Assembly: GCA_017404985.1 (NCBI GenBank)
Contig: JAFRBK010000025.1
Span: 1-55,815, forward strand
Reading direction: 5' to 3'
Source: Clostridia bacterium
GTDB taxonomy: Bacteria > Bacillota > Clostridia > Christensenellales > Aristaeellaceae
DNA: 55,815 bases
The position numbers and the translations under genes were made by a program. Under the pieces are notes generated by a model. It saw only the letters and a program-made list of their open reading frames with translations. It ran no database searches and had not been told where the DNA came from. Shown here one piece after another: positions 1 through 55,815 of this stretch (within the stretch, counting starts at the first letter, position 1; each line of letters begins with the position of its first letter).

Positions 1-354
1 CATATGGAGCAGATACGCGGCATGGCCGTCTACGATGTATGGGCATTTCCGGATCTGTTTGATCTTGAGGCATATAATCTGGATATGGCGAAATCTCCGA
101 AGTATCAACAATATACAAGGGGATGGGTGGAAAGCGTCAAGGACCTGGATCAGTATATTACACCTTGTTTGGAAGATGGCAATTATATCATTGCCAGTCA
201 ATATTCTGAGTTTATGCAGGCAGAAAAGCGTTATTTCATGGAATGCAAAATGACAGCAGAAGAATTCGCCGAGGAGCTTGACAGGGAGTGGGCTGCAGTA
301 ATTCATGGCGCGAGCGATAAGGACATCTGGATCGAGGAGTTTGATGATGAATAA
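1..354 (+). CDS. Solute-binding-protein-like family, C-terminal fragment (5' end outside window)
   Basis: The reading frame is open to the left edge, so this is the 3' end of a longer gene. Its last 100 or so residues align by eye with the C-terminus of the genes at 1036 and 2434: a block with SVKDLDQY followed by a short acidic helix and an FAEELDR-type end (compare SVREIDQY and FARLLDY at 1036). It therefore belongs to the same tandem family, which resembles extracellular family-1 solute-binding proteins. Unlike its neighbours it ends in an acidic tail (IWIEEFDDE). The stop overlaps the start of the next gene by 8 bases, so the two are probably co-translated. Ligand unknown; no transporter genes are visible nearby. 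Confidence 0.6.
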   Translation, partial: HMEQIRGMAVYDVWAFPDLFDLEAYNLDMAKSPKYQQYTRGWVESVKDLDQYITPCLEDGNYIIASQYSEFMQAEKRYFMECKMTAEEFAEELDREWAAVIHGASDKDIWIEEFDDE

Positions 355-925
355 GCCGATGAACAACGTCTCTCGCGCCTTGCAGGCGGCAGTGATGCTG
401 CTCGCGATCATACTGCTTGCGATGACCGTCTCGCAGGCAACACTGGCAGAGGGACAGACCGTGCTCATTGTGTATGGTGATGAAGACGCGGGAAACACGG
501 AGAATCTCCATGCCGATTGGGCATCCATGATTGGTTCCGCCGGTACGTTGGAGGAACTTCGGTTCTCCGGATATCGAAAAACGATGGATGTTGTGGTGGG
601 CAACAATCCTCCGGATTTTTTCATGATTGATAGCCGTGACTGTATTGCGGGTTTTATCGAAAAAGGACTGGTTTCCGCCTTCGAACCGACCCAGATGATG
701 ATGGATGATATTGCCGCCATGCCTGCGTTTGTCCAAAACGCGATCCGTGACAATCTGATGACGGAGGACGGACGGCTGTATGGTTTCCCGAATTATAAAA
801 ACAGTCGTGAATCGCTCTATAAAGCATCTTTTCAATCTGCATTTAAGGCCTTTTTAGGCGCGAAAGTCGATGATAGGGACGAAGGGCCTATTACTGTTTC
901 AGGCAACTTCCATTCGAGTATCTAA
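347..925 (+). CDS. Secreted solute-binding-protein-like paralogue, internally deleted (192 aa)
   Basis: The start is ATG at 347 (344 is an adjacent alternative), overlapping the previous stop. A signal peptide follows (hydrophobic AVMLLAIILLAMTVSQATLA). Residues to about 150 match the N-terminal lobe of the paralogues: NPPDFFMID, a GLVSAFEP block, and NLMTEDGRLYGFP (compare TLMTDDGLLLGYP at 1036). The protein then jumps to a 20-residue tail, GAKVDDRDEGPIT..., skipping the central and C-terminal lobes. Full paralogues are about 420 residues, so roughly 250 residues are missing and a complete binding fold is unlikely. The same tail is found again just after the stop of the next gene (2293-2373). 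Probably a decaying gene, though the frame is intact. Confidence 0.6.
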   Translation: MNKPMNNVSRALQAAVMLLAIILLAMTVSQATLAEGQTVLIVYGDEDAGNTENLHADWASMIGSAGTLEELRFSGYRKTMDVVVGNNPPDFFMIDSRDCIAGFIEKGLVSAFEPTQMMMDDIAAMPAFVQNAIRDNLMTEDGRLYGFPNYKNSRESLYKASFQSAFKAFLGAKVDDRDEGPITVSGNFHSSI

Positions 926-1035
926 TTGCTCTGTTGGGGCTCAGATCCCTGAGCCCCAACATGGTTGAGATTTATTCCTTAAGCGAAAATCAACGATACT
1001 TGTGTATCAACAATTGTAGTTATGGAGGGTGCGCG

Positions 1036-2292
1036 ATGGCAATTCGGAAAGCGGGAGTCATATCAATAATACTGATCCTTGTTCTATGGAGCTTAGGAGC
1101 AATGAATTATTCAGTGGCCTTGGTGCAAGAATCATTCTATGAATCCGACCTGGACGATAGTCTCATTAAAGATATTGAAAACCAATTCAACATTGATCTT
1201 ATCTCTCTTCCGCCGATCAATGGTATCAGCACGGCTGATTATCTTGTATCGGACAATCCCCCAGATATACTCAATATAGGACAGACGTCAGAAACATGGG
1301 ACGATATAGTAAAAGCCGGTGTGATTGCTTCCTTTCCACTTAGTGATCAACTCAAACAGGATCTTGGTACGATGTCGCCAATTGTCAGGTCAGCTATCCA
1401 AAGGACCTTGATGACGGATGATGGTTTGCTTCTAGGGTATCCTACATATGTTAATATATCACCGTTATTATTTCTGGTTTCTGATTCCTGGAACCGATCG
1501 CCGTTTGCCAATACAATTCCGCCGAGATCTTTCACAGAGCTATTAGATTTTATAGAGCTTTATCTGAGCACGCCTCATGATGGCTATTGCTTTATGTATG
1601 ATATTAATGGAATGGGGCCATATTTTCTGGTTGACAGGTGTGTTGAATGCTGGATTATTCAAAGCAGAGAGCAAGGGTCATTTCCATCTTTCATTGATGA
1701 TGAGTTTATTTCCCTGTTGGAGAGAACTAGGGAACTGGCAAGTGCGTTATATGGCAATGAATCAAAAAAGTACTGCAAAAACCAACATCAATTGTTTTCT
1801 ACACTATACTGGGGAAATACGGAAAATGCAAAAGATACATATGTCTGGAACGACATGATACCTTGGCGAATCACACTGGAACAACAGCCATATGTGCATG
1901 TTGGCATGACGGTATGTTGTATACGTAAAGGTAGTACTTTGGAGCCAATCGCAACACAGATCATAGAAACAATCATCAAGAATCGAAGTACACCATATCG
2001 TGGGAATATATATTGGTGGAACTATTTCTATCCGCATCCGGAAGAGGTTAATGTAAAGAAATTTAACAAGTGGGAAGGAGATAGCAATAAGTTTCTGCAT
2101 ACAACTCAAGACTTCGTAGACAGTGTTCGAGAGATAGATCAATATGCTTCGCCAACAACAGTTTGTGTTACATCCTTCCCTTTTTACAGAAGCGATATGA
2201 TAGATATCGAGGACAAGGCATATGCAGATTTTCTGAAATACAACATTAACGGATCGGAATTCGCCAGGCTGTTGGACTATATCAACAGATAG
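1036..2292 (+). CDS. Secreted solute-binding-protein-like paralogue (418 aa)
   Basis: ATG at 1036 is preceded by GGAGG at 1024-1028. A hydrophobic signal segment (residues 4-27) indicates export. The body has features of family-1 extracellular solute-binding proteins: DNPPDIL near residue 75, an aromatic-rich centre, and a final helical SVREIDQY block. It is clearly homologous to the gene at 2434 (shared PPRSFTELLDFIELYL / PPTSFTEVLDFLELYL, NTPHDG, MIPWRIT / LIPWRIT). No lipobox cysteine is obvious. The frame ends in TAG at 2290, but a conserved tail continues in the same frame after it (next entry), so the protein may be slightly truncated by a nonsense mutation. No permease or ATPase is nearby; function unknown. 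Confidence 0.7.
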   Translation: MAIRKAGVISIILILVLWSLGAMNYSVALVQESFYESDLDDSLIKDIENQFNIDLISLPPINGISTADYLVSDNPPDILNIGQTSETWDDIVKAGVIASFPLSDQLKQDLGTMSPIVRSAIQRTLMTDDGLLLGYPTYVNISPLLFLVSDSWNRSPFANTIPPRSFTELLDFIELYLSTPHDGYCFMYDINGMGPYFLVDRCVECWIIQSREQGSFPSFIDDEFISLLERTRELASALYGNESKKYCKNQHQLFSTLYWGNTENAKDTYVWNDMIPWRITLEQQPYVHVGMTVCCIRKGSTLEPIATQIIETIIKNRSTPYRGNIYWWNYFYPHPEEVNVKKFNKWEGDSNKFLHTTQDFVDSVREIDQYASPTTVCVTSFPFYRSDMIDIEDKAYADFLKYNINGSEFARLLDYINR

Positions 2293-2373
2293 CATGGTAT
2301 GGGCGCTAAAGTTGATGATCGTGATGAAGGTCCCATAACTATTTCTGGAGCTTTTAATCCAAATCGAAACTAA
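2293..2373 (+). pseudogene. In-frame orphan C-terminal tail after the TAG stop
   Basis: Directly after the TAG at 2290-2292 and in the same frame lie about 26 codons reading HGMGAKVDDRDEGPITISG... and ending in TAA. The GAKVDDRDEGPIT block is identical in protein to the tail of the gene ending at 925. Two copies of the same tail suggest it once formed the C-terminus of this family, and that the TAG now separates it from its gene. A tiny ORF starting at ATG 2299 would encode it but has no convincing ribosome site. Confidence 0.55.
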
Positions 2374-2433
2374 GATCAATATTGGGGCACATATGGGTAC
2401 TTCATATGTGCCCCTCTTCAGGAGGAAGTTGCA

Positions 2434-3702
2434 GTGAGAAGAGCAAGGAATATCGCATTCACTATTTTCGGAATAGTATTATTGTCTGCTTTTATAATCC
2501 ATCCAGCTGCGGCTGATCCGATTATCTCTGGAATAGAAGACACTTATTGGAATGATTGGAGCAAAATACTTCATACGTCATCACCGTTGACTTCAGTAGA
2601 CAATGATCTTGATGATCCTCTGGTATATCTTCAATCATCTACGCCGCCTGATGTATTCAGAATACAAGCAACCCGAGAGAACTTTAAGGCAATTGTTCAG
2701 GCTGAATTGCTTGAACCATTTGAGCCAAGTGAAAAAATGAAGGAAGAAATCAAAAACTTCCCACCTGTGATTCAATCAGTAATGCAAGAACTGGTATGTA
2801 ATGAGGATGGCCTTCTATTGGGTTACCCCAAGTCTTTGAGTCTGCAAGGAATGTTATTCTGGGTTCCGGATGCATGGAATGCTTCTCCATTCAAGGATGT
2901 AACGCCACCAACTTCTTTTACAGAAGTATTAGATTTTCTTGAACTTTATTTGAATACACCTCATGATGGATTCTGCTTTTATTATGATATTTCAGAAAGC
3001 AAAAATCCGTTGAGAAATAACTGGATGTCCATGCTGATTGAATGCTATTCGATACAATGCAGGAATCAAGGTATATCCATCAACTTCAACAATGAGGAAT
3101 TTATTGAATTGGCTCAAAGAACAAAGGATTTATTCAGTCAACTATGCAAAGAAGAGCCAAATATAAAGAAACAAAAAGGTCGGCAATTGTTTTGTACTTA
3201 CTATCATGGATATACCGAAAATGGAAAGGATACTTTTTCGTGGGATAATCTCATTCCCTGGCGGATCACATCAGAACAAAGGCCACTGGTAAACGTAAAT
3301 TTATGGCTCTACTGTTTGCGAAAAGGAAGCGAATTTTCAGACTATGCGCAGGTACTTTTTGACAATGTAATTGACCATCGAAAAGACCTGGTTCACGGTC
3401 AGGATAATTGGCTGGCATATCTCTATGTCAATAATACCTGGATCAACGTATCCGAATACAATAAGCGGATTGATAAACAACATGGGAAGAAGTGGAAATG
3501 TTTCTATATGACGCAGGAATACATTGACAGCATCTGGAGACTTCAAGAACATGCGGAAGCATGCATGGAAATGCGGAATTATCTTTCAGCATTTATACCA
3601 TGGGAGACTCACAAAGAATACTTTCGCATAATAGATGAGTTTCTTGCTGGCAGTATTCCGGCAGATGAATTTGCTCAGAAGATCACAGAATTGGGAGAGT
3701 AG
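2434..3702 (+). CDS. Secreted solute-binding-protein-like paralogue (422 aa)
   Basis: GTG start at 2434 with GGAGG at 2421-2425. Residues 5-27 form a signal peptide ending in AAA. The domain order matches the gene at 1036: an N-terminal lobe with TPPDVFRI, then DGLLLGYPKS, a central PPTSFTEVLDFLELYL block, LIPWRIT, and a C-terminal helical segment. This is the cleanest full-length member of the tandem array and lacks the GAKVDDRDEG tail. It ends 2 bases before the next start, so it may share a transcript with the hydrolase genes downstream. Family-1 solute-binding-like fold is inferred; ligand unknown. Confidence 0.7.
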   Translation: MRRARNIAFTIFGIVLLSAFIIHPAAADPIISGIEDTYWNDWSKILHTSSPLTSVDNDLDDPLVYLQSSTPPDVFRIQATRENFKAIVQAELLEPFEPSEKMKEEIKNFPPVIQSVMQELVCNEDGLLLGYPKSLSLQGMLFWVPDAWNASPFKDVTPPTSFTEVLDFLELYLNTPHDGFCFYYDISESKNPLRNNWMSMLIECYSIQCRNQGISINFNNEEFIELAQRTKDLFSQLCKEEPNIKKQKGRQLFCTYYHGYTENGKDTFSWDNLIPWRITSEQRPLVNVNLWLYCLRKGSEFSDYAQVLFDNVIDHRKDLVHGQDNWLAYLYVNNTWINVSEYNKRIDKQHGKKWKCFYMTQEYIDSIWRLQEHAEACMEMRNYLSAFIPWETHKEYFRIIDEFLAGSIPADEFAQKITELGE

Positions 3703-3704
3703 CC

Positions 3705-3896
3705 ATGTTTTGGATCAGAAGAACTAGTTGGTGTTTGATTATTCTAATCGCCGTATTGGGATTACTAATAACCCCATCCATGGCCGCGACCACTGATGAC
3801 AGTATTAAGCAACAGCTCAAACGACATTACACAACCGGTGCCGCTGTAGTAGTCGCAAAGGATGGTGAAATTGTATATGAATACTACTACGGGTAA
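3705..3896 (+). pseudogene. Truncated N-terminus of a beta-lactamase-fold serine hydrolase
   Basis: It encodes 63 residues: a signal peptide (hydrophobic 10-27) and then TTGAAVVVAKDGEIVYEYYYG followed by TAA. The same block (SGAAVVVAKDGEIVYEYYYGY) occurs about 350 bases downstream in the full hydrolase gene, with many synonymous differences, so this is an older partial duplication rather than a recent copy. The catalytic SxxK, YxN and HxG motifs are all missing. It has a plausible exported N-terminus but cannot be an active hydrolase. Confidence 0.7.
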
Positions 3897-3912
3897 AAAG
3901 GACGATTTCAGC

Positions 3913-5214
3913 ATGAATCAGATAATACCTCAGGATATGACGATATGTTTGCGATCGGCATTTCCATCCGTACCACCGGATTGCATTGAAGCGCTGATGT
4001 CAGCTGCATATTCTGTTCGCAATGCTCAATATCATGTATATTCATTCAGGCATAGGCTTGCTTCCGCTGTGACAGCCATTATCTGCGGAGCGTCTTCCTT
4101 ACATGCGGAATTTGCTTTCGGTGCTGGGACGAAGGATGTCGATACCCAGCTGCATACGATTATGAGGAACTTTAAGACTTCCGGCGCTGCAGTTGTTGTC
4201 GCGAAGGATGGGGAAATTGTATACGAGTATTATTACGGTTATGCAGATAAGAAATCAAAAAAGCCCATAACGGACAGCACCTACTTCAGACTGGCATCGG
4301 TGACGAAACTGGTTACGGCCATCCGTACCATGCAGCTGGTGGAACAGGGTGCGTTAGACCTGGATCACGATATCTCAGCTTATCTGGGTTATGATATTCG
4401 AAATCCATATCACCGGAAGCCCCCGATCACGCTTCGTATGTTGATGACCCATACATCCTCCCTGAATCCCTACGGAGGGTATTTCGATGAAACGAGAACG
4501 CTTTCGTCATTGATCGCCTTTGACCGGACGAAACGAAGCAACTGGTACAATGAGGTTCCGGGAACAAAATATCGATATTCAAACTACGGCGCGGGTATCA
4601 TTGGTTCCATCATCGAAAGCGTCACGGACAACAATATTGATGACAACCTGCAAGAGAATGTATTCTATCCGTTGAATATCAGCGCTTCATACTCTGCCGG
4701 ACTGCTTCCTGATTCTGAAAACGTAGCGACCCTGTATAACACTGACGGAAAAATCGATAAGTCCCGAGAGGATTCGCTGGGCAAAGTCTGGGATACAGGG
4801 GTTGATCCGGACAATCATTACCGGATTACAATTGGTTCTCTCTGGATGCGGGCAAAAGACCTGTGCCGGATCGGAATACTTCTCTGCAACGGTGGATTCT
4901 ATAACGGAGTAACGCTGCTGCAGATGGAAACGGTTGAAATGATGATGGACGAACAGCGCGGAAAAGGCGGGATAAGCGCGAACACCCCTTATGGCCTATG
5001 TGTTCACCATGAAATGACTCTGGTAAATGGAAAGACCTTCTATGGGCATCAGGGACTGTGTAATGGGATTCTGGTTAATCTGTATTACGATCCGGAAACA
5101 CAGTTTGTGGTTACATTCTGCAGTAATGGTTGCCACAACCGGCTGGACAATCGGGTTGGAAAACTGACGCGAAGGGTTTTTGCCGTTGTCTGGGATGCGT
5201 ATGCTAGTCCATAA
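3913..5214 (+). CDS. Beta-lactamase-family serine hydrolase (class C / PBP-like)
   Basis: The penicillin-binding/beta-lactamase fold (Beta-lactamase, PF00144 type) is shown by three motifs: the nucleophile SVTK (SxxK) in LASVTKLVTA, YSN (YxN) in KYRYSNYGAG, and a late HQG (HxG) in YGHQGLCNG. Such enzymes act outside the cell on peptides, esters or cell-wall peptides; the substrate is not predictable. The start is uncertain. ATG 3913 has AAGGA about 10 bases upstream. ATG 3997 would place a hydrophobic segment (SAVTAIICGASSLHA) closer to the N-terminus as a signal peptide. The N-terminal 60 residues look unrelated to the family and may be created sequence left by the partial duplication just upstream. 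Confidence 0.8.
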   Translation: MNQIIPQDMTICLRSAFPSVPPDCIEALMSAAYSVRNAQYHVYSFRHRLASAVTAIICGASSLHAEFAFGAGTKDVDTQLHTIMRNFKTSGAAVVVAKDGEIVYEYYYGYADKKSKKPITDSTYFRLASVTKLVTAIRTMQLVEQGALDLDHDISAYLGYDIRNPYHRKPPITLRMLMTHTSSLNPYGGYFDETRTLSSLIAFDRTKRSNWYNEVPGTKYRYSNYGAGIIGSIIESVTDNNIDDNLQENVFYPLNISASYSAGLLPDSENVATLYNTDGKIDKSREDSLGKVWDTGVDPDNHYRITIGSLWMRAKDLCRIGILLCNGGFYNGVTLLQMETVEMMMDEQRGKGGISANTPYGLCVHHEMTLVNGKTFYGHQGLCNGILVNLYYDPETQFVVTFCSNGCHNRLDNRVGKLTRRVFAVVWDAYASP

Positions 5215-5278
5215 AGAATGCTTTGCTTACCATCACCGGGAAAATGTTCCTTGAATAATGAAAAGAAGCATAGCGGAA

Positions 5279-5311
5279 ACTCCCACGAGGTTTTAGTCTC
5301 CCCGTGGGAGT
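5279..5311 (+). terminator. Hairpin, copy 1 of an ACTCCCAC...GTGGGAGT family
   Basis: ACTCCCACGAGG pairs with CCCCGTGGGAGT across a short loop, with one mismatch. It lies 64 bases after the hydrolase stop. There is no strong T-run, so it may be a weak terminator or a dispersed hairpin element; copies 2 and 3 are at 7090 and 8612. Confidence 0.55.
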
Positions 5312-5465
5312 CGCTGTTTATCCTTATGCTACAATTCTTATGTAGCATGTAACTTGAAATCAATGTGGCTTAGAGACCGGAAAACGTGTATAACAATAGG
5401 GGTGGCGTTGAAGATGCCATCCCTGAGAAAATTTTACTGAGAATTTAAGTTTTGGCCCTGCCCAT

Positions 5466-5471
5466 CGTCTA
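5466..5471 (+). promoter_or_regulatory. Putative ECF-type -10 element (CGTCTA)
   Basis: CGTCTA sits 23 bases before the GTG start of the sigma gene. The same hexamer lies at the matching place before the second ECF sigma gene (10360-10365, minus strand). ECF sigma factors often recognise a CGTC-like -10 and commonly autoregulate. The -35 is not clearly defined (AATTTAAG region is a candidate). Confidence 0.35.
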
Positions 5472-5494
5472 AATGGTTGAGGAGGTGATCAACG

Positions 5495-6019
5495 GTGGGA
5501 ATGATTCAGGCGCCGAATCAAACCCCGGCAGACCGACTTGATCAAATGGTGCAGCAATATGAAAAGGATCTGCTCCGAATCTGCTGCATATACCTGAGAG
5601 ATCGTACTGCTGCGGAGGATGTGGTACAGGAAACCTTTCTGAAGGCTTTCAGGAGCATGGATTCTTTTCGTGGGGAAAGCAGTGAAAAGACCTGGCTGAT
5701 CCGGATCGCAATCAATTGCTGCCGGGATTATAGGCGCAGTGCCTGGTACCGGTACATAGATTTCCGTGTGTCGGTCGACCAGTTACCTATAATGTCTTCC
5801 GCGCCACCGAGCGATGATCATATTGCGCTGACCATGGCGATCATGAAGCTGAAGCCCAAATACATGGAAGTCGTTCTGCTGTATTTCTATGAGGGCTACC
5901 CCATCAAGGAAATTGCGAAAATGCTGAACCTGACGGAGGCTGCTGTCTCAAGTAGAATCCACAAGGCAAAGCAAAAACTAAAAGCTGAACTGGAAGGAGG
6001 CGAAGACGATGAAAAGTGA
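5495..6019 (+). CDS. ECF-type RNA polymerase sigma factor
   Basis: 174 residues with the sigma-70 region 2 (residues 20-85; DRTAAEDVVQETFLKAF and the EKTWLIRIAINCCRDYRR segment) and region 4 (residues 118-165; helix-turn-helix in YPIKEIAKMLNLTEAAVSSRIHKAK). There is no region 3, as expected for the ECF group. GTG at 5495 is chosen because GGAGGTGATC, a near-perfect anti-16S match, lies at 5481-5490; ATG 5501 is an alternative. It overlaps the following membrane gene by 11 bases, the usual arrangement for a sigma factor with its membrane anti-sigma partner. Possible autoregulation through CGTCTA at 5466. Confidence 0.9.
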   Translation: MGMIQAPNQTPADRLDQMVQQYEKDLLRICCIYLRDRTAAEDVVQETFLKAFRSMDSFRGESSEKTWLIRIAINCCRDYRRSAWYRYIDFRVSVDQLPIMSSAPPSDDHIALTMAIMKLKPKYMEVVLLYFYEGYPIKEIAKMLNLTEAAVSSRIHKAKQKLKAELEGGEDDEK

Positions 6020-6989
6020 TCAGGAAATCATGCAGAGCATCCGTACTGCGATTGATGATTGCACCAAGGGGATCGATAACGCGCCTTCGCTGCAATACCA
6101 GATTGCGCGAAAAGCGAAAGGAGAAGAACCTATGAAAAAGAGAATAACAGCATCCATGATCCTGGTAACCGCGCTGATCATCCTGTCCGTTACCGCGGCC
6201 CTTGCCGCAGGGCTCGGCCTGTTCGGCAGACTGGCTGGCAGGGAATTCGCCGATGAACGGCTCGTCGCTCTGCAGGACACTGCGGACGCCGTGGAACTGA
6301 CCGCCACCACGGAAAGCGGCGTCTCCATTACCATCGACCAGGCCATCTATGAGGGAAACCACGTGTTTATCTCCTACCGGACAGAAGGCCCCGGCAGTAT
6401 GGCGGACGGCATGTTCCTGGAGGACGGTACCTATCTGGATATTATCGCCGGGGAATTCACAGAGGAAGACGGCGCGACAATCGGCTGGAAGGAATGCGAG
6501 ATTCCGGAAGACAAGATAGAGGATACCCTGACTTTTGTCGCACGGCTGACCGAAAACAAGGGTGAACTGGCCTTCACCCTGACCCGGAACAAGCAGTTCG
6601 TTTCCCTGTCAGGATTCGCCAGTCTCAGTGACTGCCAGGCCCGGGCTGAGGTAATGGCCGGCAAAATCGACACCATCGTGCGGATGTATATCGACTATCC
6701 CGAAGTACTGATTGACGCATGGGAAAGCGGAGACGCTGAGCTCTTTGATTACTGGTATCTTTACCGGGACGGCAAAGAAGTGCAACAGATTAGCGATATG
6801 GGCAGCATGAGCAGATCCGCCCCCGGGCAGATCCTTTCCGAAGAGTTCTTCATGAAGCTTGACAGCTATGAGAACCTAACCTTGTCCCCCTACAGCAGCG
6901 ATGAATACGGGCAGCATCCGGAAGCCGTCATGAAACTGGAGACCGTCAGCCCGGATGCCTATCCGACGCTCCTGCCCCTCGCGGAATAA
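6009..6989 (+). CDS. Membrane anti-sigma-like protein (DUF4179 type)
   Basis: 326 residues. A cytoplasmic N-terminus of about 45 residues contains short helices, then one membrane helix (ITASMILVTALIILSVTAALAAG), then a large extracytoplasmic domain rich in beta-strand sequence. This topology and its coupling to the ECF gene (11-base overlap) match the DUF4179 anti-sigma family, in which the N-terminus holds the sigma factor and the outer domain senses an envelope signal. The signal is unknown. A similar pair occurs at 8661-10333 in opposite orientation. Confidence 0.75.
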   Translation: MKSDQEIMQSIRTAIDDCTKGIDNAPSLQYQIARKAKGEEPMKKRITASMILVTALIILSVTAALAAGLGLFGRLAGREFADERLVALQDTADAVELTATTESGVSITIDQAIYEGNHVFISYRTEGPGSMADGMFLEDGTYLDIIAGEFTEEDGATIGWKECEIPEDKIEDTLTFVARLTENKGELAFTLTRNKQFVSLSGFASLSDCQARAEVMAGKIDTIVRMYIDYPEVLIDAWESGDAELFDYWYLYRDGKEVQQISDMGSMSRSAPGQILSEEFFMKLDSYENLTLSPYSSDEYGQHPEAVMKLETVSPDAYPTLLPLAE

Positions 6990-7089
6990 TGCAGAGCGTG
7001 CACGCTCTGTCAACTGGATTCCCTTATTACACAGTTCTGTTCTAAAAGTTGAAAACAACCCTTTACAAACATGGTGTTATGAACGAAAA

Positions 7090-7122
7090 AACTCCCATGT
7101 GGCTCATCACCCCATGGGAGTT
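7090..7122 (+). terminator. Hairpin, copy 2 of the ACTCCCA...TGGGAGT family
   Basis: An A-run is followed by ACTCCCATGTGG, a short loop, and CCCCATGGGAGTTCG. It lies about 100 bases after the anti-sigma gene and could end that transcript, or transcription from the opposite side, where the A-run becomes a T-run. Related to the hairpins at 5279 and 8612. Confidence 0.5.
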
Positions 7123-7254
7123 CGTGCATTTCCCGGCCCTTATGCCGCGATCCGCATGTATTGCTCGACGCTGATGCAGAACTTGATCTCGACCTCGCAA
7201 TCATGCTTGATCTGAAGTCTTTTAGAAGTTCTATATGGTAATTACCTGATATGG

Positions 7255-7561
7255 TCACAGCACATCAGTATCAGGATACCAGCTGTCTCCGGTCGGAGAG
7301 ACTTGATTTGCATATAAGATTTCTCCAGTCACGCCATCAACCCAAATGATATACTGCCATGGACTTTCGGATGTTGGATCAGTATACAGGAGGATTCTCC
7401 AAATCGGATTGCTGCCTTGATCGCGAGAGTAGGTTCTCTTCGTTTTCCATGTTGAAATCACGTTTATATCCAGGTTTAATCCTTGAGCTGCCTTTTCATG
7501 GGCAATTTGAAGTGCGCTCTCTTCACTGATTTCTTCAGCTGTTGGCTCACTATAGTCGTAC
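7255..7561 (-). pseudogene. PepSY-like C-terminal remnant
   Basis: The minus frame encodes about 100 residues with a PepSY-like pattern: EESALQIAHEKAA, a TWKTKRTYSR strand, PIWRILLYTD, and YIIWVDGVTGEILYANQ, the typical end of a PepSY domain. No start codon with a ribosome site is present. Upstream the frame runs into the promoter/operator of the opposite-strand tnpV, so the 5' part of the gene has been lost. It probably derives from a secreted or membrane protein cut by the insertion of the tnpV segment. Confidence 0.5.
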
Positions 7562-7569
7562 AAAAAAGA

Positions 7570-7620
7570 TTGACAATCAGGACGGAAAAGTATATTATGT
7601 TTATGTAGACAACTGTCTAC
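7570..7620 (+). promoter_or_regulatory. Strong sigma-A promoter with BlaI-type operator before tnpV
   Basis: TTGACA (7570-7575), a 17-base spacer, and TATTAT (7593-7598), followed by a perfect 6+6 palindrome GTAGAC-AACT-GTCTAC (7605-7620) covering the expected transcription start. The geometry and sequence match the site before blaI at 8104-8154, so the BlaI-family protein encoded there is the likely repressor. Confidence 0.65.
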
Positions 7621-7657
7621 CATAAATAAATAGAGTATCTTTGAAGGAGGGCAGCGC

Positions 7658-8029
7658 ATGAAATCGATTTTTGAACAGAATGGCGGCACATACACTCGAT
7701 GTGGAGACTATCTGCTCCCGGATATGGGCTTGACTGAACTGGAGAGGATGCCCTTGGGAAAATACGGAATGATGCGCCGCAAGTATCTGGAAGAAAGCCG
7801 TCAGGGACTATACATGAGGATGATTCTGAGCGGAAAGCTGATGGAACATTTGCAGGAGATTGACGCAACCTGCCGCAGACGAATGGATCAGATGATTCGA
7901 GAAATGGCCTTGACTGAAGGTGTCACTGAAGAACTGAAGGCTAAAGAACAGATGACCTGGCTACAAAAAATGAACTCGCTACATGCTTCTGCAGAGGAGA
8001 TCGTGCTAAAAGATCTTATATACGCCTGA
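7658..8029 (+). CDS. tnpV: TnpV-family transposon-associated protein
   Basis: 123 residues. The start MKSIFEQNGGTY...GDYLLPD, the central GMMRRKYLEESRQGLYMRMILSGKL and the end LKAKEQMTWLQKMN...AEEIVLKDLIY match the TnpV family known from clostridial transposons and conjugative elements. The molecular role of TnpV is unclear; it is a marker of mobile DNA. GGAGG precedes the ATG at a good distance. No transposase, integrase or terminal repeats are visible, so this is a remnant or a stand-alone copy. Its promoter carries a BlaI-like operator, which is unusual for this gene. Confidence 0.8.
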   Translation: MKSIFEQNGGTYTRCGDYLLPDMGLTELERMPLGKYGMMRRKYLEESRQGLYMRMILSGKLMEHLQEIDATCRRRMDQMIREMALTEGVTEELKAKEQMTWLQKMNSLHASAEEIVLKDLIYA

Positions 8030-8039
8030 AACGAACACA

Positions 8040-8074
8040 GCCCTCGCTGAAACCAAAACCGGCGAGGGCCTTTA
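8040..8074 (+). terminator. Intrinsic terminator of tnpV
   Basis: GCCCTCGC pairs with GCGAGGGC around a 15-base A-rich loop and is followed by CTTTAAATT. It lies just downstream of the tnpV stop. Confidence 0.65.
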
Positions 8075-8103
8075 AATTATCAATATGAACCGCTGTTTTC
8101 CGC

Positions 8104-8154
8104 TTGACACGTATTGAGAAGGCATGATAATGTCCAACGTAGACGTACGTCGAC
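8104..8154 (+). promoter_or_regulatory. blaI promoter with autoregulatory operator
   Basis: TTGACA (8104-8109), 16 bases, GATAAT (8126-8131), then GTAGAC-GTAC-GTCGAC (8139-8154), one mismatch from a perfect palindrome. The half-site GTAGAC and the 4-base spacing are shared with 7605-7620. BlaI/MecI/CopY proteins bind such dyads as dimers and commonly repress their own gene. Confidence 0.65.
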
Positions 8155-8176
8155 TCTGTAGCAGGGGTGATGTCTG

Positions 8177-8536
8177 ATGGCTGTTCAGGTAACGGAAGCG
8201 GAATGGAAGATCATGGAATGCTTATGGGATCATGCCCCACAGACCATGGGGGAGATAACGGCAACGCTGGAACCGGCTACAGGCTGGACGCGCCAGACGG
8301 TTATTACCCTGCTGAAAAGAATGACCGAAAAAGGCGCTGTCAGCATGGATGATACTGGTCGTGCTAAGAAATATACTCCTCTGATTACCAGAGAGGAGGC
8401 TTCCTCCGAGGAAACCCATAAGCTTCTGAACCATGTGTTTAAGGGAAAGGCTTCTTTATTAGTCAATCAGCTTGTGGACAGCGGGGATCTTTCTGCCGAG
8501 GATCTGCAGGAAATCCTGAAAGTTCTGCTGAAATAG
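8177..8536 (+). CDS. BlaI/MecI/CopY-family transcriptional repressor
   Basis: 119 residues. The N-terminal winged helix is typical of the family: TEAEWKIMECLWDHAPQTMGEI, then GWTRQTVITLLKRMTEKGAVSMDD, a KYTPLITREEA hinge, and a C-terminal dimerisation helix (FKGKASLLVNQLVDSG...LLK). Family members repress beta-lactamase or copper genes and are usually removed by a BlaR-type sensor protease; no blaR gene is nearby. ATG 8177 is used because AGGGG lies about 10 bases upstream. The autoregulatory operator is described at 8104. The beta-lactamase-fold hydrolase at 3913 has no similar operator that I could find. Confidence 0.85.
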   Translation: MAVQVTEAEWKIMECLWDHAPQTMGEITATLEPATGWTRQTVITLLKRMTEKGAVSMDDTGRAKKYTPLITREEASSEETHKLLNHVFKGKASLLVNQLVDSGDLSAEDLQEILKVLLK

Positions 8537-8611
8537 AAAAATGACGCGTTCCTCAGTTGACGGGCGTCTAAATGAGCAACTCAAAAGGTAGGCATAAAAT
8601 CAGAAAACACG

Positions 8612-8648
8612 AACTCCCACGGGGTGATTGATAAACCTCGTGGGAGTT
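8612..8648. terminator. Hairpin, copy 3 of the ACTCCCAC...GTGGGAGT family
   Basis: AACTCCCACGGGG pairs with CCTCGTGGGAGTT around TGATTGATAAA. It lies 12 bases from the stop of the minus-strand anti-sigma gene and about 75 bases from the blaI stop, between convergent genes, so it may end both transcripts. It has no long T-run. Confidence 0.55.
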
Positions 8649-8660
8649 TACGTTATTGTT

Positions 8661-9809
8661 TCAGTCCTCTTCAGTTATGTCGATTTTGATGGTCTGAGCA
8701 TCTGGCAATCCTTCTTCTCTCTCATCAGGCCACGAGTATACCGGAAGAAACTGGAGGTACAGAGCGTCCTTTTCCAAAGAATTGCTAATCGTCCAGGCGT
8801 CATGAAAATACACACTCTGACCCTCTGTGCTAAGAATTTCAGGCCCGTCGGAATTGCTTCCTGCATTCGCAAATTTCAAGGAGGTTGGATCTATAGCTTT
8901 GAAACGGTATTTCAACAGTTGCTCGGCTGACTGTCTGCTGTCTGTATGATAAAAGAGCTCTACCTGTGTCTCTAGCCTTGTCGGCATCAGAACAACACGA
9001 TCCAGAGAGACGGGGATGCCTTCCGCCATAACGGGTTGGTGTACGTCAAGCTGGATTTCCTTTACATTTTCAACAGGCAGCTGGAAATTCAGTGTTTTTG
9101 TTTCAAGCGGTTCGTCACTCTGATCATGGTATACACCAACTTCCCACTCTACCTCAACAGTGCCGTTGACAGGTTCCAGATAATCGGCACTGGTTATGCT
9201 GACAAGCGTTGTATCGTTTTCAATCCACTCATCCCCTGAGACGATTGGATAAGTGTCTTTTTGCTGGGCATTGACATACACATGGATCATTGATAATCCT
9301 TTTTGTTTGGCATAATCGCTGAGCGTAATTTCATCGTCAACGCCGGCCAGCTCTTTGATGTATTGGCGAGCATGGCTTATATTCGGATCACAAAAGTCTT
9401 CGCTCGGAAGAACCATGGTTGTATCGTTTTCCAAACAGCAGGCTTCTGTTACCAAAATGATTTTATTTCCCGCAGCATAGGCGTCCCGAACATGAAAGCG
9501 AACGTTTTCAACATCCAATGTCAGATCTTGATTGAATCCGGATTCAAAGTCATCAGGAATACTGCCTTCATCCACATTCCTGATATAATCAGCAATTCTC
9601 CATCCGCTCAATTGAAGAGCTAAAGCAGTTACTGAGGTCAGCATTAATGCAATCACAAGCACTGTGACGGCTGAGATTTTCTTTTTCACTTTTACTTCTC
9701 CTTTGGATGCAGCAATGACCCGCCGTGCCAGATAAGGATTTCCTTCCAAGCCGGACATCGTTCGATTCATCGCTGATCTAATGCGGTCATCTTCTCTGTT
9801 TTCCGTCAT
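8661..9809 (-). CDS. Membrane anti-sigma-like protein (DUF4179 type), second copy
   Basis: 382 residues. Residues 1-45 are cytoplasmic, with an arginine-rich stretch (AMNRTMSGLEGNPYLARRVI) that could contact the sigma factor. One membrane helix follows (ISAVTVLVIALMLTSVTALAL), then a roughly 310-residue outer domain. Topology and gene order match the pair at 5495-6989, though the outer domain differs, so the two probably sense different signals. The start overlaps the stop of the sigma gene by 4 bases (ATGA), which points to translational coupling. Confidence 0.75.
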   Translation of the reverse strand: MTENREDDRIRSAMNRTMSGLEGNPYLARRVIAASKGEVKVKKKISAVTVLVIALMLTSVTALALQLSGWRIADYIRNVDEGSIPDDFESGFNQDLTLDVENVRFHVRDAYAAGNKIILVTEACCLENDTTMVLPSEDFCDPNISHARQYIKELAGVDDEITLSDYAKQKGLSMIHVYVNAQQKDTYPIVSGDEWIENDTTLVSITSADYLEPVNGTVEVEWEVGVYHDQSDEPLETKTLNFQLPVENVKEIQLDVHQPVMAEGIPVSLDRVVLMPTRLETQVELFYHTDSRQSAEQLLKYRFKAIDPTSLKFANAGSNSDGPEILSTEGQSVYFHDAWTISNSLEKDALYLQFLPVYSWPDEREEGLPDAQTIKIDITEED

Positions 9810-10333
9810 GACAGGTCACATCCTTTCTCTTTTAATTCTTTTCTGAGCTTCTCTTTTGCTCGTTTGAGTCTGCTGCTGACTGCCTGTTGCGTGATTCCTA
9901 AGGATTCTGCTGCCTCATATGTGCTCATCCCCTCGAAGCTGCACAGAAGAATAACTTCTCTGAGCTTGACCGGTAATGCCATAACGGATTCCATGATTTC
10001 TTTATCGCCGTCTTCCAGTTGCACTGTCTGTTCTGGTAACTGACTGAGATCGATTCGTCTGTCAACAAATCGAAACCAACGGCCACGAAGCATGTCCCGG
10101 CAGGTATTCATTGCGATCTTGAATATCCAAGTCTTTTCACTGCTGTTCCCCTGAAAAGAGTCAAGGCTTTGATATACCTTAATAAATGTCTCCTGCACAG
10201 CATCTTCAGCGAGACTGCGATCACGAAGAAATGTAAAGCAGACTTTCAGCAGACTAACCTGATACTTGTCAACAAGTACTTCCAGCTTCTCATCCCTGGT
10301 GATCGCCGGGCCCTTGGCCACCACCGTGCTCAT
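9806..10333 (-). CDS. ECF-type RNA polymerase sigma factor, second copy
   Basis: 175 residues from ATG 10333, chosen because GGGAGG lies about 10 bases upstream; a GTG at 10354 would extend it by 7 residues but has no site. Region 2 is seen in DRSLAEDAVQETFIKVYQSLDSFQG and SEKTWIFKIAMNTCRDMLRGRW, and region 4 in MSTYEAAESLGITQQAVSSRLKRAKEKLRKEL. It is clearly a paralogue of the protein at 5495 (shared SFRGESSEKTW / SFQGNSSEKTW). CGTCTA lies 26 bases upstream, matching the first copy. The two modules are convergent and enclose the tnpV/blaI patch. Confidence 0.9.
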   Translation of the reverse strand: MSTVVAKGPAITRDEKLEVLVDKYQVSLLKVCFTFLRDRSLAEDAVQETFIKVYQSLDSFQGNSSEKTWIFKIAMNTCRDMLRGRWFRFVDRRIDLSQLPEQTVQLEDGDKEIMESVMALPVKLREVILLCSFEGMSTYEAAESLGITQQAVSSRLKRAKEKLRKELKEKGCDLS

Positions 10334-10359
10334 CGGCTCATCGCCTCCCTTCACTTGAA

Positions 10360-10365
10360 TAGACG
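10360..10365 (-). promoter_or_regulatory. Putative ECF-type -10 element (CGTCTA), second copy
   Basis: CGTCTA on the minus strand, 26 bases before the sigma start, the same hexamer and position as at 5466. Suggests both sigma genes are autoregulated or cross-regulated. The -35 is not clear. Confidence 0.35.
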
Positions 10366-10456
10366 AAAAATGATCTCAAATGACAACATTGACAAAAACT
10401 ATTTGAGCAGGCTCTCTGGTAGTCTCCCTCTTTTTTCACGATATCTGACTGCCAAG

Positions 10457-10490
10457 AAAAAACCCTCGAAAGCTTTTCAGCCTCCGAGGG
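10457..10490 (-). terminator. Intrinsic terminator of tRNA-Ala
   Basis: On the minus strand CCCTCG...CGAGGG closes an inner pairing AGGCT/AGCTT and is followed by six T residues. It starts 4 bases after the encoded CCA of the tRNA. Confidence 0.85.
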
Positions 10491-10494
10491 TGGG

Positions 10495-10570
10495 TGGTGG
10501 AGCTAAGGGGATTCGAACCCCTGACCTCTACAATGCGAATGTAGCGCGCTACCAACTGTGCTATAGCCCC
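10495..10570 (-). tRNA. tRNA-Ala (anticodon CGC), CCA encoded
   Basis: All arms fold. The acceptor GGGGCTA pairs with TAGCTCC and includes the G3-U70 wobble that identifies alanine tRNAs. The D-arm has AGTTGGTAG. The anticodon stem CTACA/TGTAG closes the loop TTCGCAT, giving anticodon CGC (codon GCG). The T-arm is AGGGG-TTCGAAT-CCCCT, with discriminator A and an encoded CCA. Length with CCA is 76. Its 3' end faces the A+T-rich accessory region, the side where tRNA-targeting integrases insert. Confidence 0.95.
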
Positions 10571-10625
10571 TTATTTGGTAACCTTTCCGACCATATTTTA
10601 CATCTCGTCGGATTTCGATGTCTCC

Positions 10626-10677
10626 GGGGCGGGAGTGCACAAGTGGTAGTTCGTTCTACCAACTGTGCTAATGCCCC
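10626..10677 (-). repeat. tRNA-derived quasi-palindrome (5' half of a tRNA, mirrored)
   Basis: Read on the minus strand it begins like the adjacent tRNA-Ala: GGGGC, three differing bases, then AGCACAGTTGGTAG. After AACGAA it turns back with CTACC, TTGTGC and GCCCC, each complementary to the first half. It cannot form a D-, anticodon- and T-arm and so is not a functional tRNA. It would instead form a long interrupted hairpin in the transcript leading to tRNA-Ala. It may be a duplication rearranged by template switching, or a processing or regulatory hairpin. Confidence 0.6.
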
Positions 10678-10824
10678 GTATGTGATCCCGGTCCATTCCC
10701 GGGGTGGTTTCCCGCGTTTTACGTCTGCGGGTCTGGAGACGCTGCTCACATGAGCAATCGCTGGAGGAGTGAAATGACAGCGGCCTGGCCGGCTGCCCGA
10801 GCACTCCTGAAAAGCGCAAAAAGA

Positions 10825-10853
10825 AGTATAGCACAGCCGGATTCATTTGACAA
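10825..10853 (-). promoter_or_regulatory. Promoter of the tRNA-Ala transcript
   Basis: On the minus strand TTGTCA (10853-10848), a 17-base spacer and TATACT (10830-10825). It would transcribe the quasi-palindrome and then tRNA-Ala, leaving a leader of about 245 bases. Confidence 0.6.
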
Positions 10854-10859
10854 GAGTTT

Positions 10860-10903
10860 TTTTTCATCTTCGGACGGAGTCTTTTTCATCTTCGGACGGG
10901 AGT
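10860..10903 (+). repeat. Direct repeat, two copies of a TTTTTCATCTTCGGACGG unit
   Basis: TTTTTCATCTTCGGACGGAGT is followed at once by a second copy with one extra G, then a T-run. It lies between the divergent tRNA and fucosidase promoters. Only two copies, so not a CRISPR. Confidence 0.6.
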
Positions 10904-10957
10904 TTTTTTTTTGGGCTTTTTTCGGCTGTTTGGGGGCAAGGTTTTTCTGTTTCGGAT

Positions 10958-10985
10958 TTGACGTTTTACCCTGATTTGCTATAAT
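10958..10985 (+). promoter_or_regulatory. Promoter of the fucosidase-serA genes
   Basis: TTGACG (10958-10963), 16-base spacer, TATAAT (10980-10985), about 60 bases before the fucosidase start. Confidence 0.65.
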
Positions 10986-11044
10986 TGACAGGAAACACGT
11001 TCACCATCCCGGACCGACTGAGTATTATTAACGAGGAGAAGCCC

Positions 11045-12499
11045 ATGAGCAATTTGTTTGAAGCCAGTTTCGATTCCCTTCATCATTATTCAGCTCCGGA
11101 ATGGTTCCGGAATGCCAAATTCGGCATCTGGAGCCACTGGGGACCCCAGAGCGTTCCCATGTTCGGGGACTGGTATGCCCGCAACATGTATATTGAAGGA
11201 ACGCCCCAGTATGAATACCACCTGCGCCACTACGGCCATCCTTCCAAATTCGGCTACAAGGACATCTGCGCCCTGTGGAAGGCGGAAAACTTTGACCCGG
11301 AAGGCCTGATGGCCAAATACTATAAGGCCGGCGCCCGCTACTTCATGTCCCAGGGCACCCACCATGACCATTTTTTCAATTACGGGTCAGCCATCAACCG
11401 GATGAACAGCGTCAACGTGGGCCCGCATAAGGATATTCTAGCCCTGTGGAAGGCGGCGGCGGACAAATACGGCATGCCCTTCGGCATCAGCGAGCATCTG
11501 GGCGCCTCCTTCTCCTGGTGGCGGGTCAACAAGGGCTGCGACAAGTACGGGCCCTATGCCGGCGTTCCCTATGACGGCAACGACCCGGCCTGGCAGGATT
11601 TCTATTTTGCCAATCAGGAACACGGGACGGAGAATCCGACGGAAGCCTCTCCCTGGTATACCTCCAACAAGGAATACCATCGCTACTGGGTGCGCTGCAT
11701 CAGCGAAATGATCGAGCGCTTCGAGCCGGACCTGATCTATACCGACGGGTCCCTGCCCTTCGGCAGCCACTGGCTGGATGACGGGGCGAAGGCCAGCAGC
11801 AGCTACGAATGCGGGCTGGAGATCGTGGCCAAACTGTACAATACCTCCATTCGCCGCCACGGGGAAAACCGCGCCGTCTACCTGCAGAAGGACCGGAACC
11901 CGGAGATCTTCAGCATCGGCGTACTGGATATTGAAAAGAGCCAGCTGCCCGGCATCATGCCGGAACCCTGGCATACCGATACCTGCATCGGCAACTGGTT
12001 CTACGACGTCCGCGACCCGTACAAGCATCCGGACCAGATTGTGGAAATGCTGGCGGATATCATTTCCAAGAACGGCGTCATGCTGCTGAACGTGCTCCAG
12101 CGCCCGGACGGCACCATCGACGAAGAAGCGGATTATATCCTGGCGAAGCTCGGCGAATGGTTCGCTGTCTGCGGCGAAGCGGTTTACGGCACCCGGCCCT
12201 GGCGGGTCTTCGGCGAAGGCAACACCCGGGTCAAAATCGACGGTTTCACCGAAAACAAAACCGAGTGGAACCGGAACGACTTCCGCTTTGTGCAGAAGGA
12301 CGACGCCGTATATGCTTTCATGATGGGCGCTTCCGGCGGCGAAACCGTTACGCTCCGCAGCTTCGCGGAGCAGGAGGTCCGGTCTGTTGAACTGCTGGGC
12401 TGCGGCCCCGTTCCCTTCCGGAAGGAATTCGGCATCCTGATCGTATCCCTGCCGGAGAAGCTGCCGGCGTTCTGCGCCAACGCGCTGAAAATCCGATAA
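11045..12499 (+). CDS. Alpha-L-fucosidase-like glycoside hydrolase (GH29)
   Basis: 484 residues, from ATG 11045 with AGGAG about 7 bases upstream. GH29 hallmarks: WFRNAKFGIWSHWGPQSVP near the N-terminus, GARYFMSQGTHHDHFFNY, and FEPDLIYTDGSLPFG around residue 233, whose aspartate corresponds to the GH29 nucleophile. A short beta-sandwich-like C-terminal segment follows. There is no signal peptide, so it acts in the cytoplasm, probably on imported fucosylated oligosaccharides. No sugar transporter or fucose-pathway gene is adjacent. The exact linkage specificity cannot be read from sequence. Confidence 0.85.
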   Translation: MSNLFEASFDSLHHYSAPEWFRNAKFGIWSHWGPQSVPMFGDWYARNMYIEGTPQYEYHLRHYGHPSKFGYKDICALWKAENFDPEGLMAKYYKAGARYFMSQGTHHDHFFNYGSAINRMNSVNVGPHKDILALWKAAADKYGMPFGISEHLGASFSWWRVNKGCDKYGPYAGVPYDGNDPAWQDFYFANQEHGTENPTEASPWYTSNKEYHRYWVRCISEMIERFEPDLIYTDGSLPFGSHWLDDGAKASSSYECGLEIVAKLYNTSIRRHGENRAVYLQKDRNPEIFSIGVLDIEKSQLPGIMPEPWHTDTCIGNWFYDVRDPYKHPDQIVEMLADIISKNGVMLLNVLQRPDGTIDEEADYILAKLGEWFAVCGEAVYGTRPWRVFGEGNTRVKIDGFTENKTEWNRNDFRFVQKDDAVYAFMMGASGGETVTLRSFAEQEVRSVELLGCGPVPFRKEFGILIVSLPEKLPAFCANALKIR

Positions 12500-12550
12500 C
12501 CAAACAAGAACCATGGAAACCATAACGATATCATACAAGGAGACTGAACC

Positions 12551-13732
12551 ATGAAAGACCGCCAAATCTACTGCCTGAACAACATCGCCAAGGTTGGCAC
12601 CGACTGCTTCCGCAAGGGATATACCCTGACAGATTCCATTGAGGACGCCGCCGGCGTTCTCGTCCGCTCCGCGGACATGAAGGAAACCGCTTTCCCGGCA
12701 GGCCTGCGCGCCATCGCCCGGGCCGGCGCCGGAGTCAACAATATTCCGCTGGACCGCTGTGCCGAGAACGGCATTGTGGTTTTCAACACCCCCGGCGCCA
12801 ACGCCAATTCCGTCAAGGAACTGGTGTTGTGCGGCATGCTCCTTGCCAGCCGGGATGTGGCCGGCGGCATCCGCTGGGTGCAGGACAACGCCGGGGATGA
12901 AAACATCGCCAAAACCACAGAGAAGGCCAAAAAGGCCTTCGCCGGCAACGAGCTGAAGGGCAAAACGCTCGGCGTCATCGGCCTGGGCGCTATCGGCGTG
13001 CTGGTGGCCAACGCCGCCGTTTCCCTGGGGATGAAGGTGTACGGCTTCGATCCGTATCTGTCCGTCAAGTCCGCCTGGAACCTTTCCCCGCTGGTCATCC
13101 ACGCGGAAAAGATCGAGGAAATCTACGCCGTGAGCGATTTCGTCACCATTCACGTGCCCGCCACTCCCACCACCAAGGGAATGGTCGGCGCCGAAGCCCT
13201 TGCCCAGATGAAGGAAGGCGCTGTTTTGCTGAACTTTGCCCGGGATACCCTGGTGGATGAGTCCGCCCTGGCGCAGGCCCTGGAAAGCGGCAAGGTCCGG
13301 AAATACGTCACCGATTTCCCCACGCCTGCCAGCGCCCGCATGAAAAACGCCCTGGTAATTCCCCATCTCGGCGCGAGCACCGAGGAAGCTGAGGACAACT
13401 GCGCGGTGATGGCCGTGGAGGAACTGCAGGACTATCTGGACAACGGCAACATTCACAACTCCGTGAACTATCCGGAAATCAACCTGGGCGTATGCGAAGC
13501 GGAAGCCCGCGTCGGCATTCTGCACCGGAATATTCCCAATATGCTGAGCCAGATTACCGCTTTCTTCGGCTCCCAGGGACTGAACATCGAAAACATGGCC
13601 AACAAGAGCCGCGGCAACTACGCCTACACGCTGCTGGATATCAGCCATCCCATGCCTCATGACACCGTGGAACGGCTGAAGGAGATTGACGGCGTCATCC
13701 GCGTGCGCCGCATCGTCGAAAACAAGGGATAA
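12551..13732 (+). CDS. serA: D-3-phosphoglycerate dehydrogenase
   Basis: 393 residues. It oxidises 3-phosphoglycerate to 3-phosphohydroxypyruvate, the first step of serine synthesis. Visible features: ARAGAGVNNIPL near residue 60, the NAD-binding GLGAIGVLVANAAVSLGM motif followed by YGFDP, LLNFARDTLVDE, and the catalytic histidine in PHLGASTEEAE. Residues from about 320 form an ACT domain (GILHRNIPNMLSQITAFF...), the usual serine-binding regulatory module. AAGGAG precedes the ATG. It follows the fucosidase by 51 bases and may share its transcript. SerC and SerB are not present here. Confidence 0.92.
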   Translation: MKDRQIYCLNNIAKVGTDCFRKGYTLTDSIEDAAGVLVRSADMKETAFPAGLRAIARAGAGVNNIPLDRCAENGIVVFNTPGANANSVKELVLCGMLLASRDVAGGIRWVQDNAGDENIAKTTEKAKKAFAGNELKGKTLGVIGLGAIGVLVANAAVSLGMKVYGFDPYLSVKSAWNLSPLVIHAEKIEEIYAVSDFVTIHVPATPTTKGMVGAEALAQMKEGAVLLNFARDTLVDESALAQALESGKVRKYVTDFPTPASARMKNALVIPHLGASTEEAEDNCAVMAVEELQDYLDNGNIHNSVNYPEINLGVCEAEARVGILHRNIPNMLSQITAFFGSQGLNIENMANKSRGNYAYTLLDISHPMPHDTVERLKEIDGVIRVRRIVENKG

Positions 13733-13735
13733 ACC

Positions 13736-16387
13736 CTACAGTCTTTTTCTCTTTTGCATATTTTCCCACAGCACCTCTGCGGCCTGCCGCGGGGGTTCTT
13801 TTTTCGCCTCTTTGTCTGTCTGCGGCTGTTTTTTCCGCTTTTCCCGCGGCGCCTCCTCCGGATTCTTTTCCTTTTCCTTCAGCCAGTCGAGCCGGCGCTG
13901 GGCCACATCGAACAAAAACAGGAAACCTGCCAGCAGCATCAGCGGCGCCGTCAGGTCCACGCGCTTCCGTGCCGCCGTATCCGGAAAGTCCAGCAGCCCT
14001 TCCGGCTCCGTGCAGACCTTTCCGCCGGTCTCCTCTGCCAGCTTTTCAAGCGTTCCCTCATCCCGGACCCGCTGGTCGTATTCCCTGCTCCAGGCAATCA
14101 CCCCGCCACCCCGGGTTCCTCCCAGAACGGTTCCTTCCCGGTCCTTTACGGCCACATCCACCGCATACGCTCCGGACAGCGAGGTGTCCATCGCTGCCGC
14201 GAACTCATCCGCGGATACCCGCTCCAGCGCCAGCGTTTCCCGGCTGCCGTCCGGCCGGACCACGGAGGCCTCCGCCCGGACCGCACTGTCCGGCACCTTC
14301 TCCGCCCGGTAACGCAGCGTTCCTTCCGAAAGGAGAATATCCCCGTCCCCGCCGCTTTCCGGCAGAATCCAGCTGATCATCCCCGCAAAGAAGGAAGCCG
14401 CCTGATCCCAGGAGAGAAAGGATCGGGTCCAGCCGCCCTCCGTGTCGCTCGTCCAGCACAGCACTTTCCCTGCCCCGTACTGCCACCAGGCCAGGATCGG
14501 ATCCTCCCGGTCGCTGGCCAGGCTGACGGTCGCCAGCGGCTTCTCGGTGGTTCCCAGATAGCCGTGCAAGGCCGGAAAGCCGTCAAAGCCCGTCATGGAC
14601 GCGTCCGTGACCACGGGAATAAAGATCCGGTTCTGCACATAGGAACCGGTAATCTGCATGGTATCCCGCGTGAAAATCCGCGGCAGGCTGTCAAAAGGCC
14701 CTGCCGTATAGGCCCGGCCTCCGCCAAGCTTCGCCAGCTGCCGCATTCCGGCAGTGTCGGCCCCATCCCCGACCGCCACGGTGGTCAGGGTAATGCCTTC
14801 CTGCGCCATGCTTTGCACTACCAGCTGGTACCCGGTATCCCCGGCTTCGCCGTCGGTGAGGAAAATCACATGCCGGTAATCCGCCTGGACCGTTTTCAGT
14901 GCCTCATAAGCCATCGCCAGCGGGGTATAGAACGCTGTTCCGCCGCCCGGGCGGATCGTGGCCACCTGCTCCTGCATTGCCTTCACATCGGCTACCGGGC
15001 TCAGGGGTACCACCCATTTTCCTTCATCGTCAAAGGCAATCACGCCCGCCTGGTCCCGCTCCGTGAGCACCTCCAGGGCGCTGCAAGCCGCCTCCCGGGC
15101 CAGCGCCAGGCGGCTGATTCCCCAGGCTTCATCCATCATGGAGCCTGATTTGTCGATCACCAGCACCAACGCCGTCCGCGGCAGGTCCATCCGGTTTTTG
15201 ACATCGATTGTCACCGGCAGCATTTTTTCCAGCGCACTGCCCCGATATCCTCCCAGGGCGTAACTGCTATCGCCCCCGAACACGGCAACCCCTACCCCGA
15301 GCTCCTTCGCGGCGGTATCCAGCGCGGCGATCTGCTCCGCGGAAAGGTTTTCCGCATCCACATTCACCAGCGCCACCGCCTGGTAGGCCCACAGATCTGC
15401 CGCCGCGGAGGGCAGCATCCGGTCCGGAATCACCGTGACCCGGATGCCGGCCGCTTCCAGCATTTTTTTCAGTTCGCCGCCGGATCCGGCTTCGCCCTGT
15501 CCGGAGCTTCCCTGCACCAGCAGTACCCCGATTTCCCCATTGACCACGGAGAAGGTGCTGTTTTCATCGTTCATGCTGACGGTGTCCCCATCCATCACCA
15601 GCCGGGCCCCGCAGGTGACAACCCCGGAACCTTCCGCTACAGCCTCAAAGGCGAAGGTGTTTTCCCCCTTCCGGAGGGCCACCTCCCGGGTTTCCACCGT
15701 CTGCCGGTTCCGGTTCAGCACCAGCGTAGCATTCCCCGCCGTGTTCGCGTGAACCGTCACGACCGTCGTATATTTCTGGCCGGCATACAGCTCCGCGGGC
15801 ACTTCCACTTTCGTCACCTGGGCATCCGGCCCGCCTCGGTGCGCGGTTTTCAGCACGTTGACTGGAATCCCTTCCACGGCCTCCCGATCCCCGGCATCCA
15901 TCGTTACCAGCCCGTCGCTGATGACAGCAATCCCGCCGTTGGCATCCGCCGGGAGCAGGGCGGACGCCAGCTGCAGGGCTTCTCCCAGGTTGCTGGCGCC
16001 CCGGTCCACCCGGCTTTCGATGCCGGAAAGCTCCCCGGCCTGCCCCAGGCCCCGTTCCACCCGGGCATCCTTGCCAAAGGCGATGACGCCGACGCGTCGG
16101 TTCTCGCCGGCATTCGCCAGCGCCTGCCGGGCCAGTTCCAGGGTCTGTTCCGTTCCGGCGGATGCGCTGGCGTCCACCAGCAGCCACGCCGTCCGGTCCG
16201 GGCTGGGGGCCAGAATCCCGGTTCCGGCCAGGGCCAGTACCGTCAGCAGGATGATGGCATACCGCAGCAGGTGGCTCAGCCGTTCCTTGCGGTTCCGGCT
16301 CCGGCGGAAAAAGGCCATGGCAAACACAGCCGCCGCGCACAGGGGCAGCAGCAGAAGCCGGAGCGGATGCAGAAAATCAACAGACAA
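13736..16387 (-). CDS. Large membrane VWA-domain protein with GATase-like segment (last gene of MoxR/VWA operon)
   Basis: 883 residues. Two membrane helices lie at 8-28 and 40-60. A first VWA-like domain starts with LLVDASASAG (DASAS, residue 70 on). A beta-sandwich and a segment resembling a class-I glutamine amidotransferase fold follow (VLLVQGSSGQGEAGSGGEL...). A second VWA domain carries a perfect MIDAS motif, VIDKSGSMMDE (about residue 411). A final membrane helix lies near 820 (MLLAGFLFLFDVA), with a lysine-rich tail. Most of the protein is extracytoplasmic. VWA domains bind metal and partner proteins; with MoxR ATPases they usually act as chaperone-like complexes. Its start overlaps the previous gene by 11 bases. 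Confidence 0.75.
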   Translation of the reverse strand: MSVDFLHPLRLLLLPLCAAAVFAMAFFRRSRNRKERLSHLLRYAIILLTVLALAGTGILAPSPDRTAWLLVDASASAGTEQTLELARQALANAGENRRVGVIAFGKDARVERGLGQAGELSGIESRVDRGASNLGEALQLASALLPADANGGIAVISDGLVTMDAGDREAVEGIPVNVLKTAHRGGPDAQVTKVEVPAELYAGQKYTTVVTVHANTAGNATLVLNRNRQTVETREVALRKGENTFAFEAVAEGSGVVTCGARLVMDGDTVSMNDENSTFSVVNGEIGVLLVQGSSGQGEAGSGGELKKMLEAAGIRVTVIPDRMLPSAAADLWAYQAVALVNVDAENLSAEQIAALDTAAKELGVGVAVFGGDSSYALGGYRGSALEKMLPVTIDVKNRMDLPRTALVLVIDKSGSMMDEAWGISRLALAREAACSALEVLTERDQAGVIAFDDEGKWVVPLSPVADVKAMQEQVATIRPGGGTAFYTPLAMAYEALKTVQADYRHVIFLTDGEAGDTGYQLVVQSMAQEGITLTTVAVGDGADTAGMRQLAKLGGGRAYTAGPFDSLPRIFTRDTMQITGSYVQNRIFIPVVTDASMTGFDGFPALHGYLGTTEKPLATVSLASDREDPILAWWQYGAGKVLCWTSDTEGGWTRSFLSWDQAASFFAGMISWILPESGGDGDILLSEGTLRYRAEKVPDSAVRAEASVVRPDGSRETLALERVSADEFAAAMDTSLSGAYAVDVAVKDREGTVLGGTRGGGVIAWSREYDQRVRDEGTLEKLAEETGGKVCTEPEGLLDFPDTAARKRVDLTAPLMLLAGFLFLFDVAQRRLDWLKEKEKNPEEAPREKRKKQPQTDKEAKKEPPRQAAEVLWENMQKRKRL

Positions 16388-17945
16388 AGCGGCTCACCCC
16401 CATTTCCGCCAGCAACAGCAGCAGAAATCCCAGCAGGAACCAGGCGGTCAGGTCCGTTCCCTGAGCTTCCGCCGCAGCAGCGCCCTCCGCCGCCACGGAC
16501 GGCGCCACCGTCCGGATATCGCTTTCCTCCGCCGGCATCAGGATGGTGGCTTCCGTCTCTTCCGTGCCCTGGTCCTCCGGCAGGTCCGCCAGCAGCGCGC
16601 CTGCCAGGTTCTGGATCAGGATCGGAAAATCATATTTCAGCGGCAGATTGGACGCATGCAGGTCGAAACCGATCACCGCCTCCGTTTCCGTGAGGGCCGC
16701 CGCCGGATCCTCCCCGACCAGGAGGAACGCCTTTCCCCCGAAAATGGGATAATACTCCCGCAGCGCCACATCCTTCATGGTGACACCCGCCGTCACGGGG
16801 CTTCCATCCACCGGAGTCAGCGGCAGCTCCGCCGCCTTCGCCTGGTCCGGCCAGGAAAAGGCGGTGACAGAAGGATTCCGGCTGAAAACCACCGGGCCGT
16901 TTCCCCAGATATACAGGTCCGCCTCCGCGGCCCCGAGGGATTCCTCGTCCGCACGGACCACCGTCCAGTCCGCCCGAACCTTCAGGGCGCTTTCCAGGAA
17001 CAGGCTGTTATCCGCCGCCAGGACGATCCGGCGTGAACGGCGGGCCGTCACGGGCGCCTGCGCCCGGTTGTCCTCCGGCAGGGCGTCCGCTTCCCGGATC
17101 GCCACGGCAACAGTCTTCGTACCGGCGGGCAGGCCAAAGCTGACGCCAGCCGTTTCCCCTTCCGGAATCTCCATTTCCTTCGCCTGGACCAACACGCCGT
17201 CCGCCTCGCAGGTCAGGCTGACCGTGCAGTCCGGGCCGTAGTTTGCCACCCGGGCATAGGCCTTTCCGTCCTCCGCCGTCAGCAAAACCACCGCCCGGTT
17301 CGCTTCGCCCCGGCCCACGTTCACCGCGCTGACGCCTTCCGGAGGAAGACAGCTGTCCGAAAACACCGTGACCGCAGCGCCGGCCGGGCGGCCTTCCCCG
17401 GCATCCTCCGACCCGATGGCCTCTGCCATCTTCAGGGCTTTGGCCAGATCCGCCCCGCCCATGGCCGGCTCCAGTTCAGAGATGGCCCGCTCCGCCACAT
17501 CCTTATCCTGTGTATCCAGAACCACCCGACGAATCGTATCCCCGGCGGCCAGCACCGTGATCCGCTCTCCCGCCGGCAGGTTCCGCACCATCTGCCGGGC
17601 CTGCTCCTTCGCTTCCTCCATGCGGGTCTTATCGCCGGAACGGGCCATCATGCTGCCGGAAACGTCCAGGACCAGTACGCTGCGCCCAGCCGTTCCGCCG
17701 GTCAGGGAAGGCCGCATCAGGCCGAAGACCAGAAGCACAGCCGCCAGCAGCTGCAGGGGCAGCAGCAGGTTCCGCCTCAGTTTCTGGAAGGGATGGTTCG
17801 CCGCATGATCCCGGACGGACCGCTGCCACAGAAAGGTGCTGGGAACGTTCCGGGGCGTATACCGTCTGCGAAGCAGATACAGCACAACAATCGCGGCCGG
17901 AATCAGGAAAGCCCAGGCAAACCCCGGCGCCAGAAAAGTCATCAT
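16377..17945 (-). CDS. BatA-like membrane VWA protein
   Basis: 522 residues. The N-terminus is BatA-like: a membrane helix (AWAFLIPAAIVVLYLLRRR), a basic loop, then a second helix (LLPLQLLAAVLLVFGLM). A VWA domain follows with MIDAS motif VLDVSGSMMARSGD near residue 92. A long extracytoplasmic region and a final helix (WFLLGFLLLLLAEMG) complete the protein. BatA-type proteins work with MoxR ATPases; in Bacteroides Bat proteins were linked to aerotolerance, but that role cannot be carried over here. The stop is TGA overlapping the next start (11-base overlap). Confidence 0.78.
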   Translation of the reverse strand: MMTFLAPGFAWAFLIPAAIVVLYLLRRRYTPRNVPSTFLWQRSVRDHAANHPFQKLRRNLLLPLQLLAAVLLVFGLMRPSLTGGTAGRSVLVLDVSGSMMARSGDKTRMEEAKEQARQMVRNLPAGERITVLAAGDTIRRVVLDTQDKDVAERAISELEPAMGGADLAKALKMAEAIGSEDAGEGRPAGAAVTVFSDSCLPPEGVSAVNVGRGEANRAVVLLTAEDGKAYARVANYGPDCTVSLTCEADGVLVQAKEMEIPEGETAGVSFGLPAGTKTVAVAIREADALPEDNRAQAPVTARRSRRIVLAADNSLFLESALKVRADWTVVRADEESLGAAEADLYIWGNGPVVFSRNPSVTAFSWPDQAKAAELPLTPVDGSPVTAGVTMKDVALREYYPIFGGKAFLLVGEDPAAALTETEAVIGFDLHASNLPLKYDFPILIQNLAGALLADLPEDQGTEETEATILMPAEESDIRTVAPSVAAEGAAAAEAQGTDLTAWFLLGFLLLLLAEMGVSRFVC

Positions 17946-17970
17946 TTGCTTACACTCTCACCCATCCGTT

Positions 17971-18837
17971 TTATATCATGCCGCTCCGGGAAAGCAGCGG
18001 AATCAGGGCCTGTTCCAGGGGTTCCCGGCCATCCAGCAGCAGATACGGAGTTTCCCGTCGGCGGCAGTTTTCCCGAATCTCCGCCAGAAATGCGTCCAGG
18101 GTCCTTCTGTACTGTTCCAGCAGGCTCCGGTCCGCCAGCACATCCAGCGTTTTTCCGGTTTCACTGTCCGTGAGCCGCAGAGCGCCGTCCAGCGCCGGAT
18201 CCGCTTCAAAGGGGCTCATCACCTGAATCACACCACATTCCTGCCGGCGGTACCGCAGATCGTCCAGCACGCCGGCCAGCGCATCCTCCGTATAGCCGTC
18301 CGTGATGAGAAAGCACAGCCCCTTTTTCAGCCCCCGCACCTTCCGGACCGCCGCTGCCAGCCCCTCGCTGCCGTCCGGGTTTCCGGATTCCAGGAAGGCG
18401 TTCACCCGGGCAAAGGCCTGGCGCCCGCTCAGCACCGGGGATTCCCGGTTTCCCTCCTGATTCCCCTGTCCTTTTTCCTTCAGCAGCACCAGGCGCAGCC
18501 GGTCCCCGCCGCTCAGCGCCAGATAGCTGACCGCCAGCGCTGCGTCCCGGGCCGCCGGCCACTTTTCCGCCATGGAGGCGCTCGCATCCACCAGCACCGT
18601 CACCATGCTTTCCTGCTCTTCCATGAAAAGCTTCAGGAACAGCTTGTCGAACCGGGCCAGGGCGTTCCAGTCCAGCCGGCGGATATCATCCCCCGGAATA
18701 TATTCCCGATAGTCGGAAAACTCGGCGGAAGACCCCAGCCGCCGGGACCGCCGGACACCGCCGGCCCCGCCGGCAGCCCGCCCGCGCATTGCCAGGCTCA
18801 GGCTGTCCAGCCGCGAAAGAAACGCGTCACTTAACAT
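17971..18837 (-). CDS. DUF58-family protein
   Basis: 288 residues, soluble. It shows the DUF58 signature FSDYREYIPGDDIRRLDWNALARFDKLFLKLF, followed by a VWA-like core with VLVDASASMAEKW (MIDAS DASAS). DUF58 proteins are found next to MoxR genes throughout bacteria and are thought to be their adaptor or substrate-recognition partners. Here it overlaps the MoxR gene by 11 bases, fitting co-translation of a complex. Confidence 0.85.
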   Translation of the reverse strand: MLSDAFLSRLDSLSLAMRGRAAGGAGGVRRSRRLGSSAEFSDYREYIPGDDIRRLDWNALARFDKLFLKLFMEEQESMVTVLVDASASMAEKWPAARDAALAVSYLALSGGDRLRLVLLKEKGQGNQEGNRESPVLSGRQAFARVNAFLESGNPDGSEGLAAAVRKVRGLKKGLCFLITDGYTEDALAGVLDDLRYRRQECGVIQVMSPFEADPALDGALRLTDSETGKTLDVLADRSLLEQYRRTLDAFLAEIRENCRRRETPYLLLDGREPLEQALIPLLSRSGMI

Positions 18838-19801
18838 GCCCCATGATCTCCCTGATAAGGTCTTCCGTCCCGCGGCCTTCCGTCACCGCCTCAAAATTCA
18901 GCCCCAGCCGGTGCCGGAGGCAGGCAGGCGCCACATAGTTGATATCCTCAAAGGCCACATTGAACCGCCCCTGGTTCAGCGCCCGCACCCGGGCGGTGCC
19001 CAGCATCGCCTGCGCTGCCCGCGGGCTGGCCCCGAACCGCAGATATTTCCGGCTTACCTCCGGCGCGTTTTCCGTCTCCGGATGGGTGGCCAGCACCAGC
19101 TTCAGGGCATATTCCTGCACGCTGGCAGCGATCGGCACCTTCCGGGCGGTTTCCCGCATGGCCAGCAGTTCCTCCGCGCCGACCACCCTGCGGGTCTCCC
19201 GGCCCGAATCCTTCACGGTCAGGTCCATGATGCCGCTCAGCTCCTCCAGCGTGGGGAAGGGCACCAGCACCTTAAACAGGAAACGGTCCAGCTGCGCTTC
19301 CGGCAGCGGATAGGTGCCTTCCTGCTCCACCGGGTTCTGGGTCGCCAGCACAAAGTACGGCTCCGGCAGCGCCATCGTCTCCCCGGCCACGGTTACGGAA
19401 TGCTCCTGCATGGCCTCCAGCAGTGCCGCCTGGGTCTTCGGCGTCGCCCGATTAATCTCGTCCGCCAGCACGATGGAGGCAAACAGCGGCCCCTTCTGGA
19501 AGCGGAAGGCCGTGCCTTCCTCGGAGCGCACGAGGATGTTGGTGCCGGTAATATCCGCCGGCATCAGGTCCGGCGTGAACTGGATCCGGCTGAAGGGCAG
19601 GTCCAGCGTCTTGCTCAGCACCCGCACCAGGTGGGTTTTCCCCAGGCCGGGCACGCCTTCCAGCAATACGTTCCCCCCGGCGACCACCGCCAGCAGCAGG
19701 TGCTCCACCACCTCGGCCTGGCCGACCATCTCCCGGGCGATTTCCTCCCGGATTTTTTCATATTGTCCCGCAAAGTTCTGAATGGCTTCCCTCTGTTCCA
19801 T
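18827..19801 (-). CDS. MoxR-family AAA+ ATPase
   Basis: 324 residues. Walker A GVPGLGKTH near residue 50, PDLMPADITGTNIL after it, Walker B IVLADEINRATPKTQAALLEAM near 112, sensor 1 in VLATQNPVEQEGTYPLPEAQLDRF, and a C-terminal helical lid. MoxR ATPases act as chaperones that insert metals or remodel protein complexes together with VWA partners. This one lies between DUF58 and the coiled-coil membrane gene. GGAAC-type ribosome site; TGA stop overlapping the DUF58 start. Confidence 0.92.
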   Translation of the reverse strand: MEQREAIQNFAGQYEKIREEIAREMVGQAEVVEHLLLAVVAGGNVLLEGVPGLGKTHLVRVLSKTLDLPFSRIQFTPDLMPADITGTNILVRSEEGTAFRFQKGPLFASIVLADEINRATPKTQAALLEAMQEHSVTVAGETMALPEPYFVLATQNPVEQEGTYPLPEAQLDRFLFKVLVPFPTLEELSGIMDLTVKDSGRETRRVVGAEELLAMRETARKVPIAASVQEYALKLVLATHPETENAPEVSRKYLRFGASPRAAQAMLGTARVRALNQGRFNVAFEDINYVAPACLRHRLGLNFEAVTEGRGTEDLIREIMGHVK

Positions 19802-19847
19802 ATTGATGTTCCTTTCGTGCTGCGCACGGTATGCGTGCGCTTCCTGA

Positions 19848-21332
19848 TTACTGGTCCGCCAGCAGGGTGAAATAGTCCCGGACCCACTGTTTCTCCCGGT
19901 CGGTCAGGTTGGCCCGGTCCGCGGCCTGCGTCCCGGCTTCGGCATATTCCCGAACCACCTCGCCGTAGGGCACATCTCCCTGCAGGGTTCCCCTTCCGGA
20001 GCCGGTTTCAACCTGCACGGAATCCTCCCCCTGCCGGTTCAGGTTCGTCATCTCGTCCCGGGTGGCCCTGTCAAAGCGTTCCGGGTCATAGATCGTTTCA
20101 AACTGCCCTTCCCGGTATTCCGCCGCTTCCGATCCTTTGGCGCCGGCGCTGTTTTGCGCCTGCCCCGTCCCCATATCCTCGTTCGTGGAGCCCCGTCCTG
20201 CGCCGCCGCCGGGCTGGCTGCCCATGCCGGAGGATCCGCTTCCTGAATTTCCTTTTCCCGAAGTTCCTTTTTCCGAATCCCCTTCCCCCTGGGAGGAGGC
20301 CGTCTTCGTCCCCGTTCCGCCCATCTGCGCATTCAGCTTCGACAGCGCGGAAGACAGATTGGAGACAGCCTGCCGGCTTTCCGCATCCAGGGCGTCCATC
20401 GCGCTCCGGGCCGCAGCCGCCCGGGATGCGTCTCCGTTTGCTCCGGCGGAAGCCAGCGCCTGGGCCGCTTTCTTCGCGCTGCCCTCCAGCCTTTCCGCGG
20501 CCTTCGCCAGCTTTTCGGCGTCCGCCGCCTCCAGCTGCTCCGCCAGGGCGGCTTCGTCCCCGGTTTTCAGGGCCTCCGCCAGCGCCTCCATGCCTGCGGC
20601 GGCCAAGGCGTCCGCCAGGGACTGCAGGGCATCCGCGGCCGTGCGCTGCCTGAGCCGCTCTGCCCGCTGCTCCGCCCGGTCCAGCGCCACCAGCGCATCC
20701 GCCCGGTCCCGGCTGGCTTCCAGATCCCTTTTCAGGTCCGCTGCCAGCTTCCGCAGTTCGCTTTTTTCCGTTTCGCTAAGCGCCTTTTCATCCTTCGCGG
20801 CCGCTTCCTCCGCCTGCGCGGCGGCCCGGGAAAGTTCCTGCATGAAGGCAGCTTCTTCCGCCATCTGCCGCTCCGCGGGATTCGGAACCAGAAACAGCCC
20901 TGCGGCAGCCAGGGCGCAGCCCAGCGCCGCCAGCAGTTTTCGCCCGGTCCGCGGGCCGGGAATCCGCCGGGGATCCAGATGCTGCAGCTGCCGGCAGGCA
21001 TCCTCCCGCAGGAGCTTCGCCATCTCCCCGTTCCCGGTTTCCTCCAGGGCGGTCACGGCCCTTTCCTTCAACCCGCACCCGTCCGCCGCCTCCGCGGCCA
21101 TCCGGGGCGGAACCTTCCGCAGGGCGTTCCCCGTTCCCGCCGCCAGGGCGCAGGCCGCCACACAGGCTGCCATGATCCATCCCTTGCCGGGCAGGGGAAT
21201 CCAGAAAGACAGCACCTGCACCGCCAGCGCGAGCCCGGCCCCGACGGCGAGCCCGGCGGACGCGCCCGCCCGGAAACGGTTCAGCCTCAGCCGGCGCACC
21301 ACCGGCCGCAGCGCATTCAGAATTTCGTTCAT
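19848..21332 (-). CDS. Alanine-rich coiled-coil membrane protein (DUF4175-like)
   Basis: 494 residues. Two membrane helices lie in 20-65 and a third near 130 (LLAALGCALAAAGLFLVP). A strongly alanine- and acid-rich coiled coil spans about 160-330, then a low-complexity glycine/serine linker (340-400, with KGNSGSGSSGMGS), then a conserved-looking end with VREYAEAGTQAADRANL...WVRDYFTLLADQ. Large helical membrane proteins of this type accompany MoxR/VWA operons in other phyla. The family name is tentative. Function unknown; the coiled coil may be a scaffold or sensor outside the membrane. Confidence 0.6.
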   Translation of the reverse strand: MNEILNALRPVVRRLRLNRFRAGASAGLAVGAGLALAVQVLSFWIPLPGKGWIMAACVAACALAAGTGNALRKVPPRMAAEAADGCGLKERAVTALEETGNGEMAKLLREDACRQLQHLDPRRIPGPRTGRKLLAALGCALAAAGLFLVPNPAERQMAEEAAFMQELSRAAAQAEEAAAKDEKALSETEKSELRKLAADLKRDLEASRDRADALVALDRAEQRAERLRQRTAADALQSLADALAAAGMEALAEALKTGDEAALAEQLEAADAEKLAKAAERLEGSAKKAAQALASAGANGDASRAAAARSAMDALDAESRQAVSNLSSALSKLNAQMGGTGTKTASSQGEGDSEKGTSGKGNSGSGSSGMGSQPGGGAGRGSTNEDMGTGQAQNSAGAKGSEAAEYREGQFETIYDPERFDRATRDEMTNLNRQGEDSVQVETGSGRGTLQGDVPYGEVVREYAEAGTQAADRANLTDREKQWVRDYFTLLADQ

Positions 21333-21336
21333 CGGC

Positions 21337-22254
21337 TTATCCCTTTTGCTTGATTTTTCTGTCCCTCGGCCGGACCAGCAGGGCCGCCGGCACCAGCAGC
21401 ACCAGCCCGGCCAGCACGATGGCGCCCGCGCTCAGCAGCGCCACCTTCTCGCATCCCGCCCGTTCCATCACCAGCCAGGTACAGAGCACCCGTCCCCAGG
21501 AGCGGTATTCCAGGCCGGTTCCCAGCACCATCGTCTGGCCCTGAATCAGGGCCGTGAAACCGTAGGCGGGGTTCAGCAGGAGCAGCGGGCTGATCATGGC
21601 CAGCGCTCCGGCCGCCGTCAGGTCCGCGTAGGCCGCGGCATCATACACCACATCCGTGATCCGCTGCGGATAGCCCAGCAGGAAGGGCAGCGCGGTCAGC
21701 GCCCCGATTCCCAGCAGCATCAGGTAGCTGAGCACGGTGCTCATCATCGTGCCGCGGCTCAACGCGGAGCAGAAAATGCCCACGCAGACCGCGCCGAAGG
21801 CCACCGACAGCAGGAAGGCCTCCCCCAGCAGCACCTGTACAAAGCTGATGCCTCCCATGAGCAGGCACAGGCACACCGGCGGCAGGCCGCAGACGATCAG
21901 CAGGGCCAGCAGGGCGAAGCTTTCCATCGCCTTTCCCAGCACGATCCGGAAGGATCCCGTCTGGGTCACCAGCAGCAGCTCCAGGGTCTGGCGTTCCCGT
22001 TCCCCGGCAATGGCACCGGAGGTCATTGCCGGAGCAATCAGCACCAGCAGTACAAACTGGGCCGCCATCATTACGGCATAGCAGTCCATGCCCCCGGACA
22101 TGGCAGAGAGGGACGCCTGGCTTCCGAAAAAGCCGCCCATCATCGCCAGAGCAATCACCAGGAGCACGCCGGCATAGGCCCCCGCAATCAGCAGGGTCCG
22201 GAAGGTCCTCATCCGCCGCGTCGCGGAGAAGGACAGGATCGGGTTAAGCATCAT
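21337..22254 (-). CDS. ABC-2 type transporter permease
   Basis: 305 residues with six predicted membrane helices. The motif SGAIAGERERQTLELLLVTQTGSFRIVLGKA is typical of ABC-2 permeases such as those of the NatB/GldF kind. It overlaps the ATP-binding gene by 11 bases, so the two form one exporter-like complex. Substrate unknown. Linkage to the MoxR/VWA genes and the big exported protein suggests it serves that system rather than general drug export. Confidence 0.85.
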   Translation of the reverse strand: MMLNPILSFSATRRMRTFRTLLIAGAYAGVLLVIALAMMGGFFGSQASLSAMSGGMDCYAVMMAAQFVLLVLIAPAMTSGAIAGERERQTLELLLVTQTGSFRIVLGKAMESFALLALLIVCGLPPVCLCLLMGGISFVQVLLGEAFLLSVAFGAVCVGIFCSALSRGTMMSTVLSYLMLLGIGALTALPFLLGYPQRITDVVYDAAAYADLTAAGALAMISPLLLLNPAYGFTALIQGQTMVLGTGLEYRSWGRVLCTWLVMERAGCEKVALLSAGAIVLAGLVLLVPAALLVRPRDRKIKQKG

Positions 22255-23182
22255 CCTGCGTCACCTCCATAAACACCTTTTCCAGGTTCATCGGCGCCCG
22301 ATGGAAGTCGCATACCGGGACGCCCCGGACCACCAGGTTCCGCAGGATTTCCGCCGGCTCGCTTCCCTCCGCCAGCCGGATCTGCAGCAGGAAGGGCTCC
22401 GCCTGCAGGATTTCCTTTACATCCGGCAGTTCCTTGAGGCAGGTCACTGCCGCCTCCAGGGCGTTTTCCCCGCCTGTTTCTGAAAGCCGCACCTCCAGCG
22501 GCGCGTTTCCGTTCATCTTCTCCGCCAGCGCTTCCACGCTGCCGGAAAACACCAGGCACCCATGGTCCAGGATCGTCAGGCTGTCGCACATTTCGCTCAG
22601 TTCCGGCAGGATATGGGAGCTGATCAGCACAGTCTTGCCCATTTCCCGCAGGGTCTTCAGGATATTCTTCATTTCCGCCCGCGCCCGGGGATCCATGCCG
22701 GAGGCCGGCTCATCCAGGATCAGAAGCTTCGGGTCATGGATCAGGCTCCGGGCCAGGCACAGCCGCTGCTTCATGCCCCGGGACAGGGATTCCACATAGT
22801 CATCCCGCTTGTCCGAAAGCTGTACCAGGTCCAGCAGCCGGTCCGCCATCTGCGCCCGTTCCTTCGCGCCGATCCGGCAGCAGCGGGCATAAAAATCCAG
22901 GTATTCCCGGCATTTCAGGTTATCGTACACGCCGAAGAAATCCGGCATGTATCCCACGCGTTTCCGGGCTTCCGCGCCGTTTTTAACCACGTTCACCCCG
23001 TCCACGAAAGCCGTTCCTTCCGTCGGGCTCAGCAGCGTGGCCAGGATCCGCATCGTGGTGGTTTTGCCGGCGCCGTTGGGCCCTACAAAACCGTGCAGCT
23101 GGCGGTCGGCAATTTCCAGGTTCAGGCCGTCCAGCGCCGTGAAGCGGCCGTAGCGCTTTGTCAGGTGGTCAATTTTCAGCAT
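22244..23182 (-). CDS. ABC transporter ATP-binding protein
   Basis: 312 residues. Walker A GPNGAGKTT at about 34, a Q-loop region, signature LSRGMKQRLCLARSL, Walker B LLILDEPASGMDP, and the H-loop SSHILPELSEMCD. A roughly 90-residue C-terminal extension is common in ABC-2 type ATPases. Partner of the permease downstream. The start overlaps the previous gene by 14 bases. Confidence 0.92.
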   Translation of the reverse strand: MLKIDHLTKRYGRFTALDGLNLEIADRQLHGFVGPNGAGKTTTMRILATLLSPTEGTAFVDGVNVVKNGAEARKRVGYMPDFFGVYDNLKCREYLDFYARCCRIGAKERAQMADRLLDLVQLSDKRDDYVESLSRGMKQRLCLARSLIHDPKLLILDEPASGMDPRARAEMKNILKTLREMGKTVLISSHILPELSEMCDSLTILDHGCLVFSGSVEALAEKMNGNAPLEVRLSETGGENALEAAVTCLKELPDVKEILQAEPFLLQIRLAEGSEPAEILRNLVVRGVPVCDFHRAPMNLEKVFMEVTQDDA

Positions 23183-25700
23183 GCTCCCGCCTCCCTTCCA
23201 GGCTCATGGACGGCGCCGGAATCTCCTGGTAGCTGTCCCCCGTCAGGGGGCGGAACTGCAGGTATATCCGGCCTTCCTCGTCGAAGTACCGCTCCGCCCC
23301 TTCCAGATCCGTGTTCATGGCGATTTCCTCCCATTCCCGGGACACGGCGTTCAGCGCATAGCCTTTCATCGTGTTCGCATAATAGCTTTCAAACACCACC
23401 CGCAGCCGGTCCACGCGAATCTCCCGGACCCCGGGCACGGTAAAGCGGAAGGTCGGGCAATCGCTCAGGGGCCAGGTGTTCCGGTTCCCGCCGGCTTCCG
23501 CGGCGGCGCCGGCGGGCATCAGCGCGCTGTCGATATCACAGCGTTCCGGGCTCAGCATGCCGGCCGCATAGAACACCACGCCGGTGGGGCCTTCCGCCAG
23601 GCAGGGAATCTCCGCGCCCAGCATAGCATCCTCCGATTTCTTCTCCACCGGCTTTCCGTTCAGCTTCAGCTCCGTTTCCGGCAGCCCCTCCGGCCGGGCA
23701 ACATAGACAAAATCCGTCCGCTGCTCCACTGATCCCGCTTTGCCGCCGTTCTTCGTTTTGTCCTGGCGGATCTGGTCCGTCAGCCCGTTCATCAGGGTAT
23801 AGAGAGCGTCCTTTTCCCGGGCCTCCGGGGTATCGGCGCCCATCATCGCGTACGGGTCCAGGGTTCCGTACACCGCGCTGTTGATCACCGCATAGACGGA
23901 CCCGTCCCGGTTTTCATACATACAGCCCGCTTCGTACACCATCGTCCCGCTGCTGCTGTTCGCCGCCTTCCCATCCGTCCGGACCAGGGCGAACCCGGTT
24001 TTTTCACCCGGCGCAAGGGCAGGAATACCTGCATATCCGTATCCGGTCAGCACCCAGCCTTCCTGAAGCGCCCAGGCCGTGCCGTTCAGAATCTCCCCGT
24101 GGAGGCCGTCCGCCTCCATCCAGATGGACGCTTCCACCCTTCCTCCCAGGTCCGCTTCCCGCTCCATGCTCAGCCGGACCTGGGTCCAGGGGCGGTCTAC
24201 CTCGACGCTGACGGCGTTCTCTTCCCCTTCCGTCCGGCAGGTGCGCAGCCGGGTGGGCTCCGTGACCTTCGCGCCGTCGTCCGTATCGTAGTAATAGTAA
24301 TTCGTGTCCGTCATCTCCAGCGCGGCGCCGGAAGTGCTCAGCCGATAGCTCCCCTTCAGCGGCGCGGCCAGCGTGATTCCGCTGAAGCTCCGGGCCGGGG
24401 CGTTTTCCTCCTGCACCAGGGTCGTGGCGCTGACCATCATCAGCTGGTTCAGGTCCGAACCCCCGGCGATTCCCGCCACGGCACAGGCCGCCCCCGCGGC
24501 CAGCACCGGCAGGGCCAGCCACATCCACTGCTGCTTGTCCTTTTTCTTCAACAGGAGCCACAGGCCCAGGCCGGCCACGGGCACCGCCGCGGCAATCAGC
24601 ACCGCCGGCAGCATCGGGCTCTTCACCTCCACGGGACGGTTCACGGCCACCACTGCGGGCATATACTCCGCCTGGTAATACAGGGCCCGGTTATACAGCG
24701 CGGCATCCTCCCGGACCAGCAGCTGCTGCCAGAAAGTATGCATCAGCGCGGTGGTATTCAGCTGCCTGTCTCCGGCCTCAAAGGCCATGGTATAAATCGC
24801 GCCGGCGCCGGCCTGGCTGCGGAACAGAAGCCTGCGGCCTTCCCCGTCCCTCGCCAGCGGTGTCCCTCCGGTGATTTCCGCCACCGCCGTCCGGAGCGCT
24901 GTTTCGGATTTCACCAGCCCCAGCAGCTCCTCCAGCGCGCCGGGCACATCGTCCGAGAGGGTCACCGGCCCGGCCTGGAGACCGGTCAGGCCGGAAAAGT
25001 ATGCAACATTTTTCGCCGCCCGGCTTCCGCCGCCGCACAGCAGGATATGCCCGTTTTTCAGCCAGGTTTCCAGGGCTGCCTGCTGTTCCTCCGAAAGAAC
25101 GGCAGGATCGATATCATCGACCACCAGCATCCCGAAGGCGTTCAGCAGCTTCTCTTCGGCAGGAAAGGTTTCCGCCGTCAGCGGGACCGTCTGCCAGTAT
25201 TCACAGCGCATCAGCGTATCGGTATCCTGGCTGATGTCCAGGTTCTTCAGCTGCTCCGGCCAGGCGGACAGCACGCCCACCAGCATGTCCGACGGGTTGA
25301 TTACCCGCCCCGCCTTCAGGTTCACCGCCCGGACCACCTCGCCGTCCCGGCACAGCTCCAGGGTGAACACCTCCTGCCGGGTTTCCAGCTGGATGGGCAG
25401 GACAACCTCCTTCTCCGCGCCGGAAGGCAGGTTGATCTTCCGCTCATAACGGTCGTACTGGGTTTTGTTGATATAGCAGTTCATGCCCAGCACGCCGTCA
25501 AAATCCTCTCCCAGGTTCCGGACCAACACCCGGACCGGCATCGGCTTGCCGTAGGTAACGGCGCCGTCGTATCCCAGGGACGCTTCGATTTCTATCTTCG
25601 GGTTTTCAACTTCCCGGTGCATGGTCGCCGCCAGCGCTCCGGGCATCATCAGGCACAGTGCCGCCAGCACCGCAGCCAGGATCCTCAGTCCTTTCCGCAA
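23169..25700 (-). CDS. Large exported, membrane-anchored protein heading the MoxR/VWA operon
   Basis: 843 residues. The start is TTG at 25700, placed by AAGGAGG at a 9-base distance. A signal peptide (residues 6-24) is followed by a beta-rich extracytoplasmic domain, an amidotransferase-like region (FGMLVVDDIDPAVLSEEQQAALETWLKNGHILLCGGG), two membrane helices around 365-420, and another large extracytoplasmic domain. A similar 'value VDD/GG' layout occurs in the VWA protein at 13736, so the two may share a fold. First gene of an eight-gene run; function unknown. Confidence 0.65.
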   Translation of the reverse strand: MRKGLRILAAVLAALCLMMPGALAATMHREVENPKIEIEASLGYDGAVTYGKPMPVRVLVRNLGEDFDGVLGMNCYINKTQYDRYERKINLPSGAEKEVVLPIQLETRQEVFTLELCRDGEVVRAVNLKAGRVINPSDMLVGVLSAWPEQLKNLDISQDTDTLMRCEYWQTVPLTAETFPAEEKLLNAFGMLVVDDIDPAVLSEEQQAALETWLKNGHILLCGGGSRAAKNVAYFSGLTGLQAGPVTLSDDVPGALEELLGLVKSETALRTAVAEITGGTPLARDGEGRRLLFRSQAGAGAIYTMAFEAGDRQLNTTALMHTFWQQLLVREDAALYNRALYYQAEYMPAVVAVNRPVEVKSPMLPAVLIAAAVPVAGLGLWLLLKKKDKQQWMWLALPVLAAGAACAVAGIAGGSDLNQLMMVSATTLVQEENAPARSFSGITLAAPLKGSYRLSTSGAALEMTDTNYYYYDTDDGAKVTEPTRLRTCRTEGEENAVSVEVDRPWTQVRLSMEREADLGGRVEASIWMEADGLHGEILNGTAWALQEGWVLTGYGYAGIPALAPGEKTGFALVRTDGKAANSSSGTMVYEAGCMYENRDGSVYAVINSAVYGTLDPYAMMGADTPEAREKDALYTLMNGLTDQIRQDKTKNGGKAGSVEQRTDFVYVARPEGLPETELKLNGKPVEKKSEDAMLGAEIPCLAEGPTGVVFYAAGMLSPERCDIDSALMPAGAAAEAGGNRNTWPLSDCPTFRFTVPGVREIRVDRLRVVFESYYANTMKGYALNAVSREWEEIAMNTDLEGAERYFDEEGRIYLQFRPLTGDSYQEIPAPSMSLEGRREHAEN

Positions 25701-25735
25701 ACCGCAATTCCTCCTTGACGGAAATTCTCCAATAG

Positions 25736-25764
25736 ATTATACGCTGAAAAAAGCCCATCTGTTC
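25736..25764 (-). promoter_or_regulatory. Putative promoter of the MoxR/VWA operon
   Basis: A perfect TATAAT (minus strand, 25741-25736) lies 35 bases before the TTG start. The -35 (GAACAG at a 17-base distance) is poor, which may mean activator dependence. All eight genes down to 13736 are tightly packed and have no terminator between them. Confidence 0.5.
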
Positions 25765-25970
25765 CTGCTTCGCCAAATTTTGGGTACTCCCGCTTCTTCG
25801 CCCTGCCGGATGAAGCATTTCCGTTTCTCCGCCCATGCGGATATTGACCGGGCATCCCGCTTCCGATATACTGTGCCCGGGACTGCCCCGCAGAGCGGGC
25901 CGGGAAGGCTGCGCCCCTTCCGCGGAGCTTTTCCCGCAACGGATGAATGAGCATAGAAGGAGAATGGCCA

Positions 25971-27200
25971 ATGAGTTCCTTCCTCAGATGGGCCGCCGCT
26001 GTGCTGGCGGCTGCCCTGCTTCTGACAGGTATCACCACGACGGAATCCGGGGTACCGACGGTCGAAACCGAGGCTACCGGGATCACCTCAGCAGCATCCG
26101 AAATGCCGGCAGTCGAAACGGAAGTGGCCGGCATCACGGACCCCGGCAACCTGGTGCTGGGCATTTCCGCAGAAGGCCTGCTGGCCCTGGGCTATGAATA
26201 CGGAGATCTTCTGGCGGTTACCGTCAACGGCTGCGAGATGGAGATGCCGCTATGCTCCAATTATTCCGATGTGGACAGCCGGCAACTGGTCTGCCGGGCG
26301 GATCCCGATATCTCCGAAGAGGAGGACTTGGTGTTCCTCGCGATCAATATGGGAGACCTGGCCACCACCCTGGGCATCGCGAAAAAGGCTGAAATCGAGG
26401 AAAGCCCGGGCTTCCGCTGGGATTACCAGGTAGAAACCCCCGTCCCGGTGACCCTGTCCATGAAGGAGGAAGGCGGCTATGAGGCAGAATTCCTGCTGCA
26501 CCGCCTGACCCGTTCCAACAGCCGCGGGGATTATTCCTCCCTGACGGACAGCGAATATGCCAATTTCAGGAATGTAGCCACCACCGGCATGGGCACCGGA
26601 GCCCTCTACCGTTCCTCCTCTCCACTGGATCCGGCCCTGAACCGGAACGCGGAGGCGGACCGGGCACTGCACAGCGCGGGAATCCGCACGGTGGTCAACC
26701 TGGCGGATATAGAAGAGGACCTGGATGATTATCCGGATTACAGCAGCACCCATTACAGCCGGCTGGACATCATCGCCGTGAAGCTGCCGGCGGACTATAC
26801 CGACGACAGTTTCCCTGCCGGCCTGGCAGAAGGATTCCGCTTCATGGCCTCCCACGAAGGCCCGTATCTGATTCACTGCAAAGAGGGCAAAGACCGGACC
26901 GGCTTCGCCTGCGCCGTTCTTGAATGCCTGATGGGGGCCTCCGCGGAGGAAGCCGTTGCGGACTATATGATCACATATTTGAATTTTTACGGTGTAGCGC
27001 CGGGCACAAAGCAATATGATGCCATCCGGCGGGGAATTATTGAGAAAACCCTTTCTGCCATCTTTGGCGTCGACGACCTTTATAAGGCAGATCTGTCAGC
27101 CTGTGCCAAACAAACCCTGCGGGGCATCGGCCTCACCGAAGACGAAATCACGGCGTTGAAACAGCGCCTGGCGCTGGCGTATCCCGCATCCGCAGACTGA
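25971..27200 (+). CDS. Exported tyrosine-protein phosphatase
   Basis: 409 residues from ATG 25971, which has AAGGAG 7 bases upstream; an earlier ATG at 25947 lacks a site. A signal peptide (FLRWAAAVLAAALLLTG) has no lipobox cysteine. Residues 60-165 form a small beta domain of unclear family. Residues 175-410 are a cysteine-dependent phosphatase of the PF13350 type, with GALYRSSSPLD, GIRTVVNLAD and the CX5R loop HCKEGKDRTG. Secreted members may dephosphorylate phosphotyrosine or phospholipids. It is convergent with the zinc-ribbon gene 30 bases downstream; whether it belongs to the acyltransferase locus is not clear. Confidence 0.85.
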   Translation: MSSFLRWAAAVLAAALLLTGITTTESGVPTVETEATGITSAASEMPAVETEVAGITDPGNLVLGISAEGLLALGYEYGDLLAVTVNGCEMEMPLCSNYSDVDSRQLVCRADPDISEEEDLVFLAINMGDLATTLGIAKKAEIEESPGFRWDYQVETPVPVTLSMKEEGGYEAEFLLHRLTRSNSRGDYSSLTDSEYANFRNVATTGMGTGALYRSSSPLDPALNRNAEADRALHSAGIRTVVNLADIEEDLDDYPDYSSTHYSRLDIIAVKLPADYTDDSFPAGLAEGFRFMASHEGPYLIHCKEGKDRTGFACAVLECLMGASAEEAVADYMITYLNFYGVAPGTKQYDAIRRGIIEKTLSAIFGVDDLYKADLSACAKQTLRGIGLTEDEITALKQRLALAYPASAD

Positions 27201-27229
27201 ACCTCGGACAGGCGGCCGGAAGCGGGCGG

Positions 27230-27922
27230 TCAGAAAAAGAAGATCCGCCGCAGGGCATTCCGCCAGGAGGGAATCAGGGAAGCAACCAGCAGAAACGCTC
27301 CCATCGCGCAGAAACCGCAGACGCAGTACAGGCTCCAGACGAACATCGGGGTGCCGAAGGTGATATGCTGGAAAAATTCCACCAGCATGAAGCTGAGCCC
27401 GATCAGAATCAGCAGCCCGGCCAGCAGGGGCAGCCGCCCCTGGCGAAGATAGCGGAACAGCGCCACCACGGCTATCGTAATCAACCCGACCAGGACCGTG
27501 ACCGGAAAGGCGAAGCTCAGGAACCAGCTGCCGCCGGTTTTGGCGCAGATATACAGCAGGAAGCCCGCCAGGCAGGCAAAGTCCACCGGCAGGAAGATCA
27601 TCGGCTTCCACTTCCGGAAAAAGAGCGGAAAGATAAAGCAGACCCAGAGGAGGGCGCAGCCCAGCATCACGTACCCGCTCCAGGAGGCGTTTCCGGCCGT
27701 CCGCAGACAGAAGATCAGGCAGCCCAGGCTGGCCGCCATCAGCACCGTGGTGATCAGGCTGATTACCAACAGCTGCCCGTGCCGCTTCTGGGCCGGATAG
27801 AGGTCGGACCAGGACTGAACTGTGGGCTGCTTTTCCGCCCGAACATCCACTACCGGGGTTCCGCACAGGGGGCAGGACTCCGCGCCCTCCTGCAGCTTCA
27901 CGCCGCACTGAATACAATACAT
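27230..27922 (-). CDS. Zinc-ribbon multi-pass membrane protein (DUF6320-like)
   Basis: 230 residues from ATG 27922. An N-terminal zinc ribbon (MYCIQCGVKL...SCPLCGTPV, four cysteines) is followed by six hydrophobic segments up to a basic C-terminus. It starts 4 bases after the stop of the acyltransferase gene, so the two are co-transcribed. My recollection is that proteins of this DUF6320-like layout occur beside acyltransferases and oxoamine synthases in other Clostridia; this needs checking. A role in membrane handling of the product is an inference. Confidence 0.65.
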   Translation of the reverse strand: MYCIQCGVKLQEGAESCPLCGTPVVDVRAEKQPTVQSWSDLYPAQKRHGQLLVISLITTVLMAASLGCLIFCLRTAGNASWSGYVMLGCALLWVCFIFPLFFRKWKPMIFLPVDFACLAGFLLYICAKTGGSWFLSFAFPVTVLVGLITIAVVALFRYLRQGRLPLLAGLLILIGLSFMLVEFFQHITFGTPMFVWSLYCVCGFCAMGAFLLVASLIPSWRNALRRIFFF

Positions 27923-27926
27923 GGTT

Positions 27927-29198
27927 TCACCGCCTGTTGCTTTCAATTTCAACGGGAATCCCAAGCTCCACCAGCCGGGAAAAGAACAGCCGCTCCAGCT
28001 CCGCGTCCCGGATGCTCCGGATCATATTGATGCAGGTTTTTCCATGCCAGCTGGCCACGGAGCAGTTGTTGGGATAGGAATACTGCACGCCAATCACAAA
28101 ATCAAAACGGTTCACCTGACCCGCCATGGCCTCCGGCAGCGAAATCGTGCCCATGTTGGAAATGTTCAGGCAACCTTTCCGCTCGCCGCTCAGGGCGTAC
28201 ACCAGCCGCATGGCGATCCGCTTCAGGAAAAGCGGGACCAGTCGCAGCAAAAGGTTTCGCTGCAGGTCCACATTGGTGGAAACGCGGCCCGCCATCCGCT
28301 GGGGAATGGTTTCCGCCGCCAGCTGGTGGTACATCAGGCGGCACACCTGTTCATGGGTATAGGTTCCCAACCGCGGGTCATAGCCGATATTGACCGCCAG
28401 GGTAAAGTTCCGCAGGGTATCCAGGCCGAAAGTTTTCCGCAGGTTAACGGGAATTGTGATTTTAACCGGCCGGGCCTTTCTGCCCGTCCGGCCCTGCTGC
28501 ACCTGCCTGGCACAGATGGCCTCGCCCATCACCGCGGCCAGGTAGGCCGTCACGGTCACCTTCTGCTCGTGGGCTTTTTCCAGCAGTGTATCCGTCGGCA
28601 CGATGCCGGTAATAATATGGCGGAAACCGTCCGGTTCCGGTTCCCCCTCCAGGCGGTAGGCGGTGGCCTCCGCCCGGCCGACGCTTCCCTCAGCGCCGCA
28701 GAGCAGGAAGCAGTCCCGCTGCTCCTCCGGCTTCGGCTCCTCCCGGTAATCCAGGATGTTCCCCTCATGGGGGATTTCCCCGCCGTATTTCAGCTCCAGA
28801 TAACGGGCCACCAGGTTCTGCAGGAAGGCCATGCCGCCCGTCCCATCTGTGACGGAATGGAAGCATTCCACCGCGATGCGCTTTTCGAACCAGAGAATTC
28901 GCACGCAGCAGGTTTTCAGTTCCTTCCTGCTCATGTGGGTCAGGGGATAAGCGTAGTCCGGGCGGGCCTGAACCGGCTTCTCGGTGCGCTGAAGGTAATA
29001 CCAGAAAAAGCCCGCCCGCAGGCGGACGAAAAAGGTCGGGAACCGCGGAGCCAGGTCCGCGATGGCCTGATTCAGCAGATCGGGATCCACGTTTTCCTTC
29101 AGCGTGGCGGAAACGCGGAATACGTTGTTCCAGTTTTTCCGGATAATCGCCGGAAAGATCAGCGCGGCGTTATCCAGGCGATACCATTGCTTTCTCAT
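27927..29198 (-). CDS. HxxxDG acyltransferase (condensation/alcohol acetyltransferase-like)
   Basis: 423 residues. The catalytic motif HSVTDGTGG (HxxxDG) lies at about residue 113, in the position expected for CoA-dependent acyltransferases of the condensation-domain superfamily. The C-terminal half has the YDPRLGTYTHEQ and SNMGTISLPEAMAGQVNRFDFVIGVQYSYPNNCS segments seen in alcohol-acetyltransferase-like proteins. It would transfer an acyl group to an alcohol or amine. Divergent from the ligase-carrier-oxoamine synthase gene across 214 bases, which suggests it modifies that enzyme's product. GGAGG precedes the ATG. Confidence 0.75.
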   Translation of the reverse strand: MRKQWYRLDNAALIFPAIIRKNWNNVFRVSATLKENVDPDLLNQAIADLAPRFPTFFVRLRAGFFWYYLQRTEKPVQARPDYAYPLTHMSRKELKTCCVRILWFEKRIAVECFHSVTDGTGGMAFLQNLVARYLELKYGGEIPHEGNILDYREEPKPEEQRDCFLLCGAEGSVGRAEATAYRLEGEPEPDGFRHIITGIVPTDTLLEKAHEQKVTVTAYLAAVMGEAICARQVQQGRTGRKARPVKITIPVNLRKTFGLDTLRNFTLAVNIGYDPRLGTYTHEQVCRLMYHQLAAETIPQRMAGRVSTNVDLQRNLLLRLVPLFLKRIAMRLVYALSGERKGCLNISNMGTISLPEAMAGQVNRFDFVIGVQYSYPNNCSVASWHGKTCINMIRSIRDAELERLFFSRLVELGIPVEIESNRR

Positions 29199-29227
29199 GG
29201 GTGTCCTCCGGAACTAAATCCGGCAGT

Positions 29228-29256
29228 ATTGTACATTATCCGGCTTATTTTTGCAA
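29228..29256 (-). promoter_or_regulatory. Promoter of the acyltransferase operon
   Basis: Minus strand TTGCAA (29256-29251), 17-base spacer, TACAAT (29233-29228), 30 bases before the start codon. Confidence 0.6.
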
Positions 29257-29285
29257 TTCGGGTGCTTTTCCCTGATTCGTTGTGA

Positions 29286-29291
29286 TATAAT
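29286..29291 (+). promoter_or_regulatory. -10 element of the ligase-carrier-oxoamine synthase gene
   Basis: TATAAT at 29286-29291, about 120 bases before the start codon. No good -35 is seen. The leader of about 115 bases holds no obvious ORF or strong hairpin. Confidence 0.45.
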
Positions 29292-29412
29292 GAAGTGATG
29301 TGGTTTTTTGCATCGGGGGATGATTTCATTCATTGATCCGTCATTATTCCCTTCCTCCGGGCACAGCCGCAGGTTACCCTTTCCCATTTCCTGCCCAAGG
29401 AAGGAGGCTCCA

Positions 29413-32400
29413 ATGAGCAATGCAGACGCTTTAAGCGTCAGTGCCCGTCTGGAAAAAAACAAAACGCTGGCCACCCTGTTTGACATCCTGCGGGATTACA
29501 GGGACACCACAGCCGCCCTGTGGCTGAAGGGCGACCAGGAGATGTCCCGGTCCTACGCGGAGATGACCCGCAGGGCCGACGACTATGCCGCATGCCTGAA
29601 ATCCCAGGCGCCCGACGGCAGATGGATCGCCATCGCCGTGGATACCTGCTATGAATGGCCGTCCCTGTTCTGGGGCATCATGCGGTCCGGCCACAACGCG
29701 CTGCTGCTGGATGCATCCGCGCAGGACAGCATGCTGCAAAGCCTGCTGGACGAGGCCGGATGCAAAATCGTCATCACCCGGAAGCCCCGGGGCCTGGCCG
29801 GCAACATCCGCCAGATCGACTACAAAACCATTAAGGAAGCGCCGCGGACCATCGGCTTCACCCCTGACTGGGGCGAATATGTGGCCATGTGCACCAGCGG
29901 CACCACCGGCCGCAGCCGGATTTTCGCCTACAACGCGGAAGCCGTCTGCGAGCAGGCACTGAAGTCCGCAGACGTGTTCCGGAACAATCCCCGCATCATC
30001 GCCGCAGTCAACACGGACCGCCCCATTCTCTGTTTCCTGCCCTTCCATCACGTGCTGGGCTTCATGGCCTGCGTGATCTGGGCCCACTTCATGGGCATGC
30101 CCTGCGTCTATCTGGCGGACAGGACGCCCGCTTCCATCCAGAAGGCCTGCAGCCATTTCCCGCCCAAAATGCTGGTCACGGTTCCGCTGCTGGGAAACAG
30201 CCTGGTCAAGGCCCTGGAAAGAAACCTGAAAAAGGAAAAGCCCGAAAAGCGCGCCGCGTTCCAGGCCCTGATGAACCTGAGCCTGACCCGGCAGCGCGTT
30301 TCCCCCGCCCGGGGCCTGGAATGGGCCCAGAAAAAGGCCTTCGCCGACGTCAATAAAAAGCTCCTGGGTACGGAGCTGGACGTGCTGATCTTCGGCGGCA
30401 GCCACGCCCCCGCGGAAACCCTGCGGACCCTGAATGCCCTGGGATACTACACCGTAGTCGGCTACGGCATGACCGAAACGGCCATCAACGGCTTCGAAAA
30501 CTCCATGAAGCTGAAGTACCGGCTGAACGGGTCCGTCGGCACGGCGCTGGGCACCGCCGAATACCGGATCGCCGGCGCCGAAAAGCCCGGCGACAGCGGC
30601 GAGCTCCAGGTCCGGGGCCCCGGCATCCATTCCGGCCGCGTGGTGGCAGGGGAAATTCTGCCGCCGGACACTCTGGAGGACGGCTGGTATCCCACCGGCG
30701 ACGTGGCCGTCATGGACGAAACCGGCCGGGTGTATATCCGCGGCCGACTGAAGGATGTCATCATCAACGAGTCCGGCGAAAACGTGTATCCTGACGACAT
30801 GGAGGACGCCTTTGCCGCGCTGCCTGGCGTGGAACAGCTCAGCGTGGTCGGCTTCCGGCGGAACAAGCGGGATGAAAACGAGGATATCGTGCTGGTCATG
30901 AACGTCGGGGAAAACTACTCCGACAGCGACTATCTGAACCGGCTGGCCGGCCAGGTGGCCGCCGCCAACAGCCGGCTCCCGCTCTACACCCAGCTGGACC
31001 GGGCACTGGTAACGCCCTCCCCGCTGCCGCTGGTCAGCGGCATCAAGGTTAGGCGTATCGAACTCAAGCGCCTGTATGAGGAGAAGGAGCTCATTTACCG
31101 CGAGCTGGACCTGCATTCCGGCAGCGCCGGGGCCGAAGTGGCCGCGGCCGGGCGGGAAGGCAGCCAGGCCGCCGTCCGGGATGAGATTCTGCGCAAGGTC
31201 CGCGCCATGTACGCCGAAGCACTGGAGATCCCGGAAAGCGAAATCACCGACAACGCCCATTTCATTGAAGATCTGCAGGGCGACAGCCTGCAGGTGCTGT
31301 CCATGGCCCTGAAAGCGGAGGAGGAATGGGGCATCACCATTCCCGCCGAAGACTACGGCCAGTGCGCCACCGTGGCCGGCATGGCCCGCGTGGTGGAATC
31401 CCTGCTGGAAGGCCCCGTACAGGACACCCGAAAGGCTGAGCGCATGCCCGTCCGCCCCATTACCCGCTTTGAGGACACGCCGGAATACCAGCATTTCCTC
31501 GAGCGCCAGCGGGCCCTGGTCGGCAGCGGCGACAACCCCTATTTTGTCACCCATGAATCCCCGCTCCTGGATACCGGCATTGTGGACGGCAAAGAGGTGC
31601 TGGAGTTCGGCAGCTACAACTATGTCGGCATGAGCGGCCGGAAGGAAGTCAAGGACGCCGCCAAAGCCGCCATCGACAAGTACGGCACCAGCGCCAGCGG
31701 CAGCCGCCTCCTGGCCGGCGAAAAGCAGGTCCACAAGGACCTGGAAAAGGAAATCGCCGACTGGAAGCACGCCGAGGACGCCATCGTCTGCGTCGGCGGC
31801 CACTCCACAAACGTTACCTTTGTCGGCAACTTCTGCGGCAAGAACGACCTGATTCTCTACGACGCCCTGGCCCACAACTCCATTGAACAGGGCTGCAAGC
31901 TGAGCGACGCCACCTCCCGCCCCTTCCCCCACAGCGATACGAAGGCGCTGGAAAGCATCCTGAAAAACCAGCGGGCATACTACGAAAAAGTGCTGATCGT
32001 CATCGAGGGCGCCTACAGCATGGACGGCGATATCGCTCCCGTGCCGGACTTCGTCCGGGTGAAGAAGGAATACGGGTGCTTCCTGATGGTGGACGAAGCC
32101 CACAGCGCCTGCGTCATCGGCAAAACCGGCGGCGGCGTGGATGAATATTTCGGCCTGGACGGCAACGATATCGACATCAAGTACGGCACTCTGTCCAAGG
32201 GCCTGGGCACCTGCGGCGGCTATCTGGCCGGCAAGAAATGCCTGATTGACTATCTGCGCTACAACATGCCCGGCTTCGTTTTCTCCGTCGGCATCAGCCC
32301 GGCCCTGGCGGCCGGCTCCCTGGCTGCGATCCGCACCCTGCGGGCCCACCCGGAAATCATGGAGCACCTGCGCACTGCCATCCGATCCTTTGCGGAAAGC

Positions 32401-32682
32401 GCCCGCCGCCGCCACCTGGACATTTGCCTGGCCGGCGAGACCGCAGTGCTGCCCGTGCTGGTCGGCAAGGATGAGGATGCCTGGCTGCTCTCCAACGAGC
32501 TGAAAAAGCGGGGCGTCAGCGTCCCGCCCGCCATGTATCCTGCCGTGCCCAAGGGCAAAGCCCGGCTGCGCTTCTGCGTTATCAGCGAGCATAAGCCGGA
32601 GCAGATTGAGCGGGCGCTGGATATTCTGGAGGCGACGGCGGAGGAGCTCGGGATTGATTTGCCGAGGAGGAACTATGATTAG
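29413..32682 (+). CDS. Three-domain enzyme: acyl-AMP ligase - carrier protein - alpha-oxoamine synthase
   Basis: 1089 residues from ATG 29413, with AAGGAGG upstream. Residues 1-560 are an AMP-binding ligase: MCTSGTTGRS near 160, GYGMTETAING, YPTGDVAVMDETGRVYIRGRLKDVI, and the late lysine in SGIKVRR. About 590-675 is a carrier domain with DLQGDSLQVL, the serine being the phosphopantetheine site. About 700-1085 is a PLP-dependent alpha-oxoamine synthase (BioF/KBL/serine palmitoyltransferase family): FGSYNYVGMSG, SASGSRLLAG, MVDEAHSACVIG, and the PLP lysine in TLSKGLG near 929. The likely chemistry is activation of a fatty or other acid, loading on the carrier, then decarboxylative condensation with an amino acid to give an alpha-aminoketone. 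Substrates unknown. Confidence 0.88.
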   Translation: MSNADALSVSARLEKNKTLATLFDILRDYRDTTAALWLKGDQEMSRSYAEMTRRADDYAACLKSQAPDGRWIAIAVDTCYEWPSLFWGIMRSGHNALLLDASAQDSMLQSLLDEAGCKIVITRKPRGLAGNIRQIDYKTIKEAPRTIGFTPDWGEYVAMCTSGTTGRSRIFAYNAEAVCEQALKSADVFRNNPRIIAAVNTDRPILCFLPFHHVLGFMACVIWAHFMGMPCVYLADRTPASIQKACSHFPPKMLVTVPLLGNSLVKALERNLKKEKPEKRAAFQALMNLSLTRQRVSPARGLEWAQKKAFADVNKKLLGTELDVLIFGGSHAPAETLRTLNALGYYTVVGYGMTETAINGFENSMKLKYRLNGSVGTALGTAEYRIAGAEKPGDSGELQVRGPGIHSGRVVAGEILPPDTLEDGWYPTGDVAVMDETGRVYIRGRLKDVIINESGENVYPDDMEDAFAALPGVEQLSVVGFRRNKRDENEDIVLVMNVGENYSDSDYLNRLAGQVAAANSRLPLYTQLDRALVTPSPLPLVSGIKVRRIELKRLYEEKELIYRELDLHSGSAGAEVAAAGREGSQAAVRDEILRKVRAMYAEALEIPESEITDNAHFIEDLQGDSLQVLSMALKAEEEWGITIPAEDYGQCATVAGMARVVESLLEGPVQDTRKAERMPVRPITRFEDTPEYQHFLERQRALVGSGDNPYFVTHESPLLDTGIVDGKEVLEFGSYNYVGMSGRKEVKDAAKAAIDKYGTSASGSRLLAGEKQVHKDLEKEIADWKHAEDAIVCVGGHSTNVTFVGNFCGKNDLILYDALAHNSIEQGCKLSDATSRPFPHSDTKALESILKNQRAYYEKVLIVIEGAYSMDGDIAPVPDFVRVKKEYGCFLMVDEAHSACVIGKTGGGVDEYFGLDGNDIDIKYGTLSKGLGTCGGYLAGKKCLIDYLRYNMPGFVFSVGISPALAAGSLAAIRTLRAHPEIMEHLRTAIRSFAESARRRHLDICLAGETAVLPVLVGKDEDAWLLSNELKKRGVSVPPAMYPAVPKGKARLRFCVISEHKPEQIERALDILEATAEELGIDLPRRNYD

Positions 32683-32686
32683 GGTG

Positions 32687-32726
32687 GAGAGTTAAGAGTG
32701 AAGAGTGAAGAGTGAAGAGTTGAGAG
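32687..32726 (+). repeat. Tandem AAGAGTG repeat
   Basis: About four to five head-to-tail copies of a 7-base AAGAGTG unit with slight variants (GAGTTAAGAGTG... to ...GAGTTGAGAG), between a stop codon and a terminator. Similar short purine-rich repeats occur between genes in many bacteria. Confidence 0.7.
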
Positions 32727-32728
32727 AT

Positions 32729-32767
32729 AAAAAACGAAGCCGGATCAGGTTCCGGCTTCGTTTTTTT
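32729..32767. terminator. Bidirectional terminator between the oxoamine synthase gene and mnmG
   Basis: CGAAGCCGGA / TCCGGCTTCG, 10 perfect pairs, flanked by an A-run on the left and a T-run on the right, so it works for both strands. The last codons of mnmG lie inside the stem. Confidence 0.85.
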
Positions 32768-34622
32768 GCGTTTGCTTTTGTTTTTCCAGCCAAACGGTCA
32801 GGACGGCTATGTCGGCGGGGTTGACCCCGGGAATGCGGCCGGCGGCGCCCAGGGATATGGGCTTCTGCCTGGCCAGCTTCTGGCGGGCCTCCAGGCGCAG
32901 GTGCTCCATCTCCAGATAGGGCAGGTCCTCGGGCAGCCTGGTTTCCTCCATTTTGCGCGCCTGCTCGATCATCCGGCCCTGTTTTTCCAGGTACCCGGCA
33001 TACTTGGTTTCAATTTCCGCCTGTTCCTTCGCCGCGGCGGACACCTCCGCCAGGGCGGGATCCAGCTTTTCCAGGTCCTCCCAGTGGAAGGCCGGCCGCC
33101 GAAGCAGCTCCTCCGCGCCCAGGGATCCCGCGGCCTCCGGCTGCTCCTTTTCCCGCAGCACGGCGTTCAGGGCCTCGCCCGGCGCGAACCGGGTTGCATG
33201 CAGCCGGCGAAGGGCCTCCTCCGTTTCCCGGCGCTTCTGTTCCGTCTTTTCCAACCGGTCCTTCCCTGCCAGCCCCGCGTTGTATCCAATCTCCGTCAGC
33301 CGCAGGTCGGCGTTGTCCTGGCGCAGGTACAGCCTGTGCTCCGCCCGAGAGGTCATCATCCGGTAGGGTTCGTCCGTTCCCTTGGTGGTCAGGTCATCCG
33401 TCAGCACCCCGATATAGGCCATGTCCCGGGTCAGCACAACCTGGGGCCTGCCCTGCAACGAAAGCGCCGCGTTCATGCCGGCCAGCAGCCCCTGGCAGGC
33501 AGCCTCTTCATACCCGCTGGTGCCGTTGATCTGGCCAGCGAAGAAGAAGCCCTTGATCCGCAGGCTTTCCAGCGTCGGCCGCAGCTCCAGGCTGTCGATG
33601 CAGTCGTATTCGATGGCGTATCCCAGCCGGGTAAATTCGCAGCGGCGCAGCCCCGGAATCGTCCGGTACATCGCCCACTGCACGTCCTCCGGCATGGAGG
33701 TGGACATGCCCTGCACATACCATTCCAGGCTGTTCTTCCCTTCGGGTTCAAGGAAGATTTGGTGCCGGTCCTTGTCGGCAAAGCGCACTACCTTGTCCTC
33801 GATGCTCGGGCAGTACCGGGGGCCCACCCCGTGGATTTTTCCGCTGTAAAGGGGGGCCCGGTCGAGGTTGTCCAGGATGATCCGGTGAGTTTCCGGCGTG
33901 GTCCAGGTCAGATAGCAGCTGTAGGTATTCTCCAGCTTTTTCTCCGTCATGAAGGAAAAAGGAGTGACCGGGTTGTCGCCCCGCTGCTCCTGCATTTCGT
34001 CGAAGTCAATGGTTTTCACGTCCACCCGGGCCGGCGTGCCGGTCTTGAAGCGCCGCAGCTGAAACCCGAGATCCCTGAGGCTCGCGGACAGCAGGTTGGC
34101 GCCGGTCAGCCCCTGGGGCCCGCCTTCCCGCCGGTATTCCCCAATAATGATACTGCCTTTGAGGTAGACACCGGTGGCCGCCACCACCGCCCTGCAGGGA
34201 ATCCGAAGGCCGGTGGCGGTGGTCACACCGGTGATCCGGCCGTTTTCCGTTTCCACGGAGGCGACTTCGCCCTGGCGCAGGGTCAGGTGCGGCTGCGTCA
34301 TCAGGGCCTTCCTCATCCGGTTCTGGTAGGCCTGCTTGTCGGCCTGGGCCCGGAGGGAATGCACCGCCGGCCCCTTGCCGGTGTTCAGCATCCGGCTCTG
34401 CAGAAAGGTATCGTCAATCGCCAGCCCCATCTCGCCGCCCAGCGCGTCCAGTTCCCGCACTAGGTGGCCTTTGGCGGAGCCGCCGATGACCGGATTGCAT
34501 GCCATCAAGGCTACGCCGTCCATATTCAGCGTCAGCAGCAGCGTATCGATTCCCATGCGGGCTGCTGCCAGCGCGGCTTCACAGCCCGCATGCCCGGCCC
34601 CGATGACCACCAGATCCGCCAT
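32745..34622 (-). CDS. mnmG: tRNA uridine-5-carboxymethylaminomethyl(34) synthesis protein
   Basis: 625 residues, the usual length. The FAD-binding VVIGAGHAGCEAALAAARMG starts at residue 4; GGSAKGHLVRELDALGGEMG, FKTGTPARVD and GYEEAACQGLLAGMNAAL are family hallmarks. With MnmE it installs cmnm5U at the tRNA wobble position. MnmE is not in this window. It starts 12 bases after the stop of the Ig-repeat gene, so it may be co-transcribed with it, an unusual neighbour for a tRNA-modification gene. GGAGCGGG precedes the start. Confidence 0.95.
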   Translation of the reverse strand: MADLVVIGAGHAGCEAALAAARMGIDTLLLTLNMDGVALMACNPVIGGSAKGHLVRELDALGGEMGLAIDDTFLQSRMLNTGKGPAVHSLRAQADKQAYQNRMRKALMTQPHLTLRQGEVASVETENGRITGVTTATGLRIPCRAVVAATGVYLKGSIIIGEYRREGGPQGLTGANLLSASLRDLGFQLRRFKTGTPARVDVKTIDFDEMQEQRGDNPVTPFSFMTEKKLENTYSCYLTWTTPETHRIILDNLDRAPLYSGKIHGVGPRYCPSIEDKVVRFADKDRHQIFLEPEGKNSLEWYVQGMSTSMPEDVQWAMYRTIPGLRRCEFTRLGYAIEYDCIDSLELRPTLESLRIKGFFFAGQINGTSGYEEAACQGLLAGMNAALSLQGRPQVVLTRDMAYIGVLTDDLTTKGTDEPYRMMTSRAEHRLYLRQDNADLRLTEIGYNAGLAGKDRLEKTEQKRRETEEALRRLHATRFAPGEALNAVLREKEQPEAAGSLGAEELLRRPAFHWEDLEKLDPALAEVSAAAKEQAEIETKYAGYLEKQGRMIEQARKMEETRLPEDLPYLEMEHLRLEARQKLARQKPISLGAAGRIPGVNPADIAVLTVWLEKQKQTQKNEAGT

Positions 34623-34634
34623 AGTTCCCGCTCC

Positions 34635-36704
34635 TTATCCGTTTTCAGAATATCCGTTGTACATAAAGCGCCAGTCCCAGCTCATCGGCACCCGCACATC
34701 CTCCGGAATCGACCAGCTGAAGCCCTCCAGGTCCGTGTAGCGGTTCACTGTCACCACCACCGCGCCCAGCGGGTCTGAATAGGAGGCGCCGGGGAAGCTG
34801 AAGTAGCCGTGGATGCTGCGCTGGCCCGGATCGATCGGCAGCTGGTAGCTCCCGTCGAAGAACGTGCTCTCCCCGTCCGTGTTGCAGACCATGGGATTGC
34901 CGTCCCGGTCATAGCACTCCACCCGGAAATACACCCGGTTGACCGTGAAATCGCTCATGTTGCGCAGGGTGATCCGGATCTGGTTATTCGCGTCCACCGT
35001 CAGGCCTTCCACCATGATAGCGCCGTTATAGTCGTTCACCCGGATTTCGCCGGTGGCCGTGTAACCGCCGTCCTCCGTAATCACCCGCAGCGTCGTGGTC
35101 CCGATCCGGTGCCCGGTCAGGTAGCAGGAATTCCCGGTTCCCCGGGCCGTGGCAATAGAGGGATCGCCGGTTCCCCAGATCATGTTCTGGTTATTGGCGT
35201 CCTTCGGAATCGTGATGGCGGTCGCCCGGTGATACTCATCGTAGAGCTGCACATGGTGCAGCGTCGCTTTCAGGGTCACACCCTCCACCGGCTGAATCAC
35301 CGTCACCCGGACCTGGCCCGCCTTGCCGGACTTGTCCGCCGCGCGGGCCGTAATCGTGGCGGTTCCGCGCTTGAGGCCGGTCACTTCCCCCGTGGCGCTC
35401 ACGGAAACGACCTTCGGCGCGCTGCTGGTGAAGGTGACGCTTTTGTCCGTGGCGTCGTCCGGCTCCACAATCCAGCCCAGCTGTGCCGACTCCCCGGTCA
35501 GCACGGAAATGCCCCCGGGTTCGGAGAAGCTGATTCTGGTCACGCGCTGAATCACCGTGATGCGGGCGCTGGCCGTCAGGGAGGGGTCGGACACGCTGCG
35601 GGCGGTAATGATGCATTCCCCGGCCCGGACGCCGACCACCTTTCCCTGGCTGACGGTGGCGATGCTTTCATCCGAGCTTTCCCAGGTCACTTTCTTGTCA
35701 TTGGTGTCCGCCGGCAGCACCGTCGCCCGCAGGTATGCCGGATTCCCCTTGACCACCGCGCTGGCCTCGGTCTTGTCCAGGGTGATCGCTTCGGCAGTCC
35801 GGGTCACCGTAACCGAAATGGAGCCCTTGACGCCGGACCCGTCCTTCGCCACCGCGTCAATTACCGCCTGGCCCTTGTTCATGCCGGTGATGACGCCCTC
35901 TTCGTCGACCTCGGCCACTTTGGGATTTCGGCTGGCCCAGGTCACATCCTGGATAGAGGCGTTTGACGGCTCGCAGACAGCTTCCGCCTGAATGGATTCC
36001 CCGGCCGCCACGCTCTTTTGCTCCGTGACCACCGTGATTTTTTTCACCGGCTGGATCACCAGCACCCGCAGGGTTTCCGTGACCTCCGGATTCTGAACGC
36101 TGGCAATGACCAGGTCGCACTCGCCCCGCTGCTCCGCTTTCAGGCTGGTTCCGGTGATCCGGGCAACCCCGGCGTCATCCGTCGTGTACGCCACTTTCAG
36201 GTTCGATGCATCCTCCGGAGTGACCGCCGTTTTCAGCGGCACAGTTTTCCCCGCCGCAACCACCAACACCTGGTGGTCCGTGGGCGCCTTCAGCAGCCCG
36301 GCCACGGCAGGGTCGCCCGGGTCATACACCGCAAGGTTCTTTGTGCTCAGGGTCACATGGGTCACCCGGCGCAGCACGGTCACGGGCAGCACTGCCTTCC
36401 AGGTACGCTTTCCCACCTTCAGGGTCGCGGTTACCTGGGTCTTTCCTTTTTTGACAGCGGTAATATCCCCGCCCGCAGAAACGGACGCTACCTTCGGGTT
36501 CGCAGAAACAAAGGCCAGGTCCCCGTCCCCCAGGGCTTCCCCGGCACGGGAAAGCGCCGCCTGGTACGCATCGCCTTCAAAGAGCTGGATTTCCCGATCG
36601 GTGAAGGCAAACTCCCGCTCCGCCAGGGCGGGCGCCGCAGCCGTCCAAACGGCCAGCAAAACGGCCAGCAAGGTGGCCAGAACCAGCCAACTCCGTCTTT
36701 TCAT
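34635..36704 (-). CDS. Secreted protein with repeated bacterial Ig-like (BIG_2) domains
   Basis: 689 residues from ATG 36704 (GGAAAG upstream; an earlier ATG at 36743 lacks a good site). A signal peptide (LVLATLLAVLLAVWTAAAPALA) is followed by about six Ig-like group 2 repeats. Each ends in a G-x-(A/C)-x-I-x-A type strand (KGKTQVTATL, GECDLVIASV, GQAVIDAVAK, GECIITARSV, GTATITARAA, GTTTLRVITE) followed by (V/I)-x-V-(I/L)-(Q/T). The last 120 residues are a different beta domain (NNQIRITLRNMSDFTVNRVYFRVE). There is no sortase or S-layer signal. Probably a cell-surface structural or adhesive protein. Confidence 0.82.
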   Translation of the reverse strand: MKRRSWLVLATLLAVLLAVWTAAAPALAEREFAFTDREIQLFEGDAYQAALSRAGEALGDGDLAFVSANPKVASVSAGGDITAVKKGKTQVTATLKVGKRTWKAVLPVTVLRRVTHVTLSTKNLAVYDPGDPAVAGLLKAPTDHQVLVVAAGKTVPLKTAVTPEDASNLKVAYTTDDAGVARITGTSLKAEQRGECDLVIASVQNPEVTETLRVLVIQPVKKITVVTEQKSVAAGESIQAEAVCEPSNASIQDVTWASRNPKVAEVDEEGVITGMNKGQAVIDAVAKDGSGVKGSISVTVTRTAEAITLDKTEASAVVKGNPAYLRATVLPADTNDKKVTWESSDESIATVSQGKVVGVRAGECIITARSVSDPSLTASARITVIQRVTRISFSEPGGISVLTGESAQLGWIVEPDDATDKSVTFTSSAPKVVSVSATGEVTGLKRGTATITARAADKSGKAGQVRVTVIQPVEGVTLKATLHHVQLYDEYHRATAITIPKDANNQNMIWGTGDPSIATARGTGNSCYLTGHRIGTTTLRVITEDGGYTATGEIRVNDYNGAIMVEGLTVDANNQIRITLRNMSDFTVNRVYFRVECYDRDGNPMVCNTDGESTFFDGSYQLPIDPGQRSIHGYFSFPGASYSDPLGAVVVTVNRYTDLEGFSWSIPEDVRVPMSWDWRFMYNGYSENG

Positions 36705-36867
36705 TGCTTCATCTTTCCTTTCTGCACAGCATTTCCCGGGCATCGGGCTGCATGCCGTTCCGGCCGGAACCGGGCAGCGGCCCGCCCGCCATTCTTCCTT
36801 CTATCCATACAAACGAAACGCCCGCCGCCATCCTTCCCCGACCGGGCCCGGCGGGGCAACAGGAAAC

Positions 36868-36891
36868 GGTGCCGCTGACCCAGCGGCACCG
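36868..36891 (-). terminator. Hairpin terminator after ireB
   Basis: Minus strand CGGTGCCGCTG-GG-CAGCGGCACCG, 11 pairs, followed by TTTCCTG. It lies 15 bases after the ireB stop. The T-run is short. Confidence 0.5.
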
Positions 36892-36906
36892 CAGCGGAAA
36901 ACGCCC

Positions 36907-37161
36907 TCAGTGAGTGTCCATATAGGAGCGAACCAGCTCCTCCAGAATCTCATCCCGCTCGAGCCGGCAGATCAGGCTCCGGGCGGAATTATAACTGGTA
37001 ATATAGGTCGGGTCGCCGGAGATGATATAACCCACCAGCTGCGTAATCGGATCATAGCCCTTCGCCTGCAGCGCCTTATAGACGTACATCAGGATATCAT
37101 GGGCTTCATTCCCCGTCCCCACGATGGGATTGAGCTTCATGGTGTTGAATTGTTCCTCCAC
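36907..37161 (-). CDS. ireB: IreB-family regulatory phosphoprotein
   Basis: 84 residues. The core [37 protein letters not shown]...[15 protein letters not shown] is nearly the family consensus (formerly UPF0297). In Enterococcus IreB is phosphorylated by the Ser/Thr kinase IreK and affects cephalosporin resistance. The start is chosen as GTG 37161, because AAAGGGGG lies 7-8 bases upstream. The ATGs at 37185 and 37191 sit on or before the transcription start predicted from the -10 at 37192-37197, so they would be leaderless or untranscribed. Usual neighbours RuvX and DUF1292 are missing. Confidence 0.85.
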
Positions 37162-37191
37162 AGCGGCCACCCCCTTTTGTTCCATGCCCAT

Positions 37192-37221
37192 ATTATACCT
37201 TATCCGCTTGCCCGCTGACAA
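37192..37221 (-). promoter_or_regulatory. ireB promoter
   Basis: Minus strand TTGTCA (37221-37216), 18-base spacer, TATAAT (37197-37192). The predicted start near 37185 supports the GTG start of ireB. Confidence 0.65.
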
Positions 37222-37312
37222 GCGTTTCCGCGCTTTTTTTCGCCCTTTTCGCGCCAAAAACCGGCCCCCGGGCGAAAAAATCAGCCTTGCGCGATTTCCC
37301 TCCGGCATTATA

Positions 37313-37318
37313 TAATGA
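37313..37318 (+). promoter_or_regulatory. glnS -10 element
   Basis: TATAAT 32 bases before the start codon. The -35 is weak (TTGCGC at a 20-base distance). No T-box leader is seen. Confidence 0.45.
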
Positions 37319-37349
37319 AGGGTAGTAATAATGTAAAGGAGCCACCACT

Positions 37350-39032
37350 ATGGAAGAAGCCCCCCGCAGCAATTTTATCTGGGATGCCATTGACCGGGAC
37401 CTGGCGGACAAGCGCTACACCGAAGTCCACACCCGTTTCCCGCCGGAACCCAACGGATATATGCATATCGGCCACTGCAAGGCCCTGATTATGGATTTCC
37501 TGACCGCCGAAAAATACGGCGGAAAGTGCAACCTGCGCTTTGACGACACCAACCCCGCCAAGGAAGACACCGAATATGTGGAAGCCATCAAGCGGGATAT
37601 CCACTGGCTGGGCTTCCACTGGACCGGCGGCGAATTCTACGCCTCCGACTACTACGACAAGTGCTACGAAATCGCCGAGGACTGGATCCTCCGCGGCCTG
37701 GCCTACGTGGATGAGCTGAGCAAGGACGAGATGCGCGAATACCGCGGCACCCTCACCGAGCCGGGGAAGAACAGCCCCTGGCGCGACCGCCCCGCCGAGG
37801 AAAGCCTGGACCTGTTCCGCCGGATGCGCGCCGGCGAGTTCCCGGAAGGCAGCAAAACCCTCCGGATGAAGATCGACATGGCCTCCCCGAACATCGTCAT
37901 GCGGGATCCGGCCATGTACCGCATCCTGTACAAGGAGCACTGGCGCACCGGCAGCAAGTGGTGCATCTATCCGATGTACGACTTTTCCCACCCCATCGGA
38001 GACGCGCTGGAAGGCATTTCCCACTCCATGTGCTCCCTGGAATACGAGATTCACCGCCCCCTGTATGACTGGGTCGTGGAAAAGGCCGCGAACATGCTGC
38101 CCGCCCGTCCCCGCCAGATCGAGTTTTCCCGCCTGAACATGACGGGCACCGTCATGTCCAAGCGGTACCTGCGCCAGCTGGTGGAAGGCGGCCACGTGGC
38201 CGGATGGGACGATCCCCGGATGCCCACGCTCAGCGCCATGCGCCGCCGCGGATATCCTCCCATGGCGATCCGCAACTTCGTGGATACTATCGGCATGAGC
38301 AAGGCGGATTCCACCGTGGACTACGCCGTCCTCGAGCACTGCGTCCGCGACGTGCTGGGCGAAACCGCGCCCCGGGCCATGGCCGTGCTGAACCCGCTGA
38401 AGGTCGTGCTGACCAACTGGCCGGAAGGGGAAACGAAAACCGTTACCCTGGAAAACCACCCGGACCATCCGGAGATGGGCGAGCGGACCCTAGCCTTCGG
38501 CCGGGAGATCTGGATCGACCGGGACGATTTCATGGAAGTCCCCGTGAAAAAATACCAGCGGATGTTCCCCGGCAATGAAGTCCGCCTGAAGGGCGCCTAT
38601 ATCGTCCGGTGCGACAGCTGCGCCAAGGACGCGGAGGGGAACGTGACCGAGGTGTACTGCACGGTGGATCCGGATTCCTTCTCCGGCAGCGCCGGCGCCG
38701 ACCGGAAGATCAAGGGCAAAACCCTGCACTGGGTGCCCGCCGGGGACTGCATTCCCTTCGAAGCCCGGCTCTATGACCCCCTGCTCAACGACAACCTGGA
38801 CGACGAGGAAGCGGAAGCCGACAAGAAGGATTTTATCTCCCGCCTGAACCCGGAAAGCCTGAAGGTTTGCCGCGGCTATGCCGAAAAGGCCATCGCCGGC
38901 GCCGAACCCGGCAGCTGCTTCCAGTTCCTGCGCACCGGCTATTTCTGCAAGGATCCGGATTCCACCCCGGACCTTCCCGTATACAACCGCACGGTCGGCC
39001 TGAAGGACACGTTCGCCAAGCAGGCCAAATAA
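37350..39032 (+). CDS. glnS: Glutamine--tRNA ligase
   Basis: 560 residues. Class I synthetase with the HIGH motif in PPEPNGYMHIGHCKA and the KMSKS equivalent VMSKRYL. RFDDTNPAKEDTEYVEAI and YDFSHPIGDALEGISHSMCSLEY are GlnRS signatures. The C-terminal anticodon-binding beta barrels are complete. Direct charging of tRNA-Gln means the transamidation route is not required for glutamine. AAGGAG lies 10 bases before ATG. Confidence 0.95.
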   Translation: MEEAPRSNFIWDAIDRDLADKRYTEVHTRFPPEPNGYMHIGHCKALIMDFLTAEKYGGKCNLRFDDTNPAKEDTEYVEAIKRDIHWLGFHWTGGEFYASDYYDKCYEIAEDWILRGLAYVDELSKDEMREYRGTLTEPGKNSPWRDRPAEESLDLFRRMRAGEFPEGSKTLRMKIDMASPNIVMRDPAMYRILYKEHWRTGSKWCIYPMYDFSHPIGDALEGISHSMCSLEYEIHRPLYDWVVEKAANMLPARPRQIEFSRLNMTGTVMSKRYLRQLVEGGHVAGWDDPRMPTLSAMRRRGYPPMAIRNFVDTIGMSKADSTVDYAVLEHCVRDVLGETAPRAMAVLNPLKVVLTNWPEGETKTVTLENHPDHPEMGERTLAFGREIWIDRDDFMEVPVKKYQRMFPGNEVRLKGAYIVRCDSCAKDAEGNVTEVYCTVDPDSFSGSAGADRKIKGKTLHWVPAGDCIPFEARLYDPLLNDNLDDEEAEADKKDFISRLNPESLKVCRGYAEKAIAGAEPGSCFQFLRTGYFCKDPDSTPDLPVYNRTVGLKDTFAKQAK

Positions 39033-39128
39033 TCCAAAGCCAAACCGTTTTCCGTGAGCCTCCCGGCTGAACAAGGGTCCGGGAAGCGGCCGGAATCCCC
39101 AATAAACTGCTATCCAGGAGGAAACCCT

Positions 39129-40583
39129 ATGCAAGTCCGAACCCGTTTCGCGCCAAGCCCCACCGGCTTCATGCACCTGGGCGGCGTGCGCACCGCCCTC
39201 TACGCCTATCTCTATGCCAGGCAGCACAACGGCAGCTTTATCCTGCGCATTGAGGACACCGACCAGGAGCGCTATGTGGAAGGTGCTACCGAGGTCATTT
39301 ACGACACGCTCCGCGACTGCGGCCTGAACTGGGACGAAGGCCCCGATATCGGCGGCCCCTGCGGCCCCTACATCCAGTCCGAGCGCAAGGACACCTACCT
39401 GCCCTACGCCGAGCAGCTGGTAAAGAGCGGCCATGCCTACTACTGCTTCTGCTCCAAGGAGGAGATCGAGGAACGGCGGGAGAAGGTCGAGGCCGCCGGC
39501 GGCACCTGGAAATATGACAAGCACTGCCTGCACCTGAGCCCGGAGGAAATCGCGGCGAAAAAGGCTGCCGGCATTCCCTGGACGATCCGCATGAACGCGC
39601 CCACCGAAGGCGAAACCAGCTACCACGACGTGGTCTTCGGCGACATGACCTTCCAGAACGCGGAGTCCATGGACGACATGGTGCTCATCAAGCAGGACGG
39701 CATGCCGACCTACAACTTCGCCAACGTCATCGATGACCACCTGATGGGCATCACCCATGTCATGCGCGGCATGGAATACCTGTCCTCCACGCCCCGGTAC
39801 AACTATCTCTATACCGCCCTGGGCTGGGAGATTCCGACCTATATCCACCTGCCCACGGTCATGCGGGACGCCACCCACAAGCTGTCCAAGCGGTCCGGGG
39901 ACGCCTACTATTCCGACTACATGGAAAAGGGCTATCTGACGGAAGCCCTGATCAACTACCTGGCGCTGGTGGGCTGGAACCCCGGCACGGACCGGGAGTT
40001 CTTCACCCTGCCGGAGCTGGTGGAGGCCTTCGACGTAGCCCGGATCAACAAGGCCCCGGGCATCTTCGACGTGGATAAGCTGACCTGGTTCAACGCGGAA
40101 TACATCCGCCGGATGGACAAGCAGCGCTATCTGGAGATGGTGACGCCCTGGTTCGACAAGGCCCTTGCCGGCAAGGGCATCGATTATCCCCGGCTGGCGG
40201 AGCTGATGCAGGAGCGCACCGAGATCTTCAGCCGCGTGCCGGAGATGGTCGCATTCCTGGCAGAGCTGCCGGATTACGACATCGAACTCTATACCCATAA
40301 GAAGATGAAGACCGACGCGGCCGTGTCCAAAGCCAACCTGGAAATGATCCGGCCCGTGCTGGAGGCCATTGGCCCCTGGACCGAGCAGGAGATTCACGAC
40401 CGGGTCATGGAAGCCATTGCCGCGGCCGGGCTGAAAAACGGCGCGGTGCTCTGGCCCCTGCGGATCGCGATCAGCGGCCAGGCCAACACCCCCGGCGGCG
40501 CCTTCGAAATCGCGTGGCTCTTAGGCAAGGAGGAAACCCTGCGCCGCCTGGACATCGGCCTCAAAAAGCTTGCTAAATCATGA
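39129..40583 (+). CDS. gltX: Glutamate--tRNA ligase
   Basis: 484 residues from ATG 39129 with AGGAGG upstream. RFAPSPTGFMHLGGVRTALYAYLYAR holds the HIGH variant, KLSKRSGD the KMSKS motif, and RIEDTDQERYVEGA is typical. It follows glnS by 96 bases and overlaps the ribosome site of deoB; the stop is a genuine TGA. A GlnRS next door suggests this enzyme can be discriminating for tRNA-Glu. Confidence 0.95.
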   Translation: MQVRTRFAPSPTGFMHLGGVRTALYAYLYARQHNGSFILRIEDTDQERYVEGATEVIYDTLRDCGLNWDEGPDIGGPCGPYIQSERKDTYLPYAEQLVKSGHAYYCFCSKEEIEERREKVEAAGGTWKYDKHCLHLSPEEIAAKKAAGIPWTIRMNAPTEGETSYHDVVFGDMTFQNAESMDDMVLIKQDGMPTYNFANVIDDHLMGITHVMRGMEYLSSTPRYNYLYTALGWEIPTYIHLPTVMRDATHKLSKRSGDAYYSDYMEKGYLTEALINYLALVGWNPGTDREFFTLPELVEAFDVARINKAPGIFDVDKLTWFNAEYIRRMDKQRYLEMVTPWFDKALAGKGIDYPRLAELMQERTEIFSRVPEMVAFLAELPDYDIELYTHKKMKTDAAVSKANLEMIRPVLEAIGPWTEQEIHDRVMEAIAAAGLKNGAVLWPLRIAISGQANTPGGAFEIAWLLGKEETLRRLDIGLKKLAKS

Positions 40584-40597
40584 AAGGAGCCTTCTCC

Positions 40598-41782
40598 ATG
40601 AGCAGAGTCATCTGGATCGTTCTGGACAGCGTCGGGATGGGCAACGCCCCGGACGCGGAGAAATTCGGCGATGCCGGCGCCAACACCATCGGCCACATCA
40701 TGCTGCGCTTTCCGGACCTGCGCATTCCGAACCTGCGCAGGATCGGCTACGGCAACATTGACGGCATGGAGAACATGACGCCCGCGGAGCATCCGGAAGG
40801 CGCCTTCGGCCGCCTGGCGGAGCTGAGCGCCGGCAAGGACACCACTATCGGCCACTGGGAAATGACGGGCATCCATACGCCCAAACCCTTCCCGGTGTAT
40901 CCGGACGGCTTTCCGCAGGACGTGATCGATGAATTCGTCCGCCGCACCGGCGTGCCCGGCATCCTGTACAACGGTGTCGCTTCCGGAACGGTAATCATCG
41001 AGCAGTACGGCGAGGAGCACCTGAAAACAAAAAAGCCGATCATCTACACGTCGGCCGACAGCGTGTTCCAGATCGCCTGCAACGAGGATATCTATCCTCC
41101 GGAGAAGCTGTATGAGATGTGCCGCATCGCCCGGGAAATCCTGACCGGGGACCATAACGTGGCCCGGGTCATCGCCCGTCCCTTTGTGCGGACCGGCAAC
41201 GGCTGGGCCCGGACCCCGAACCGCCGGGATTTCTCCTGCAAGCCGAAGGGGGATTTCCTGCTGAAGCGGATCATCGACGCAGGCCAGACGGTCTACGCCG
41301 TGGGCAAGATCGAAGATATCTTTGCCGCGGAAAGCATCAGCGAAGCCGTGCACACCAGGGACAACATGGACGGCATGGACAAGACCATGGATGCCCTCGG
41401 CAAGGTGGACAGAGGCCTGATCTTCACCAACCTGGTCGAATTCGATTCCTCCTGGGGCCACCGCCGGGATGTGGCGGACTATGCCAGGGGCCTGGAGGAC
41501 TTTGACAGCCGGCTGGGGCCGCTGATGGATGCCCTGGGACCGGAGGATACCATCGTCATCACTGCGGACCATGGCTGCGACCCCACCTACCAGGGCACCG
41601 ACCACACCCGGGAATGCGTTCCCTTCCTGCTCTACGGGCCGCAGGTAAAGCCCGGCGTCAACCTGGGCACCGGCACCAGCTTCGCGGATTCCGGGGAGAC
41701 CGTCCGGAATATTCTGGGCGTCAACGTACCGGACCGCCCGCTGCCCATCGGCAGAAACCGCTGGCCGGAAATCCGGAAATAA
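40598..41782 (+). CDS. deoB: Phosphopentomutase
   Basis: 394 residues from ATG 40598 (AAAGGAG upstream). Alkaline-phosphatase-superfamily metalloenzyme: VLDSVGMGNAPDAEKFGDAGANTIGHI (metal/phosphoserine region), ELSAGKDTTIGHWEMTG, NLVEFDSSWGHRRD and ITADHGCDPTYQGTDHTRE are DeoB signatures. It interconverts ribose/deoxyribose 1- and 5-phosphates in nucleoside salvage. It begins 14 bases after the gltX stop, so it is in the same transcript; no other nucleoside genes are present. Confidence 0.95.
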   Translation: MSRVIWIVLDSVGMGNAPDAEKFGDAGANTIGHIMLRFPDLRIPNLRRIGYGNIDGMENMTPAEHPEGAFGRLAELSAGKDTTIGHWEMTGIHTPKPFPVYPDGFPQDVIDEFVRRTGVPGILYNGVASGTVIIEQYGEEHLKTKKPIIYTSADSVFQIACNEDIYPPEKLYEMCRIAREILTGDHNVARVIARPFVRTGNGWARTPNRRDFSCKPKGDFLLKRIIDAGQTVYAVGKIEDIFAAESISEAVHTRDNMDGMDKTMDALGKVDRGLIFTNLVEFDSSWGHRRDVADYARGLEDFDSRLGPLMDALGPEDTIVITADHGCDPTYQGTDHTRECVPFLLYGPQVKPGVNLGTGTSFADSGETVRNILGVNVPDRPLPIGRNRWPEIRK

Positions 41783-41793
41783 GGTTTTCAATG

Positions 41794-41829
41794 AAACCGC
41801 CTCCCGGGCGCAACCGGGAGGCGGTTTTT
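41794..41829 (+). terminator. Intrinsic terminator of glnS-gltX-deoB
   Basis: AACCGCCTCCCGG / CCGGGAGGCGGTT, 13 pairs, followed by a T-run and located 12 bases after the deoB stop. Confidence 0.9.
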
Positions 41830-41923
41830 CTGTTCTCTGGCATAGCCGCAGCGGGCGGCTTCTGTCTTCAAGCGCAGCAAAGCGTGCGTTTTTTCATCCG
41901 GGCGTAGCGGAGAGGACAGTTTG

Positions 41924-43018
41924 TCAGTACTGCGGGTTTTTGATGAAAAGCAGCCCGCTTTCCCGGTCGTAGCTACAGTAGACCGGCGGCGCCAGGGAGG
42001 TGCCCAGGATCCATTCCTGCAGCCCTTCCTGATCCCCGTCCGTCATATGCCGGACCACCTCCGGCGGCAGCCGCAGGGCGATTTCCCGCACAGCGGATGC
42101 TTCCAGCCCGTCCACCACCGCCGCGGCTTCCTCCAGGGTTGCCGCCACGGCATAGGCAAAATCCTCCGGCAGCAGCTCCGGCCAATCCCGCTCGCACAGG
42201 ATGACCCATTCCCCTACCGTTTCCGGCCACCAGTGGTCCAGGGCCATGGTTTCCGTTCCCCGGTTGTACCACAGCCAGGTGCAGTCCTGCCCTTCCCCCT
42301 GTTCGTCCGTGCCGTTGTCGTCCCAGGTCAGGTCCACCATCACCCACTGCCGGCGGATCCGGACCAGGTTCCACATATGCGGGCCGTATTCCGTGCCTGA
42401 ACGGCCGGTGCCGTTGATATACCGTACTTCCAGCCCCGCCAGGCGCCCCACGAGGAAGAAGGCGTCGGAATACCCGTCGCAGTTGGCGACCCCATTCAGC
42501 AGCGCGCCGACGGCACAGTCGTCGTCGTTATGCTCGGAATCATCGTTTCCATAACGGATCCGCCGGCAGAGCTCGTCATGAATATACCGTTCCCTTTCCA
42601 GGGCGGAGCCTTCCGCCCCGGCGGCGATTTCCAGGGCGGCGGCCAGGGTGTCCCATTCCCGCTCGCCCAGGAGCTCGCTCCGGCCGGTCTGGTAATAGGC
42701 CCAGATCTTTGTTCCGGCCATATAGTCCAGCCATTCCGTGTCGATTCTCCAGCCGCCGCCGTTCTGGATCCGGCTGCCCTCATAGCCCACGATGCCCGCG
42801 AAGCACAGCAGCCCGGAACGGTATTCATCATCCGCCCAGCCGTCATAGACGCTCTGGTTGCAGGTGAAGGAAAAGCCGGCATCCCCGTTCTCCGCGCAGG
42901 CCAGAATGGCCTCCGCCAACTCCTGCAGGTTGCCGACGGTTTCCGCGGAGGCGCAGCAAGCCTGAAGGACCATCATCAAAGCGACGATCCCCGCGCAAAC
43001 CAACCGCAGCAGCCGCAT
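41924..43018 (-). CDS. Secreted transglutaminase-like protein
   Basis: 364 residues from ATG 43018 (GGGAAGGG upstream). A signal peptide (LLRLVCAGIVALMMVLQACCASA) with a cysteine pair; a lipoprotein is possible but the lipobox is poor. The transglutaminase-like Cys-His-Asp triad is visible: NGVANCDGYSDAF, GPHMWNLVRIRRQWVMVDLTWDD. Such bacterial domains act as cysteine proteases or amidases, often on surface proteins or peptidoglycan. Possibly read with the upstream GGGtGRT genes if the terminator at 43044 leaks; no separate promoter is obvious. Confidence 0.78.
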   Translation of the reverse strand: MRLLRLVCAGIVALMMVLQACCASAETVGNLQELAEAILACAENGDAGFSFTCNQSVYDGWADDEYRSGLLCFAGIVGYEGSRIQNGGGWRIDTEWLDYMAGTKIWAYYQTGRSELLGEREWDTLAAALEIAAGAEGSALERERYIHDELCRRIRYGNDDSEHNDDDCAVGALLNGVANCDGYSDAFFLVGRLAGLEVRYINGTGRSGTEYGPHMWNLVRIRRQWVMVDLTWDDNGTDEQGEGQDCTWLWYNRGTETMALDHWWPETVGEWVILCERDWPELLPEDFAYAVAATLEEAAAVVDGLEASAVREIALRLPPEVVRHMTDGDQEGLQEWILGTSLAPPVYCSYDRESGLLFIKNPQY

Positions 43019-43043
43019 AGGCACCCTTCCCCTGTTTTATTTA

Positions 43044-43078
43044 CAAAAGCTCCCGAAGAAATGCTTCGGGAGCTTTTG
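43044..43078. terminator. Terminator after the GGGtGRT gene
   Basis: CAAAAGCTCCCGAAG / CTTCGGGAGCTTTTG, 15 pairs with a 5-base loop centre; the A/T runs are within the stem ends, so it can act on both strands. It lies 12 bases after the stop at 43091. Confidence 0.85.
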
Positions 43079-43090
43079 CAAAACGATTGT

Positions 43091-44110
43091 TTACTTGTTC
43101 ATTGCTTCCTGCACCGCCACGGCCACGGCCACGGTCATGCCGACCATGGGGTTGTTGCCGGCGCCCAGGAATCCCATCATTTCCACATGGGCGGGAACGG
43201 AGGAGGAACCGGCGAACTGCGCGTCGGAATGCATCCGTCCCATGGTATCCGTCATGCCGTAGGAGGCAGGGCCGGCCGCCATATTGTCGGGATGCAGCGT
43301 CCGCCCGGTGCCGCCGCCGGAGGCCACGGAGAAGTACTTCTTGCCGGCTTCCCAGCGTTCCTTCTTATAGGTTCCGGCCACGGGATGCTGGAACCGGGTG
43401 GGGTTGGTGGAGTTGCCGGTGATGGAGATGTCCGCGCCCTCGTGCCACATGATGGCCACGCCTTCACGCACATCGTCCGCGCCGTAGCAGTTGACCTTGG
43501 CCCGGTCGCCGGTGGAATAGGCCGTCTTGCTGACGATGGTCAGGGCGTGGTCTTCCTTCACGTCGGCGCTCAGGTAGTCATACTTGGTCTGCACATAGGT
43601 GAAGCCGTTGATCCGGCTGATGATCATGGCGGCGTCCTTGCCCAGGCCGTTCAGGATAACCCGGAGGGGCTTCTGGCGAACCTTGTTGGCGTTCAGCGCG
43701 ATTTTGATGGCGCCTTCCGCGGCGGCGAAGGATTCATGGCCGGCCAGGAAAGCGAAGCACTCGGTTTCCTCGTCCAGCAGCATGGCGCCCAGGTTGCCGT
43801 GGCCGATACCGACCTGGCGCTGGTCCGCCACAGAACCGGGGATGCAGAAGGCCTGCAGCGCGGTGCCGATCCAACGGGCGGCTTCCGCGGCGTTCTTCGC
43901 GTTTTCCTTCATGGCGATGGCGGCACCCAGTTCATAGGCCCACTTCACGTTTTCGAAGCAGATGGGCTGCGTGCTTTCCACGATGGAGTAAGCGTCCACG
44001 CCCTTGCCGTTGGTGTAGGCTTTCACGTCGTCAAAGGTTTTGAATCCATACTTGTCCAGGACGGGCTGCAGCTGGGGCATACGTCCTTCATAGTTCTCAA
44101 ACAGAGCCAT
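43091..44110 (-). CDS. GGGtGRT protein (conserved, function unknown)
   Basis: 339 residues. It contains the name-giving motif SVASGGGTGRTLHPDN and the strongly conserved DQRQVGIGHGNLGAMLLDEETECFAFLAGHESFAAAEGA, LNGLGKDAA and GFLGAGNNPMVGMTVAVAVAVQEAM segments. The family is widespread in Clostridia and always known next to a NifU-like iron-sulfur scaffold protein, as here (16 bases between). A role in an iron-sulfur or redox system is inferred from that pairing only. Confidence 0.85.
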   Translation of the reverse strand: MALFENYEGRMPQLQPVLDKYGFKTFDDVKAYTNGKGVDAYSIVESTQPICFENVKWAYELGAAIAMKENAKNAAEAARWIGTALQAFCIPGSVADQRQVGIGHGNLGAMLLDEETECFAFLAGHESFAAAEGAIKIALNANKVRQKPLRVILNGLGKDAAMIISRINGFTYVQTKYDYLSADVKEDHALTIVSKTAYSTGDRAKVNCYGADDVREGVAIMWHEGADISITGNSTNPTRFQHPVAGTYKKERWEAGKKYFSVASGGGTGRTLHPDNMAAGPASYGMTDTMGRMHSDAQFAGSSSVPAHVEMMGFLGAGNNPMVGMTVAVAVAVQEAMNK

Positions 44111-44126
44111 TCAATCGCACCTCCCC

Positions 44127-44828
44127 TTATTCTTTCCGCGGATCAATCCACTTGACCGCGCCGTCCTCGGCCTTGAAGCGGCCGTAAGTACCGATGTTTT
44201 TCTCATAGGCTTCGTTGGGAGACATGCCCTTCTTGATGGCGTCCATCATCTTGCCCAGGCTCAGGAACTGATAGCCGCAGACCTGGTCATCCTTATCCAG
44301 CGCGATCTTCAGCACGTAGCCTTCTGTCATCTCCAGGTAGCGGGTGCCCTTCGCCTTGGTGCCGTACATGGTGCCGACCATGGAGCGCAGGCCCTTGCCC
44401 AGGTCTTCCAGCCCGGCGCCGATGCGCAGGCCGTCGTCCGAGAAGGCGCTCTGGGTCCGACCGTACACGATCTGCAGGAACAGCTCCCGCATAGCGGTGT
44501 TGATCGCGTCGCAGACCAGGTCGGTGTTCAGGGCTTCGAGCAGGGTCTTTCCGGGCAGGATCTCACTGGCCATGGCGGCGGAGTGGGTCATGCCGGAGCA
44601 GCCGATGGTCTCCACCAGCGCTTCTTCAATGATGCCGTTCTTCACGTTCAGGCTCAGCTTGCAGGCGCCCTGCTGCGGCGCGCACCAGCCGATGCCGTGG
44701 GTATAGCCGGAAATATCCTTGATTTCCTTGGCCTGAATCCACTTTCCCTCTTCCGGAATCGGCGCGGGGCCGTGATTGGGGCCCTTCGCTACACAAACCA
44801 TGTCTTCCACTTCTCTGGTGTATTGCAT
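44127..44828 (-). CDS. NifU-like iron-sulfur cluster assembly scaffold protein (GGGtGRT partner)
   Basis: 233 residues from ATG 44828 (AGGAGG upstream; 44870 is a longer alternative without site). Cysteines in GWCAPQQGACKLSL and IGCSGMTHSAAMA match the scaffold type, where three conserved cysteines hold a transient cluster. It is longer than IscU and carries extra segments, as in the partner of GGGtGRT in other genomes. First gene of the operon. Confidence 0.8.
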   Translation of the reverse strand: MQYTREVEDMVCVAKGPNHGPAPIPEEGKWIQAKEIKDISGYTHGIGWCAPQQGACKLSLNVKNGIIEEALVETIGCSGMTHSAAMASEILPGKTLLEALNTDLVCDAINTAMRELFLQIVYGRTQSAFSDDGLRIGAGLEDLGKGLRSMVGTMYGTKAKGTRYLEMTEGYVLKIALDKDDQVCGYQFLSLGKMMDAIKKGMSPNEAYEKNIGTYGRFKAEDGAVKWIDPRKE

Positions 44829-44873
44829 GTAACTCGGTTCCTCCTGTTCAGGTTTTATTTCAGCAACCAATTC

Positions 44874-44902
44874 AGTATATCATAACCCAATGGAATCAAC
44901 AA
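44874..44902 (-). promoter_or_regulatory. Promoter of the NifU-like/GGGtGRT operon
   Basis: Minus strand TTGTTG (44902-44897), 17-base spacer, TATACT (44879-44874), 45 bases before the start codon. Confidence 0.6.
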
Positions 44903-44951
44903 CCGTTTTTTCAGGCCCACCGGTGATTTTTCACTTCAGCATTTTTCAGGA

Positions 44952-46460
44952 TTACAGCACCGCGATCATTTCCCGGTTGCATTTTTTATACAGCATCAGG
45001 CAGATCACCAGAGAAACCACTTCGGCAATCAGGAAGCTCCACCAGACCGCGTACACGTTGTTCGTCAGCCGGGCGATCAGCCAGGCCGCCGGCAGCAGCA
45101 CCGCCAGCTGGCGGCAGATGCTCAGGAGCATGCTGTAGGTTCCCTTGCCCACCGCCTGGAACACCGTGGACAGCGTGATTCCCACCGCCGCCGGCAGGAA
45201 GCAGGTGGAAATAATCCGCATGGCCACAACGCCGATCTGCGTCATCTGGGCGGTCAGTGCCGCCTCCGCGTCGGATTCGAAGATGGCCATCAGCTGGGCC
45301 GGGAACACCATGAACAGGAACATGCCCACCAGCATGATTCCGATGGCCGTCGCCAGCGCCACCTTGATGCAGGAATAAATCCGTTCCTTGTTCCGGGCCC
45401 CGTAGTTGTAGCCGATAATCGCGATGAGCCCGGTTCCCAGGCCGAACACCGGCATGAAGATGAAGCTCTGCAGTTTGAAATAGACCGCCATCACGTTCAG
45501 GGCGGCGTTGCTCTGCTCAAAGCCGGAAAGGATCGCGTTCATGCCCAGGTTCATCACGGAGCCGATGGCCTGCATGACGGCGCTGGGCAGGCCGACGGCG
45601 ATGATGTCGTGCAGGGCGTTCCGGTCCACGGCGAAGTCGCTGAGCTTCAGCCGCAGCTCCGGGTTCTTCTTCTGGTTCAGCAGGAAGCCGACTCCCGCGC
45701 TGCACCACTGGCCGATCACCGTGGCGATCGCGGCGCCGGCCACGCCCATCTTCGGGAACCCGATCAGGCCGAAAATCATGATCGGGTCCAGAATAATATT
45801 GACCACCGCACCGGTCATCTGGGTAATCATGGAGAGCACGGTGTTGCCCGTGGCCTGCAGCAGGCGCTCAAAGAACACAGCCGTGAACAGGCCGAAGCTC
45901 CAGGTTGTGACGATGGACAGATAGACGGTACCCGTCTCCCGGATGCTTTCCGCGTTCATCAGGTTGTCGGAAACCACCGCCCCCATCAGCGCGCCCGCGG
46001 CGAAAACGCCCATCAGCAGGAAAAGCAGGGCGGACGCGGCCTCAATCAGCCAGCCGTTCCAGGCAGCCCTGCGGGCTTCATCCGGCCGCTTTTCCCCCAG
46101 CCGGCGGCTGAGCAGGCTGTTGATGCCGGTGCCCATGCCGACGCCGAGGGCGATCATCAGCATCTGGAACGGGAAGGCCAGGGAAACCGACGTCAGTCCG
46201 TTGGGGTCGTAGCGGGAAATAAAAATGCTGTCCACGACGTTGTACAGCGCCTGGACGAGCATGGAAAGCATAATCGGCACGCTGATCTTGGGAACCAGCC
46301 GCTTCATCTCCATGGTTCCCAGCATGGCGGAGCGGTCCGCAGCCGGCTTTTCGATTGGTTGTTCTTCAATTGGTTGTTCTTCGATTGATTGTTCTTCAGT
46401 TGGTTGTTTTTCGGTCGGCAGCTTTTCGGGCTGCCCGGAAGATTGGCCTTTCTCTTGCAT
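44952..46460 (-). CDS. MATE-family efflux transporter
   Basis: 502 residues. Twelve predicted membrane helices in two homologous halves. SVPIMLSMLVQALYNVVDSIFISRYDPNGLTSVSLAFPFQMLMIALGVGMGTGINSLLSRRLGEKR is a classic MATE N-terminus. It exports drugs or organic cations using a sodium or proton gradient. The N-terminal 40 residues are an unusual hydrophilic pentapeptide repeat (EEQPI type; see repeat entry) before the first helix. Start ATG 46460 has AAGGGG 9 bases upstream. Confidence 0.92.
   Translation of the reverse strand: MQEKGQSSGQPEKLPTEKQPTEEQSIEEQPIEEQPIEKPAADRSAMLGTMEMKRLVPKISVPIMLSMLVQALYNVVDSIFISRYDPNGLTSVSLAFPFQMLMIALGVGMGTGINSLLSRRLGEKRPDEARRAAWNGWLIEAASALLFLLMGVFAAGALMGAVVSDNLMNAESIRETGTVYLSIVTTWSFGLFTAVFFERLLQATGNTVLSMITQMTGAVVNIILDPIMIFGLIGFPKMGVAGAAIATVIGQWCSAGVGFLLNQKKNPELRLKLSDFAVDRNALHDIIAVGLPSAVMQAIGSVMNLGMNAILSGFEQSNAALNVMAVYFKLQSFIFMPVFGLGTGLIAIIGYNYGARNKERIYSCIKVALATAIGIMLVGMFLFMVFPAQLMAIFESDAEAALTAQMTQIGVVAMRIISTCFLPAAVGITLSTVFQAVGKGTYSMLLSICRQLAVLLPAAWLIARLTNNVYAVWWSFLIAEVVSLVICLMLYKKCNREMIAVL
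46353..46427 (-). repeat. 15-base tandem repeat in the MATE gene
   Basis: Five 15-base units encode EKLPT, EKQPT, EEQSI, EEQPI, EEQPI. A repeat in units of three codons can expand or contract without frameshift, so the cytoplasmic tail length may vary between strains. Confidence 0.8.
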
Positions 46461-46524
46461 GAATGAACCCCTTCAGTCTCAGTTCTTGCCGCCCCGCGAC
46501 CGGGAGCAGCCCCGATACTGTACC

Positions 46525-46554
46525 ATTATACCCTCTCCGCGTCAAGGATTTCAA
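46525..46554 (-). promoter_or_regulatory. MATE gene promoter
   Basis: Minus strand TTGAAA (46554-46549), 18-base spacer, TATAAT (46530-46525), about 65 bases before the start codon. Confidence 0.65.
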
Positions 46555-46614
46555 GGGCTCGAATCCTTTTCACTTCAGCTTCGCCGCAAACTTTTCAGGG
46601 AATCGGAAGCCCTG

Positions 46615-47801
46615 TCACAGCGCCAGCGCTTCCGTCTTCGGCAGCAGCTCCTCCAGTTCCTTCCGGCAGTTTTCGATGACGGCCCGGCCTTTTTCGCTGC
46701 TGAGCCCGTCCCGGCGGATCTCTCGGCGCATCATGCGGGTATAGCCCAGGATTTTGGCTTTGTTTTCCGCCTCTGTGAGAACCGCTTCGTCTTCGGTTCC
46801 CAGATAAAGCTGCAAGCTCTTTTTCCAGAAGGCGCAGGCAGTCTCATGACTGATGCCGAGAAAACGTTCCACGGCACTGTGGTCCAGGGCCGAATAGCCG
46901 ACATAGGCGTTAAACATGCTGGCCAGTTCAAAGACCGGATTTCCGTAACAGAGCGTATCCATATCGATCAGCAGCACTTCACCGTCCTGCAGCTCGATAT
47001 TCTTGATGTGTGGTAATCACCGTGCATCATATGCAGGTCCCGGGGCACAGCATCCACCAACGCGTAGAGCCGGGCATACAGCGGCTGCGGAAGATAACTT
47101 TCCAGAAAGCGTACCCAGCCCAGCGCCACCTGCTTCATGTCCGGCATGGCGTCCGGACGGACCGTTTTTGAATGGATCAGCTTCAACAGGTCCACGCTCA
47201 TCTTCGCCACTTCCTCCAGCGGCTTTTCATTGCTGATCAGCAGCTTGGCAAAGCTGGTAGCATTCAGCATCTCAAACACGGAGCCGTATCCACCGCCTTC
47301 GATCCGGACCACGTCATAGGGAATCGCCGTCGGCACGCCAGCGACAAAAGCCGTCCTGGCCAGCTCGCGCTCCCGCTCGATCTCCGGCAGGGCATCCAGG
47401 TTCCGGTACACCTTGACGATGGTGTCCCCATCGATCCGGTATACTTTCCCGTTCGCGCCCTGGCCGATGACTTCGCAGCCCTCCACAGAAAAGACCCGGT
47501 CGGCTTTCCGGACCTCCATCATTTCCGTGAAGCCGGTCATATCGAGAATGTTGTACACCTCCGGATGCACGTTAATAATCGAGGTTTCCTTCACCTCCTG
47601 CCGGATCCGCAGGATTACGCGCAGGCCGGCGCTGGAAGTGAACTCCAGCTTGTCAAAATCCAGCACGATCGCATCCGACGGATTTTCCGCACGGATCCGG
47701 TCCGTTTCCTTTTTGAATTCCGCTGCATTAATGGAATTGATCTGGCCGGAGATGGAAATCACCAGCTTCCCGCCTTCCATCCGTCCCTGAATCTTACACA
47801 T
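46615..47801 (-). pseudogene. STAS domain - kinase-like (APH fold) fusion, frameshifted
   Basis: Starts at ATG 47801 (GGAGGGG upstream). Residues 1-100 are a STAS/anti-anti-sigma domain (GRMEGGKLVISISGQINSINAAEF, LDFDKLEFTSSAGLRVILRIRQE, with the serine of SSAG as possible phosphosite). Residues 105-270 are kinase-like: IGQGANGKVYRIDGDTIVKVYRN and the catalytic HGDYH. There the frame breaks: after HGDYH the true continuation (IKNIELQDGEVLLIDMDTL..., the metal-binding loop, and the rest down to 46615) lies in another frame. The junction is a CACACA run near 47007-47012, which fits a 2-base gain. The first 276 codons are otherwise intact. Its start overlaps the previous gene by 8 bases. Confidence 0.75.
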
Positions 47802-48381
47802 CTTTTTCCCCTCCGAAAACAGCATCCACCAGGCGGGTATATTCCTGCCACGCATCCGTGCCGCTCAGGTCCTTCGTCAGTTCGGATACCGCGCGGTAGT
47901 ACCACTCCTGTTTTTGGGGATCCTTTTCATTGAAACCGTTCCAGATGGCGGGCCCATCCTTCCGGAACAGGCGGAAGAAGGACCGCATATTGGCCAGCTT
48001 GTCCGCCAGGAACATGATCCGGACGCCCGGATCACCGGCTTTTTTCAGTTCTTCCAGCGCTTCCGTCTTGCGCTGCATCCAGGTTTCCCCAGCGGGCCGT
48101 TCCCTGTATTTATCCTCCGTTTCAGACCTCACCAGGGCAGCCACCCGCTCCCCGCAGGCCGCACGGATTTCCTCCACCGTGACCCCGGCATCCTCCACCG
48201 TGTCATGCAGCATCATCGCCGCCAGCACTTCCGGGTCCGCCGTTATGGTGGAGGCAATGACCGTAGCCTCCATCGGGTACAGAATGTACGGGACGCCGTC
48301 CTTTTTCCGCTCCATCCCGGCATGGACCTGAACCGCCAGGCAGATCGCCCGGTCCAGCACGCTCAATTCCTTTTGTTCCAT
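47794..48381 (-). CDS. HD-domain hydrolase (RelA/SpoT or MESH1-like)
   Basis: 195 residues from ATG 48381 (AGGAG upstream). LDRAICLAVQVHAGMERKKDGVPYILYPMEA and MMLHDTVEDAGVTVEEIRAACGERVAALV are typical of the (p)ppGpp hydrolase HD domain (the HDxxED motif is HDTVED). FLADKLANMRSF is a third conserved motif. No synthetase or TGS domain is present, so it is a small alarmone hydrolase type. It overlaps the STAS-kinase gene by 8 bases, suggesting a shared signalling job, now perhaps broken by the frameshift downstream. Confidence 0.82.
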   Translation of the reverse strand: MEQKELSVLDRAICLAVQVHAGMERKKDGVPYILYPMEATVIASTITADPEVLAAMMLHDTVEDAGVTVEEIRAACGERVAALVRSETEDKYRERPAGETWMQRKTEALEELKKAGDPGVRIMFLADKLANMRSFFRLFRKDGPAIWNGFNEKDPQKQEWYYRAVSELTKDLSGTDAWQEYTRLVDAVFGGEKDV

Positions 48382-48585
48382 GTTCTCTCCTGTTCCTCCC
48401 TGTTTTCCCTGCACTCCGGGCACAGCATCGTCAGGCCGTCGAACCGCGCCGCGTCCTGACAGGCATTTTCGCTGATGGCAATGAGCTGCCCGGAAACGGC
48501 CAACAAAAAGCAATGATCAGAATGCTTTTCTATCAGTGTATTCCGTTCCAGGACGCCTGTCAAAACCCGGTTTTCCTGTTTCAGT

Positions 48586-48613
48586 TTGTTTTTTGGGTGG
48601 GACGTGCTATAAT
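48586..48613 (+). promoter_or_regulatory. Putative promoter of the hybrid kinase gene
   Basis: TTGTTT (48586-48591), 16-base spacer, TATAAT (48608-48613), about 44 bases before ATG 48657. Confidence 0.5.
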
Positions 48614-48656
48614 GGAGGCAAATCCGGACAACTGCAAAGAACGAGAGAAAGACCTT

Positions 48657-51142
48657 ATGAATGAAAAGCATTTTGACCTGACGGAGGACACCCTTCCCGT
48701 TGTGGAGGAAATCGGCGGGCATATGCCCGGCGGGTTCTTCATCTACAATGCCAAGGAACCGGAAGAGCTGATCTATGCCAACAAGCCCGTGTTCGACATC
48801 TTCGGCTGCGCGGACCTGGCGGAATTCAAGGCCCTGACCGGATTCACCTTCCGGGGAATGGTGCACCCGGAGGACTACGGCCGGATCACGGCGTCCATCG
48901 CCCAGCAAATCTGCGCCAGCGAGGACTAGATGGACTATGCCGAATACCGGATCACCCGCCGGGACGGCAGGGTCCGCTGGGTGGACGACTACGGCCACTA
49001 CTGCCGGACGAAGAGCTACGGCGGCATCTATGTCGTATTCATCTCGGACATCACGGAAAAGCGGGAGCAGCGGGAAACCGACAGGGCCACCCGGGACGCC
49101 GTGATCTCCGCGCTGACCAACGCTTACAACACCGTATGGCTGATCAGCGACGTGGAAACAGAAAAAAGCACCCTGTACCATTCGGACATGGACGCGGCAC
49201 ACGCAGAGGCCATCCGCAACGCCCTGGGCCATGCCCGCTATACGGACACCAAAACCGAATATGTGGCCACCATGGTTGCGGAAGAAGACCAGGAACGCAT
49301 GCAGGAGGAAATCGGGCTGCCGTATATCCTGAAGCAGTTTGAAACCCGGAACCATTTCACCGTCAGCTTTGTCCGCATGCTGGAAAGCGGCCCGCGGCAC
49401 TATCTGGTGGACATCATCAAGGTATCCATGCCCGGCGGGCGGACCGGGGCGATCATGGGATTCAAAGATGTGGACGAGGATGTGCGCCACCGGCAGGCCA
49501 TGCAGCAGGCGCTGGAGGACGCCCAGCGGGCCACGGAAGCATACCGTCAGGCCGCGGCGGCGCATCTGACTTATGCCAAGGTGGCACAGGCGCTGGCGGG
49601 AGACTATTTCGGCATCTATATTGTGGACCCGGACACGGAGAACTTTGTGGAATACAGCGCAACCAGGGAATACGACGAACTCGGCGTAGAAAAGTCCGGA
49701 ACGGATTCCTTTGCCCTGAGCCGGACAAACATGGAGCGGCTGATTTCCCCCGAAGACCGGGAGCGCGTGCTGGGCACCTTCCATAAGGAAAAGGTGATGT
49801 CCATCCTGGAGCGGGACGGGAGCTTCACCATGAAATATCGGCTGATGGCGGGCGAAACCCCGTTCTGGGTCAGCCTGAAGGCGACGCTGCTGCAGGACGG
49901 GGACGGAAGGCACCTGATCATCGGCATCAACAACATCGACGCACAGATGAAGCGCGAACTCCAGTACCAGCAGCACGTAGCGGAAGCGCGGACCAAGGCG
50001 CGGAACGACTCTTCCTTGCCAACATGTCCCACGACATCCGGACCCCGATGAACGCCATCGTCGGCTATACCAACATCGCCAAAGGCCATGTGGACGAACC
50101 GGAAACTGTGACGAACGCCCTGGAGAAGATCGGCTCCTCCAGCCATTACCTGCTGTCGCTCATCAACGACATCCTGGATATCTCCAAGATCGAGAGCGGC
50201 AAGATGCAGATCAACCTCGCGCCCTGCGACCTCACGGACGTTTTCCGCCGCATTGAGGACATCACCGCCCTGCAGGCGAGAAACAAATCTCTGGTCATCA
50301 CCTATCAGCACGACAGCGTCCGGCACTGCCGGGTAAAGGCGGACGAGCTGCGCATCGAGCAGGTGCTGGTCAACATCATCAGCAACGCCATTAAATACAC
50401 GCCCGCGGGGAAGACCGTCGATCTGATCGCGGAGGAGGGGCCAGCGGAAGAAAACCGCCGCCACTACCGCTTCATTGTCCGGGACACCGGCATCGGCATC
50501 AGCGAGGAGTACCTGCCGCATCTTTTTGAAAGCTTTACCCGGGAGGAAAAAACGACCGTCAACCGGATCCAGGGCACCGGGCTCGGGCTGGCTATCACGG
50601 CAAAGGTCGTGGAGCTCATGGGCGGTTCGATTTCCGTCCAGAGCAAAGTCGGGGAAGGCTCCGAGTTCACGGTGAACCTGGAACTGGAATCCCTGGAGGA
50701 ATGCCCGGACGCGGCGCCCGAAAGCGATACGGCGGACCTTTCCGGCTGCAGGGTGCTGCTGGTGGAAGACAACGACATCAACGCGGAAATCGCCTGCCTG
50801 GTCCTGTCGCAGTACGGCGTCGCGGCGGAGCGGGCGGAAAACGGGCAGGCCGGGCTGGAGCTGGTGCAAAAGCATCCCGGCGGATACTATGACGCCGTCC
50901 TGATGGACATCCAGATGCCGGTGATGAACGGATATGAAGCCACGCAGGCCATCCGGGCGCTGAAGGGCGCGGAATACAAGGCCCTGCCCATCATTGCTAT
51001 GAGCGCCAACGCTTACGACGAGGATGTCAAAGCCTGCCTGGCCGCGGGCATGAACGCGCATATCGCCAAGCCCTTCCAGCCGGAATCCCTGCTGAAGGTG
51101 CTGCACGAGCAGATCCAGGGAGGGCACAGGAACGGGGAATGA
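48657..51142 (+). pseudogene. Hybrid histidine kinase with PAS domains and receiver, broken by a TAG and a frameshift
   Basis: Reconstructed order: PAS domain (IYNAKEPEELIYANKPVFDIFGC... with FRGMVHPEDYGRI), interrupted by TAG at 48927-48929 but continuing in frame as MDYAEYRITRRDGRVRWVDDYGHY. Two more sensory PAS-like segments follow, then the dimerisation/phosphoacceptor helix MSHDIRTPMNAIVGY, a HATPase domain (NIISNAIKYTP, GIGISEEYLPHLFESF, GTGLGLAIT) and a receiver (LLVEDNDIN, VLMDIQMPVMNG, KPF). Just before MSHDIRTPMN the frame shifts: GGCGCGGAACGA should read GGCGGAACGA, an extra CG. With these two lesions no full protein is made. Weak ribosome site at 48657. Three pieces could still be expressed separately. 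Confidence 0.85.
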
Positions 51143-51233
51143 TCATCCGGCGTTCCCGGCAGCGAAACAGAATTCTGCAATCCCGTGCCTCCGCCCAGCG
51201 CTTTCCTTTCCGTTCCGGTGGATTTACTGATTG

Positions 51234-52529
51234 TCATTCCCAGTCATCCGGGACTGCAACGACAGTATCCGCCGGATCCGCTTTGGCCGGCGAGAGCACT
51301 TTCGTTCCGGGCGGATAGTTCCGCGCCATGAAAACCAGCCCGAGCAGGCTGAAGGCAACGCCCTCCACGATCCATTGGGGAATGTCCCCATGGGGAAGAA
51401 TCTTCAGCAGCAAAAAAGCCAATACGGCCATCAGTGGCGACAGAACAGCCTGGAAGCGCTTCTGACCCTTCACTGATAAAAGCAGCATCAGCCCAAGGCC
51501 GGCCGTCAGCCCCTCCAGCGCCATCATGATCCCGGTCAGAACCACCGAGGAATGCGTATCAGAACGAACCATATCGCCATCCGCGCGTGCCAGTTTCTGC
51601 AGGTTCTCCAGAACATTTCCGGCATCATAGCCGGTTACCACCTTGCCGCCAGTGTTTTCGACAACATAGTGCATTCCTTCGTCCGGGTCGCCGCGCCCCA
51701 TAAAGAAGAGAGATATATTGTCTTTTTTCAGCCTGTCCACATCCCTTTTCCATTCCGCCAAAGTATAGGTCCCGTTCCCGTATATAATCCCGGAGTCGGA
51801 AACAATGATGATTCGGGTGGCCTTTGTGGTTTGGCTGGCCTCGACCATTTCATATGCCCTGTCATGGCCGTATCCGGTCATGTTATTCTTTTCTCCCTCA
51901 ATCAGCGTACGGTAAACAGCATCCCTTTGTTCTGATGAAAACGGTGCAAGCGGAACAACGGCGTCTTTTTTCGCGTCGGTTTCAATATTTGAAAAATCGA
52001 ACATGAACAGGCCTACGTCCACTCGCTCCCCCGCTTTTTTATACAGTTCATCAAAGACCTGCATCATCGCCCGATCCGTCGAGGAATTGCCGCTGGTGTC
52101 GTTTTCGTATACCAGAAAGATCAGATTGTCTGCGCTGTCCGCGACATACCCACCGTAGAGATATACGGCATCGCAGGCAGAAGCGACCAGAAACGTTGCG
52201 GCAGTGGCCAGGGCGGCGACCTTCATCTGGGTCTTCCGGCTGACGGACGGCGTCATGGCTCCCTGCGCAAACTCCAGCGCCATCGCGGAGAAAAACATTG
52301 CACCTACCGGGATCATGAAAATCAACCCCATCAGCCAGATCGGGCGTTCAGCAACATCCCTGGTCAGGTAAGCCATCAGGAACGACAGCCCAGACACCAG
52401 GAGCAATGAAAGCAGCGTCAGCTGCCAGTGCCATCCACAGGAACCGGGGCGGTCCTTTTTCCCGGAAGATGAATTATTTTCACCCGCATCGGCAAAAACA
52501 TCAACAGAATCGAACTGGTCGGAAGACAT
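51234..52529 (-). CDS. Membrane VWA-domain protein
   Basis: 431 residues from ATG 52529, with AAGGGG about 11 bases upstream; earlier ATGs lack sites. Three membrane helices lie near the N-terminus (WQLTLLSLLLVSGLSFLMAYL, PIWLMGLIFMIPVGAMFFSAM, VAALATAATFLVASACDAVYL). A VWA domain follows (LIFLVYENDTSGNSSTDRAM with a DTSGNS MIDAS-like site, RIIIVSDSGIIYGNGTYTLAEW, ISLFFMGRGDPD), then three C-terminal helices. It is not linked to the MoxR operon at 13.7-25.7 kb. Resembles membrane VWA proteins of unknown function. Confidence 0.72.
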   Translation of the reverse strand: MSSDQFDSVDVFADAGENNSSSGKKDRPGSCGWHWQLTLLSLLLVSGLSFLMAYLTRDVAERPIWLMGLIFMIPVGAMFFSAMALEFAQGAMTPSVSRKTQMKVAALATAATFLVASACDAVYLYGGYVADSADNLIFLVYENDTSGNSSTDRAMMQVFDELYKKAGERVDVGLFMFDFSNIETDAKKDAVVPLAPFSSEQRDAVYRTLIEGEKNNMTGYGHDRAYEMVEASQTTKATRIIIVSDSGIIYGNGTYTLAEWKRDVDRLKKDNISLFFMGRGDPDEGMHYVVENTGGKVVTGYDAGNVLENLQKLARADGDMVRSDTHSSVVLTGIMMALEGLTAGLGLMLLLSVKGQKRFQAVLSPLMAVLAFLLLKILPHGDIPQWIVEGVAFSLLGLVFMARNYPPGTKVLSPAKADPADTVVAVPDDWE

Positions 52530-52687
52530 GGCAGCAGATCCCCTTCTTTCTGTCATCACATGTTTATCATGATTATACCCACGCCGCCGTTTTTGTCCAC
52601 GAATGCCATCTTCCGGACGCGCGAAAAAAAGCGGTAGTTTTTCCATTTTTCAGGAGTTTTGTTACGCTTTTGTAATACTTTGTATGT

Positions 52688-52693
52688 TATAAT
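52688..52693 (+). promoter_or_regulatory. Extended -10 promoter (TGTTATAAT)
   Basis: TATAAT at 52688-52693 with TG at the extended position. No good -35. The transcript would start near 52700 and include the structured leader below. Confidence 0.6.
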
Positions 52694-52710
52694 TTCATTT
52701 GTGTCGCTGA

Positions 52711-52774
52711 GCGTCGGAATCGACCTGCGGCAGGAGCCGCGGGATCGGACCCGGCGAATCAACCCTTCCGACGC
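52711..52774 (+). ncRNA. Structured leader RNA, unidentified
   Basis: GCGTCGGAA (52711-52719) pairs with TTCCGACGC (52766-52774), 9 pairs. Inside, CCTGCGGC-AGGA-GCCGCGGG forms a strong stem-loop, leaving a single-stranded-rich GGACCCGGCGAATCAACCC joining segment. It begins about 10 bases after the predicted transcription start and lies about 90 bases before the next gene. It does not match any riboswitch class I can recall. Confidence 0.5.
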
Positions 52775-52867
52775 CTACGCGGCTTTCAATTTTGGCAATA
52801 ATACTCAACAGCCTGTACTGAGCCCAAAAGCTCATGAAGGAATATAAAGAAAGAAGGAAAGAAGCCC

Positions 52868-53521
52868 ATGAAATTCCCAAACACATTCAAAGGTATCAAA
52901 AAGATCTGAATCGCTGAAATGCTGATGCTGGTCGCCGCTGTGCTGAGCATCATCCTCCTGTTTGTGATCGCCGGCAACAGCGTGGTCGAGGGTGACGTCG
53001 TGGTCATTAATAAGGACGCGGTCAAAACGCCCACCGCCATCTTCGGCATCGGCGCCGCCGTCCTCAGCCTGGTCGCGTTCCTGCTGAACCTGATCGGCAT
53101 TATCAACTGCCGCAAGGACGACAAAAACTTCATCAACGCCTTAATCGCCACCCTGCTGGGCGTTGTCTGCGGCATCGTCAACGCGATCTGGGGCGAAGCG
53201 AAACCCCGCCTAGGCAGCTGGATGGAGTTTGTCATGGTGATGGAAAGCTGCTACGCTTCCTACTATGTTCTGACCGGTATCAGCAAGCTGTCCGAAGCCT
53301 ATCCGGATGAAGCGACCAAGAAGCTGGTCGACAAGTCCCGCAACTGGCTGCTCGGTTCCTTCAGCCTGTCTGCCGGCCTGAAGCTCATTGTTGATATCTT
53401 CAACATTCAGGACGGAACGCCCAAGACCATCATGGCGATTGTCGCGGTCCTGGCTGAGATCATTTCCTATGTGATCTACCTGATGGCCCTGAACAAGAGC
53501 AAGAAGATGCTCGCCAAGTAA
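52868..53521 (+). pseudogene. Small multi-pass membrane protein with an in-frame TGA at codon 14
   Basis: The best start is ATG 52868 with GGAAAG upstream. The first 13 codons (MKFPNTFKGIKKI) are followed by TGA at 52907-52909, then the same frame runs on for 203 codons (IAEMLMLVAAVLSIILLF...). Four hydrophobic segments (LMLVAAVLSIILLFVIA, AIFGIGAAVLSLVAFLLNLIGII, ALIATLLGVVCGIVNAIW and the C-terminal pair) are interspersed with a central soluble loop. Without the TGA it would be a 217-residue membrane protein beginning with an amphipathic KGIKKI segment. A restart at ATG 52919 (no ribosome site) could give a slightly shorter protein. Family not recognised. Confidence 0.6.
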
Positions 53522-53550
53522 TTTGGAAACCGGCGGAAAGCCAATGATTT

Positions 53551-53584
53551 GCTCCCGGCGTATTGCTGCGCCGGGAGCTTTTTT
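53551..53584 (+). terminator. Intrinsic terminator after the small membrane gene
   Basis: GCTCCCGGCG / CGCCGGGAGC, 10 pairs with an 8-base loop, followed by six T residues, 30 bases after the stop. Confidence 0.9.
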
Positions 53585-53594
53585 CTCCTTAAGA

Positions 53595-53707
53595 AGCCGC
53601 TTTCCCGATGTTTTCGGAGATCAGCGTCGCTTCAAAGGTGCCTTCCTTTTTGGCTGTCCGCCGTCATGAAATCCGTAATACTCCGCAAGCCAGGACGGGA
53701 GCGCCAT
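53595..53707 (-). pseudogene. Short degraded ORF downstream of the GGDEF gene
   Basis: From ATG 53707 the minus strand reads MALPSWLAEYYGFHDGGQPK and soon stops. In another frame the sequence continues with protein-like KKEGTFEATLISENIGKAAS and TAA at about 53595. The two parts look like one short protein end with a frameshift. I do not recognise it. Low certainty. Confidence 0.25.
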
Positions 53708-53730
53708 GATGCCGCGCCCACAGGGAAAGC

Positions 53731-54441
53731 TCAGATATCGTATTTTTTCAGCAGCATGTCCAGCGCTTCCCGCAACAGAATGGCTTCTCCGATGCCCTCC
53801 CGTTTGGCCAGCTTCGCCAGGCGCTGCAGCTGGTCCTGGGTGTAGTGGCTGGTCTTCGGCACCATTTTTTCTTCCCTTGCCATGGCGATTTTGTTCCGCC
53901 CGCTCCGCTTGGCCCGGAAAAGGGCGCCGTCCGCCTTCCGTATGAGCTCCGGGCAGCGGGCCGCGTCTTCGTATGCCGTCGCCATGCCGATGGTGATGGT
54001 CTGCTTTTCCCCGTCCGGGGCATATACTTCGTATCCGTTTTTCAGATCGTTCAGCAGCAGGAAGATTTCCTCCCGCTCCATTGTCCCCCGGAAAATGATG
54101 CCGAATTCATCCCCACCGATCCGATATACCCTGGCTTCCTCGGGCAGGGACTGCGCGATATATTTCCCGGTTTCGATCAGAATGCGGTCCCCTTCGTCGG
54201 GACCGAAATCCCGGTTGATGCGGTCAAACAGGTCGCAGTCGATCAGAGCGATCGCCGCAGTCTCGCCGCTTTCTTCCGTCCCGCTTGCGAAGATTTCCTC
54301 CAAGTCTGCCTCAAATGCGTCTCCGGTGGGGAAGTGCAGCGCGTCGTTTACTGCAGTGTGCTTTTTTGCTGTGTGCCTGCGGGCCACTTCCTTATGGTCC
54401 TCCACGGTCACCGGATGTTTGATGCTTTCGTTATCTTTCAT
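53731..54441 (-). CDS. GGDEF-domain protein with C-terminal ribbon-helix-helix-like domain
   Basis: 236 residues. Residues 60-185 are a diguanylate-cyclase-type domain with an intact active site RIGGDEFGIIF; the usual inhibitory RxxD site upstream of it is missing. Residues 193-236 (MVPKTSHYTQDQLQRLAKLAKREGIGEAILLREALDMLLKKYDI) look like a CopG/Arc-type ribbon-helix-helix: a strand with alternating residues, helix 1, a G-turn and helix 2. There is no membrane or sensor domain. If right, this is a cytosolic c-di-GMP synthase (or degenerate sensor) that also binds DNA. Start ATG 54441 has AAAGGATGGGG upstream. Four inverted repeats lie directly upstream. Confidence 0.8.
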   Translation of the reverse strand: MKDNESIKHPVTVEDHKEVARRHTAKKHTAVNDALHFPTGDAFEADLEEIFASGTEESGETAAIALIDCDLFDRINRDFGPDEGDRILIETGKYIAQSLPEEARVYRIGGDEFGIIFRGTMEREEIFLLLNDLKNGYEVYAPDGEKQTITIGMATAYEDAARCPELIRKADGALFRAKRSGRNKIAMAREEKMVPKTSHYTQDQLQRLAKLAKREGIGEAILLREALDMLLKKYDI

Positions 54442-54474
54442 ATCTGCCCCATCCTTTCTGATTCATATGATTTC

Positions 54475-54571
54475 GACATATTATTTCCGAGATAATATGT
54501 CATGATAGAACATATTTATCATAAAAATATTATGATGTCAATATGCGGCAATATTATTTTGCAAATAATAT
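54475..54571. promoter_or_regulatory. Array of four inverted repeats upstream of the GGDEF-RHH gene
   Basis: 1) GACATATTAT-N7-ATAATATGTC (54475-54501), perfect 10+10. 2) ATGATA-N9-TATCAT (54502-54522). 3) ATCATAA-N5-TTATGAT (54518-54536). 4) ATATTATTT-N3-AAATAATAT (54551-54571). Repeats 1 and 4 share the core ATATTAT. The array begins 34 bases from the GGDEF start and likely overlaps its promoter. RHH proteins bind such A+T-rich dyads cooperatively, so it may be an autoregulatory operator. Confidence 0.55.
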
Positions 54572-54939
54572 ATAATGAAAAACGGGATCAGCCGGCAGGA
54601 TCCGGAAGGTGCGGGTGGACTGCTATGCTTTGAAATTTTACCCTTTTGTAACATCCTGACAGAAGCCCACTGGGTATGGGGAGTGCGGGGAGGCTTGCAT
54701 CCAACAAGTTCGGTCGGGGCTTTATTTTCAACGTTTTCGGGGAACGAAAAAAACACGAAACTGACTAGATTGCCCATTTTATTCGCTTCTCCTGGGTGCT
54801 ATTATGGCAGTCCACTCACTTTTCGCCCGCTCACCCAGGAGCGGAGGGAAGCTGCTTCCCTGCGGAACCGGAAGCCGGAACGGAACCGCAGGTATCAACG
54901 CCTTCCGGCGAACCCTTCCTGTCACGCAAAGGAGTTGAA
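54572..54939. other. Intergenic region with no convincing gene
   Basis: Open frames exist on both strands but have no ribosome site and no recognised domain. A 10-base inverted repeat CTCCTGGGTG / CACCCAGGAG lies at about 54789-54842. The stretch leads into mobile-element debris on the right and may be non-coding DNA of that element. Confidence 0.4.
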
Positions 54940-55050
54940 ATGAACATGACCTTATCCGCTTCTGACGAAAGATCCGCTGTCAACGCTCGTGCTGCCTCCC
55001 TCTCCCTCCGCTGGAAATATCCAGGCGGAAAGGACACGCATGAAAAGTAA
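54940..55050 (+). CDS. Small 36-residue ORF before the sigma-like pseudogene
   Basis: ATG 54940 has AAAGGAG about 6 bases upstream. It encodes a hydrophilic peptide (MNMTLSASDERSAVNARAAS...) whose stop overlaps the ATG of the next gene by 11 bases, so it could be translationally coupled to it. No domain recognised. Confidence 0.35.
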   Translation: MNMTLSASDERSAVNARAASLSLRWKYPGGKDTHEK

Positions 55051-55444
55051 CCATGATACTCCCAGATTCCTCGGTTTCCGCCTCAACCCCAACGATCCCT
55101 GCCGGATCACACCGGTTGAAGTCACCGAAGAGGTGTATTTCGCGCTGGGCCGTCCGATCTGACGGCATCAGAAGAAGATGCATGCACAGGGCAAATGCGG
55201 TTTGACCGACTTGAAATGGCTCTGGAAATGTGACGCCGACTGTGAACTCTGTGAGTTCAAACGAAATGGCCGCTGCGTGCCTTTGGATCGGGAGCGCCGG
55301 GATGCTCACGGCACCGCCTACCGTGAAAGCGATTTGGTGCCAAATCCTGATCCCGGACCGGAATCCATCGCCACGGACCGGATCACCCTGCGCAAACTGC
55401 TGGAGCGATTGGGAGAGCTTTGCCCGGATTCCCTACAACGATGA
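55040..55444 (+). pseudogene. Mobile-element sigma-factor-like protein, N-terminal part with in-frame TGA
   Basis: The frame from ATG 55040 reads ...VEVTEEVYFALGRPI, TGA at 55160-55162, RHQKKMHAQGKCG..LKWLWKCDADCELCEFKRNGRC...DRITLRKLLERLGEL. This matches the N-terminal half of the sigma-70-like proteins of clostridial conjugative elements and phages, in which RPIW is conserved, so the TGA replaces a tryptophan codon. The four-cysteine cluster (WKCDADCELCEFKRNGRC) is typical. The C-terminal helix-turn-helix is missing: the sequence runs into a different gene at 55425. Confidence 0.65.
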
Positions 55445-55559
55445 AATGCTCTCCCATATCTTCCGGAAGCTGCTGAACACCGTCCGTCTGGCGTTGACCA
55501 CGTTTGAAAATTACGGAATGATCGAGATCATCAACAACACAATCACCATACTAAAAAGG
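55425..55559 (+). pseudogene. Phage replisome-organiser N-terminal fragment
   Basis: In another frame from the gene above the sequence reads RIPYNDEMLSHIFRK..NTVRLALTTFENYGMIEIINNTITI, a near-consensus piece of the phage replisome organiser / DnaD-like N-terminal winged helix. It has neither its own start nor its C-terminal part. Fused to the sigma-like remnant, it shows that two mobile-element genes were joined by deletion. Confidence 0.6.
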
Positions 55560-55578
55560 CCGTCCCCCTGTTTCGGGG
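55559..55578 (-). terminator. Hairpin after the AAA/nuclease gene
   Basis: Minus strand CCCCGAAACAGGGG followed by GGACGGCC and a T-run at 55555-55559. Short stem; modest terminator for the minus-strand gene. Confidence 0.45.
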
Positions 55579-55815
55579 TTAAGAGCCCTTTCGGATCAGG
55601 CAGTCCTTGCCGCGGAACGCGAGGCCGTATTTCAGGATATGGTCCGCGGGAATGCCGCGGGACAGGAGCTCGGAGTCATATTTCTTTTCTTCGATCTGCT
55701 TCAGGGCGTTTTGTGCCGTTTCTTCCAGGTCCTTTTCACCCCGCCGGGAGCTAAAGAGTTTGAATTCCAGGATCACAGCGGGAAGATCGGGGCTTTTCGG
55801 CTCCATCATGACATC
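55579..55815 (-). CDS. C-terminal part of an AAA-ATPase-like/PD-(D/E)XK nuclease-fold protein (5' end outside window)
   Basis: The frame is open to the right edge. The sequence (AVILEFKLFSSRRGEKDLEETAQNALKQIEEKKYDSELLSRGIPADHILKYGLAFRGKDCLI) matches the C-terminus of the AAA-ATPase-like family with a PD-(D/E)XK-type nuclease domain (PF09820/PF08011): EFK is the catalytic E-x-K, and KYGLAFRGK the closing strand. These proteins are numerous in gut Clostridia and Bacteroidetes; function is unclear, and members are often repeated in a genome. Confidence 0.75.
   Translation of the reverse strand, partial: DVMMEPKSPDLPAVILEFKLFSSRRGEKDLEETAQNALKQIEEKKYDSELLSRGIPADHILKYGLAFRGKDCLIRKGS

What the first reader, a model, noticed from the sequence alone, without database searches (positions are those of the whole stretch)
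53731..54571. GGDEF protein with a ribbon-helix-helix tail beside four inverted repeats
The enzyme domain has an intact GGDEF motif, no sensory or membrane part, and a short C-terminal segment that looks like a CopG-type DNA-binding domain. Directly upstream lie four A+T-rich inverted repeats, one perfect over 10+10 bases. This suggests a direct link between c-di-GMP synthesis and DNA binding, possibly autoregulation, in one small cytosolic protein.
Basis: partly seen in the sequence, partly recalled or inferred. Interest (0 to 1): 0.75.

Follow-up and report, generated by a model that had tools for sequence, protein, structure and literature searches.

The report
Self-regulating GGDEF–ribbon-helix-helix repressor family
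A small bacterial protein joins the domain that makes the signal molecule c-di-GMP to a DNA-binding tail, and the DNA just in front of its gene carries a matching 21-base palindrome that follows the gene from genome to genome, which suggests that this enzyme-like protein switches off its own gene.

Summary
ORF 53731-54441(-) encodes 236 aa: a GGDEF domain with its motif and ligand residues intact but no RxxD I-site, then a ribbon-helix-helix (RHH) tail that passes Pfam's cut-off. Two 21-bp palindromes, 54478-54498 and 54551-54571, flank a TTGACA-N17-TAAATA promoter-like pair and are the only matches within 3 mismatches in the genome held (2.98 Mb, 85% complete).
Comparison turns this into a family. 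Of 45 genomes of the genus, 19 carry the gene; exactly those 19 carry the palindrome (<=2 mismatches), and all 22 sites lie directly 5' of a copy of the gene. A wider scan gave 77 relatives, from gut Clostridia to Hydrogenedentota. Of 65 Clostridia-type loci 64 have the site within 4 mismatches; a distant clade has its own palindrome, less regular. Ligand residues are invariant in 64 aligned proteins, while the fourth GGDEF residue is lost in 18.
Best reading: an autorepressor of trigger-enzyme type, like PutA or PdeL but built on a diguanylate cyclase. Autoregulation is well supported by comparison; repression, enzyme activity and nucleotide coupling are inferred. Eight paper searches listed no such architecture.

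The parts
53731..54441 (-). GGDEF-RHH protein gene, 236 aa
   Evidence: ORF; 21 of 100 genomes searched, own included, have a full-length homologue; 77 loci in genome contigs
53890..54318 (-). GGDEF domain, residues 42-184; motif GGDEF at residues 109-113; no I-site RxxD
   Evidence: Pfam PF00990 E 3.9e-22; modelled at high confidence and matched to solved diguanylate cyclase structures; ligand residues invariant in 64 of 64
53734..53865 (-). ribbon-helix-helix DNA-binding tail, residues 193-236 (helices 202-215 and 219-233)
   Evidence: Pfam PF12651 above cut-off; helices in models; structural matches include ParG, CopG, PutA, Arc, CdbA, AmrZ
54478..54498 (.). operator O1 (inside the 27-bp palindrome 54475-54501), just after the predicted -10 box
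   Evidence: with O2 the only match within 3 mismatches in the genome; same position in relatives
54551..54571 (.). operator O2, 9+3+9 palindrome just 5' of the predicted -35 box, 73 bp from O1 centre to centre
54536..54541 (-). predicted -35 box TTGACA
   Evidence: sequence; 44 of 65 Clostridia-type loci have TTGAC 38-44 bp 5' of a site (shuffles of the flanks give 1.15 on average, at most 6); the generic promoter scan did not list this pair
54513..54518 (-). predicted -10 box TAAATA, 17 bp after the -35 box
   Evidence: sequence; TAAATA, TATAAA or similar at the same spacing in most of the 44 rows
54452..54457 (-). probable ribosome-binding site AAAGGA
   Evidence: sequence directly

Best explanation
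This is a one-component autorepressor built on a diguanylate cyclase. The RHH tail dimerises, and two dimers bind the 21-bp palindrome ATATTATTT-N3-AAATAATAT, which lies on the transcription start (O1) and, in this genome, also just upstream of the -35 box (O2); bound protein blocks the gene's own promoter. The GGDEF domain binds GTP and, in this lineage, probably makes c-di-GMP; because the family lacks the I-site, transcriptional feedback takes the place of product inhibition. Occupation of the GGDEF site by nucleotide, or pairing of two GGDEF domains for catalysis, probably changes how the tails sit on the operator, as in trigger enzymes such as PutA and PdeL. Shown here by comparison: domain make-up, intact ligand residues, an operator that travels with the gene, its place on the predicted promoter, and no second target in this genome within 3 mismatches. 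Inferred: that this protein binds it, that binding represses, that the enzyme is active, and that nucleotide changes DNA binding.
For: RHH tail above the Pfam cut-off and RHH-like fold. Operator and gene coincide in the genus: 19 of 19 genomes with the gene have a site and 0 of 26 without it do; all 22 sites are 5' of a copy of the gene. The own genome holds only the two sites within 3 mismatches, control 0. In 65 Clostridia-type loci 28 have a perfect site, 59 at most 2 mismatches, 64 at most 4; among those 64 only L105 was matched by any of its 100 shuffles (3). Without any pattern, one of the three best upstream palindromes is centred on such a site in 57 of 63 loci with 60 bp or more upstream. 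A genome with two copies of the gene has a pair of sites before each. Another clade has a different palindrome at the same place, as expected if site and tail evolve together. Position: TTGAC 38-44 bp 5' of a site in 44 of 65, or the -35 box inside the palindrome (L126, L129, L130). Residues D68, D70, N76, D85, G110, D111, R176 and K178 in 64 of 64. I-site absent in 77 of 77.
Against: No binding or expression data exist; all of it is comparison. The site always lies next to the gene, so its absence from genomes without the gene partly follows from that linkage; many of the genomes are incomplete. The 77 loci and the genus genomes overlap (at least 16 loci are the same contigs as loci by length), so the two counts are not independent. 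The Clostridia-type pattern was read from these same loci; the pattern-free scan misses the site in 6 of 63 (L105, L114, L124, L128, L132, L133), and in some loci its best palindrome is within reach of shuffles (fraction up to 0.31 in L117; L128 has none). Of the 44 promoter rows at least four (L099, L124, L125, L133) look accidental. The distant clade is less regular: 6 of 11 loci have the ATACATAGG site within 3 mismatches, L136, L138 and L139 have 4, L144 has 5, L134 shows none of that type; genome-wide at 3 mismatches that pattern finds 9 places, 6 of them own, and its reversed control also finds 9. Nucleotide control of DNA binding is not shown; PMC5052742 (section 9) argues that diguanylate cyclases are normally saturated with GTP. 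R182 is replaced in 20 of 64. EEKMV was in one of the two search peptides, so its constancy is partly ascertainment.
Confidence: 0.72

Rival explanations
1. Nucleotide-sensing repressor: the GGDEF domain is kept as a GTP (or guanine-nucleotide) sensor and c-di-GMP synthesis is incidental or lost; DNA binding is the real output.
For: The residues that correspond to guanine, metal and phosphate ligands (roles recalled) are invariant in 64 of 64, whereas the fourth motif residue is lost in 18 of 64, and in 19 of 77 by motif, including all 11 loci of the distant clade; the tail is more conserved (mean column identity 83% in 47 rows) than the whole protein (51% in 64 rows).
Against: 58 of 77, and the window protein, keep xGDEF; GTP is usually saturating (PMC5052742 section 9).
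Confidence: 0.35
2. A plain diguanylate cyclase whose tail merely limits its own amount by repression, with no coupling between nucleotide and DNA binding.
For: In the own genome the only sites within 3 mismatches are its own; in four related genomes the only sites within 2 mismatches are its own; no I-site.
Against: Members that seem catalytically dead keep the tail and, in most cases, a palindrome, which a pure enzyme-dose control would not need.
Confidence: 0.3
3. The palindromes are bound by another regulator and the RHH tail only dimerises the enzyme or serves another purpose.
For: No direct binding data; the tail resembles antitoxin RHH domains.
Against: Site and gene agree in presence or absence in 45 of 45 genus genomes; strand residues T197 and H199, DNA-facing by my by-eye comparison with Arc and CopG (recalled), are kept in 64 and 63 of 64; the site is kept across bacteria with no gene family of 80 aa or more recurring beside most loci.
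Confidence: 0.1
4. Antitoxin-like RHH protein of a toxin-antitoxin pair.
For: Tail profile matches the antitoxin VapB26 weakly (E 0.054); free-standing RHH relatives in L157 and L158 lie beside PIN-domain-like genes (naming by eye).
Against: No recurrent partner gene of 80 aa or more within 4 kb of the 77 loci (the 14 largest clusters seen); smaller toxins would be missed.
Confidence: 0.03

Closest known systems
PutA (proline dehydrogenase with RHH domain)
   Different: RHH is N-terminal in PutA (recalled), the enzyme is unrelated, and no substrate switch has been shown here
PdeL (LuxR-HTH plus EAL phosphodiesterase, E. coli)
   Same: A c-di-GMP enzyme with its own DNA-binding domain that binds an imperfect palindrome in its own promoter (PMC5052742 section 8)
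   Different: EAL not GGDEF, HTH not RHH, and PdeL activates its own gene at low c-di-GMP, whereas the sites here sit where a repressor would act
CdbA (Myxococcus RHH protein that binds c-di-GMP)
   Same: RHH fold linked to c-di-GMP (PMC7156744, passages); appears among structural matches
   [quoted passage not shown] no enzyme domain
AmrZ (Pseudomonas RHH regulator)
   Same: RHH regulator that controls c-di-GMP levels (search listing and abstract starts)
   Different: Separate protein, no enzyme domain (recalled)
Diguanylate cyclases of the DgcB, DosC and PleD kind
   Same: Same GGDEF fold (best Foldseek E 2.2e-15, DgcB)
   Different: No I-site here, and an RHH tail

Membership tests
RHH superfamily (PF12651 RHH_3) | profile match above the curated cut-off | tested here: met
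   27.1 bits against 21.6
RHH superfamily (PF12651 RHH_3) | strand-helix-helix fold | tested here: met
RHH superfamily (PF12651 RHH_3) | dimer that reads DNA with its strand | not testable with these tools
   no dimer or DNA-complex modelling available
Diguanylate cyclase (GGDEF) | domain match and fold | tested here: met
   PF00990 E 3.9e-22; Foldseek
Diguanylate cyclase (GGDEF) | GG(D/E)EF and nucleotide/metal residues | tested here: met
   window protein has GGDEF, D68, N76, D85, K178, R182 (roles recalled from PleD)
Diguanylate cyclase (GGDEF) | c-di-GMP synthesis | not testable with these tools
   needs an enzyme assay
Diguanylate cyclase with product inhibition | I-site RxxD | tested here: not met
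   absent in the window protein and in 77 of 77 relatives
Trigger enzyme (PutA or PdeL kind) | enzyme and DNA-binding domain in one chain with a candidate site at its own promoter | tested here: met
   binding itself is inferred
Trigger enzyme (PutA or PdeL kind) | substrate or product changes the DNA interaction | not testable with these tools
   needs gel shift with and without nucleotide
RHH antitoxin (VapB, CopASO kind) | adjacent toxin gene | tested here: not met
   no recurrent neighbour of 80 aa or more within 4 kb in 77 loci; a smaller toxin would have been missed
CdbA-type c-di-GMP receptor | c-di-GMP binding by the RHH fold | not tested
   binding residues of CdbA were not mapped onto this tail

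The most novel reading that the evidence does not exclude
A previously undescribed family of transcription repressors, found in several bacterial phyla, in which a GGDEF domain serves as the nucleotide-sensing part of an RHH repressor: some lineages are self-limiting diguanylate cyclases, others have lost the fourth motif residue and are pure guanine-nucleotide-responsive repressors. It would be the diguanylate cyclase counterpart of PutA and PdeL, a 'trigger DGC'.
Probability: 0.45. Interest if true: 0.82.

Novelty: new variant of a known kind. Interest (0 to 1): 0.7.

Why it matters
Whether diguanylate cyclases, and not only phosphodiesterases, can act as trigger enzymes was named as an open question in 2016 (PMC5052742, section 9, read). 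This family gives a compact candidate: one small protein of about 190-260 aa with a defined 21-bp candidate operator, natural variants with and without the fourth motif residue, and a second clade with a different palindrome to compare against. It makes the question testable with a gel shift, an enzyme assay and a reporter. It also warns that 'diguanylate cyclase' annotations may hide DNA-binding regulators.

Tried and rejected
Conserved neighbour genes (ORFs of 80 aa or more within 4 kb, the 14 largest clusters seen): none in the Clostridia-type loci. The largest cluster (26 loci) is an artefact of antisense ORFs overlapping the gene itself, and the ABC-ATPase cluster (12 loci) lies at scattered distances on both strands; both were dismissed by inspection.

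A wider regulon: no further site within 3 mismatches in the own genome. In four near-complete genus genomes three extra 3-mismatch places appear (G035, G002, G022), not followed. In 13 genomes with other members, all places at <=1 mismatch lie before a copy of the gene by my coordinate check, except two in G105; the reversed control rang once, in G100. Three of 23 order genomes outside the genus have one chance-like place each (G065, G076, G080; the control also rang in G065). For the distant clade's pattern (11 genomes, 3 mismatches) there are 9 places, 6 before their own gene and 3 elsewhere, against 9 for the reversed control, so at that looseness the search says nothing about a regulon.

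Helical phasing of paired operators: spacings differ between relatives with no common phase (by eye); not pursued.

c-di-GMP receptors in the genome: no PilZ match; c-di-GMP-I riboswitch not found, but its control also stayed silent, so this says nothing; 11 EAL places.

Plasmids: 1932 records match, all under 60% identity; the 20 rows seen look like generic GGDEF proteins. Viral contigs: one 5-kb contig (L161), not followed. The phages collection was not searched.

The generic promoter scan did not list the TTGACA/TAAATA pair; the promoter rests on its recurrence in relatives. L100 has only 48 bp upstream. L137 carries a masked stretch and was left out of A2 and A3. Left out of A2 as near-duplicates: L072, L076, L081, L084, L086, L088, L092, L093, L097, L108, L118, L119, L120 (so 63 of 77 loci plus the window). 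A3 holds 46 of 77 loci plus the window.

Paper searches for this architecture: (two returned nothing; of 217 papers only 12 were listed). Titles and abstract starts were seen, apart from the four papers named in the report; none described a GGDEF-RHH protein. The library lacks most subscription journals and holds no bioRxiv preprints.

Full report

The repeats. The four inverted repeats exist. The best, 54475-54501, has 10+10 perfect outer arms; the next, 54551-54571, has 9+9. Among 2000 dinucleotide shuffles 55 reach the best score and 3 hold two separate palindromes scoring at least 9. Both contain one 21-bp unit close to ATATTATTTCNGAAATAATAT. On the gene's strand they flank TTGACA (54541-54536), 17 bp, and TAAATA (54518-54513). 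In the own genome (85% complete) these are the only places within 3 mismatches, and the reversed-pattern control finds none.

The genus. Of 100 genomes searched (own included), 21 have a full-length homologue: 19 of 45 in the genus, plus G051 and G057. The pattern at <=2 mismatches was then sought in all 45 genus genomes (37, 8). The 19 genomes with the gene all have it; the 26 without it have none. There are 22 sites, two each in G000, G004 and G007, and every one lies directly 5' of a copy of the gene (coordinates compared by me). G007 has two copies of the gene and a site before each. G051 and G057, with more diverged proteins, do not match this pattern but carry variant palindromes (sequence; same contigs as L123 and L126). 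Because site and gene are neighbours, this co-occurrence is partly one event, and many genomes are incomplete; the stronger points are that such sites are rare elsewhere and stay intact while the DNA around them does not.

The family. A scan of genome contigs found 77 loci: mostly rumen and gut Clostridia and Lachnospiraceae, including Butyrivibrio sp. WCD3002 and MC2013, one Treponema bin, one Christensenella bin, and a distant group of 11 with 8 labelled Hydrogenedentota and single Nitrospiraceae, Rhodothermaeota and Chitinophagaceae bins (record titles; binning errors are possible). Proteins are about 190-260 aa. The tail is the most constant part (mean column identity 83% in 47 rows, against 51% for the whole protein in 64 rows). 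EEKMV was part of one of the two search peptides, so its constancy is partly ascertainment, but the rest of the tail was not, and one search used a plain protein search.

The operator across the family. Of 65 Clostridia-type loci (L069-L133, the Treponema bin included), the best upstream match to ATATTATTT-N3-AAATAATAT has 0 mismatches in 28, 1 in 23, 2 in 8, 3 in 4, 4 in 1 (L105) and 9 in 1 (L100, only 48 bp upstream). Without the pattern, one of the three best palindromes is centred on such a site in 57 of 63 loci with enough upstream DNA, the best one in 45; L105, L114, L124, L128, L132 and L133 are missed (scan). In 44 of the 65, TTGAC lies 38-44 bp before a site; shuffled flanks give 1.15 on average and 6 at most in 200 rounds. 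At least four of the 44 rows (L099, L124, L125, L133) look accidental all the same. This places the site at about the transcription start; in others the -35 box is inside the palindrome, as in ATAATACTTGACAAGTATTAT of L126, L129 and L130. Mean information is 1.50 bits over the 21 bp and 0.37 on either side; those rows were chosen by matching the pattern, so this illustrates rather than tests. In the 11 distant loci another palindrome, ATACATAGG-N4-CCTATGTAT, stands upstream: within 3 mismatches in six, 4 in three, 5 in one, and not in L134. Genome-wide at 3 mismatches it has 9 places in those 11 genomes, 6 of them before their own gene, but the reversed control also has 9; the four places with 0 or 1 mismatch are all own sites. 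A Clostridia genome with six places (G105) has two before the L111 gene, two before a second copy of the gene in the same contig, and two elsewhere.

The enzyme domain. In 64 aligned proteins D68, D70, N76, D85, G110, D111, R176 and K178 never vary; residue 112, the fourth of GGDEF, is E in 46, A in 12, Q in 5, M in 1; R182 is kept in 44. In all 77, 58 keep xGDEF and 19 do not (L142 was not caught by the pattern and reads GGDAI). The I-site RxxD is absent in 77 of 77. That D68, N76, D85, D111 and K178 correspond to the metal, guanine and phosphate ligands of PleD, and that the fourth motif residue matters for catalysis, is recalled, not tested. Nucleotide binding thus seems to be kept under selection even where catalysis is doubtful.

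How it most likely works. RHH proteins commonly bind such palindromes as two dimers (recalled), so the protein should occupy its own start site and shut the promoter. In this lineage the GGDEF domain is probably active and, lacking an I-site, is limited through its own synthesis. The natural extension, as in PutA and PdeL, is that nucleotide or GGDEF pairing shifts the protein between enzyme and repressor; this step is inference. Against GTP as a signal stands the argument that cyclases are saturated with GTP (PMC5052742 section 9). The genome has 19 places that match this protein, itself included, the other 18 through the GGDEF region, and 11 EAL places but no PilZ match.

Known relatives. 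The papers looked into (PMC7156744 passages, PMC5052742 sections 8 and 9 and passages, PMC10333796 and PMC5635695 passages) describe the RHH protein CdbA, which binds c-di-GMP, and PdeL, an HTH-EAL protein that activates its own gene; no GGDEF-RHH fusion was seen in those parts. Eight searches listed none. The kind, an autoregulating enzyme, is known; a diguanylate cyclase version with RHH and its operator appears to be a new variant.

Noticed in passing
L134, L139, L143, L144, L145 (leuC-like) and L134, L138, L140, L141, L145 (leuD-like): In the distant clade, isopropylmalate isomerase-like genes lie on the same strand 22-3159 bp downstream of the GGDEF-RHH gene in 8 of 11 loci (naming by eye), which hints at a link to leucine synthesis there.
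   Followed up: no
L111:7262-7915: A second GGDEF-RHH copy some 5 kb from the first in the same contig, with its own pair of palindromes.
   Followed up: yes
G035:C1:5956-5976 and G022:C1:1084093-1084113: The same 3-mismatch palindrome sequence occurs away from the gene in two related genomes; possibly a second weak target, possibly chance.
   Followed up: no
window 54518-54536: A 7+5+7 palindrome that spans the spacer between the predicted -35 and -10 boxes; not shown to be conserved.
   Followed up: no
L156-L160: Small RHH proteins (open frames 86-98 aa) resemble the tail; in L157 and L158 they sit beside PIN-domain-like genes, as VapB antitoxins do (naming by eye), suggesting where the tail may have come from.
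   Followed up: partly
window 54789-54841: A separate 10+10 perfect inverted repeat with 33 nt between the arms, upstream of the gene in a stretch where only short overlapping ORFs were listed; nature unknown.
   Followed up: no
G000: No PilZ match despite 19 places matching this GGDEF protein and 11 EAL places; the c-di-GMP receptor of this bacterium is unknown (the genome is 85% complete).
   Followed up: no
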